From a virus, in the IMG/VR virus record IMGVR_UViG_3300036818_000033, positions 1-29,367 of that record: a stretch of 29,367 nucleotides of DNA. One strand, 5' to 3'. The notes beneath the pieces were generated by a model. That model was given only the letters and a program-made list of their open reading frames with translations. It did no database searches and was not told the DNA's origin. This document shows positions 1 through 29,367 of the stretch, piece by piece (within the stretch, counting starts at the first letter, position 1; every line of letters begins with the position of its first letter). Position numbers and translations under genes: made by a program.

Positions 1-442
1 GGATTTCCTCGCTGTCCGGGCGCTCCCGCTGCTGCGTCTCGGTCGCCTCGGACATCTGCAGGAAATACAGCACCTGTTCCCAGTTCCGGAACCGCACTCC
101 GCGATCATCGATGTAATACTTAGCCGCGAGCTTCCAGTTCGTGACGAGGATCTCGTACCGGTTGTTCCAGAATGCTTTCCGGTTTCCCGGTGATCCCTCG
201 TCGTAGTAGTCGGGAGTAATCCGGACATCCGACTTTCCCCGGAACTGGTTCCGGAGCCACCAGGTAACCTGGTCTACCGGCCGGGACGTGAAGACGAATA
301 TGGAATAATTCCCGAGCAGGGTATTGAGCGTCTCGATAGCCCCGGGAACAGGCGGGTCATAGATTGTGCCGTCCTGCCAGCCTTTGGAATACCCATGGAT
401 TACCCCGTCGAAATCCACCGCGATAGTGCCTCCGGATGTCAC
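1..442 (-). CDS. HAD-superfamily phosphatase, 3' end cut by window edge
   Basis: The 147 visible residues form an almost complete small HAD hydrolase. Motif I is DFDGVI (D10 and D12, nucleophile and acid/base), motif II is FTSR (T52/S53), a lysine precedes the last motif (K104 or K108), and motif IV is YYIDDR (D112/D113). HAD enzymes of this size dephosphorylate nucleotides or small phosphates; the substrate cannot be read from the sequence. The start is GTG at 442, which overlaps the TGA of the upstream gene as GTGA, so translation is probably coupled. It is the last visible gene of a nucleotide/small-molecule metabolism run that includes ThyX and a uracil-DNA-glycosylase-like protein, which favours a nucleotide substrate (inference). 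The C-terminal tail after about residue 135 is Glu/Gln/Arg-rich and continues off the window. Confidence 0.85.
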   Translation of the reverse strand, partial: MTSGGTIAVDFDGVIHGYSKGWQDGTIYDPPVPGAIETLNTLLGNYSIFVFTSRPVDQVTWWLRNQFRGKSDVRITPDYYDEGSPGNRKAFWNNRYEILVTNWKLAAKYYIDDRGVRFRNWEQVLYFLQMSEATETQQRERPDSEEI

Positions 443-756
443 TGCCCCGCCCTGCCTCTCCCTGCGTCGTTCCCCAGAATGTCTGTCAAAGACTGTGGCG
501 GCCTGCCTACCCCTTCGGCAACACCGTGGCGTGCCCAGTCGATGTGATCCGGCGGGATATGGCGGAGCAAATGCGACTGCCCGGAAGTGATCTTCTCACC
601 GATCTGCACGATCACTCCGTGTGGTGAATAGCCGCGCTCGATAAGGCCGATGCCGTAGTTCCCGTGCTCGTCCAGAACGACCACCGTGAAATGCTGCTCT
701 TGCGGAATGGGATGGTCTATTCCGTCAGACCTCGGTTCTCCGGTAGAATCCGGCAT
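439..756 (-). CDS. Unknown protein, 105 aa
   Basis: I do not recognise a family. The ATG at 756 has a strong ribosome site (GGGGAGGAAAG directly before it), which rules out the longer frame reaching 894. The middle of the protein (about residues 22-60) alternates hydrophobic residues and glycines (FTVVVLDEHGNYGIGLIERG), suggesting a small beta-rich domain; the C-terminus is polar and Gly/Arg-rich. It overlaps the end of the glycosylase-like gene upstream by 32 bases and the HAD gene downstream by 4, so it is co-translated with both. No signal peptide or membrane segment is seen. Confidence 0.7.
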   Translation of the reverse strand: MPDSTGEPRSDGIDHPIPQEQHFTVVVLDEHGNYGIGLIERGYSPHGVIVQIGEKITSGQSHLLRHIPPDHIDWARHGVAEGVGRPPQSLTDILGNDAGRGRAGQ

Positions 757-1408
757 CTTTCCTCCCCTTGATCTCGGCAGCGATCTTCGCGAAGTCTTCC
801 CGGAATGCTTCCCGGAGTGCGTCACTGCGCAGTGCCGAAGGGTGGTACACCGGAAGTACCGTCCACCTCCGGGTGGACACCCCGAGCTTGACACCGGCCA
901 TCATCTGGCCGTGGATCTTCGCGAGTGAGAAGCTCCGGAAGAGATCCCCCGTGACGGCCGTGAAAGCGCTCCTGCCGAGCGTGACGAGCAGCGGGGCCAT
1001 CTCGGTACCGGGGCCACGGTCTAGGCTGTGAGCGACCACCGCAAGCTCGCGGAAGAGGTACGGGCGGGATGCCTCTATCTCGTACTCTTCCGGTGCCCGG
1101 GTGATATTGCCGCCCGGCTCCCGGGGCCAGTACTTCACTGCATTCGTGATCCACATCTTCCGGCGCTTGAGCCCGGCCTCATCAAATTCTGCATTAAGCC
1201 GGTTTCCAGATACCCCGACAAACGGGTGCCCCTCCGCCGCCTCCTTCTTGCCCGGAGCCTCGCCGACGAAAATAGCCTCCGGGCAGTACGATCCCTCACC
1301 AGGAACGAAAGGATCCTGAAGATCCTCGAATTCCCTAGTTTCCCGGTACTGCATGTAGATTGCCGCTAGCGCCGCACTGGTCTCCGGATTCGGTTCGTGT
1401 CTGCTCAT
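725..1408 (-). CDS. Uracil-DNA glycosylase superfamily protein lacking the Fe-S cysteines
   Basis: The 227-residue protein has the signature of the family 4/5-type uracil-DNA glycosylases: GEAPG at 49-53 followed by GHPFVG at 60-65, an asparagine strand ITNAVKYWP at 87-95, and the catalytic-side HPS motif (VYHPSALRS) near 189. These enzymes cut uracil from DNA. Families 4 and 5 usually hold a 4Fe-4S cluster on four cysteines; only one cysteine (C42) is visible here, so the cluster must be absent. The ATG at 1408 is preceded by AAGGAGCGGGAGA. The same frame is open to a GTG at 1717, but that extension reads as non-protein sequence opposite the zinc-ribbon gene. It could repair deaminated cytosine, or act on a modified base if the phage DNA is modified (inference). 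Confidence 0.8.
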   Translation of the reverse strand: MSRHEPNPETSAALAAIYMQYRETREFEDLQDPFVPGEGSYCPEAIFVGEAPGKKEAAEGHPFVGVSGNRLNAEFDEAGLKRRKMWITNAVKYWPREPGGNITRAPEEYEIEASRPYLFRELAVVAHSLDRGPGTEMAPLLVTLGRSAFTAVTGDLFRSFSLAKIHGQMMAGVKLGVSTRRWTVLPVYHPSALRSDALREAFREDFAKIAAEIKGRKDAGFYRRTEV

Positions 1409-1724
1409 TCTCCCGCTCCTTGCATGCTCGGTAGAGCTTAGTCCTCTTGCAATTCTCGCAAGTGACCAGCCTAAGATCGGTCGTCGTATTGTGCGGAGGG
1501 GAGCCGCAGGCCGCGTGCCCGCTTCCCGGTCCCTGCTGCAAATGGTTCTGGAAGTTCCACACGTTCCGGTCACGCCGGGGTGGCGAAGCAGGAACGACGA
1601 CACAGACCGAGGCAGCCATCCGGGCGTTCCGCCGTGCCCGGTCTGCTCCCTCCCGGTCTCCTTCCCGCATCCGGACCCGTGCCACCTGCCGCCACAGTTC
1701 GGCCGGTGACGGTTCACCCCACAT
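1335..1724 (-). CDS. Small zinc-ribbon protein, 129 aa
   Basis: The N-terminal half (about 1-50) is an Arg/Glu-rich helix-forming segment. The second half holds a likely zinc site: GHAACG, then about 18 residues later VTCENCKRT, a His-Cys...CxxC layout common in small phage zinc proteins. Nucleic-acid binding is plausible but unproven. Between the two parts, residues NVWNFQN are encoded by a copy of the 9-bp tandem repeat (1545-1571). The start at 1724 overlaps the TGA of the gene upstream; no good ribosome site is seen, so re-initiation is likely. The 3' end overlaps the glycosylase-like gene by 74 bases, the longest overlap in the window, so the last 24 residues are the least certain part. 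Confidence 0.6.
   Translation of the reverse strand: MWGEPSPAELWRQVARVRMREGDREGADRARRNARMAASVCVVVPASPPRRDRNVWNFQNHLQQGPGSGHAACGSPPHNTTTDLRLVTCENCKRTKLYRACKERENEQTRTESGDQCGASGNLHAVPGN
1545..1571 (+). repeat. 9-bp tandem repeat, three units, inside the zinc-ribbon gene
   Basis: Units gttctggaa, gttccacac, gttccggtc. It encodes the linker NVWNFQN between the helical and zinc parts of the protein on the minus strand. Confidence 0.75.
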
Positions 1725-2187
1725 CGATCGGCTCGACGGCGAAATCGTCATTGAAGTCGTGCGGCTGTCCCCATGATCCCCACGGCGCGAGCCCGTCCGA
1801 TCGCATGAGCATCCCGCAGTAGTTGATGAGATCGACAGGATGGTCTTCGGTCCACGGTGGCTTGCCGTTTCGCCAGCAGCGGAACCATAGCCGGGCAGCC
1901 TTCTTCCGGACTTCGATGACGATAGGCATCCACCCACCTTCCCGCCATGTGGCGCCCTTGGGATCGTATCCGCGCTCGCACACGATCTGCAGTGCAGGCA
2001 GGAACGCATCGGTTAGCTGCGCAATTGCGTCGGGGGTGGGGTCGAGCCCGCACGCGGTCATGAATTCCGCAGCCTTCTGGAAGATATGCTCCCGTTTCGC
2101 GAACTCGGTCTTTTCCTCGACACCAGAAGAACGCTGCTCGTAATCTTCGATAAACTGGCGTTCCATTCTCTCGGTCATCTTAGCCAT
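1714..2187 (-). CDS. Unknown protein, 157 aa
   Basis: No family recognised. The ATG at 2187 follows AGAGGGCCTCA and overlaps the upstream stop by 8 bases; a second ATG three codons in is also possible. The first 60 residues are charged and helical (Glu/Arg/Lys-rich). The second half has several Trp and aromatic residues (ARLWFRCWRNGKPPW, GSWGQPHDFNDDF), suggesting a small globular fold. No Cys-rich site or membrane segment. It lies in the run between ThyX and the glycosylase-like gene and is transcribed with them. Confidence 0.7.
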   Translation of the reverse strand: MAKMTERMERQFIEDYEQRSSGVEEKTEFAKREHIFQKAAEFMTACGLDPTPDAIAQLTDAFLPALQIVCERGYDPKGATWREGGWMPIVIEVRKKAARLWFRCWRNGKPPWTEDHPVDLINYCGMLMRSDGLAPWGSWGQPHDFNDDFAVEPIDVG

Positions 2188-2494
2188 TGAGGCCCTCTTC
2201 CTTGGCCAGCCATCCGCCGCCGAGCACACCGAGGAGACCGGCCGCGTACGTGATCTCCTGGCTCACGGTCGGGCTAAGGTGCCACCCTTGGCGAGTCACG
2301 ACGTACGCGACTCCGGTGGTGATCGCCCACGCGAGACCGGCAGCGATGACCTTCTTGGAGAACGGCTTGCCGCCGTTGATGGCCATCGCGATCTTGCCAA
2401 TCCCGGTCGGCGGTCCCGCCACGGCGAGGAGGGGAGCGGAAGGAGAGAGAGACGGGATAACGGGCGGGGGCGGGGGAGTATCGGGAGTGGTCAT
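2180..2494 (-). CDS. Small membrane protein with two transmembrane segments, 104 aa
   Basis: After a Pro-rich N-terminus (TPPPPPVIP) come two hydrophobic segments, about residues 51-71 (VIAAGLAWAITTGVAYVV) and 81-98 (ITYAAGLLGVLGGGWLA). The tail is short and charged. This size and topology resembles class II holins, but no endolysin is next to it and the neighbours are nucleotide-metabolism genes, so holin is only a guess. The ATG at 2494 overlaps the TGA of ThyX as ATGA; the longer frame up to 2593 is rejected because it would run through the end of ThyX. The stop is TAA. Confidence 0.7.
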   Translation of the reverse strand: MTTPDTPPPPPVIPSLSPSAPLLAVAGPPTGIGKIAMAINGGKPFSKKVIAAGLAWAITTGVAYVVTRQGWHLSPTVSQEITYAAGLLGVLGGGWLAKEEGLNG

Positions 2495-3459
2495 GACGTT
2501 GTTCCCTCCTGCCTCCAGTGGAGGCTGGTTGTCCGGGCTGCTGCCGGGTTGAGCAGCCACTCCTGGGGCCTGATGGTAAATGGGTGTCCCCACTTCTCGT
2601 CACTCCATCTCTCGCTCGGGACACCAGCTTTGTGGAAATTCTCAACGCGATCCCGGATCGAGCAGTACCGGTCCGTTGCGGCCATGAATTCACACTTGCC
2701 AGTGAAGTAACAGATAGGCCGGAATATGTCCGCGATCGTATCGTATTCCCACCGGTTGGAAAGCCGCTTCTGCTCCGCCCCGCGAGCCCGGATGGCCGCG
2801 ATCATTGCCGCCCACACGACTCGCCACTCGAACTGGGCTTGTGTGCACAGCCGGTTTCCCGCATGTTCGACCAGATTCCGCAGGTTGGTCTTGTAGTGCA
2901 CCTTGGTCAGAATGTCGGTCGGCAGCAGCCCGCGTGCATCCTCGGCCGGTATCCCCTCGTTAACCAGACTTAGGTATTCATCACCGATGAATACGACCGC
3001 ATTGTGCCACCGGACCCGGGCCGGATGGTCTTCCGGGAGTGCCTCGATTGACGGCGGCATGCTCACACCGTAGCTAGCGTCCTCCTTGACTGCGAACCGC
3101 TGTGATTCCTGCACGTAAGCCGCCGTGCGCTGCCGGACTAGCTGGTGCGTGAATGAACGGGGAACATTCTCGAACAGGAAATGCAGGTCGATGAATTCGA
3201 GCGGCGTCTGCAGCCGGGTTTTCGTCATGTCCCGCCACCATTCGAGCGCGGTCTCTTTCATGACTCCCTGTGGATCCCGGACCACGCTGCCCCGGTAAAG
3301 CTCGGACGCTGCAGCCATCGTCCGCAGCGGGTAGGGGGTCATGGACACGAGCGTTACGACTGGCCGGATAACTCCGCCGTCGTGACTGCCCTCGGCGTTT
3401 ACCGGAGCGGCCGGGTACATCGCCACGTCGGACCAGTTCTGCAGTTCCTTGCTAGGCAT
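2491..3459 (-). CDS. thyX: FAD-dependent thymidylate synthase (ThyX)
   Basis: ThyX makes dTMP from dUMP using methylene-tetrahydrofolate, FAD and NADPH. The family signature RHR(x7)S appears here as RQR(x7)S at residues 109-119, followed by QRF; the usual middle His is Gln. Further family-like stretches are FIDLHFLFENVPRSFTHQLV just before it and LPTDILTKVHYKTNLRNLVE (about 180-200), which matches the conserved ThyX segment before the substrate-binding helix. At 322 residues it is longer than the usual 220-250; the extra length lies at both ends. The ATG at 3459 overlaps the TAG of the methyltransferase by 8 bases. A phage ThyX supplies dTMP during replication; with the methyltransferase and oxidoreductase upstream it may belong to a base-modification pathway (inference). 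Confidence 0.9.
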   Translation of the reverse strand: MPSKELQNWSDVAMYPAAPVNAEGSHDGGVIRPVVTLVSMTPYPLRTMAAASELYRGSVVRDPQGVMKETALEWWRDMTKTRLQTPLEFIDLHFLFENVPRSFTHQLVRQRTAAYVQESQRFAVKEDASYGVSMPPSIEALPEDHPARVRWHNAVVFIGDEYLSLVNEGIPAEDARGLLPTDILTKVHYKTNLRNLVEHAGNRLCTQAQFEWRVVWAAMIAAIRARGAEQKRLSNRWEYDTIADIFRPICYFTGKCEFMAATDRYCSIRDRVENFHKAGVPSERWSDEKWGHPFTIRPQEWLLNPAAARTTSLHWRQEGTTS

Positions 3460-4003
3460 AGTCCGCCGCCGCCTTGCGCAGTTGTGTCACGAGCATGAGG
3501 TTGCGCTCGGACTGCCCGACGATGAGGTTGAGGCCAATTCCCCACTTCCAGAATTGGTGGTGCTCCTCATCGTTGTACTGGTTGAAGAAGGTATTCTTCC
3601 AAGTGTCCTCGGTGAAGAAGGACCGGTGCCCGAGATCGTGAAAGGCTCCCTGCGACCGGAAGTAGGGCACCCCAATGTTGAGCACTCCTCCGGGCACGAG
3701 TACCCGGAGGCACTCCCGGAGCACCCGGATAACGGCCTCCGGCTCAAGGTGCTCTAGGAAATGGAATGCGTAAATGTTGTGGACACTGGAATCCGAATAC
3801 GGGATATCCATTGTCCGGGCATCCCAGTCCGGCAGGTCGAGCCGCACCGATTCACCGATGGTCTTGCGCCCCGCACCGAGGTTGAGGTTGATCTCGGTTC
3901 CGATCCAGTGCAGTTCATGGCGGACCAGGAATACCGGCAGCCTGCGGTCGATCACTGCCTGAACCAGTTCCACAGGTTCCCTAGGTTCCGGCCAGTTGCT
4001 CAT
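3452..4003 (-). CDS. Class I SAM-dependent methyltransferase, 183 aa
   Basis: Motif I is NLNLGAGRKTIG (residues 39-50), the acidic strand-2 end is VRLDLPDW, and motifs IV-V read YAFHFLEHLEPE then VLRECLRVLVPGGVLNIGVP, typical of the Methyltransf_11-type small-molecule enzymes. No DPPY/NPPY motif is present, so it is unlikely to methylate DNA bases directly. Its substrate is unknown. The ATG at 4003 sits behind GAACGGGAGGACAGT, one of six copies of a shared leader in the window. The N-terminus PEPREPVEL is encoded by a copy of the 9-bp repeat (3967-3993). It lies between an oxidoreductase and ThyX. Confidence 0.85.
   Translation of the reverse strand: MSNWPEPREPVELVQAVIDRRLPVFLVRHELHWIGTEINLNLGAGRKTIGESVRLDLPDWDARTMDIPYSDSSVHNIYAFHFLEHLEPEAVIRVLRECLRVLVPGGVLNIGVPYFRSQGAFHDLGHRSFFTEDTWKNTFFNQYNDEEHHQFWKWGIGLNLIVGQSERNLMLVTQLRKAAADYA
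3967..3993 (+). repeat. 9-bp tandem repeat, three units, in the methyltransferase N-terminus
   Basis: Three exact-length 9-base units on the plus strand: gttccacag, gttccctag, gttccggcc. It starts 10 bases inside the coding region and encodes part of PEPREPVE on the minus strand. This is one of nine dispersed loci of the GTTCYGGAA-type repeat. Confidence 0.75.
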
Positions 4004-4036
4004 ACTGTCCTCCCGTTCACTCGGATGTTCAGTTTT

Positions 4037-4885
4037 TCAGTCGATCTTCTTGCCTGCCAGGACGCGTGTCCACGCATCGGCTCTCTGGTCCGATATGAGT
4101 GCATTGCGCGTGTCATAGTAGGCCGTGTCAACCCATGTCTGATTCCGCCACGTCCCGAACCGCCCGGTACGCAGGACGCCGGGATGGCAGTTGCAGTTAG
4201 TTGAGATTGGCTTCCGGACTACCCGGACCTTGTTCGGCTTGAATCGCTCCCGGACATCTGGTGCGGCCTGCATTGGCCATTCGGTCACCTCGGTACCGAA
4301 GATCCGCGAGCTTCTCGACCAGGGAACCTCCGGGTCGCCGCTGAATATGATCGTGTCGTCCGGCTGGGATGAGTAGATCGCAGGCTCGGTCACAATCACC
4401 GGGCAGTCCCGGAATACGTGAACGCTCCGGCGTACGCACATCTCGTTTGCCGGAGCAGTGTTGATCATCAGTACTTCCGGGTCGTCATTGGCGTATTCGG
4501 AAACCGTCCACGGGGCCACTCTGCGGTCTTCGATGAGATCGGAATACTTGTCCCACAGCAGGTCGTACGTCTCCGGGAACCGCCACGCGTGATAGCCAGG
4601 CTCCAGTATGTCTCCGTTGATCCCGATGTTGATGTCGCCGTACAGCTTGTACCGGTAGTCGAGAATGCCACCACCGATAACGATCTGGCGAATGTAACCA
4701 TCGGGGTGAGACTTGTTGATGCCGGGAATCGGCCGCTGCAGCAGCAGCGGGCCACGCTGCGGTGTCTTCTGTTTCGGCGCGATCACCCGCACCGGGTATT
4801 CGAGCCCGGCCGCAGCATGCGCCGCAGCGAGCCCGGCCGGTCCGCAGCCGATCACGGTAACCCGGTTAATCCTGCCGCTAATCAC
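4037..4885 (-). CDS. FAD/NAD(P)-binding oxidoreductase, UDP-galactopyranose-mutase-like
   Basis: The N-terminus has a Rossmann dinucleotide-binding motif, VTVIGCGPAGLAAAHAAAG (GxGxxG at about 13-18). Further on, FSGDPEVPWSRSSRIFGTEV (about 181-200) resembles the D..VP(Y/F/W)(T/S)R segment that flanks the flavin in UDP-galactopyranose mutases and relatives; that similarity is from memory and is tentative. At 282 residues it is shorter than a full mutase (about 370-400). The GTG at 4885 follows GGAGATTCC and overlaps the TAG of the gene upstream; the longer frame to 4975 has no support. It stands 33 bases before the methyltransferase, and the two probably act in one pathway (inference). The C-terminal third has a CNCHPG segment. 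Confidence 0.75.
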   Translation of the reverse strand: MISGRINRVTVIGCGPAGLAAAHAAAGLEYPVRVIAPKQKTPQRGPLLLQRPIPGINKSHPDGYIRQIVIGGGILDYRYKLYGDINIGINGDILEPGYHAWRFPETYDLLWDKYSDLIEDRRVAPWTVSEYANDDPEVLMINTAPANEMCVRRSVHVFRDCPVIVTEPAIYSSQPDDTIIFSGDPEVPWSRSSRIFGTEVTEWPMQAAPDVRERFKPNKVRVVRKPISTNCNCHPGVLRTGRFGTWRNQTWVDTAYYDTRNALISDQRADAWTRVLAGKKID

Positions 4886-5096
4886 GGAATCTCCAGCCGC
4901 CCATTGTCCGGTAGTGCCGCCCGTACTCCTGCTCAAGAGCAGTTCCGGAGGCCGTGAAAGTGAGGGAGTTCTCACCAGTCCTCTCGATCTCGATGCCCGG
5001 CTTCTCGACCGCGATCGTGGTGACGCTGCCGTTTGCGAACCGGATGAGAACCTGGGCTTCCGCGATCACGCCGTCTCCGCCGCCCACAGCGCTCAT
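4878..5096 (-). CDS. Unknown protein, 72 aa
   Basis: No family recognised. The sequence is beta-rich (AQVLIRFANGSVTTIAVE, then SLTFTASGTAL) and could form a small sandwich or barrel. The ATG at 5096 overlaps the upstream TGA as ATGA. The stop overlaps the GTG of the oxidoreductase, so the two are probably co-translated. Its pattern of a leading variable then IRFANGS is partly echoed near the C-terminus of the next gene upstream (VVLYHRDGHKTIVTLLE), hinting that the two are distant relatives (inference). Confidence 0.75.
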   Translation of the reverse strand: MSAVGGGDGVIAEAQVLIRFANGSVTTIAVEKPGIEIERTGENSLTFTASGTALEQEYGRHYRTMGGWRFRD

Positions 5097-5554
5097 GCAG
5101 TCCACTCTTCTGTCCTGGATACGTTCCCGGTTGTCCTGGCCGTGAGGGAGAGTGTCACGACTCCGCCTGCCCACAGCAATCTGTGATCCTGCTCGGACGG
5201 CTCTAGGAGTGTAACTATGGTCTTGTGCCCGTCCCGGTGGTACAGCACCACCTCTAGACGGCTCAGGTCGAACTGCGGACCTTGTTCCAGAATCGCAGAA
5301 CGTGGTTCAGCCACAGGTGGCGCAGCGGGAGCGGCGTCGATCTCGGCCTGTGACAGCGGACCTGCCACGGTCGGCGGCTCTTCGCCCGGAAGCCGGTCCT
5401 TGGACCGTGGCATACTGGACGGAGACGGCGGAGTGCCCGCCCGGCTGCGGCGCTTCTTGATCGCCTCACCGAGCGGGCCGTCCACCGGAGCCGGACCGGG
5501 TAGCTCCGTTGGGGTATCGGACATGCTCCCGAACCCCGATGGTCCTGTGGTCAC
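5093..5554 (-). CDS. Unknown protein with a disordered N-terminus, 153 aa
   Basis: Residues 1-95 are Pro/Ala/Ser/Glu-rich with basic KKRRSR clusters and look disordered. Residues about 96-150 form a compact beta-rich domain (RLEVVLYHRDGHKTIVTLLE, then GVVTLSLTA) resembling the small protein encoded immediately downstream. The start is GTG at 5554, overlapping the TGA upstream as GTGA; an ATG ten codons in (MSDTP) is an alternative. No enzymatic motif is seen. Confidence 0.7.
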   Translation of the reverse strand: MTTGPSGFGSMSDTPTELPGPAPVDGPLGEAIKKRRSRAGTPPSPSSMPRSKDRLPGEEPPTVAGPLSQAEIDAAPAAPPVAEPRSAILEQGPQFDLSRLEVVLYHRDGHKTIVTLLEPSEQDHRLLWAGGVVTLSLTARTTGNVSRTEEWTA

Positions 5555-6006
5555 TCTTCGACCTCCGGTTCCCGGGCCGCGTGCGCGTGCCGGTCGTCGT
5601 CGCCACGGAACGCGCCGGAGTTGTGCTGCCGCATGTGCGCGCCCCGGTAGCCGCGAAGCGGAGCGCCACCCTTGAGCTTCGTCTGGCCCGCACAGAGAGA
5701 GGGATGCCGCCCGAGCATGTGCTTGATGAACGTGGCATCGTCCATGTCTTCGTGCGCCGCTACTTCCGGGATCCCGTCGTCTGCCCCGTCGCCGTAGGGG
5801 TCGCCACCGTCCGCTTCGCCCTCTGTGGCGTCCTCATCGCCCGCTCCCGGGGACTCCTCCGCCGCAGCCTCCGCTTCTGCCACCGCCTCATCCACGGACG
5901 CTTCTTCGGCAGCCCTGGCCTTCTTCTTGGCCTTCTTCCGGGCCTTCCGGGCCTTCCGCTCTTCTGGTGTCTCGTCTTCCCTGTTCTTATCCTTGTCCTT
6001 GCCCAC
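5551..6006 (-). CDS. Highly charged unknown protein, 151 aa
   Basis: The N-terminus is strongly basic (lysine/arginine repeats such as KARKARKKAKKKARA), followed by a long acidic Ala/Glu/Asp stretch (about 35-90), then a His-containing C-terminal part (ATFIKHMLGRHPSL, GAHMRQHNSGAF). The GTG at 6006 has an excellent ribosome site, AAGGAGGGCAAACATA; the frame continues open to 6237 but that part is the shadow of the zinc-finger gene. The charge layout suggests a disordered nucleic-acid or protein binder; nothing more specific can be said. Overlaps its neighbours by 20 and 4 bases. Confidence 0.75.
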   Translation of the reverse strand: MGKDKDKNREDETPEERKARKARKKAKKKARAAEEASVDEAVAEAEAAAEESPGAGDEDATEGEADGGDPYGDGADDGIPEVAAHEDMDDATFIKHMLGRHPSLCAGQTKLKGGAPLRGYRGAHMRQHNSGAFRGDDDRHAHAAREPEVEE

Positions 6007-6259
6007 TATGTTTGCCCTCCTTTGAGGTCTTCGGATCGCGGCGGTTCCGGTGCGTGCACGCCACGAGCCCGTTGCGCACGTTGCGTACCCCGATGCCGTT
6101 GCAGTCCTTGCACTGGTGTCTTGCCTCGTCGCAGCCAACCGAGCCGCGCGGGCACCGGGAACAGTCGGGATTGTGCGGGCCACGGTCGATCTTGGCCGAC
6201 TCGTCGTAGATAGAGGCGTCAAGAGCACGACTGGCAAGGGACGACGGCTTGATCCCCAT
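5987..6259 (-). CDS. Small zinc-finger protein, DnaJ-like cysteine repeats, 90 aa
   Basis: Residues about 33-55 read CSRC....GCDEARHQCKDCNGIG, which carries CxxC and CxxCxGxG-type elements as in the DnaJ central zinc domain, with another Cys-His pair later (VACTH). Such proteins bind zinc and often nucleic acid or protein partners. The ATG at 6259 shares one base with the upstream TGA (TGATG); the TTG one codon earlier is rejected. The C-terminal third is Lys/Arg/Gly-rich and ends with TAA inside the charged gene that follows. Confidence 0.7.
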   Translation of the reverse strand: MGIKPSSLASRALDASIYDESAKIDRGPHNPDCSRCPRGSVGCDEARHQCKDCNGIGVRNVRNGLVACTHRNRRDPKTSKEGKHSGQGQG

Positions 6260-6786
6260 CAAGCATCGTTCCGCAGGTACTTCGCAGCCTTGCTGGCAAT
6301 CTTGAGCTTGCTAAGCTCGTCCGGTGTGGCATCGCTGTCGTTCGCGCCGGTTAGCCCGAAATGCTCGGCGATAAGGCTAAGCTGCTTCCTGGTGAAGTTC
6401 TGGTTCGGCGGGCACTTCGCGCGCTGCTTGAGCGCCCGGTATACCGGCAGCATCCCGACCACTTCGCGAGCCGTGGACACGACACCGAACCCGAGCATGA
6501 ACTGCGGGTCGTACGACTGGACCCGGTTCCGGATCCGCTTCCGGTTCCGCATGAGCCACTTGGCCGCGTTCGCCGCGTGCTCGGCAGTCATCTCGGAAAT
6601 CCGGACCGTCACGAACCGGCCGTCGATCCATGCCTGCCACGTTTCTTCCTGGACAAGCGTCTCCACGAAACGCTCGTTGTGCTGGTTACGCGCCTTCCGG
6701 AATGCCGGACTGTCAACCGCGTAGGATCGCCCGAATGTCATGTCTTCCTCGAACTGCTCGCGATCCCAGTCTGCCATGTCGCCCAT
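6259..6786 (-). CDS. Unknown protein, 175 aa
   Basis: No family recognised. The sequence is helical and charged, with EHAANAAKWLMRNRKRIRNRV around 70-90 and a C-terminal helix rich in Lys/Ala. No Cys cluster or membrane segment. The ATG at 6786 lies 11 bases after GGGAGG in the shared leader GAACGGGAGGCAAGA; a second ATG at residue 4 lacks its own site. It is the first gene after a 172-base intergenic region with a large foldable sequence, so its expression may be controlled separately from the SSB gene upstream. Confidence 0.75.
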   Translation of the reverse strand: MGDMADWDREQFEEDMTFGRSYAVDSPAFRKARNQHNERFVETLVQEETWQAWIDGRFVTVRISEMTAEHAANAAKWLMRNRKRIRNRVQSYDPQFMLGFGVVSTAREVVGMLPVYRALKQRAKCPPNQNFTRKQLSLIAEHFGLTGANDSDATPDELSKLKIASKAAKYLRNDA

Positions 6787-6821
6787 TGCCTGTCTTGCCT
6801 CCCGTTCTAGTGGTGGAACCC

Positions 6822-6889
6822 GCCCGGCCCGGGTCTGTAGCCGTGCTCACGGAGACTGCAGGCGCGCATCTTGCGCCCCCGGGCCGGGC
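6822..6889 (-). ncRNA. Foldable leader: candidate structured RNA (three-way junction)
   Basis: A perfect 12-base inverted repeat (6822-6833 with 6878-6889, gcccggcccggg and its complement) encloses 44 bases that hold two further hairpins: CCGTG/CACGG at 6841-6852, extendable by GTCT/AGAC, and GGCGC/GCGCC around 6861-6876. On the minus strand this is an outer helix with two inner arms, 35 bases before the start of the 175-aa gene. No U-run follows the outer stem, so a simple terminator is less likely than a structured leader, attenuator or small RNA. No known riboswitch class is recognised. Confidence 0.35.
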
Positions 6890-6933
6890 AGGACAATCAC
6901 ACGCTATCGCTACCACTTCCGGAGGACAAGGGG

Positions 6934-6960
6934 GTTCCGGAAGTTCTGGAGGTTCCGGCT
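6934..6960 (+). repeat. 9-bp tandem repeat, three units, at the SSB gene end
   Basis: Units gttccggaa, gttctggag, gttccggct. It abuts and touches the stop codon (TAG, 6959-6961) of the SSB-like gene, on its downstream side. Confidence 0.8.
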
Positions 6961-7555
6961 AGAAGGGATCCTCTTCGCTCTTGCCCTTCTTGCCCTTCTT
7001 CTTGGCCTTGTCCTTCTTCTTGCCAGAGCCGTTGCTTCCGGCGTCCTCGTCCCACGCGTCGGCATCGAACGGGAGGTAGCGGCCGACGTTGACCTGCCAG
7101 TCTCCCTCGTACCTGCGGCGCTTCGTGGACACCTGGCACCGGGAATCGTCGGAGCCCGGCTCCCACGTGGCGATCTTGCTAACCGAGCGGCCGAGAGTCT
7201 CGTTCTCGTCGTCAGTCACGTCGATCCTGCTCTTCACATCCTTGACCTTGAGACCGAAGATCATCAGGAACGGCTTGTACCGGAACGCCGCCGTTTCCAC
7301 GAACGTGATGTTGTCCCAGATCGGGAGGCCGTTGTACTGCGCGAGATCGCCGCCGTTGGCCTCGGCCTCGAACAGCGTCTTGAACATGAAGTTGTTGTTG
7401 GATGACATCGTTGCCCAGACGCGCTTGATCCTGCCGTTGAGGATCGTGCCGCGCGGCGGCAGTTCGCCCTCGTACTCAGCGAAATCCTCGCGGTCGGTGT
7501 ACTCCGCCTCGTCCAGAGCCTTCTCATCGAAGTTCGTAACCTTGAGCTTTGCCAC
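6959..7555 (-). CDS. Single-stranded-DNA-binding protein with EEDPF tail
   Basis: 198 residues. The body is a mixed beta protein (GTILNGRIKRVWATMSSN, then FRYKPFLMIFGLKVKDV) consistent with an OB fold, followed by an Asp/Asn-rich linker, a lysine-rich run and the terminal EEDPF. Acidic tips ending in a hydrophobic/Phe are the partner-recruiting tails of bacterial SSB and of phage gp2.5-type proteins. It is the gene next to the Sak4-like recombinase, and Sak4 proteins characteristically neighbour an SSB. The ATG at 7555 follows CCAGGAGGGCTAGAA. The lysine run directly before the acidic tip is unusual for an SSB. The assignment rests on tail, context and beta content rather than on a clear family signature. 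Confidence 0.65.
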   Translation of the reverse strand: MAKLKVTNFDEKALDEAEYTDREDFAEYEGELPPRGTILNGRIKRVWATMSSNNNFMFKTLFEAEANGGDLAQYNGLPIWDNITFVETAAFRYKPFLMIFGLKVKDVKSRIDVTDDENETLGRSVSKIATWEPGSDDSRCQVSTKRRRYEGDWQVNVGRYLPFDADAWDEDAGSNGSGKKKDKAKKKGKKGKSEEDPF

Positions 7556-7570
7556 TTCTAGCCCTCCTGG

Positions 7571-8455
7571 CTATCGTGCCGACTTGGCTTTGCGTGCCTT
7601 AGAACGGTCCCTCTTGAATTCAGCGCTCCCTTCTATACTGGCTATGATCCTCGGCATCACCGACAGGTCTCCCTCTTTCACGTCGATGTACCGGGGGAGG
7701 CACATGTAGCGGTCCTTGCACCACTGATATGGACCCCACGCTTCGGTGAGGATCCGGTGCACCGCCTTCTCGGAATTGTCCTTGCGGTTTTTGGCCGGAG
7801 CGAGCCCGATGAAGAGGACTACATCCATCTGGGCTGTGATGTACCCGGAGATCTCGTAGTCCTTGCCCTGGATCGCCGGGATGTTGAGGTCTTCGCCCTC
7901 GGAATCCTCGCGGTGCATCATGTTGGCCGTGAAGATCGTGTTGATCTCCATCTCGATGATCCGGTCCACGAAGCGCTTGAACATGTTCTGCCACTTCTGG
8001 TGATCCTGAATGGCAGGAATGTCAAGGTCACGGGCCTCGTTGTCCTCGTTGGCCATCTTGAGGATCCACCGGACGAGGAGCACCTGCATCTTCGTGAGGG
8101 AGTCGATGATGAGCCAGTCGAACTCTCCGGCGTGTGCGTCGATCCAGTTGAGCGAGGCTTCGACGTGATCCCAGTCGTACGCCTTGAGCACCTTAGCCGT
8201 GGACCCAAGCCGCTTGGCCGAGATCACGCCTTTCTCGGTAGTCAGGAAACAAGCCTTCGGAGCCATGCCCGCAGTGCCCGTCTTCCAGGATCCCGGATCC
8301 CCGAAAAACATGATGTTGACCGACTCGTTGAACGCGCCGAGATCCTCCGGGGCCACGGTGGGCAGCTTGCGCCCCTTGTTCCGGTCGATCGGTGCCCCGC
8401 GCTGCTTAGCTGCTGCGGGTTTCCGGCTCTTGAGCGTTACGACGTTGCCAGCCAC
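7571..8455 (-). CDS. Sak4-like RecA-fold ATPase (phage recombinase / ssDNA annealing)
   Basis: 294 residues with a single RecA-type core. Walker A is FGDPGSWKTG (51-60), a variant of GxxxxGKT in which Trp takes the Gly position before Lys; Walker B is DWLIIDSL (113-120). Later segments NTIFTANMMHRE and GYITAQMDVVLFIG fit the central strands. Sak4 proteins are short RecA relatives that anneal ssDNA and assist phage recombination. The start GTG at 8455 shares a base with the upstream TAG (TAGTG). The C-terminus is strongly basic. Context (SSB downstream, Cas4-like nuclease upstream) supports a recombination module. Confidence 0.8.
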   Translation of the reverse strand: MAGNVVTLKSRKPAAAKQRGAPIDRNKGRKLPTVAPEDLGAFNESVNIMFFGDPGSWKTGTAGMAPKACFLTTEKGVISAKRLGSTAKVLKAYDWDHVEASLNWIDAHAGEFDWLIIDSLTKMQVLLVRWILKMANEDNEARDLDIPAIQDHQKWQNMFKRFVDRIIEMEINTIFTANMMHREDSEGEDLNIPAIQGKDYEISGYITAQMDVVLFIGLAPAKNRKDNSEKAVHRILTEAWGPYQWCKDRYMCLPRYIDVKEGDLSVMPRIIASIEGSAEFKRDRSKARKAKSAR

Positions 8456-8805
8456 TATTCACCCCTGCTCTCTGCGGTCTCCCGCTGCTCGTGTGCGACG
8501 ACGAAAGAGGTCTCCGCACCGTGCTCATAGATCTTGTCGGCCTCGATGTAGAGCGTACCTGCTGGCTCCGGTGAATCCCGCTCGAACTCCGGCACCTTGC
8601 AGAGCGTGACCTCAACGAACCGGCCCAGGAACAGGCCCGCACGGTTCGAGATGTACCCGTACACGATCCGGTCGCTGAGCGAGTCCGCTCCCGGCTGGTA
8701 CTTGAACCGGAGCCACTGCGCCACAGGTGCCGAAGGAGTGTTGAGCCGCCGCCGTGCATCCTGGAGATCCTGAGAATCTAGGGTCGGTACCCGGCCGCCG
8801 CTCAT
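8455..8805 (-). CDS. Unknown protein, 116 aa
   Basis: No family recognised. Residues about 30-105 alternate hydrophobic and charged residues (AQWLRFKYQPG, RIVYGYISN, GRFVEVTLCKV, GTLYIEADKIYE), which suggests a small beta-barrel, possibly OB-like. The ATG at 8805 overlaps the upstream TGA as ATGA and the TAG overlaps the Sak4 start, so it belongs to the recombination operon and may be an accessory DNA-binding protein (inference). Confidence 0.75.
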   Translation of the reverse strand: MSGGRVPTLDSQDLQDARRRLNTPSAPVAQWLRFKYQPGADSLSDRIVYGYISNRAGLFLGRFVEVTLCKVPEFERDSPEPAGTLYIEADKIYEHGAETSFVVAHEQRETAESRGE

Positions 8806-8999
8806 GTCTTCTTCTTAGCGGTCTTCTTGGGGGCCTTCTTCTTCGGCTCCCGGGCCGCTGCCCGCTCGTCGGCGCGCTTGGCCGCGTCCTTGTTCACGAC
8901 GTGCTTGACCGGAGCGGGATCACTGGTCATATTCTTGACCCACGTCCCGCCAATCTTCGTAAATCCCATAGCCCTCATGGCAGCATCGGTTTTCTTCAC
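8802..8999 (-). CDS. Small basic protein with lysine-rich tail, 65 aa
   Basis: Starts at GTG 8999, which shares a base with the TAG of the nuclease gene (TAGTG) and has GGAGGCTGCGTA before it; the longer frame to 9137 is the shadow of the nuclease. The first 30 residues (MKKTDAAMRAMGFTKIGGTW) look folded; the last 20 are almost all Lys/Ala/Pro/Thr (KKKAPKKTAKKKT). Likely a nucleic-acid binder in the recombination operon (inference). Confidence 0.75.
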   Translation of the reverse strand: MKKTDAAMRAMGFTKIGGTWVKNMTSDPAPVKHVVNKDAAKRADERAAAREPKKKAPKKTAKKKT

Positions 9000-10006
9000 T
9001 ACGCAGCCTCCACAGCAGCCGACTTCCGGTGATCCGCGTACGGATCCCGCTCGGTATACATGGCCTTCTTGTACCGCTCGAACGATACCCCGCCCCGGTC
9101 GTGCAGTACGCACATCTCGAAGAATGGGCACTGCCAATGACAGGTCCAGTCCGGCGATTTCGTGAGCGGCAGCTTTCCTTTCCGGATCTTTCCCATGATC
9201 ACGGCTTCGTCCTGGATCGCCTCAAGCTGGCGCCTTCGCCGTCCGGCGTCCTTCTCAATGAGCGGGCGGTCGAACAGCGGACCCGGCTGAACCTTGGAGA
9301 TAGAGCCGTTCTGGTTCAGAGCCCGGCCCATCGAATCCTTCGGCCGCTCGTCCGGCAGCGACTTCTTGAGGTAGTTGTACTGAATCCCCTTGATGTTCTG
9401 CCCCTTGGACAGCACTCCCTGTTCCCGGAGCACCGACTGCGCCACGAGCCAGTACGTACCGGCTTGCGTGTCTATCTCAAGGTGCGCGGAGCCGAGCGCC
9501 TTCGCCGTCTTGTGCTCCATGAGGTAAACCTCGTCGTCGGACTTGTCCCGGTACACACCGTCGAACGTGCCCGCCATGACTACAATCGGTTTACCCGGCT
9601 TATCCGGGTGCGGGATCTCTACCTGGAACGGCTGCTCGGTGGCGATAACATCCCAGTTTTTGTCGATTGCGTACTTGTCATAGTACCCCTTGAGCATGTG
9701 CTCCCCGAGTGTGGCCGCGTCCACGAACACGTCTTCCCGGTAGTCGTCAGAGCCAGTAGCGTGTGTCCGGATCTCCTCCGTTTCCCCCTTGACCCACCTG
9801 TTCCATGCCACGTCCGGCCGCAGCCCGCGTTCCGCTCCGGGACGGTACCACTGCGCGAGCACCTCATGAACCCCGGTGCCGAACCACAGCGCGCTAGCTG
9901 GCTCGTATGAGCCGGTGAGTCCTTCCCGGTAGGTCCACCACCACTTTTGCGGGCAGCGCCGGAACGTCGATCTCTCGGAGTTGCGCAGGATCGGCACGTC
10001 ACCCAC
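8999..10006 (-). CDS. Cas4/RecB-family PD-(D/E)XK exonuclease with Fe-S cysteines
   Basis: 335 residues. Nuclease motifs are visible in order: H47 (FGTGVHEVL), D149 (AGTFDGVYRD), E164 and K166 (YLMEHKTAK), and QAGTYWLVAQ (motif IV-like Q/Y) at 181-190. Four cysteines, C18 (RRCPQKWWW) and C289/C293/C299 (TCHWQCPFFEMC), match the split Fe-S cluster site of Cas4 and AddB. Phage enzymes of this type resect DNA ends to give ssDNA for the recombinase; a Sak4-like ATPase and SSB lie just downstream. No CRISPR array or other cas gene is in the window. Start is GTG at 10006, 8 bases inside the upstream gene. Confidence 0.85.
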   Translation of the reverse strand: MGDVPILRNSERSTFRRCPQKWWWTYREGLTGSYEPASALWFGTGVHEVLAQWYRPGAERGLRPDVAWNRWVKGETEEIRTHATGSDDYREDVFVDAATLGEHMLKGYYDKYAIDKNWDVIATEQPFQVEIPHPDKPGKPIVVMAGTFDGVYRDKSDDEVYLMEHKTAKALGSAHLEIDTQAGTYWLVAQSVLREQGVLSKGQNIKGIQYNYLKKSLPDERPKDSMGRALNQNGSISKVQPGPLFDRPLIEKDAGRRRRQLEAIQDEAVIMGKIRKGKLPLTKSPDWTCHWQCPFFEMCVLHDRGGVSFERYKKAMYTERDPYADHRKSAAVEAA

Positions 10007-10178
10007 GGACTAGCCCCCTTACCAGACCCGGCAGGAGCGATCCGACGCACACGATCATGGAATGCGTGAGCGGATCCCACCTCCGGTGCGCGATGAGCAG
10101 CCCGTGCTCGGTCTTCCGCTCCTTCTCGCAAACCCGGCAGTAAGCCCAGTTACTGCCTCCGCTGCCTTCTCCGCCCAT
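9999..10178 (-). CDS. Small Cys/His protein, 59 aa
   Basis: A short frame read directly from the sequence. ATG at 10178 shares its A with the TAA upstream (TAATG) and the TGA overlaps the nuclease start. Residues 12-31 contain YCRVCEKE, then histidines at 25 and 31, with a later Cys at 44, a possible single zinc site. The C-terminal 20 residues are hydrophobic (MIVCVGSLLPGLV) but too short to call a membrane segment with confidence. Probably an accessory of the nuclease operon (inference). Confidence 0.65.
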   Translation of the reverse strand: MGGEGSGGSNWAYCRVCEKERKTEHGLLIAHRRWDPLTHSMIVCVGSLLPGLVRGLVRG

Positions 10179-10465
10179 TAGTGCTTGCCTCCTGTAAGTA
10201 CCGCTGCCGCGATGAAGAGAATAACGACCCAGAACACGAACGACTTGAATGCCGACGAGGCTGCTTCTCGCGCCTCCTGAACCCGGGTGCTGCGCTTGAG
10301 CCCGCCGCAGATAAGCAGCAGCACGACGAACGCCGCTAGTGCCACGGCCGCAACTGGTTCCCGTAAAAGCCAGAACCAGTGGAACCTCCGGAACCCCCGG
10401 ACCCCACTGGTTGACAAACAGTCAAGATGTGCATGTGATCTCCCGTTCGCTGCCGCACAAAGCAC
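10178..10465 (-). CDS. Small membrane protein, two transmembrane segments; start uncertain
   Basis: The frame is open for 95 residues from a GTG at 10465, but that GTG sits right after a terminator stem with no ribosome site, and the first 32 residues are encoded over a copy of the 9-bp repeat. A GTG at 10345 (giving about 55 residues, overlapping the stop of a 32-codon frame) is more plausible. Two hydrophobic segments remain: VAAVALAAFVVLLLIC and FKSFVFWVVILFIAAAVL, separated by a basic/helical loop (KRSTRVQEAREAASSA). TAA at the end overlaps the next ATG. Function unknown; holin is possible but unsupported. Confidence 0.6.
   Translation of the reverse strand: MLCAAANGRSHAHLDCLSTSGVRGFRRFHWFWLLREPVAAVALAAFVVLLLICGGLKRSTRVQEAREAASSAFKSFVFWVVILFIAAAVLTGGKH
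10336..10434 (-). CDS. Candidate 32-aa leader peptide
   Basis: ATG at 10434 has the shared leader GAACGGGAG five bases upstream, better than any other start nearby. The reading frame gives MHILTVCQPV then a Gly/Ser-rich run (GSGGSGGSTGSG) made by the reverse-oriented 9-bp repeat, and ends with TAG at 10338. It overlaps, in another frame, the N-terminal part of the two-segment membrane protein frame and would end just beyond that gene's likely GTG start (10345), allowing coupled translation. A short peptide of this make-up may matter for translation rather than as a protein. Confidence 0.35.
   Translation of the reverse strand: MHILTVCQPVGSGGSGGSTGSGFYGNQLRPWH
10368..10403 (-). repeat. 9-bp tandem repeat, reverse orientation
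   Basis: The only copy on the opposite strand: minus-strand units gttccggag, gttccactg, gttctggct, with a weaker fourth unit before them. It lies within the short leader-peptide frame, where it encodes Gly/Ser repeats. Confidence 0.7.
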
Positions 10466-10468
10466 AAG

Positions 10469-10508
10469 AGCCGCCGTGCGGGAGGCTAGCTTACCCCGCG
10501 CGGCGGCT
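10469..10508 (-). terminator. Hairpin terminator after the H1-like gene
   Basis: 14-bp stem (10469-10482 with 10495-10508) with one G-T wobble and a 12-base loop, 26 bases after the stop of the H1-like gene. On the minus strand it is followed by CTTGTGCTTTG, only moderately T-rich. It separates the H1-like gene from the membrane/nuclease/Sak4 operon. Confidence 0.65.
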
Positions 10509-10534
10509 CCCGGCTACCCGGACGCCGGATCGGC

Positions 10535-11218
10535 TTAATACGGGGCGGGACGCCCCTTGCCAGCAGCGGCCTTCGCTCCGGACGACTTCCGGGCCTTGGA
10601 CTTGGCCGGGGGAGCGGCCTCTTCCGGCTCGATCGAATCCGGGTCCACGGCGGGGGCCTTCGTGGTGGCCTTCTTCGTCGCCGTGATGCCCGCTGCGGGC
10701 CTCCGGGTACGCGCCGCAGGCTTGGCGGCCGGGCTTGCGCCCGCCTTCGCTGCGGCGGTCTTAGCGGCTCCGCCACGGGCTGGCGAAGCGGAAGTGGTGG
10801 TCTTCGTGGCGCGGGTCTTCGCCGCCGCCGCAGGCTTGGCCGTGGCCTTCGCGGCAGGCTTGGCCTTCGCGGCAGCCGCCTTCGCAGCCGCAGCCTGTTC
10901 CCGCTCCTCCTTCTTCGCGGCGCGCTCGGACGCGCGGTCGAGCTTCTCCTGCTCCTTGTCGGCGGCGGCGGCCTGCCGCTCCGCGAGGTCGGCCTGGTTC
11001 TCGGGCGACTTCTGGTGCAGCATCCGCATCGTGCCGCCCATCGCGACACCCTTGAGGAACGCGTCCTGCTGCGTGTTGGGGGCGTCCATGTACGCGCCGG
11101 TCATCCGCTGAATCCAGTCCCCGAAACGGACCATGACGTGTGTGGCGTCCTTCTCGTAGTACGCCCGCAGCGGGTACGCGTCCTCCGGAGCCTTGGGGGC
11201 GGCGGTCCTCTTTGCCAT
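10535..11218 (-). CDS. Histone-H1-like Lys/Ala-rich DNA-binding protein, 227 aa
   Basis: Residues 1-75 look folded (APEDAYPLRAYYEKDATHVMV, RFGDWIQRMTGAYMD, TMRMLHQKSPENQ). From about 80 on the protein is a long Ala/Lys tail with AAAKAKPAAKATAKPAAAA-type repeats and scattered Pro, like the tail of histone H1 and of actinobacterial HU/Hup proteins. Such tails bind and compact DNA. The head does not look like the HU fold, so it is probably a different DNA-associated protein. ATG at 11218 follows AGAGGTGCCAG; a longer frame to 11260 runs over the leader. A terminator follows. Regular codon-level GCG/AAG repetition gives very high GC. Confidence 0.75.
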   Translation of the reverse strand: MAKRTAAPKAPEDAYPLRAYYEKDATHVMVRFGDWIQRMTGAYMDAPNTQQDAFLKGVAMGGTMRMLHQKSPENQADLAERQAAAADKEQEKLDRASERAAKKEEREQAAAAKAAAAKAKPAAKATAKPAAAAKTRATKTTTSASPARGGAAKTAAAKAGASPAAKPAARTRRPAAGITATKKATTKAPAVDPDSIEPEEAAPPAKSKARKSSGAKAAAGKGRPAPY

Positions 11219-11274
11219 CTGGCACCTCTTTCCTGGTCTCTGTGTTCCTAGTGGGGCCACCTTACTCCCAGATT

Positions 11275-13212
11275 CTACCCGGACGCAACCCCGCTCCGCG
11301 ATCTGGCCCGGGAAAGGACCGCGATGCCCCGGGATCCGTCGAGCACCTCAAGGCACCGGCCCTCCCGCGCGTCCCCGGTCTCGGCTATGTCCTGTTCAAC
11401 CGTGCCGAGCGAGCGCAGGTAGTAGATCATCACCGGAAGCCGGTCCGCTGTCCGGGACACCCGGTGTGCTCTGTCCTCAACCTGCAGTTGCTCGTCTGGA
11501 ATATGGGTCTCATCCACGAGGATTACCGTGTCGGCCGCGTCGAGCGTAATCGACTCGCCACCGGCCCGGGTATTGATCATGCAGATCCGCACATCGTCGT
11601 CGTAGTCAGCGAATTTCTCCACGATCCGGTTGCGCCGTGATTGCGGAACCTCGCCCGTAATCACATACGACATATGCCCGGACTGGAACAACTCGTTCGC
11701 GAACAGGTTAATGACCTGCGTAAACTGCGAGGCGATTATTAGCTTTCCCTCGGATCCGCTTGCATGCGTTTCGGCAAAGTCTATGATCCAGTTGAGCTTA
11801 TTTGACGGGCCGGTCATCCGGAACTCGCCATTACTGTCCATCTTGCCGTAGCACGTAGCGAGTTGCTTGAGCCGGGTAAGCTCCGCGAGAGATCCGTTAG
11901 CTACCAGAATTCCCTCGTCCACTTGCGCGCGGGCGTCCTGTTCCATTTCCCGGTAAACGCGGTCTTGCTGTTCGGTGAGTTCAAGCCAGATTCCGCGCGG
12001 CGACGACTCGTCCCGGGGATTGAGCGGCGTGCCCATGTATTCCTTCGGCGCGAGATCCTTTGCCACCTCCGCCTTCGTGCGGCGCAGCACATACGGGGCC
12101 AGGGTCCGGTTGTACGCCACTAGGGCATCCGGCCTAACTTCTTCCGAGGTGACAACCGAAGAGCCGGTATAGCTGCCTTCATCGTCAACCTCGTAGAATT
12201 GCCGCGCATAGCGCCAGTACGAAGTAAAACGGCCTGGATCTAGCCAGTTAAGCGTTCCCCACAGATTGATCGTCTTGCCCCGGAATGGCGTCCCGGAAAG
12301 CGCGATCTTGAATCCGCCCTCGGCAAGCGGCAGCCGGAACATCCCGAGCCGCCCCTGCGTGATCTTCGCCGCTTTCATTCCGGAACGGCTTACCGCTACT
12401 GACAAATGCGATTTGCCGATAAGCACGTTGTGCGACTCGTCAATGACAATCGCATCCCACGGCTCCGCGAACAGTCCCGGGTATGCCGGTGTCTCGTACC
12501 GGTTATCTTCCACCCAGTCTGTTTTCACCCGGGCCATTTCGGTGTTGCAGATAAGCACGTGCACAAGGCCCGGCTCGGCCGCATAGCCAGCATTGAACTT
12601 ATCGCACACCTCCTCACGCCGTGCTTTGCTGCCGGTCGCCACGTAAGTCCGGGCACTGTCCCCGAGCCACCGTGCCGTCTCCCGCTCCCACACGGGCCGC
12701 ATAGCGGTTAGACGGCAGAAGACCAATACCCGGTGTACCCCTGCGAGCGCGAGCGTTCCTAGCGTCTCTAGGGTCTTCCCGAGCCCCGGCTCATCGGCGT
12801 TGATGAAGTTGCGCGACTGCAGCCCGTAGGCCACAGCTACCGGCTGGTACGGACGCTTAACGAACGCTTCCGCCAATCGTGGCGCAAGTTCTGGAAGTTC
12901 CGGAAGTTCTGTGGAATGCGCCGATCGCATTTCCGTGAGCCCGGCCTCCCGTTCCCGCTCTGCCTCGGCCCACTCCCGGAGTTCCGGGCCGATTAGAAGC
13001 CGGTCACCGAACACCGTGCGAAGCTGCCTGCAGATTTCGAGATCGAGCGGGTAGCTCCAGCCGATGAACTTGTCCGTTGGCCCGGTCTTGTCCCACAGCG
13101 CCGATACCCCGTCGATGCGCTTGGCCATCTTCGGCCCCTCGCCGTTGAACCACGGCACCAGGGCAAGGATTCTCTTGTCTCCGTAGCGGTCAATTTTCAC
13201 TACCACTGGCAT
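11275..13212 (-). CDS. SNF2-family DNA helicase/translocase
   Basis: 645 residues with the superfamily 2 motifs in order: QPVAVAYGL (Q motif, about 123), NADEPGLGKT (Walker A, 138-147), a DESH box at 258-261, SGTP (306-309), then in the second domain NTRAGGESITLDAADTVILV (motif V) and QVEDRAHRVSRT (motif VI). The I-V spacing is that of a compact phage SNF2 protein that moves along DNA; roles in replication or recombination are typical. Residues 100-111 (STELPELPELAP) come from a copy of the 9-bp repeat in the linker just before the helicase core. ATG at 13212; the AGGAGG site lies about 13 bases upstream, inside the preceding gene. Confidence 0.9.
   Translation of the reverse strand: MPVVVKIDRYGDKRILALVPWFNGEGPKMAKRIDGVSALWDKTGPTDKFIGWSYPLDLEICRQLRTVFGDRLLIGPELREWAEAEREREAGLTEMRSAHSTELPELPELAPRLAEAFVKRPYQPVAVAYGLQSRNFINADEPGLGKTLETLGTLALAGVHRVLVFCRLTAMRPVWERETARWLGDSARTYVATGSKARREEVCDKFNAGYAAEPGLVHVLICNTEMARVKTDWVEDNRYETPAYPGLFAEPWDAIVIDESHNVLIGKSHLSVAVSRSGMKAAKITQGRLGMFRLPLAEGGFKIALSGTPFRGKTINLWGTLNWLDPGRFTSYWRYARQFYEVDDEGSYTGSSVVTSEEVRPDALVAYNRTLAPYVLRRTKAEVAKDLAPKEYMGTPLNPRDESSPRGIWLELTEQQDRVYREMEQDARAQVDEGILVANGSLAELTRLKQLATCYGKMDSNGEFRMTGPSNKLNWIIDFAETHASGSEGKLIIASQFTQVINLFANELFQSGHMSYVITGEVPQSRRNRIVEKFADYDDDVRICMINTRAGGESITLDAADTVILVDETHIPDEQLQVEDRAHRVSRTADRLPVMIYYLRSLGTVEQDIAETGDAREGRCLEVLDGSRGIAVLSRARSRSGVASG
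12898..12924 (+). repeat. 9-bp tandem repeat, three units, in the helicase linker
   Basis: Units gttctggaa, gttccggaa, gttctgtgg. It encodes TELPELPEL on the minus strand, between the N-terminal region and the ATPase core, in frame. Confidence 0.8.
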
Positions 13213-13414
13213 TGCGTGCTCTCATCTCCTCCTGGGTTTTCGCCACGGTGGCGCAAGCGGTCGCCCGGCTCACTTCCCGCTCCTCCCGTACCGTGAACGT
13301 TTCACTGTCGCACCGGAAACCGTCGAGATGCCAAAGGCCGTAACCGTAGGCGTTGATATCAACGATCCTGCGATGACGGCCGCACCGGATAGTGATCACG
13401 TCAGATCGACTCAT
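13190..13414 (-). CDS. Unknown protein, 74 aa
   Basis: No family recognised. It reads MSRSDVITIRCGRHRRIVDI, then an aromatic centre (AYGYGLWHLDGFRCDSETF) and a charged helical C-terminus. ATG at 13414 overlaps the upstream gene; a TTG at 13432 is the alternative. The ribosome site is weak (AGAGG touching the ATG), so re-initiation from the upstream gene is likely. Two cysteines and several histidines could bind metal, but no clear motif is present. Confidence 0.6.
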   Translation of the reverse strand: MSRSDVITIRCGRHRRIVDINAYGYGLWHLDGFRCDSETFTVREEREVSRATACATVAKTQEEMRARNASGSEN

Positions 13415-13634
13415 CCTCTTCTGGTTCAACACGGTGAAGCTCGACCTGTTCGCCCGTACGCCACAGCATATAGCCGTAGTACGTGCGGTGGACTTTCATC
13501 TCCTCACCGATGACGCCGGACATTTGCCTGGCCATTTTCTTGGCCTCACGGCGGAGCGAGCGGCATTCGCGCGGGCCGTCACGGGGAGACAGGTCGGCAT
13601 CCCCGAACCGGTGGACCACGACGTAACGCACCAC
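13401..13634 (-). CDS. Unknown protein, 77 aa
   Basis: No family recognised. Chosen start is the GTG at 13634, which shares a base with the TAG upstream (TAGTG, as at two other junctions) and has GGGAG eight bases before it; a GTG at 13649 would add five residues. The middle is basic and helical (RSLRREAKKMARQMSGV); the C-terminus ends in a run of glutamates (EPEEDESI). Part of a run of small overlapping unknown genes between the DUF2786 and SNF2 genes. Confidence 0.65.
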   Translation of the reverse strand: MVRYVVVHRFGDADLSPRDGPRECRSLRREAKKMARQMSGVIGEEMKVHRTYYGYMLWRTGEQVELHRVEPEEDESI

Positions 13635-14065
13635 TACAGCATCTCCCACTCGATAGCTGGATTCTCCTGCCAGTCACCCTTCGCGTTCTCCTTCGGAGCG
13701 CGCTTGGCGTAGGCGATGTCGGTTGCCCCGGAATTGCCCCGGCCGAAGTCATCGAGCGGCTCGAAGCCGTCGAAATCATCGGCCTTCTTCGGCGGCAGCG
13801 CCGCGATGTAGCCGCGCATGTACGGGATCCCGTCGTCGTCCCGGATCTCGAAGTACTGGCCGTTGAGGAGCACGTAGAGAATCGCGTCGGGCGTGATGCC
13901 GTGCGGGCCGCAGACGCCCACCTCGTCACGGTGATCGTGCTCCTGGATCTCGGTGCGAGGCTCAAGCAGATCCTCGGTGATCGCCCACGCGTATCCGGGC
14001 CGGTCGCGGGGATCCATCCCGGCCTCGAAGAAACTGGCGTTCGGGTCGTTCTCGTCAACGCTCAC
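13634..14065 (-). CDS. Unknown acidic protein, 143 aa
   Basis: Start GTG at 14065 with GAACGGAGTGCAGC before it. The protein is acidic, with a central segment ILYVLLNGQYFEIRDDDGIP and a Pro/Lys/Asp linker (PPKKADDFDGFEPLDDFG). No recognised family or membrane segment. An overlapping frame up to 14058 with many Ser/Thr/Arg residues is its shadow and is not listed. Overlaps the membrane-protein gene by 11 bases. Confidence 0.7.
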   Translation of the reverse strand: MSVDENDPNASFFEAGMDPRDRPGYAWAITEDLLEPRTEIQEHDHRDEVGVCGPHGITPDAILYVLLNGQYFEIRDDDGIPYMRGYIAALPPKKADDFDGFEPLDDFGRGNSGATDIAYAKRAPKENAKGDWQENPAIEWEML

Positions 14066-14297
14066 GCTGCACTCCGTTCTCGTAGTCGCGGATCTCCTGG
14101 AGTTTTGTTTCGATTGCCTTCTTCACCGCATGCATGGCATAAGTACCACCGAGGTAGAATCCCGTCACGGCCCACCCTGCATACGCTAGATACCAGTCGA
14201 GTCGGGAAATTCCCGGACCCCTGATTAGAGAGTGAACAAGGTTGATGACAATAGCCGTGAGCACGGCAATCCGGAACAGCTTCCGCATCCCGGTCAC
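14055..14297 (-). CDS. Small membrane protein, 80 aa
   Basis: Two hydrophobic segments: about 5-24 (KLFRIAVLTAIVINLVHSLI) and 36-58 (YLAYAGWAVTGFYLGGTYAM), then a charged helical tail (KKAIETKLQEIRDYENG). The GTG at 14297 overlaps the TGA upstream as GTGA. Function unknown. It lies in a run of small early genes rather than near a lysis cassette. Confidence 0.75.
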   Translation of the reverse strand: MTGMRKLFRIAVLTAIVINLVHSLIRGPGISRLDWYLAYAGWAVTGFYLGGTYAMHAVKKAIETKLQEIRDYENGVQRER

Positions 14298-15202
14298 CCG
14301 ATCTCACCCCGGACACCGCGCGAGACGCCACCCCGGCCGCCCGACAGGTCGGCCTCGCGAGCGTGCTGGTCACCGGCCGAATATGCCTCCTGGTTGTGCT
14401 TGTGCGAGGCCCGGAGCCGGAATGATTTCGTATCCGGGTAAAGCTCCTTGAGGTACCTGTCGATGTCCTCCTTGGAGTTCCGCAGCACGAGCGCGGTTCC
14501 GGCCTCACGCTTGTTCTCAAGCTCATAGAGACGCCCGGACAGACGGCTCTTGTACCCTTCTGCGAACGACTTGATCCACTGAATCCTGTTGCCCGAGATG
14601 AGCGGCTTGACGCCGGTCTCCTTAGCCCACTTGTAGTAAACCCGCTTGACCGCCGACCCGGCCTTGGATGCCGTCGCCTGGTTCCCGTCCCACATCACGT
14701 CCGGCTTGATCCGCGCGATGTCGAGCCAGTTTAGGCCCATGTGATGAAGCCGGACGATGTTCTCCTGCTCGGGCTTCTCCGTCTCCCACTTCGGGGAAAG
14801 GCCGGATCCGAGGTGCAGGTACACCGTCGTGAACAAGATCTCGAAGAATGCGAGATCCGACTGGTACCCGTACACGACCGCACTGCATTCCACATTAAGC
14901 CGGTCGTAATTGTAGAAGAGCACCGAGCACCGGCAGTAGTCCGCGATCCGCGTGACGATGGTCACGAGATAGGGACGGGCAGGATTCTTCGGCCCGCAGA
15001 TATCGATCGTGATCTTGGTGGGCTTGCGCCGGTCCCCGGCAGCCTTGGACGCATCAACCTGTATCTGGTCAATGGACCACTTGTCCATGAGCATCTGTGC
15101 CTTCTCGGCACATGCCCGCGATTCGGCCGGGTTGGTCTCCGGGTGCTCGGCCCGCTCGATAAGCTTCCGGACCCGTGACAGGATCGTGTCGAAGTCGGCC
15201 AT
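14294..15202 (-). CDS. DUF2786-domain protein, 302 aa
   Basis: The N-terminus ILSRVRKLIERAEHP followed by NPAESRACAEKAQMLMDKW is the diagnostic DUF2786 helical pair (about residues 6-45); the rest matches the DUF7168-like partner region found in many actinophage relatives (that second name is from memory). Biochemical role is unknown; phage homologues sit among replication and early genes. ATG at 15202 shares one base with the TGA upstream (TGATG); a TTG one codon earlier is rejected. The C-terminal 60 residues are basic and Gly-rich. Confidence 0.85.
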   Translation of the reverse strand: MADFDTILSRVRKLIERAEHPETNPAESRACAEKAQMLMDKWSIDQIQVDASKAAGDRRKPTKITIDICGPKNPARPYLVTIVTRIADYCRCSVLFYNYDRLNVECSAVVYGYQSDLAFFEILFTTVYLHLGSGLSPKWETEKPEQENIVRLHHMGLNWLDIARIKPDVMWDGNQATASKAGSAVKRVYYKWAKETGVKPLISGNRIQWIKSFAEGYKSRLSGRLYELENKREAGTALVLRNSKEDIDRYLKELYPDTKSFRLRASHKHNQEAYSAGDQHAREADLSGGRGGVSRGVRGEIG

Positions 15203-15381
15203 CAAGCGCCCCCGTCCTGCACGACGAGCAGCAGTTCCCCAGGCTTGCAGTCGAGCGACTCCGTGATGTCCGCGATCTCGAATCCGTCCTTGACCGCGAG
15301 CGCGATGAGCGCGGCCTCACTGTCGGCTTCGTACGACGGCCCGGTTGCCCCGGCCGAAGGGGTAGCGATTGTGCCCTTCAT
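15202..15381 (-). CDS. Unknown small protein, 59 aa
   Basis: A short frame read directly from the sequence. ATG at 15381 follows the shared leader GGAACGGGAGGCAAG, a strong ribosome site. Residues 16-56 look folded and acidic (YEADSEAALIALAVKDGFEI, then PGELLLVVQDG). No family recognised. It is the first gene after a terminator-type hairpin and overlaps the DUF2786 start by one base, so the two are likely co-translated. Confidence 0.8.
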   Translation of the reverse strand: MKGTIATPSAGATGPSYEADSEAALIALAVKDGFEIADITESLDCKPGELLLVVQDGGA

Positions 15382-15418
15382 CTTGCCTCCCGTTCCTAGA
15401 CCTCCTAGTACCTAGAAA

Positions 15419-15443
15419 CCTACCGGGTATCTGGCCCGGTAGG
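15419..15443 (-). terminator. Hairpin between small early genes
   Basis: Perfect 9-bp stem cctaccggg/cccggtagg with a 7-base loop, followed on the minus strand by TTTCTAGG. It lies between the 81-aa and 59-aa genes, with the next ribosome site within 30 bases. It could be a terminator or attenuator; no promoter fits between it and the next start, so some read-through is needed. Confidence 0.6.
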
Positions 15444-15450
15444 CAACTAG

Positions 15451-15477
15451 GTTCCACAGGTTCTGGAAGTTCCGGAG
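15451..15477 (+). repeat. 9-bp tandem repeat, three units, just after a gene end
   Basis: Units gttccacag, gttctggaa, gttccggag. Begins 8 bases past the stop codon of the 81-aa gene and just ahead of the hairpin on the minus strand. Confidence 0.8.
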
Positions 15478-15484
15478 ATCTCTG

Positions 15485-15730
15485 CTAGGCGACTTTCGGG
15501 AACTTCGGCTGGCTCCCCGTGATCGATCGGTACAGCTTCTCCAGTTCGATGTACTTCTGCTGGTCTGCGATGTACTCGTCGGGCATGTTCCGGATCTCGC
15601 CGGGTCTGCGCGGGTAGTCGGTGTCGTACTGCTTCATATTGCCCGCGATCTCGGTCATGTGCTTGTAGACCGATTCCGCCAGCAGGATGCCTTCGTCAAG
15701 GTTCCCCTTGACCGTGAACGCCGCTATCAT
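15485..15730 (-). CDS. Unknown protein, 81 aa
   Basis: ATG at 15730 after TTAGGGAGGACGGC. A helical, charged small protein (DEGILLAESVYKHMTEIAGN, ADQQKYIELEKLYRSITG). Only MIAAFTVKG at the front looks like a beta strand. No family recognised. Stop TAG lies directly before a 9-bp repeat and hairpin. Confidence 0.75.
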   Translation of the reverse strand: MIAAFTVKGNLDEGILLAESVYKHMTEIAGNMKQYDTDYPRRPGEIRNMPDEYIADQQKYIELEKLYRSITGSQPKFPKVA

Positions 15731-15740
15731 GCCGTCCTCC

Positions 15741-15887
15741 CTAAGATCTCTTCGCTTCGCTATAGGCCGCTGTCTGCTTGGGCGTCGGGCGCTTCCACGT
15801 CACGACATGCAGTCCCTCACGAGTTCCGAGGTAGTCCAGGATCATGCGGAGTCCGACGAGACCGCAGAGTGAATAGAAAGCTCCCAT
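15741..15887 (-). CDS. Unknown small protein, 48 aa
   Basis: ATG at 15887 with ACCAGGAGGGCAAA immediately before it; this fixes the start well inside a longer open frame. The first 20 residues (GAFYSLCGLVGLRMILDYLG) are hydrophobic and may insert into or lie on a membrane; the rest is polar and basic. No family recognised. Confidence 0.7.
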   Translation of the reverse strand: MGAFYSLCGLVGLRMILDYLGTREGLHVVTWKRPTPKQTAAYSEAKRS

Positions 15888-15900
15888 TTTGCCCTCCTGG

Positions 15901-16311
15901 TTACGTGATCTTGGTGATGAACCGCAGGACGTGAATGATGCCCATCTCGTCCCGTACGAGCGGATCCCCTTCTGGCGTGAAACCCACACACTCAAGGAAA
16001 TCGCCAACCTTGAGTGTTGAATCCCGGACTGCCTTCGCGACGGACGGCGGCATGTACTCGAACCAGCCGCGCTTGTGCTTGACGAGTCCCGGCAGCCCGG
16101 TTTCGATGAACCGGCTAAGGCCGCCGCTCACCGTGGAATGCGGGATTCCTGTGCCGTCCGAGATATCGCTCACCGACTGCCGCTGTCCCGGACGGTCCTT
16201 GAGGTACTGGAGCGCTCGCTCGGAGCCACCCCAATGCCGGATGCGCCTGCCGCTAACCGCCGCTGCCCCGGGCACGGCAACTTCCGCACCCGGGGCCTTC
16301 TGGTCTTCCAC
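15901..16311 (-). CDS. Winged-helix DNA-binding protein, putative regulator, 136 aa
   Basis: Residues about 29-75 form a winged-helix pattern: ERALQYLKDRPGQRQSVSDI, then SDGTGIPHSTVSGGLSRFIE (recognition-helix region) and a wing GLVKHKRGWFEYM. The C-terminal 55 residues (VGDFLECVGFTPEGDPLVRD) are a small beta-rich domain. The family resembles MarR/IclR-type replication- or transcription-control proteins. GTG at 16311 with GGGAGGATAC (shared leader GAACGGGAGG). It is the third gene of the leftward operon, early enough to act as its regulator (inference). Confidence 0.7.
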   Translation of the reverse strand: MEDQKAPGAEVAVPGAAAVSGRRIRHWGGSERALQYLKDRPGQRQSVSDISDGTGIPHSTVSGGLSRFIETGLPGLVKHKRGWFEYMPPSVAKAVRDSTLKVGDFLECVGFTPEGDPLVRDEMGIIHVLRFITKIT

Positions 16312-16333
16312 GTATCCTCCCGTTCGGTCCGGC

Positions 16334-16528
16334 CTACTTCTTGACGTAGGCGTTGAGCCCGAGCACGATGTTCGTGCCGGGGATCACGGTGTTGCCGCCC
16401 GTGGTGGCCACGATCGTGCTCTTGCCGCTGCCCGACTCGCGGAGCTTCTTGGTCTTGTCGATCGTGAGGACGACCTTGTTCCCGGTCACGTTCACCGTGA
16501 TGTTCTCGCCCATGCTGGCCTCAGCCAT
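16334..16528 (-). CDS. Conserved small protein, 64 aa
   Basis: Beta-rich: ENITVNVTGNKVVLTIDKTK, then a segment with Ser/Thr/Gly ending in VIPGTNIVLGLNAYVKK. It resembles small proteins I recall from many actinophages, without a named function. ATG at 16528 after ACAGGAGGGTCAGAA, a strong site. Located between the DUF6011 gene and the winged-helix gene. Confidence 0.75.
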   Translation of the reverse strand: MAEASMGENITVNVTGNKVVLTIDKTKKLRESGSGKSTIVATTGGNTVIPGTNIVLGLNAYVKK

Positions 16529-16557
16529 TTCTGACCCTCCTGTTTTCTGTTGGAAGA

Positions 16558-16575
16558 CGTGACGGGATTGTCACG
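16558..16575 (-). other. Small hairpin over a gene end
   Basis: Perfect 6-bp stem CGTGAC/GTCACG with a 6-base loop covering the TGA of the DUF6011 gene. Too short and without a T-run to be a confident terminator. Confidence 0.35.
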
Positions 16576-17293
16576 CCGCTGCGAAGTACTGGATACAGAC
16601 CGGACCGATACCGTTCTCGATCGAAGTCTCGTCAGTAAGAGTCCTGCCGCACCGGCAGCACACGCCGTAGATCCGGCCGAACTTGACCGCCTCGTCTAGC
16701 AGCATCTTGACGTGCCCACGGACAAAGCGGGAAGCAAGACCGAGGTAGAGCCAGTTGATCACGGCAGGCACGGTGATCGTGTCGCCGTCCCGCTCCGGCT
16801 CCCGTTCTATGAGGAGCCGCTTAGCGACCATGTTCCCGGAACCGTGGACCGCTTTGTAGACCTTGAGGATCTCGCCGGTCTCCGGGTGCCGGTACATCCC
16901 CGCGTCGGCGTCGGTGAACCCCTTCGCGTCTTTCGACACGAACCACTCCGCGCGAATCTCCCGGATCCTGCCGGGTGCATACTCGAACTTCCCGGTCTCC
17001 CGGTCAAGGACCGTCGCGTACGGAAGCCTGGTCTTCCCGGAGATCTTCACGCGGTATTCGGTACCGTCCGGGGACCGGTACAGGCCCTCCTTTAGCTGCT
17101 CACTGGATATCGGAACTCGTTCGCCGCTTACGCCACGCGTGGCGGAACGGGCCGGACGGGACGGGAACCAGCCGCGCTCGTTGCCCGGCTCCGGGGGAGC
17201 ACCACCCGTGATCGCGCCCGCATCGATGTAGCACTGCTTCACGTCGGCAGCCGTAGCGTGTACCTTCTGGCAGTTGCCGCATATCGTCGCCAT
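16571..17293 (-). CDS. DUF6011-type zinc protein, 240 aa
   Basis: The C-terminus YGVCCRCGRTLTDETSIENG followed by IGPVCIQYF (about 211-238) is the DUF6011 pattern, a treble-clef-like zinc site with CxxC...GxGPxC. The N-terminus ATICGNCQKVHATAADVKQC is a second zinc-like knuckle. The centre holds a beta-rich domain (GLYRSPDGTEYRVKIS, MYRHPETGEILKVYK) that appears twice, a degenerate internal duplication, each time as YR.P.TG or PDGT followed by K. Function unknown; it is the first gene after the promoter at 17429-17458. ATG at 17293 after GAGGGAGGTAAGAC. Confidence 0.8.
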   Translation of the reverse strand: MATICGNCQKVHATAADVKQCYIDAGAITGGAPPEPGNERGWFPSRPARSATRGVSGERVPISSEQLKEGLYRSPDGTEYRVKISGKTRLPYATVLDRETGKFEYAPGRIREIRAEWFVSKDAKGFTDADAGMYRHPETGEILKVYKAVHGSGNMVAKRLLIEREPERDGDTITVPAVINWLYLGLASRFVRGHVKMLLDEAVKFGRIYGVCCRCGRTLTDETSIENGIGPVCIQYFAAA

Positions 17294-17359
17294 GTCTTAC
17301 CTCCCTCATCTCCTGGTCCCTCCGTACCGTACCCCTCTTGCCCTCTCTTCGCAAAGGGG

Positions 17360-17386
17360 GTTCCGTAAGTTCCGGTAGTTCTGGGA
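17360..17386 (+). repeat. 9-bp tandem repeat, three units, in the early leader
   Basis: Units gttccgtaa, gttccggta, gttctggga. Lies between the promoter and the DUF6011 gene, so it would be in the 5' leader of the early transcript. Confidence 0.8.
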
Positions 17387-17428
17387 CTCGCGGGGAGAGT
17401 GGTATGCGGTAAATGCCCTCTTCGCCCC

Positions 17429-17458
17429 ACTATAGGCGCATAAATTGTGATTTGGCAA
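17429..17458 (-). promoter_or_regulatory. Sigma-70-like promoter, leftward
   Basis: On the minus strand TTGCCA (17458-17453), an 18-base spacer and TATAGT (17434-17429), five of six matches to each consensus hexamer. The local sequence is AT-rich in an otherwise GC-rich window. It would start near 17421 and give a leader of about 130 bases before the DUF6011 gene. Confidence 0.7.
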
Positions 17459-17593
17459 TTAATCACGCTTCCGGCTCGCAAAGGCAGGCGATCTCGGCTA
17501 GCATTGCTTCCGGTACGCGGACCCTCCTGGTCCATGTTCCTAGTGGCGCGGGTGGCCTTGCCCTCCCGTTCGGTCATCCGCGCCTAGGACACC

Positions 17594-17652
17594 GAAGGCC
17601 CGGCTCTCTATCCTCCCAACGCCGCAGGGAGTGCTAGGAGAGCCGGGCCTTC
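17594..17652 (-). terminator. Strong hairpin after the tail-fibre gene
   Basis: Perfect 15-bp inverted repeat (17594-17608 with 17638-17652) with a 29-base loop that can itself pair (CTCCC/GGGAG). It starts 34 bases past the stop of the GH135-like fibre gene. No T-run follows on the minus strand, so it may end transcription with a factor or protect the 3' end of the late mRNA. Confidence 0.7.
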
Positions 17653-17663
17653 TCTGGTCTCTA

Positions 17664-17690
17664 GTTCCGGAAGTTCTGGAAGTTCCTAGA
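17664..17690 (+). repeat. 9-bp tandem repeat over a stop codon
   Basis: Units gttccggaa, gttctggaa, gttcctaga. The last unit covers the TAG stop (17686-17688) of the fibre gene. Confidence 0.8.
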
Positions 17691-19965
17691 GCAGTGGCAC
17701 GTAGAAGTACGGGGTTTGCGACTGGGAAGTTGTGATGGCCCCCATCGTGTCACCGATGTTCGGCGGAGTGGTAAGCCCGGTGCTAGAGGCTCCTGCCAGT
17801 GTCAGAGCATTAGTGATTCCGGTACCTGCCGGATTTCCTCCGGCCACCGATGCCCCGGCAACGAAGATTGGCGGCCCGCTCGCTGCCACCATTATCCCGA
17901 AGTAGTACGGGCCGTCGTACGGCAGCACTCCGGGCACAGTGAAGTCGAGCGGGTAGAAGGTAGCTGTGGCTCCCCACACCGTGGCCGCGTCCGTCTGGTC
18001 TGCGGTAACGAAGATTACCTTGCGGGAAGAGTCGAGAATCACATACCAGCCGTGTGTGCCGCCTGTCTTCGCGGTGCTGCCTGTGAGCGCGACTGCCCGG
18101 CCGATGGGGGTTCCCTTAGCTCCGCCGAACGCGACGAGGTTAAGCGTCCCGGAGACGACCGCAGCAGGGATAGCCGTGGCCCGCAGACGCGGCATAGAGG
18201 CCACCACGGCTATCTCCGGGTGCGTGAGCAGGTCCGGGTCGGTCGGGGTGGTCACGTCGGCCGTAGCGCCGACCACGAGCGCGTTGTTGAACGTCGCCGT
18301 CTGGTTCGAATCGGCAGTCCGGACGGCCGAGATGACGTACTTGGCTGCTGTGAGCGTCGGCAGGCCGCTGTTGACCGTGCGCCGGACAGTCCATGCGATT
18401 CCGTCCGGGCTGGTGTACCACTTCGCGACTCCGGATGAGAAAACGATCTTCCACCACTTGTGCGTCGTGCCGGAGAATGTCAGTGTCGTGTCGGAGTTCG
18501 TGCCACCGGACCGGCTCCGCATGAGCAGGTTGGTCCCGGCCCGGCCGATGGCCAGCGAGTTGTTCGCGTCCACCTGCAGTTGCATGAGCGTCGTCGCGCT
18601 GGCAGCGCTCGGCGTCGTGACCGCCTCGATCTCGGCCCGCTTCCCGGTGAAGTCGAACGCGCTCACCGAATCGAGATGATCGTTGCCGCTAGCCGTCGCG
18701 GTAAGCTGCAGTGCAAGGCTGGCGATTGTTGCCGTACTTCCCACTGGAACCGTCCACAGAGCAGAGAAGTTCACCCCGTCGAAGTTCTGGAAATCGTCCT
18801 CAACGTCCGGAGCCCAGATGTTCTCCGGATACGGCTGGGATGCGATCTCATTGATGAGATCCTCGAAGTAGGCGTTCGGGTCCGTTGGGGCGGGAGTCTT
18901 GCCCCCGCCGACCGAGCCCGGGACCGCTCCGTACGGGTTCGGCAGCGTGCCGTCCGTGATGTAGACGTTGCCCGCCCGGTATTCCCGTGCCAGGACAATG
19001 GCCTCATCCCGCTTGAAGCTGTCGTACGCCCCGAACACCACGTGCAGGAACCGGTCGGCCGCGTAGTTGATTTCCCAGCCCGCATTCGCGTGCGCCCGGT
19101 ACATGCCGATGTCGCCCTCGAAGTTCGAGACGATATCGCAGGCCGTCATGTAGCTCTCGTCTACGACGGTGCCCGGGTTGATCACCACGATCCGGAGGCC
19201 AGTTGTCTTAGCCTTCACGTAATCGTGCAGGTCGGTGTAGTAGCCGAGGTTCGGCGCGTCGTTCGTGACCTCATCGAACATGATCCCGTCAACGCCATAC
19301 CACGTGAACCAGTCATCGATCTGTGGCTTGACGATCGTGGCCGCGTCCTTCGTGGTGAATGCGGTATCCACGTAGCCGAAGACCAGCATTCCGGCCGCCT
19401 TCATTTCCGCGATCTGCGTGGTGAAGTCGGTGTTTATGCTGGTACCCGGACCGCTGTCCGCGTTGACGAATACGAACGACAAGTACGGCGCAGCCTTCTG
19501 GAATTCGGCCCAAGCGCCACCACCCGTGTCAAAGAAGGACGGGTACACGTAGAACGGGCCGCCGACCCGGATAATCGCGTCTCCGCTCTGCTCCCCGGCC
19601 GCTGTCGTCGTGCCGCCCCCGCCGAACGCGGCGATCTGCGCTTCCATCGTGTCAAGCTCTGCCGACGTGTCGGTGGCGAACACCCAGTACCGGGGACCGG
19701 CCCCCGAATTGGCATCGAGTGCCATCCTGCGCGTATCCGGCGATGTGGCCGGACCCTGGAACTCCGGCAGGAAACCGGCCGAGTCGGTGTCTATCGACGT
19801 TGCCGCAACACCCGTTGAGTCAAGCAGGTCGGTAATCTGCGAACCACCAGAAAGTGCGTCAAAAAACAGGATCGTTGCCGAGGCAACCGGCTCGGCATCA
19901 CTCGTCGTCCCGTCAATCGAGAAAACCCAGTCGGTAGCCCCGCCGCCAAACTTGTGCCGTGCCAT
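17686..19965 (-). CDS. Tail fibre/depolymerase with spherulin-4 (GH135-like) glycosidase domain
   Basis: 759 residues in four parts. Residues 1-125 are a tail-attachment-type head domain. Residues about 134-375 read as a spherulin-4/GH135-like TIM barrel: YVYPSFFDTGGGAW, YLSFVFVNADSGPGT, AGMLVFGYVDTAF, WYGVDGIMFDEVTND (acidic pair D231/E232), RIVVINPGT and HVVFGAYDSF are successive strands. This family includes fungal Sph3, which cuts galactosaminogalactan. Residues about 388-575 are a LamG/concanavalin-like binding domain (DDFQNFDGVNFSALWTV). The last 180 residues form a beta-rich tip. It follows the repeat fibre by 9 bases; ATG at 19965 after TTTAGGGAGACAAC. Likely role: breaking host surface or capsule polysaccharide during adsorption (inference). 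A strong hairpin follows. Confidence 0.8.
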   Translation of the reverse strand: MARHKFGGGATDWVFSIDGTTSDAEPVASATILFFDALSGGSQITDLLDSTGVAATSIDTDSAGFLPEFQGPATSPDTRRMALDANSGAGPRYWVFATDTSAELDTMEAQIAAFGGGGTTTAAGEQSGDAIIRVGGPFYVYPSFFDTGGGAWAEFQKAAPYLSFVFVNADSGPGTSINTDFTTQIAEMKAAGMLVFGYVDTAFTTKDAATIVKPQIDDWFTWYGVDGIMFDEVTNDAPNLGYYTDLHDYVKAKTTGLRIVVINPGTVVDESYMTACDIVSNFEGDIGMYRAHANAGWEINYAADRFLHVVFGAYDSFKRDEAIVLAREYRAGNVYITDGTLPNPYGAVPGSVGGGKTPAPTDPNAYFEDLINEIASQPYPENIWAPDVEDDFQNFDGVNFSALWTVPVGSTATIASLALQLTATASGNDHLDSVSAFDFTGKRAEIEAVTTPSAASATTLMQLQVDANNSLAIGRAGTNLLMRSRSGGTNSDTTLTFSGTTHKWWKIVFSSGVAKWYTSPDGIAWTVRRTVNSGLPTLTAAKYVISAVRTADSNQTATFNNALVVGATADVTTPTDPDLLTHPEIAVVASMPRLRATAIPAAVVSGTLNLVAFGGAKGTPIGRAVALTGSTAKTGGTHGWYVILDSSRKVIFVTADQTDAATVWGATATFYPLDFTVPGVLPYDGPYYFGIMVAASGPPIFVAGASVAGGNPAGTGITNALTLAGASSTGLTTPPNIGDTMGAITTSQSQTPYFYVPLL

Positions 19966-19974
19966 GTTGTCTCC

Positions 19975-22900
19975 CTAAACTGGCTGAATAACGAGCGGGC
20001 CTCTTACGACCGTCGTCTCTGCACTGTCCTCGTTCGCTATCGCGTCGATACGGTGCCACATCGTACCGGGAATACTCACATTACTGCCGGGAATCGTCAC
20101 CGCAAGCTTGCCGCCCTCCGCATCGATTACCGAACCGTCAATCTGGACTCCGGTCTCGTCGTCCGCAGTATCCGTCGCCTTGATCGTCATCCGGATCGTG
20201 TAATCGGTGAGATCGAATGCGGCCGTCCCGTCGAACGCGGTGAATTCCCTGGTAACTGTATTTCCTTGCGGGACAGTAATGATAACCGTGCTGGCCACGA
20301 CGAAGTTCCTTTCCATAATTCCGGTAATAGCGATCTCTGCAGTCATAACCGCTCCAGCCGGAGGATCCGGGCGGCCTGTCACACCTTGACCCGGATCCAC
20401 CGTACCGGTTACCGGCCCCGTGGGGTGGTCCGGGAAGTTGCCCCCGGAAACGCGCATCTTCGGCAGCACAACCGCAATGTCGCCAGTGTTACCGGAGTCG
20501 GCCCGCACCCGCATTTTCGGCAGCGAAACACTTCCGCTGCCTAGCACGATTAGCGTGCCGTTTGCCAGCACCGACATCTTCGGCAGCCGGACGGCAGCAG
20601 CACCCGTAGTTAGCTCGGATCCGGCCGCCGAGACGCTCATCTTCGGCCGGGTGACGGCCACCACGCCGGTAACGACGACAGAGCCCGTCCCTGCGGCGCT
20701 CATCTTGCGCAGGGCGGCCGATCCGGTGCCGGTCACCACCGGGGCACCCGTAGCCTGCACGCGCATCTTAGCGAGGCTTACAGCGCTGCTCGCGGTCACC
20801 AAGAGTGTGCCGGATGCCGACACTGACATCTTCGGCATGCGCACGACACCGCTTGAGGACGGCGGCGGACCCGCATCTCCCGGTCCGGCCGCTGCCACAG
20901 ACATCTTCTTGAGCGCTGCGGCAACCGTGCCAGTTACTGCCGGGGCACCCTCGATATCCACCGAAGGCTTGTGCATCGATACTGCGGCGGTTCCGGTTAC
21001 CGTCAGGGTTCCCGAAGCTGCGGCGGACATCTTTGGCAACGCCACGCTGGCGAGAGCGGTAACGATGAGCGTGCCCGAGGCCGACACGGACGGCTTGTGC
21101 ATAGAGACCGCAGCATCGCCAGATACAACCGGCGCACCTTCGGCGGCCACACTCATCTTCCGGAGCGTTACCGCCGCATCGGACGTGACGACGACGGAAG
21201 CCTCAATGTCTGCCGACATCTTGTGCATCGAGATCGCGATGTCGCCGGAAAGAGACAGCGATCCTGCCGCAGCCACAGCAGGCTTGTGCATTGAGATCGC
21301 GATGTCTCCAGTTACAACAACAGTTCCGGACGCAGCCACAGCAGGCTTGTGCATCGATACGGCAGCACTGCCAGATACCACCGGAGCGCCGGCCGCAGCT
21401 ACGCTCATCTTGTGCATCGAAACAGCAGCCGTCGCTGTTACCACTTCGGCACCCGTGGCGGAGACCGAAGGCTTGTGCATCGAGACAGCAATAGTCCCAG
21501 ACAGGGAAAGAGATCCGGATGCCGCCACAGCAGGCTTGTGCATAGAAACAGCGGCGGTCCCGGTCACCACCTCGGTTCCGCTCGCGGCCACCGAAGGCTT
21601 GTGCGTGTGGACGGCAATGGTTCCTGTGACAACTGGCTGACCGGCAGCAGCCACCGAAGGCTTGTGTGTGTGAACTGCGGCCGTTCCAGTCACGACGAGT
21701 GTTCCGGATGCTGCAACGGACGGCTTGTGTGTGTGAACTGCGATAGTCCCCACATCGGCCGCAGACGGGGCATCCGCGACCCAGATTCCCGCATATTCCT
21801 GACCGGTAGCGTTTCCCTTGACAACCTCGGTCCAGGTACTCCCGAGAAGATCGGAAACCGAGATCGTGACCGCGCCCGTAGCCCCATTCGATGCGACTAG
21901 CAAGACCATAAGGCTGCCGCCCGGTGGCGTGAACTGGCTCGTGGAAACAGACGTGTCTTGCGGAGCTACCGCAAAGCCGGGTGACGACGCGTCTTTCGTT
22001 GGGGCAACTCCGGAAACAGCGGGCAGTATTTCCAGTCCTGCAAAGCTGCCGTTGAAGGAGTCCACCGAGCCATAGGTGGCAGTACCGGGCGTAACTGTCG
22101 CCGCCGCGAACATCGTCCCGTACTGCTGACTCATCCAGTTGTCATTCTGGTCGTCTAGGGACGTGAAATTAGCCGTAGGGTTGTTGTTGCCTCCGCCAGT
22201 GGTTCCGGATGACCCGTTTTCCAGAGCACCGAGCACAATCGACCCGGCTGTCGTGGTGGTGATCGATGCTTCGTGAGCGGCAGCAGCCGACTGTGAAGCT
22301 TTACCGGTACCGCTGTTCTGTGTTGCGGCATTCTTTGCTCCGGTGTAAACCAGCAGCCGGGCCGATATTCCGGGCCTAGTTGACCCGCCCTGAGTGACGG
22401 TAACGATATTCGACCCGGCAGTAACCGACGGCCGTATTACCAGGATTACGGAACATCCGCGCGCCGTGGAATTAGAGGAGAAGCTCCCGCTGTCCGTGAC
22501 TACCGCAGCGGTAGACAAACTAGCTTTATGCAGACAGGCAAGCTGCCCGGATGCCGAAACACCCGAACCGTTGATGTCCTTTGTCCACCCGGTTCCGGTG
22601 TCGGTAAAAGTCAGGCTGCCAGGAGTGCGCTGTATTCCGAAAACAGCCAGCCCCATGCATCCGGCCACCGATGGCTTCTCAGCGGTCGAGCATGTCATTG
22701 AGGTAAGAGTTGTGGTTGTGGTGCCGTTTGGCGTGCTCCCGAATGTATCGAGCGGCGAGTCGGTATCCGCACCGGAAAACTCGTAAAGAGTTACATCGGT
22801 AGCAGGAGTGCCCCCGGAGTTAGTGACGGTGAATGAGGGGGCCGAATCACTTCCGGCAGCTTTCTTTGTGAATACTGTGATTCTGACAGTTAGCGGAGTA

Positions 22901-23118
22901 GTACCGAATACTGTATTGGCACATTCATCTAGTTTCTTCCACCCGGAAGGAGTTGATGGCTCCCCGGATCCCGTGCCCGCTCCCGTGACGACAACCGCTA
23001 CCAGAAGGTTATTTGCTGTAGTGGTGTGCCCGAATGATGATGTGCAGGTCTGCGGAGAGCCAGAAACGGCCGTAGCGGTGTGCGTGTTTGTCGGTGTCCC
23101 GACGACTGCAACGGCCAT
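19975..23118 (-). CDS. Tail fibre with about 21 tandem 21-residue repeats
   Basis: 1047 residues. Residues 1-455 are beta-sandwich modules (HTATAVSGSPQTCTSSFGHT; GSIVLGALENGSSGTTGG; LLGSTWTEVVKG). Residues 458-893 are an array of 21-residue units close to TAAVSMHKPSVAASGTVVVTG; early units carry VHTHKPSV, middle ones VSMHKPSV, late ones drift to LPKMSV. One unit has a Pro/Ser insert (PGDAGPPPSSSG) and one is short. Residues about 940-1047 match the N-terminal domain of baseplate-upper-type proteins (TVTREFTAFDGTAAFDLTDY, then MTIKATDTADDETG). Repeats would form a long beta shaft. ATG at 23118 with GGGATGGTCA before it. Its partner, the GH135-like fibre, is 9 bases downstream. Confidence 0.8.
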   Translation of the reverse strand: MAVAVVGTPTNTHTATAVSGSPQTCTSSFGHTTTANNLLVAVVVTGAGTGSGEPSTPSGWKKLDECANTVFGTTPLTVRITVFTKKAAGSDSAPSFTVTNSGGTPATDVTLYEFSGADTDSPLDTFGSTPNGTTTTTLTSMTCSTAEKPSVAGCMGLAVFGIQRTPGSLTFTDTGTGWTKDINGSGVSASGQLACLHKASLSTAAVVTDSGSFSSNSTARGCSVILVIRPSVTAGSNIVTVTQGGSTRPGISARLLVYTGAKNAATQNSGTGKASQSAAAAHEASITTTTAGSIVLGALENGSSGTTGGGNNNPTANFTSLDDQNDNWMSQQYGTMFAAATVTPGTATYGSVDSFNGSFAGLEILPAVSGVAPTKDASSPGFAVAPQDTSVSTSQFTPPGGSLMVLLVASNGATGAVTISVSDLLGSTWTEVVKGNATGQEYAGIWVADAPSAADVGTIAVHTHKPSVAASGTLVVTGTAAVHTHKPSVAAAGQPVVTGTIAVHTHKPSVAASGTEVVTGTAAVSMHKPAVAASGSLSLSGTIAVSMHKPSVSATGAEVVTATAAVSMHKMSVAAAGAPVVSGSAAVSMHKPAVAASGTVVVTGDIAISMHKPAVAAAGSLSLSGDIAISMHKMSADIEASVVVTSDAAVTLRKMSVAAEGAPVVSGDAAVSMHKPSVSASGTLIVTALASVALPKMSAAASGTLTVTGTAAVSMHKPSVDIEGAPAVTGTVAAALKKMSVAAAGPGDAGPPPSSSGVVRMPKMSVSASGTLLVTASSAVSLAKMRVQATGAPVVTGTGSAALRKMSAAGTGSVVVTGVVAVTRPKMSVSAAGSELTTGAAAVRLPKMSVLANGTLIVLGSGSVSLPKMRVRADSGNTGDIAVVLPKMRVSGGNFPDHPTGPVTGTVDPGQGVTGRPDPPAGAVMTAEIAITGIMERNFVVASTVIITVPQGNTVTREFTAFDGTAAFDLTDYTIRMTIKATDTADDETGVQIDGSVIDAEGGKLAVTIPGSNVSIPGTMWHRIDAIANEDSAETTVVRGPLVIQPV
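20438..21747 (-). repeat. Coding tandem repeat array, 63-bp unit
   Basis: About 21 units of 63 bases encoding the 21-residue shaft repeats. Conserved protein positions are the A-V core, H/P-K and G near the end. At the DNA level units share CTTGTGCAT or CATCTT blocks but differ at many third positions, so the array is old and kept by selection on protein. Confidence 0.85.
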
Positions 23119-23136
23119 TGACCATCCCGTCTCTTA

Positions 23137-23163
23137 GGCGGGAGACCTGCCCCGGCTCCCGCC
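23137..23163 (-). terminator. Hairpin before the repeat fibre gene
   Basis: 8-bp perfect stem ggcgggag/ctcccgcc with an 11-base loop between the 142-aa gene and the repeat-fibre start. No T-run. It could weaken read-through into the fibre genes and adjust their level. Confidence 0.5.
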
Positions 23164-23190
23164 CCGTCGTAGGTTCTCCCCCTCCTTCGT

Positions 23191-23619
23191 CTATTCAGTC
23201 TGGGTTATGGTCATCGATGAAACCTGGATCACGTCGTGCTGCACGATCGACGTGGTAACCAGGTTGAGGTCGCATCCGGACACTCCGGCCGACCCGTCGA
23301 GCACAACCGTCGTGCCGTCGCTCTTGAGCGCCCGGAACCAGGCTGCCGTGCCCGTGGCGTCCGCGTCGGAGTCCTGCGTGATCGCGTTGGCCGTGCCGGT
23401 TACCACCTTGGAGCCCGCCGAGCCGGAGGCCACCGACGCGCCGAACGCGGTCGCGCCGAACGTGAGCGTGCCGAGGAGCGTCTGCGCGCCGATCGCGGTG
23501 TTGGCGTCGGTCGGCTGGCTTCCGGTGTATACCTTGATCGTCCCGGAGTTGAGCAGGGCCGTTACCGCGTCCACGGCAGCCTTGGCCGCTGTGTCCGAGA
23601 AGAATGGTGTGTTGGTCAT
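23191..23619 (-). CDS. Tail-associated unknown protein, 142 aa
   Basis: The sequence alternates short helices and Ser/Thr/Gly/Ala-rich strands: TNTPFFSDTAAKAAVDAVTA, LLNSGTIKVYTGSQPTD, then GTLTFGATAFGASVASGS and an end of IQVSSMTITQTE. I recall similar small proteins in Streptomyces phage tail regions, so a structural or decoration role is likely, but no function is known to me. ATG at 23619 after AGAGGGGTT, 7 bases after the upstream stop. A hairpin separates it from the fibre. Confidence 0.65.
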   Translation of the reverse strand: MTNTPFFSDTAAKAAVDAVTALLNSGTIKVYTGSQPTDANTAIGAQTLLGTLTFGATAFGASVASGSAGSKVVTGTANAITQDSDADATGTAAWFRALKSDGTTVVLDGSAGVSGCDLNLVTTSIVQHDVIQVSSMTITQTE

Positions 23620-23626
23620 AACCCCT

Positions 23627-24022
23627 CTATTCGTTGTTTGCTGGGTTTGCAGGTTCCGCAGGTTCCGGATGTTCCGGGATGTGCGGCAAGTGCGGCGGGC
23701 TGCGGCGGGCGAGTACCCCGGCCTTCTGCAGCTTGAAGATCGCGTAAGCCATCCACGTCGTACGGACTGGAATAAGCATCACAATGAATACGTCAAACCA
23801 GCCGAACCACAGGTCGCGCGAGTTGAAGCCGAAGTAGTACCGCATGATCGCGGGCAGCAGCGCAACCGAGATGAGAATGTCTAGTGCGATCATCAGTTGC
23901 GGGAACCGCTCCCGGTTCCATGGCCAGTAAGTGAGCATAACGAACGGAACCGCGAGTGAGGTCCAGAACGCTATCTGAACGACGACCGTGGCCACGATCT
24001 GCTGCAGGTGAAACTGAGTCAC
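23627..24022 (-). CDS. Three-span membrane protein, 131 aa
   Basis: Three hydrophobic segments at about 13-34 (VVVQIAFWTSLAVPFVMLTY), 43-64 (LMIALDILISVALLPAIMRY) and 71-96 (LWFGWFDVFIVMLIPVRTTW). The C-terminal 25 residues are Pro/Glu/His/Asn-rich (PHIPEHPEPAEPANPANNE), encoded by the 9-bp repeat. Membrane proteins in this place among tail genes are often holin-like, but no endolysin is adjacent. GTG at 24022 overlaps the upstream TGA as GTGA. Confidence 0.75.
   Translation of the reverse strand: MTQFHLQQIVATVVVQIAFWTSLAVPFVMLTYWPWNRERFPQLMIALDILISVALLPAIMRYYFGFNSRDLWFGWFDVFIVMLIPVRTTWMAYAIFKLQKAGVLARRSPPHLPHIPEHPEPAEPANPANNE
23644..23688 (+). repeat. 9-bp tandem repeat, four units, in a membrane-protein tail
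   Basis: In-phase units ggtttgcag, gttccgcag, gttccggat, gttccggga, then a weaker tgtgcggca. Encodes the disordered PEHPEPAEPANPA tail on the minus strand. Confidence 0.75.
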
Positions 24023-24204
24023 GATCCGCCTTTCCCTCTCTTCTTCGCCATTCCCTGCACTAGAGCGGTTACGTTATTCCGGCTTCGCAATTCTTTTAGG
24101 GGATCGATTGCGGTTGTCCTGGCTTCGCGAAGAAGACGTTCCGAGAGTGCTAGCTGCTCCTCCGCGCGGGCCACTCCCGAGGGATCTCCTCGTGTTATGA
24201 CCAT
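24019..24204 (-). CDS. Small basic helical protein, 61 aa
   Basis: The ATG at 24204 is chosen over the ATG at 24231 because GGAGGAGAAGAAAT lies directly before it, a near-perfect ribosome site. The protein is helical and charged (RAEEQLALSERLLREARTTA) with a basic end (KKRGKGGS). No family recognised with certainty. It sits between two membrane-protein genes. Confidence 0.7.
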   Translation of the reverse strand: MVITRGDPSGVARAEEQLALSERLLREARTTAIDPLKELRSRNNVTALVQGMAKKRGKGGS

Positions 24205-24230
24205 ATTTCTTCTCCTCCGCCAGTGGAACA

Positions 24231-24515
24231 TTACCCGTCTCTGACCTCCTGATGGAGAGCCCTGAGCACGTTGACGGATGTCTGCGCCGCCAGGACTCCC
24301 ACTTCGTTGCGATCCCGCTCCTTATCGAGTGCTCTCGACATCAGGTCAATCTGCTTGTTCTTATCAGCAATAACCTCATCCTTAGCTGTCATCGCTGCCT
24401 GGTGAACTTTCCAGGTAATAGATCTGGTAGTTATGAATGAGCCCACCCAGAGCAAGAGGACAACAAGCGCTCCTGCGCCCCCTGTTATGAATGGGAGGTA
24501 ATCCTTTAGGTCCAT
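24231..24515 (-). CDS. Membrane-anchored coiled-coil protein, 94 aa
   Basis: One hydrophobic segment, about residues 8-30 (PFITGGAGALVVLLLWVGSF), then a charged helical region with heptad-like spacing (ADKNKQIDLMSRALDKERDR). One membrane anchor followed by a coiled coil is common in phage proteins encoded beside tail or lysis genes. Ribosome site GGGGAGGG is only one base from the ATG, closer than usual. TAA overlaps the ATG at 24231 that is not used. Confidence 0.7.
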   Translation of the reverse strand: MDLKDYLPFITGGAGALVVLLLWVGSFITTRSITWKVHQAAMTAKDEVIADKNKQIDLMSRALDKERDRNEVGVLAAQTSVNVLRALHQEVRDG

Positions 24516-24535
24516 CCCTCCCCGCTCTTCAATTG

Positions 24536-25486
24536 TCAGGTGACGAACCAGCGAACCGTTGCGTTGACGATCTTTCCTGCGGCGACGGCTTCATTTGCGT
24601 AGAGAATAACCGATCCGTCGGTGTCCACGAAGACCGCAACGGAAAGCACCGGGGGAACATTGAAACCTCCCCAGCCGGACCCGAATTCGGCAACAGTCGG
24701 ACGGTACCCGGTCGGCACGACGAGCGGGGTCGAGCCGTTCGAGTCTGACGTTCCGAGAGTCGAGCCAACTCGCTGCAGTGCGAGCCGCATGTGGACCGTG
24801 TTCCCGATCTTCCGGATCCGGCATACCGCGTCGGCATTCCACGCGGCAGCCTGCGGGCCGTTGACCGCGAGAGTTACCCAGCCAGTATCAGCTTCGACCG
24901 GGTTGTAGTAGCTCCACGACGAGCCGTTCCACAGCACCACCTTGGCCGTATCCACCTCGTAGGCGAGTGTGGGGCGCGTGGGCGTCGGCCGGGTACCCGA
25001 GTTGATGATCGCCACCGGGTTGCCGGAGAATCGGCGATAGTCCAGCAGCGAAACGAGCGAGCCGTCCGAGCTAGACTGCCACTGCCCGAGCAAGAGATCG
25101 CAGAATCGCGTGGTATTCAGGATCGCTGGGGGCGTCGGGGTTGCCGAAGGGGTGCCAGCAATAACTACCGGCTGCACAACGGTCGCCCCGGTCGTGCCCT
25201 GCCGGTCGAGCCGCAGCACGAGCCGGTCAATCCGGTTCTGTCCCGAAGCGGCCGGGATTGCCGTGGACACCGGAGCATCGGTGCCCCACAGTTGCCCACG
25301 GATCACTGCGTTTCCCGCAGCAGCTACAGCCGTGCGCGCCCCTGTGTTGAGCGACACCTTGAGATCGGTCGTTGACGTATCTCCGGCCACGCCATCGGTG
25401 ATGCCCATTGACAGCATCAGGTTTTCCCACTGCGCCATAGTGGTGATCTGGGTAAACGCGTTCGGCGCTGCGTTCGCAATCGTCAT
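24536..25486 (-). CDS. Receptor-binding / baseplate-type tail protein, 316 aa
   Basis: The N-terminus (PNAFTQITTMAQWENLMLSM followed by GITDGVAG) and the central segments ALAAG-like VIRGQLWGTDAPVSTAIPA, NRIDRLVLRLDRQ and TRFCDLLLGQWQS match a tail protein common in Streptomyces phages, with a C-terminal beta domain (HMRLALQRV, SVILYANEAVAAGKI). It probably lies at the tail tip and helps in host recognition (inference from family and place). ATG at 25486 overlaps the upstream TGA as ATGA. Confidence 0.75.
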   Translation of the reverse strand: MTIANAAPNAFTQITTMAQWENLMLSMGITDGVAGDTSTTDLKVSLNTGARTAVAAAGNAVIRGQLWGTDAPVSTAIPAASGQNRIDRLVLRLDRQGTTGATVVQPVVIAGTPSATPTPPAILNTTRFCDLLLGQWQSSSDGSLVSLLDYRRFSGNPVAIINSGTRPTPTRPTLAYEVDTAKVVLWNGSSWSYYNPVEADTGWVTLAVNGPQAAAWNADAVCRIRKIGNTVHMRLALQRVGSTLGTSDSNGSTPLVVPTGYRPTVAEFGSGWGGFNVPPVLSVAVFVDTDGSVILYANEAVAAGKIVNATVRWFVT

Positions 25487-26727
25487 GTCGTCCCCACGCG
25501 GCTAGAGAGAGCGCGCTCGATCTTCCGGACACGCTTTGTTAGCTGGTTTGTCAGTGATGTAGTCGTGTTACCGGCATCGGCAGGTACGCCTATCGTCGGC
25601 GTAACAGATACCGGAGGGCTCTGTGATCCGTCAAGCATTAGCTGCACTTGCGAAACGATGTCCGAATACTGGTCTCCATCGGCAACCTCTACAGTTACCT
25701 TGTCCCCTAGATAATAGTCGGTCCCGAACTCCAATTGCGGGAGATCCTGCGCCGACATTGAAAGCGTGGGACTCGCTATTCCCGACGCTATCGCGTCATT
25801 CCCGGATTGCGTGTTCTGAGTAGCATCCGTGGAACTCGACTGGTCTACGAGCGTCTCAATTTTCGTCCACGGATTCCCGGCTCCGGTTCCTGTTACCAGA
25901 ATCGGGGTAACCTGCCCGAGCACGCACGCATCGGTGAGCGTGGGGTCTTCGATCTGCAGCCCTACTGAGGTAAGGTTCCCGAGCCGCTTGGAGAAGTAGG
26001 CAGTTCCCGACAGGTCGTTCGGCTCGAACACATCGAACGTGATCCCGCCGCCACCCTCGTCCAGCATCACAGACACGCCTAGCGGCCCGCCTGTGGCGAT
26101 GAGGCTCCGGATAATGTCCATGAGCCCGAGATCCACGTTGGCCGCGAACTTGACCGTGTAGGAAACCGTTCCGCCCCGGGCTAGGTTGCTGGCAACGGCA
26201 AGAAGCGGGAAGCGCCTCGCCACGGCTGCCGAAGGACCGAGGTTCGCGGTCACGAAATGCTTGATCGCCGTCTCGCACGGCACCGCACTCTGCACGTCCG
26301 AAGCGGCGTAGGTCTGGCTGCCCCACGCGAGGGTTGGAGCCGGGAAAGCTAGCCGGTTGGCGACAATAGCTTCCAGTGTTGCACCGGACAGCACAATTTG
26401 CTCACCAACGGTGAAGACAGCGGCCGAGTTAACCCCCGGTACCGAGTTCTGGTATGCAGGGATCTCGCACTTGCCGCCAAACTTGAATTGCCCTCCCCAA
26501 TTGAACCAGACAATGAATCCTTGGTCCGCGAGCATGTCTTGCAGCAGGTTCCACAGCGCGTCGGTATACGGGACCATCGTGGACCATGAACCAACCTGGT
26601 TGAACAAGAGATTGGCACTCATGTTCTCGATATTCAGGACGCCCTGAGAGGTTAGGGTGGACGCGTCGAATACCTCGGCCGACACATTGCCTTGCAGACC
26701 GCTTCCGATGCTCACGCTCTCCCCCAT
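25483..26727 (-). CDS. Tail protein, ReqiPepy6 Gp37-like, 414 aa
   Basis: The overall layout, a beta-rich protein with WSTMVPYTDALWNLLQDMLA near residues 48-67, then a FTVGEQIVLSGATLEAIVAN segment and a C-terminal QLEFGTDYYLGDKVTVEVA block, resembles the siphovirus Gp37-like tail-tip proteins (baseplate-hub type). It likely forms part of the tail tip next to the distal-tail protein. ATG at 26727 lies inside the upstream gene (16-base overlap). The C-terminal 40 residues are Thr/Lys-rich. Confidence 0.65.
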   Translation of the reverse strand: MGESVSIGSGLQGNVSAEVFDASTLTSQGVLNIENMSANLLFNQVGSWSTMVPYTDALWNLLQDMLADQGFIVWFNWGGQFKFGGKCEIPAYQNSVPGVNSAAVFTVGEQIVLSGATLEAIVANRLAFPAPTLAWGSQTYAASDVQSAVPCETAIKHFVTANLGPSAAVARRFPLLAVASNLARGGTVSYTVKFAANVDLGLMDIIRSLIATGGPLGVSVMLDEGGGGITFDVFEPNDLSGTAYFSKRLGNLTSVGLQIEDPTLTDACVLGQVTPILVTGTGAGNPWTKIETLVDQSSSTDATQNTQSGNDAIASGIASPTLSMSAQDLPQLEFGTDYYLGDKVTVEVADGDQYSDIVSQVQLMLDGSQSPPVSVTPTIGVPADAGNTTTSLTNQLTKRVRKIERALSSRVGTT

Positions 26728-28148
26728 CTCCGGGTCATGAGCATCTCAACACTCGTGCCGTCGCCGCCACTGGTCATAGTGATATTGACCTCGTTGTCTC
26801 CGGGCACGAGCGCCCACAGGTCGGCCGGGGTGGTCTGCGTGATCTCGGCCCACTTGTTCACGGCAGAGTCGTTGACGGCGCTCTGCATGCCCGGGGCGGT
26901 CACTACGGTGAGAATCTCGCCGTCCGCGAGCGATGCGGAGAGTCCCCATGAGCGGCCGGTGGTGTTGTTTGTGATCTGCGGCGTTCCCGGACCGGTAATA
27001 ACCCAGGTCGGGAATGCGTCCTCGGTGCCGGAATTGGCGATTACCACGTCTCCGAGGGACGTAGCTCCTGCCAGTGCTATCGGCAGCAGCGGCAGGATAC
27101 CGATGAGGTTCTCGACCTTGACGTTATCCCCGTAAAGGTTCGTGGTGGACAGCGGCGTTCCGGTTATCTGGTAAAACAACTCGATAAACCCAACCGATCC
27201 GTCAGTTGGAACGGAGTAGGTCATGGTCTTCGTAACCGGTGTGCTAGCCGCGAGCGAGAACGCAGCCGGGAAATCGGCGTCCACAAATGTCGATCCATCT
27301 GGCGCATAGGCATTGATGCCAATCTGCGCCGCGCTCGTGATTACCGCGTTGCTGTCGAGCGTGATCGTGTACTTGACAGACTGGCCCGGGGACACACCGA
27401 TAAGCGAAGACTGGGCGGACGGCTGCGCGTGCGTGCCGTCGCCGTGAAGCTTGATCGAGTGCGTTCCGCTCGACGCGAAATCCGTGCTCTGGGTTAGCGA
27501 CGCTCCGGTGGCGAACGTAGCCCACCCGTCTGTGCCGTCCTCGAAGTCGAATGACTCCAGGGTAACCAGATCGGATGTGTCTTCGAACAGGAACGGCTCG
27601 GGTTCTGGGTCGTAGAAGTACGGGTCCACGGCTTCGAGCGTGAGCACGTACGTGGTGAAGAGCAGCCCGGAAAGATCCTTAGAATCGTTCGGCTGGTCAA
27701 GACCGGCTACGACATACACCGTGCACTGCCGCGAGCTTCCGTCCGGACGTTGCACAATGAGTGTTCCTGGTACCGGAATCCCGTCCCGGATCGTGGTGAA
27801 CGCCTTCGTGAACCGGTCAAGCAAGTTCAGGTAATCAAGCTGGCCCTCGGCATTATCCGTACTCATGATAAAGATCGTCGCGAAGACGTTCCGGACCTGC
27901 GGGATAAGTGTCTGCAGCACCGCGCCGCCTTGCACGAGCGGAACCGAAGATGCTGCGACTGGGATTCCGCTAAGGCCAACAATGTCTTCGCAGATAATCC
28001 CTTCGGTCATATCGGGATCCGAAAGGAACCAGGAATGCCCGTCCGGGTCGATGTAGGTAAGCTGGAGTGGGAGCGGCTGCGGCGTGATCGCCACGGTTGC
28101 CGGAGGGGGTCCGGCGGGGCCAACTCCTGCACTCCTGAAAAATGGCAT
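26712..28148 (-). CDS. Distal tail protein with carbohydrate-binding-like insert, 478 aa
   Basis: The N-terminal 200 residues follow the distal-tail (Dit/SPP1 gp19.1-like) plan: LQLTYIDPDGHSWFLSDPD at 29-47, VRNVFATIFIMSTDN, then LDRFTKAFTTIRDGIPVPGT and YVVAGLDQPNDSKDLSG. Residues about 205-345 form a carbohydrate-binding-like sandwich (LESFDFEDGTDGWATFATGA, SSGTHSIKLHGDGTHAQPS, KYTITLDSNAVITSA). After that comes a second tail domain typical of the C-terminal half (NSGTEDAFPTWVITGPGTPQ). It connects tube and tip. ATG at 28148 directly abuts the TAG of the tape measure gene. Confidence 0.75.
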   Translation of the reverse strand: MPFFRSAGVGPAGPPPATVAITPQPLPLQLTYIDPDGHSWFLSDPDMTEGIICEDIVGLSGIPVAASSVPLVQGGAVLQTLIPQVRNVFATIFIMSTDNAEGQLDYLNLLDRFTKAFTTIRDGIPVPGTLIVQRPDGSSRQCTVYVVAGLDQPNDSKDLSGLLFTTYVLTLEAVDPYFYDPEPEPFLFEDTSDLVTLESFDFEDGTDGWATFATGASLTQSTDFASSGTHSIKLHGDGTHAQPSAQSSLIGVSPGQSVKYTITLDSNAVITSAAQIGINAYAPDGSTFVDADFPAAFSLAASTPVTKTMTYSVPTDGSVGFIELFYQITGTPLSTTNLYGDNVKVENLIGILPLLPIALAGATSLGDVVIANSGTEDAFPTWVITGPGTPQITNNTTGRSWGLSASLADGEILTVVTAPGMQSAVNDSAVNKWAEITQTTPADLWALVPGDNEVNITMTSGGDGTSVEMLMTRRWGRA

Positions 28149-29367
28149 CTACTGTCTCCGCCCCACTCTTTCCCGCGAAGCTGCCTGCATGTCCATTGAC
28201 CGGAAAGCGTTCTGCACTCTCGACTCGAACACCGAATCTGGCATAGTGAAGTTGGCCGTGTAGTTCGTGGTGGCCGACATCCCGGCTTGCACCGCGCGCT
28301 CTAGGGTGCCCCACTGCGACGGCGAGAACACCGGCTCGGGCTGCCCGGTCCCGTTCATCCCTAGGTTCATCCCCGGCATCATCCACCCGCCGTCGTCATA
28401 CCAGTTGAACTGCCGTTCATGAGCCCACGCACCGGCCGGAGTCAGGTATCTGCCGTGGATGTAGCCCATTCCCCAGCGCTCCTGCGTGGCGGGGTTGGTG
28501 CGCCAGTCGGCACCGGCCGATGCCATCTTGGAGGCCGGGAGGCTCTGCGGGATTCCGTACGCTCCTGAACTTGGGTTTTCGGCGTACTGGTTCCAGCCGG
28601 ATTCCTGATTCCACAGGGCTTGCAAGTACGGGAACTGTGCTGCAACCGACCAGCCGAACAGCGGCATTAGTTCCTTGGCAAGCTGCTGGTTAGCTGCCGC
28701 CCCGGCACCGTGCGCGCCGAGCGAGCCACCGGGCAGCGCCGCACTCTTCGCGGCGGTTTGGGCGGTCTGCATTGCATCCACAATCGCGTTGCCGACCGCT
28801 TGTGTCAGTGTTGATTCGGTTACGTTGTAGTCGTGCTTGATGATCGTGTCGGCCCGGGGGAAATCACCGATCGCACCACCGATAAGGCCACCAGAGGCAA
28901 ACCCGGGAATCGAGCCGCGCAAGTGGTCAACTGCCCCGGAAGCCACAATCGGCGGCGGCACGATTAGCTCTCCGCGCTGCACCGCTACTATCTGGTCATC
29001 AACGCCCATTGCCCCGGAGTTCACGTACATACCGTGAGCCGCCGCGAAAAACTGGGCTCCGTGCCCCTTGCCACCCTCGATCTTCTGCTGAATAGTCCAG
29101 TGCCCGGCACCGTTGATGTCAATGCCGACATGCTCATTCTTCGGGATCTGGTGAATGATCTTAATGAGCTTGTCGATTTCGCCGCGCACACTCGCGTTGT
29201 GATCGCCAAGCTGCCGCAGGAATGGAATCGACTGGTTCAGGACTTGCAAGTCGTGTGCCCGCTGCGTGCCGGTCGCGGTGAGTGTGGCCGATGCCAGATT
29301 CTTGAGGTCACCAAGCGTCGTCGCGTAGGCCGAGAACGAGTTGCGCTGTGCCTGTGTCTGGTCTCCG
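28149..29367 (-). CDS. Tape-measure protein, C-terminal part (5' end outside window)
   Basis: The frame is open through the right edge, so the gene begins beyond the window; 405 residues are visible. The N-terminal 150 visible residues include Gly-rich membrane-like segments (GSIPGFASGGLIGGAIG). A peptidoglycan-cutting domain follows: KELMPLFGWSVAAQFPYLQ, LWNQESGWNQYAENP (likely catalytic Glu at about 255), GAYGIPQSLPASKMA and WGMGYIHGRYLTPAGAW, the pattern of lysozyme-like transglycosylase domains. The last 80 residues resemble tape-measure tails. Such domains help the tail cross the cell wall. A TTG at 29249 is internal and not the real start. Confidence 0.8.
   Translation of the reverse strand, partial: GDQTQAQRNSFSAYATTLGDLKNLASATLTATGTQRAHDLQVLNQSIPFLRQLGDHNASVRGEIDKLIKIIHQIPKNEHVGIDINGAGHWTIQQKIEGGKGHGAQFFAAAHGMYVNSGAMGVDDQIVAVQRGELIVPPPIVASGAVDHLRGSIPGFASGGLIGGAIGDFPRADTIIKHDYNVTESTLTQAVGNAIVDAMQTAQTAAKSAALPGGSLGAHGAGAAANQQLAKELMPLFGWSVAAQFPYLQALWNQESGWNQYAENPSSGAYGIPQSLPASKMASAGADWRTNPATQERWGMGYIHGRYLTPAGAWAHERQFNWYDDGGWMMPGMNLGMNGTGQPEPVFSPSQWGTLERAVQAGMSATTNYTANFTMPDSVFESRVQNAFRSMDMQAASRERVGRRQ

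Follow-up and report, generated by a model that had tools for sequence, protein, structure and literature searches.

Does a viral gene with a spherulin-4-like domain encode a tail enzyme that attacks a host polymer, a lysis enzyme, or an auxiliary gene of use to the host? Tail-borne depolymerases are well known, and molds trim a sticky amino-sugar biofilm polymer with enzymes of the GH135 kind. The gene in question lies in IMG/VR record IMGVR_UViG_3300036818_000033, of which we analyzed a stretch of 29,367 nt (the window) whose recognizable genes are all on the minus strand. An earlier reading made from the letters of the DNA (the sequence-only reading) had placed the ORF at positions 17686-19965, and these coordinates were recovered exactly: the ORF runs on the minus strand, starts with ATG, and encodes 759 aa (Table 1). 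The explanation we favor, at a probability of roughly two in three, is that the product is a tail fiber or tailspike of a Streptomyces-like actinobacterial siphovirus, in which a GH135 barrel would cut a Pel/GAG-like, GalNAc-rich polymer on the host surface. Computation yielded the domain, its fold, the conserved catalytic residues, the position in a tail operon, and the modular head; the activity, substrate, host, and binding role proposed below are read from these.

Table 1. Position of the tail-fiber gene, its parts, and its upstream neighbors in the window.
Feature	Coordinates	Strand	Evidence
Whole tail-fiber gene, 759 aa	17686..19965	-	ATG ORF; collinear homologue in viral contig L060, 59% identity over residues 1-566
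N-terminal tail-attachment head, residues 1-110	19636..19965	-	phrog_27064, E 2.5e-15; 74% identity in L060; Kromp, Ponzi, Ibantik, Marky
Spherulin4/GH135 TIM barrel, residues 133-355	18901..19569	-	PF12138, E 3e-34; AlphaFold2 pLDDT 92.9; Sph3 Z 25.6
Codons of D231 (putative nucleophile) and E232 (Sph3 D166/E167)	19270..19275	-	Alignment to 5c5g/5d6t; end of strand beta-4
Codon of E283 (putative acid/base; Sph3 E222)	19117..19119	-	Alignment to 5c5g/5d6t; strand beta-6
Beta-rich module, residues 386-567, presumed carbohydrate binder	18265..18810	-	Kept in L060, L061, and Streptomyces phages Ponzi, Hiyaa, Galactica, and Kromp (gp22)
C-terminal segment, residues 573-759	17689..18249	-	No relative found in phages, viral contigs, collected loci, or PDB
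Upstream 1047-aa repeat protein, BppU_N/phrog_1084-like C-terminus, tail context	19975..23118	-	
Upstream tail operon: phrog_3758 virion protein, phrog_17342 protein, Gp37-like and Dit-like minor tail proteins, SLT/tape-measure end	23191..29249	-	

Tail operon, head, and probable host

Read from right to left, the window carries the SLT-domain end of a tape-measure gene, genes for Dit-like, Gp37-like, and phrog_17342 proteins, two small ORFs, a phrog_3758 gene, the gene for a 1047-aa repeat protein, and the GH135 fiber gene, which lies inside the tail operon as a tail-fiber gene should. The order Dit-like, Gp37-like, phrog_17342, and, further on, the fiber is also found in Streptomyces phage Kromp and in viral contig L060. 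The 1047-aa protein contains tandem 63-bp (21-aa) repeats of the type 'AVSMHKPSVAASG' at positions 21220-21743 (minus strand) and ends in a BppU_N-like domain; in L060 this C-terminus has a gene of its own (107 aa).

The tail-attachment head of the sequence-only reading was borne out. Residues 1-116 match phrog_27064; residues 1-102 share 44% identity with Kromp gp21, and residues 1-72 share about 40-42% with Ponzi gp58 and Ibantik gp83. Streptomyces phage Marky has the same head. In Kromp, Ponzi, and Ibantik, the gene with the head follows the Dit-like and Gp37-like homologues, in the order seen in the window. With this synteny to isolated Streptomyces phages and the common head, the identification of the protein as a predicted tail fiber, also made earlier, is well supported, and its first ~110 residues would dock the fiber to the siphovirus tail tip.

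What follows the head varies. Ponzi gp58 has the head, the downstream module, and the operon position of the window's fiber, but its cargo is a GH46 chitosanase instead of GH135; Kromp gp21 and Ibantik gp83 likewise share the head behind matching tail genes but lack GH135, and Ibantik carries a pectate-lyase-like beta-helix. One Streptomyces-phage tail socket thus accepts three or more sugar-attacking cargos that have no relation to one another. In an actinobacterial genome (G113; L106 6333-9716), Dit-like and Gp37-like homologues are followed by a weak match to the head, likely part of a prophage; pelF and GH135 are present elsewhere in that genome.

The position of the gene also bears on the idea that the enzyme acts at lysis, releasing progeny from a host polymer layer, and is not a tool for entry. 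Streptococcus phage VA460 has an unannotated GH135 gene between a holin and an amidase lysin (L003 5857-7146), and in Ponzi, Ibantik, and Kromp an endolysin lies within a few genes after the fiber. However, the head of the window's fiber could be aligned with tail proteins but not with the protein of VA460, and the upstream neighbors of the gene are tail genes, so a role in lysis appears very unlikely.

An actinobacterium is the most likely host, given a GC content of about 60-64% and a Gp37-like gene whose relatives occur in phages of Streptomyces and Microbacterium. Judged by the similarity of the tail genes, this soil phage would probably infect Streptomyces-like bacteria. A search for tRNAs as a clue to the host found none in four viral relatives.

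A GH135 barrel with a conserved, probably catalytic pair

The Pfam profile PF12138 (Spherulin4) covers residues 137-349 over positions 5-229 of its 239, and its 119 bits against a cut-off of 30.2 exclude a chance match. We built a profile of 59 rows from the window and its relatives in phages and in bacterial and archaeal genomes; it retrieved the Sph3 sequence of A. clavatus at an E value of 8e-38. An AlphaFold2 model of residues 128-358 has eight strands arranged as a TIM barrel, and in the structural comparison the best solved structure by far was Sph3 (rmsd 2.5 over 220 residues), with lower matches to GH191 (Z 15.9) and PelA (Z 13.8-13.9). The assignment to a TIM barrel of the spherulin-4 group, previously made from the sequence alone, is supported by profile and predicted fold alike.

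Sph3 (Aspergillus, GH135; PDB 5c5g and 5d6t), however, is associated with the membrane and takes part in fungal GAG synthesis (PMC12054363), whereas the window's barrel is built into a phage fiber as one of several modules and shares about 24% identity with it. The galactosaminidases PelA (GH166), GH191, and GH114 (Ega3) have the barrel and the presumed substrate class in common with the window's fiber (PMC12054363); for GH191 and PelA the structural match is clearly weaker than for Sph3.

In the alignment to the two Sph3 structures, D231, E232, and E283 correspond to D166, E167, and E222. The catalytic residues have been described as an aspartate acting as nucleophile and a glutamate acting as acid/base, the latter being Glu222 in Sph3 (PMC12054363). 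That paper prints the aspartate as Asp196; our alignment and the residue numbers in PMC10485009 give Asp166. Every one of the 59 rows of the profile has D231 and E283, as well as N263, Y198, and T201, and E232 is kept in 58. In the model, D231 is residue 104, at the end of beta-4 (100-104), and E283 is residue 156, within beta-6 (151-158), which places the putative catalytic aspartate and glutamate at the C-terminal strand ends, on the C-terminal face of the barrel. Neither of the outcomes named as refuting the sequence-only reading, a fold other than a TIM barrel or acidic residues away from the barrel end, was obtained.

The sequence-only reading had pointed to the acidic pair in the motif GIMFDE. 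The motif is present (residues 227-232) and its aspartate, D231, is conserved; the part that did not stand is E232 as the catalytic partner, a place likely taken by E283. The adjacent pair was rejected and D231 with E283 taken as the working pair because the GH135 genes in the pelF operons of Streptomyces californicus and Kocuria rosea have R at the position of E232 while keeping the equivalents of D231 and E283. R at this position (Sph3 E167) is found in the GH135 genes of loci L111, L112, and L114. The catalytic pair is thus likely D231 and E283, and the barrel would be an endo-acting glycoside hydrolase in which D231 is the putative nucleophile and E283 the putative acid/base.

Inactive enzyme folds serve phage tails for binding, and E232 varies in some relatives; the barrel might accordingly have no catalytic activity and serve the fiber only in carbohydrate binding or as a structural part. 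Against this, D231, E283, N263, Y198, and T201 would be expected to decay if activity were dispensable, and they have not changed in the 59 rows; in the model, moreover, the conserved residues lie where an active barrel would have them. We regard an idle barrel as unlikely and favor an active hydrolase.

The C-terminal half of the fiber

Residues ~386-567 form a real conserved module, with 59-66% identity in the viral contigs L060 and L061 and with relatives in the tail proteins of four Streptomyces phages (Table 1). Pfam gave no match above the cut-off in these residues. The Kromp gp22 relative matched DUF1349 with an E value of 0.0075, below the cut-off, and chains of viral fiber proteins in the PDB, at profile E values of 0.001-0.05, were too weak a guide to the fold. 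The model of residues 370-759, built from three sequences only, has a pLDDT of 31.8, too low to assign a fold to this half of the protein. The LamG-like (jelly-roll) fold proposed in the sequence-only reading is thus a putative one, and the module is presumed to be a carbohydrate binder.

Residues 573-759 are a further part that was absent from the earlier list of domains. By eye this segment resembles the end of the L062 fiber, but that kinship was dropped at a BLAST E value of 0.66.

Association with pelF and the probable substrate

To identify a polymer on which the barrel could act, 396 actinobacterial genomes were searched for GH135 with the fiber profile and for PelF with PF11997, a domain that sits at the start of proteins annotated PelF. 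GH135 was present in 15 genomes (11 by Pfam alone) and PF11997 in 28. Fourteen of the 15 GH135-bearing genomes also encode a PelF-type glycosyltransferase (Fisher p 3e-17, a value that ignores the kinship of the genomes), and at 19 of the 23 places with a GH135 gene, a PF11997 gene is no more than 5.1 kb away.

Annotated records of S. californicus (plasmid NZ_CP070247; L111 4038-13472) and Kocuria rosea (plasmid NZ_CP126484; L112 4803-11508) show pelF, GH135, and GH114 in one run of genes. Both loci resemble the fungal GAG cluster, the parts of which are described in PMC7229062; the Kocuria locus also encodes a weakly matching Agd3-like protein. The GH135 proteins of these operons belong to the window's family and have both catalytic residues; in contrast to the window's gene, theirs are cellular genes beside pelF and GH114, without E232 and with about 31% identity to the phage barrel. 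Two further GH135 genes on Streptomyces plasmids keep E232 and lie beside sugar transport and beta-galactosidase genes, with no pelF nearby.

PMC7229062 has already treated GAG-like operons of bacteria and the galactosamine polysaccharides found in the cell walls of Streptomyces, and PMC9135694 gives Pel as mainly alpha-1,4-linked GalN and GalNAc. The co-occurrence of GH135 and pelF, the operons, and the chemistry of Pel and GAG make a Pel/GAG-like GalNAc polymer on the host surface our best guess for the substrate.

A possible but rather doubtful alternative is that the fiber hydrolyzes some other polymer, for example a wall teichoic acid bearing galactosamine or GalNAc, or another amino-sugar polysaccharide. 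Characterized GH135 enzymes are few (PMC12054363), S. lividans produces a PNAG-like polymer (PMC5972031), and the GH46 chitosanase that Ponzi carries on the same head indicates that such tails attack more than one amino-sugar polymer. The low identity between the phage-type and operon enzymes and the bacterial GH135 genes found away from pelF point the same way. On the other hand, the barrel is far nearer to Sph3 than to other solved folds and retains the catalytic residues, and most of its relatives in actinobacteria show linkage to pelF. Counterpoints to the explanation we favor are the pelF-free plasmid loci, the distance to operon copies without E232, the kinship of genomes that the Fisher value ignores, a host assigned from tail-gene similarity, and the low-confidence model of the presumed binding module.

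If a Pel/GAG-like polymer is the substrate, the barrel would cleave internal alpha-1,4 bonds of this GalNAc-rich chain, as Sph3 does. The downstream module would probably keep the fiber on the sugar chain, and the phage would thereby open a path to the cell wall. Such a protein would be a phage enzyme against a class of galactosamine biofilm polymers with few characterized hydrolases, and it would give a handle on which soil actinobacteria produce them.

Viral relatives and published viral PF12138 genes

A search of the viral contigs with the full-length protein gave no match, and the domain alignment was needed to find relatives. L060 is collinear with the window over eleven genes, the fiber included; the head is 74% identical, and the barrel and the following module 59% each. 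The GH135 fiber gene of L060 is followed by what resembles a separate tailspike gene (7315-9009). Compared with L060, L061 is nearer to the window's fiber in the module (66%), farther from it in the barrel (51%), and unlike it in the head, a pattern of module exchange. In L062 (5821-8610) and L064 (5635-8460) the barrel is fused to a long tailspike-like region, in which Pfam recognizes a beta-helix in L064 only.

In a tree of the barrels, the window's barrel and five other phage barrels form one group (support 99/94). A sister relation of this group to Rubrobacter-like cellular GH135 reached only 91/59 and was dropped. A tree constraining all phage GH135 to a single clade was rejected (AU p 2e-10; the bootstrap had not fully settled, and the tree has long branches). 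Subject to these long branches, GH135 was therefore captured more than once.

Viral genes of the "spherulation-specific family 4" (SSF) from Atacama soil have been proposed as AMGs for spore formation (PMC8269230). They belong to the window's Pfam family, and their authors found the nearest proteins in actinobacteria; they differ in the role assigned to them. The reading as an auxiliary gene, one that would aid the host in sporulation or under stress, is based in that paper on the family name. For the window's gene, we consider it highly improbable: the protein is fused to a tail head within a tail operon and so is not a stand-alone gene, and its fold is that of a glycosidase. The locus fits a tail depolymerase better. 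The published descriptions, large proteins with a mean length of 1,265 aa and dissimilar SSF genes between syntenic flanks (PMC8269230), also suit swapped fibers, and we suggest this for the three Atacama proteins (LC2_3, LC2_4, and LC2_62), though not for every viral member of the family.

More broadly, we put forward tentatively that GH135 on phage tails may be a repeatedly captured class of depolymerases for Pel/GAG-like GalNAc polymers, in which phages of actinobacteria that make such polymers carry a relative of their host's own trimming enzyme, and that many of the published viral "spore-formation" AMGs may be tail parts. This would offer a testable alternative to the AMG reading of viral PF12138 genes. 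Our literature search found no paper that describes GH135 as part of a phage tail; a paper on Exiguobacterium phages that contains the term was set aside as irrelevant, the passage concerned being a general CAZyme inventory with no link to the tail.

Some viral relatives have no clear tail context. L065 (5968-6705) and L067 (5962-6888), on contigs of 135-148 kb, are small free-standing GH135 genes near replication genes and not near tail genes. Among cellular genomes, Pelomonas spp. (L039 4852-6786, L040, and L053) carry two GH135 genes side by side, both very divergent; in the tree, a Caballeronia gene joins the second copies in a long-branch group.
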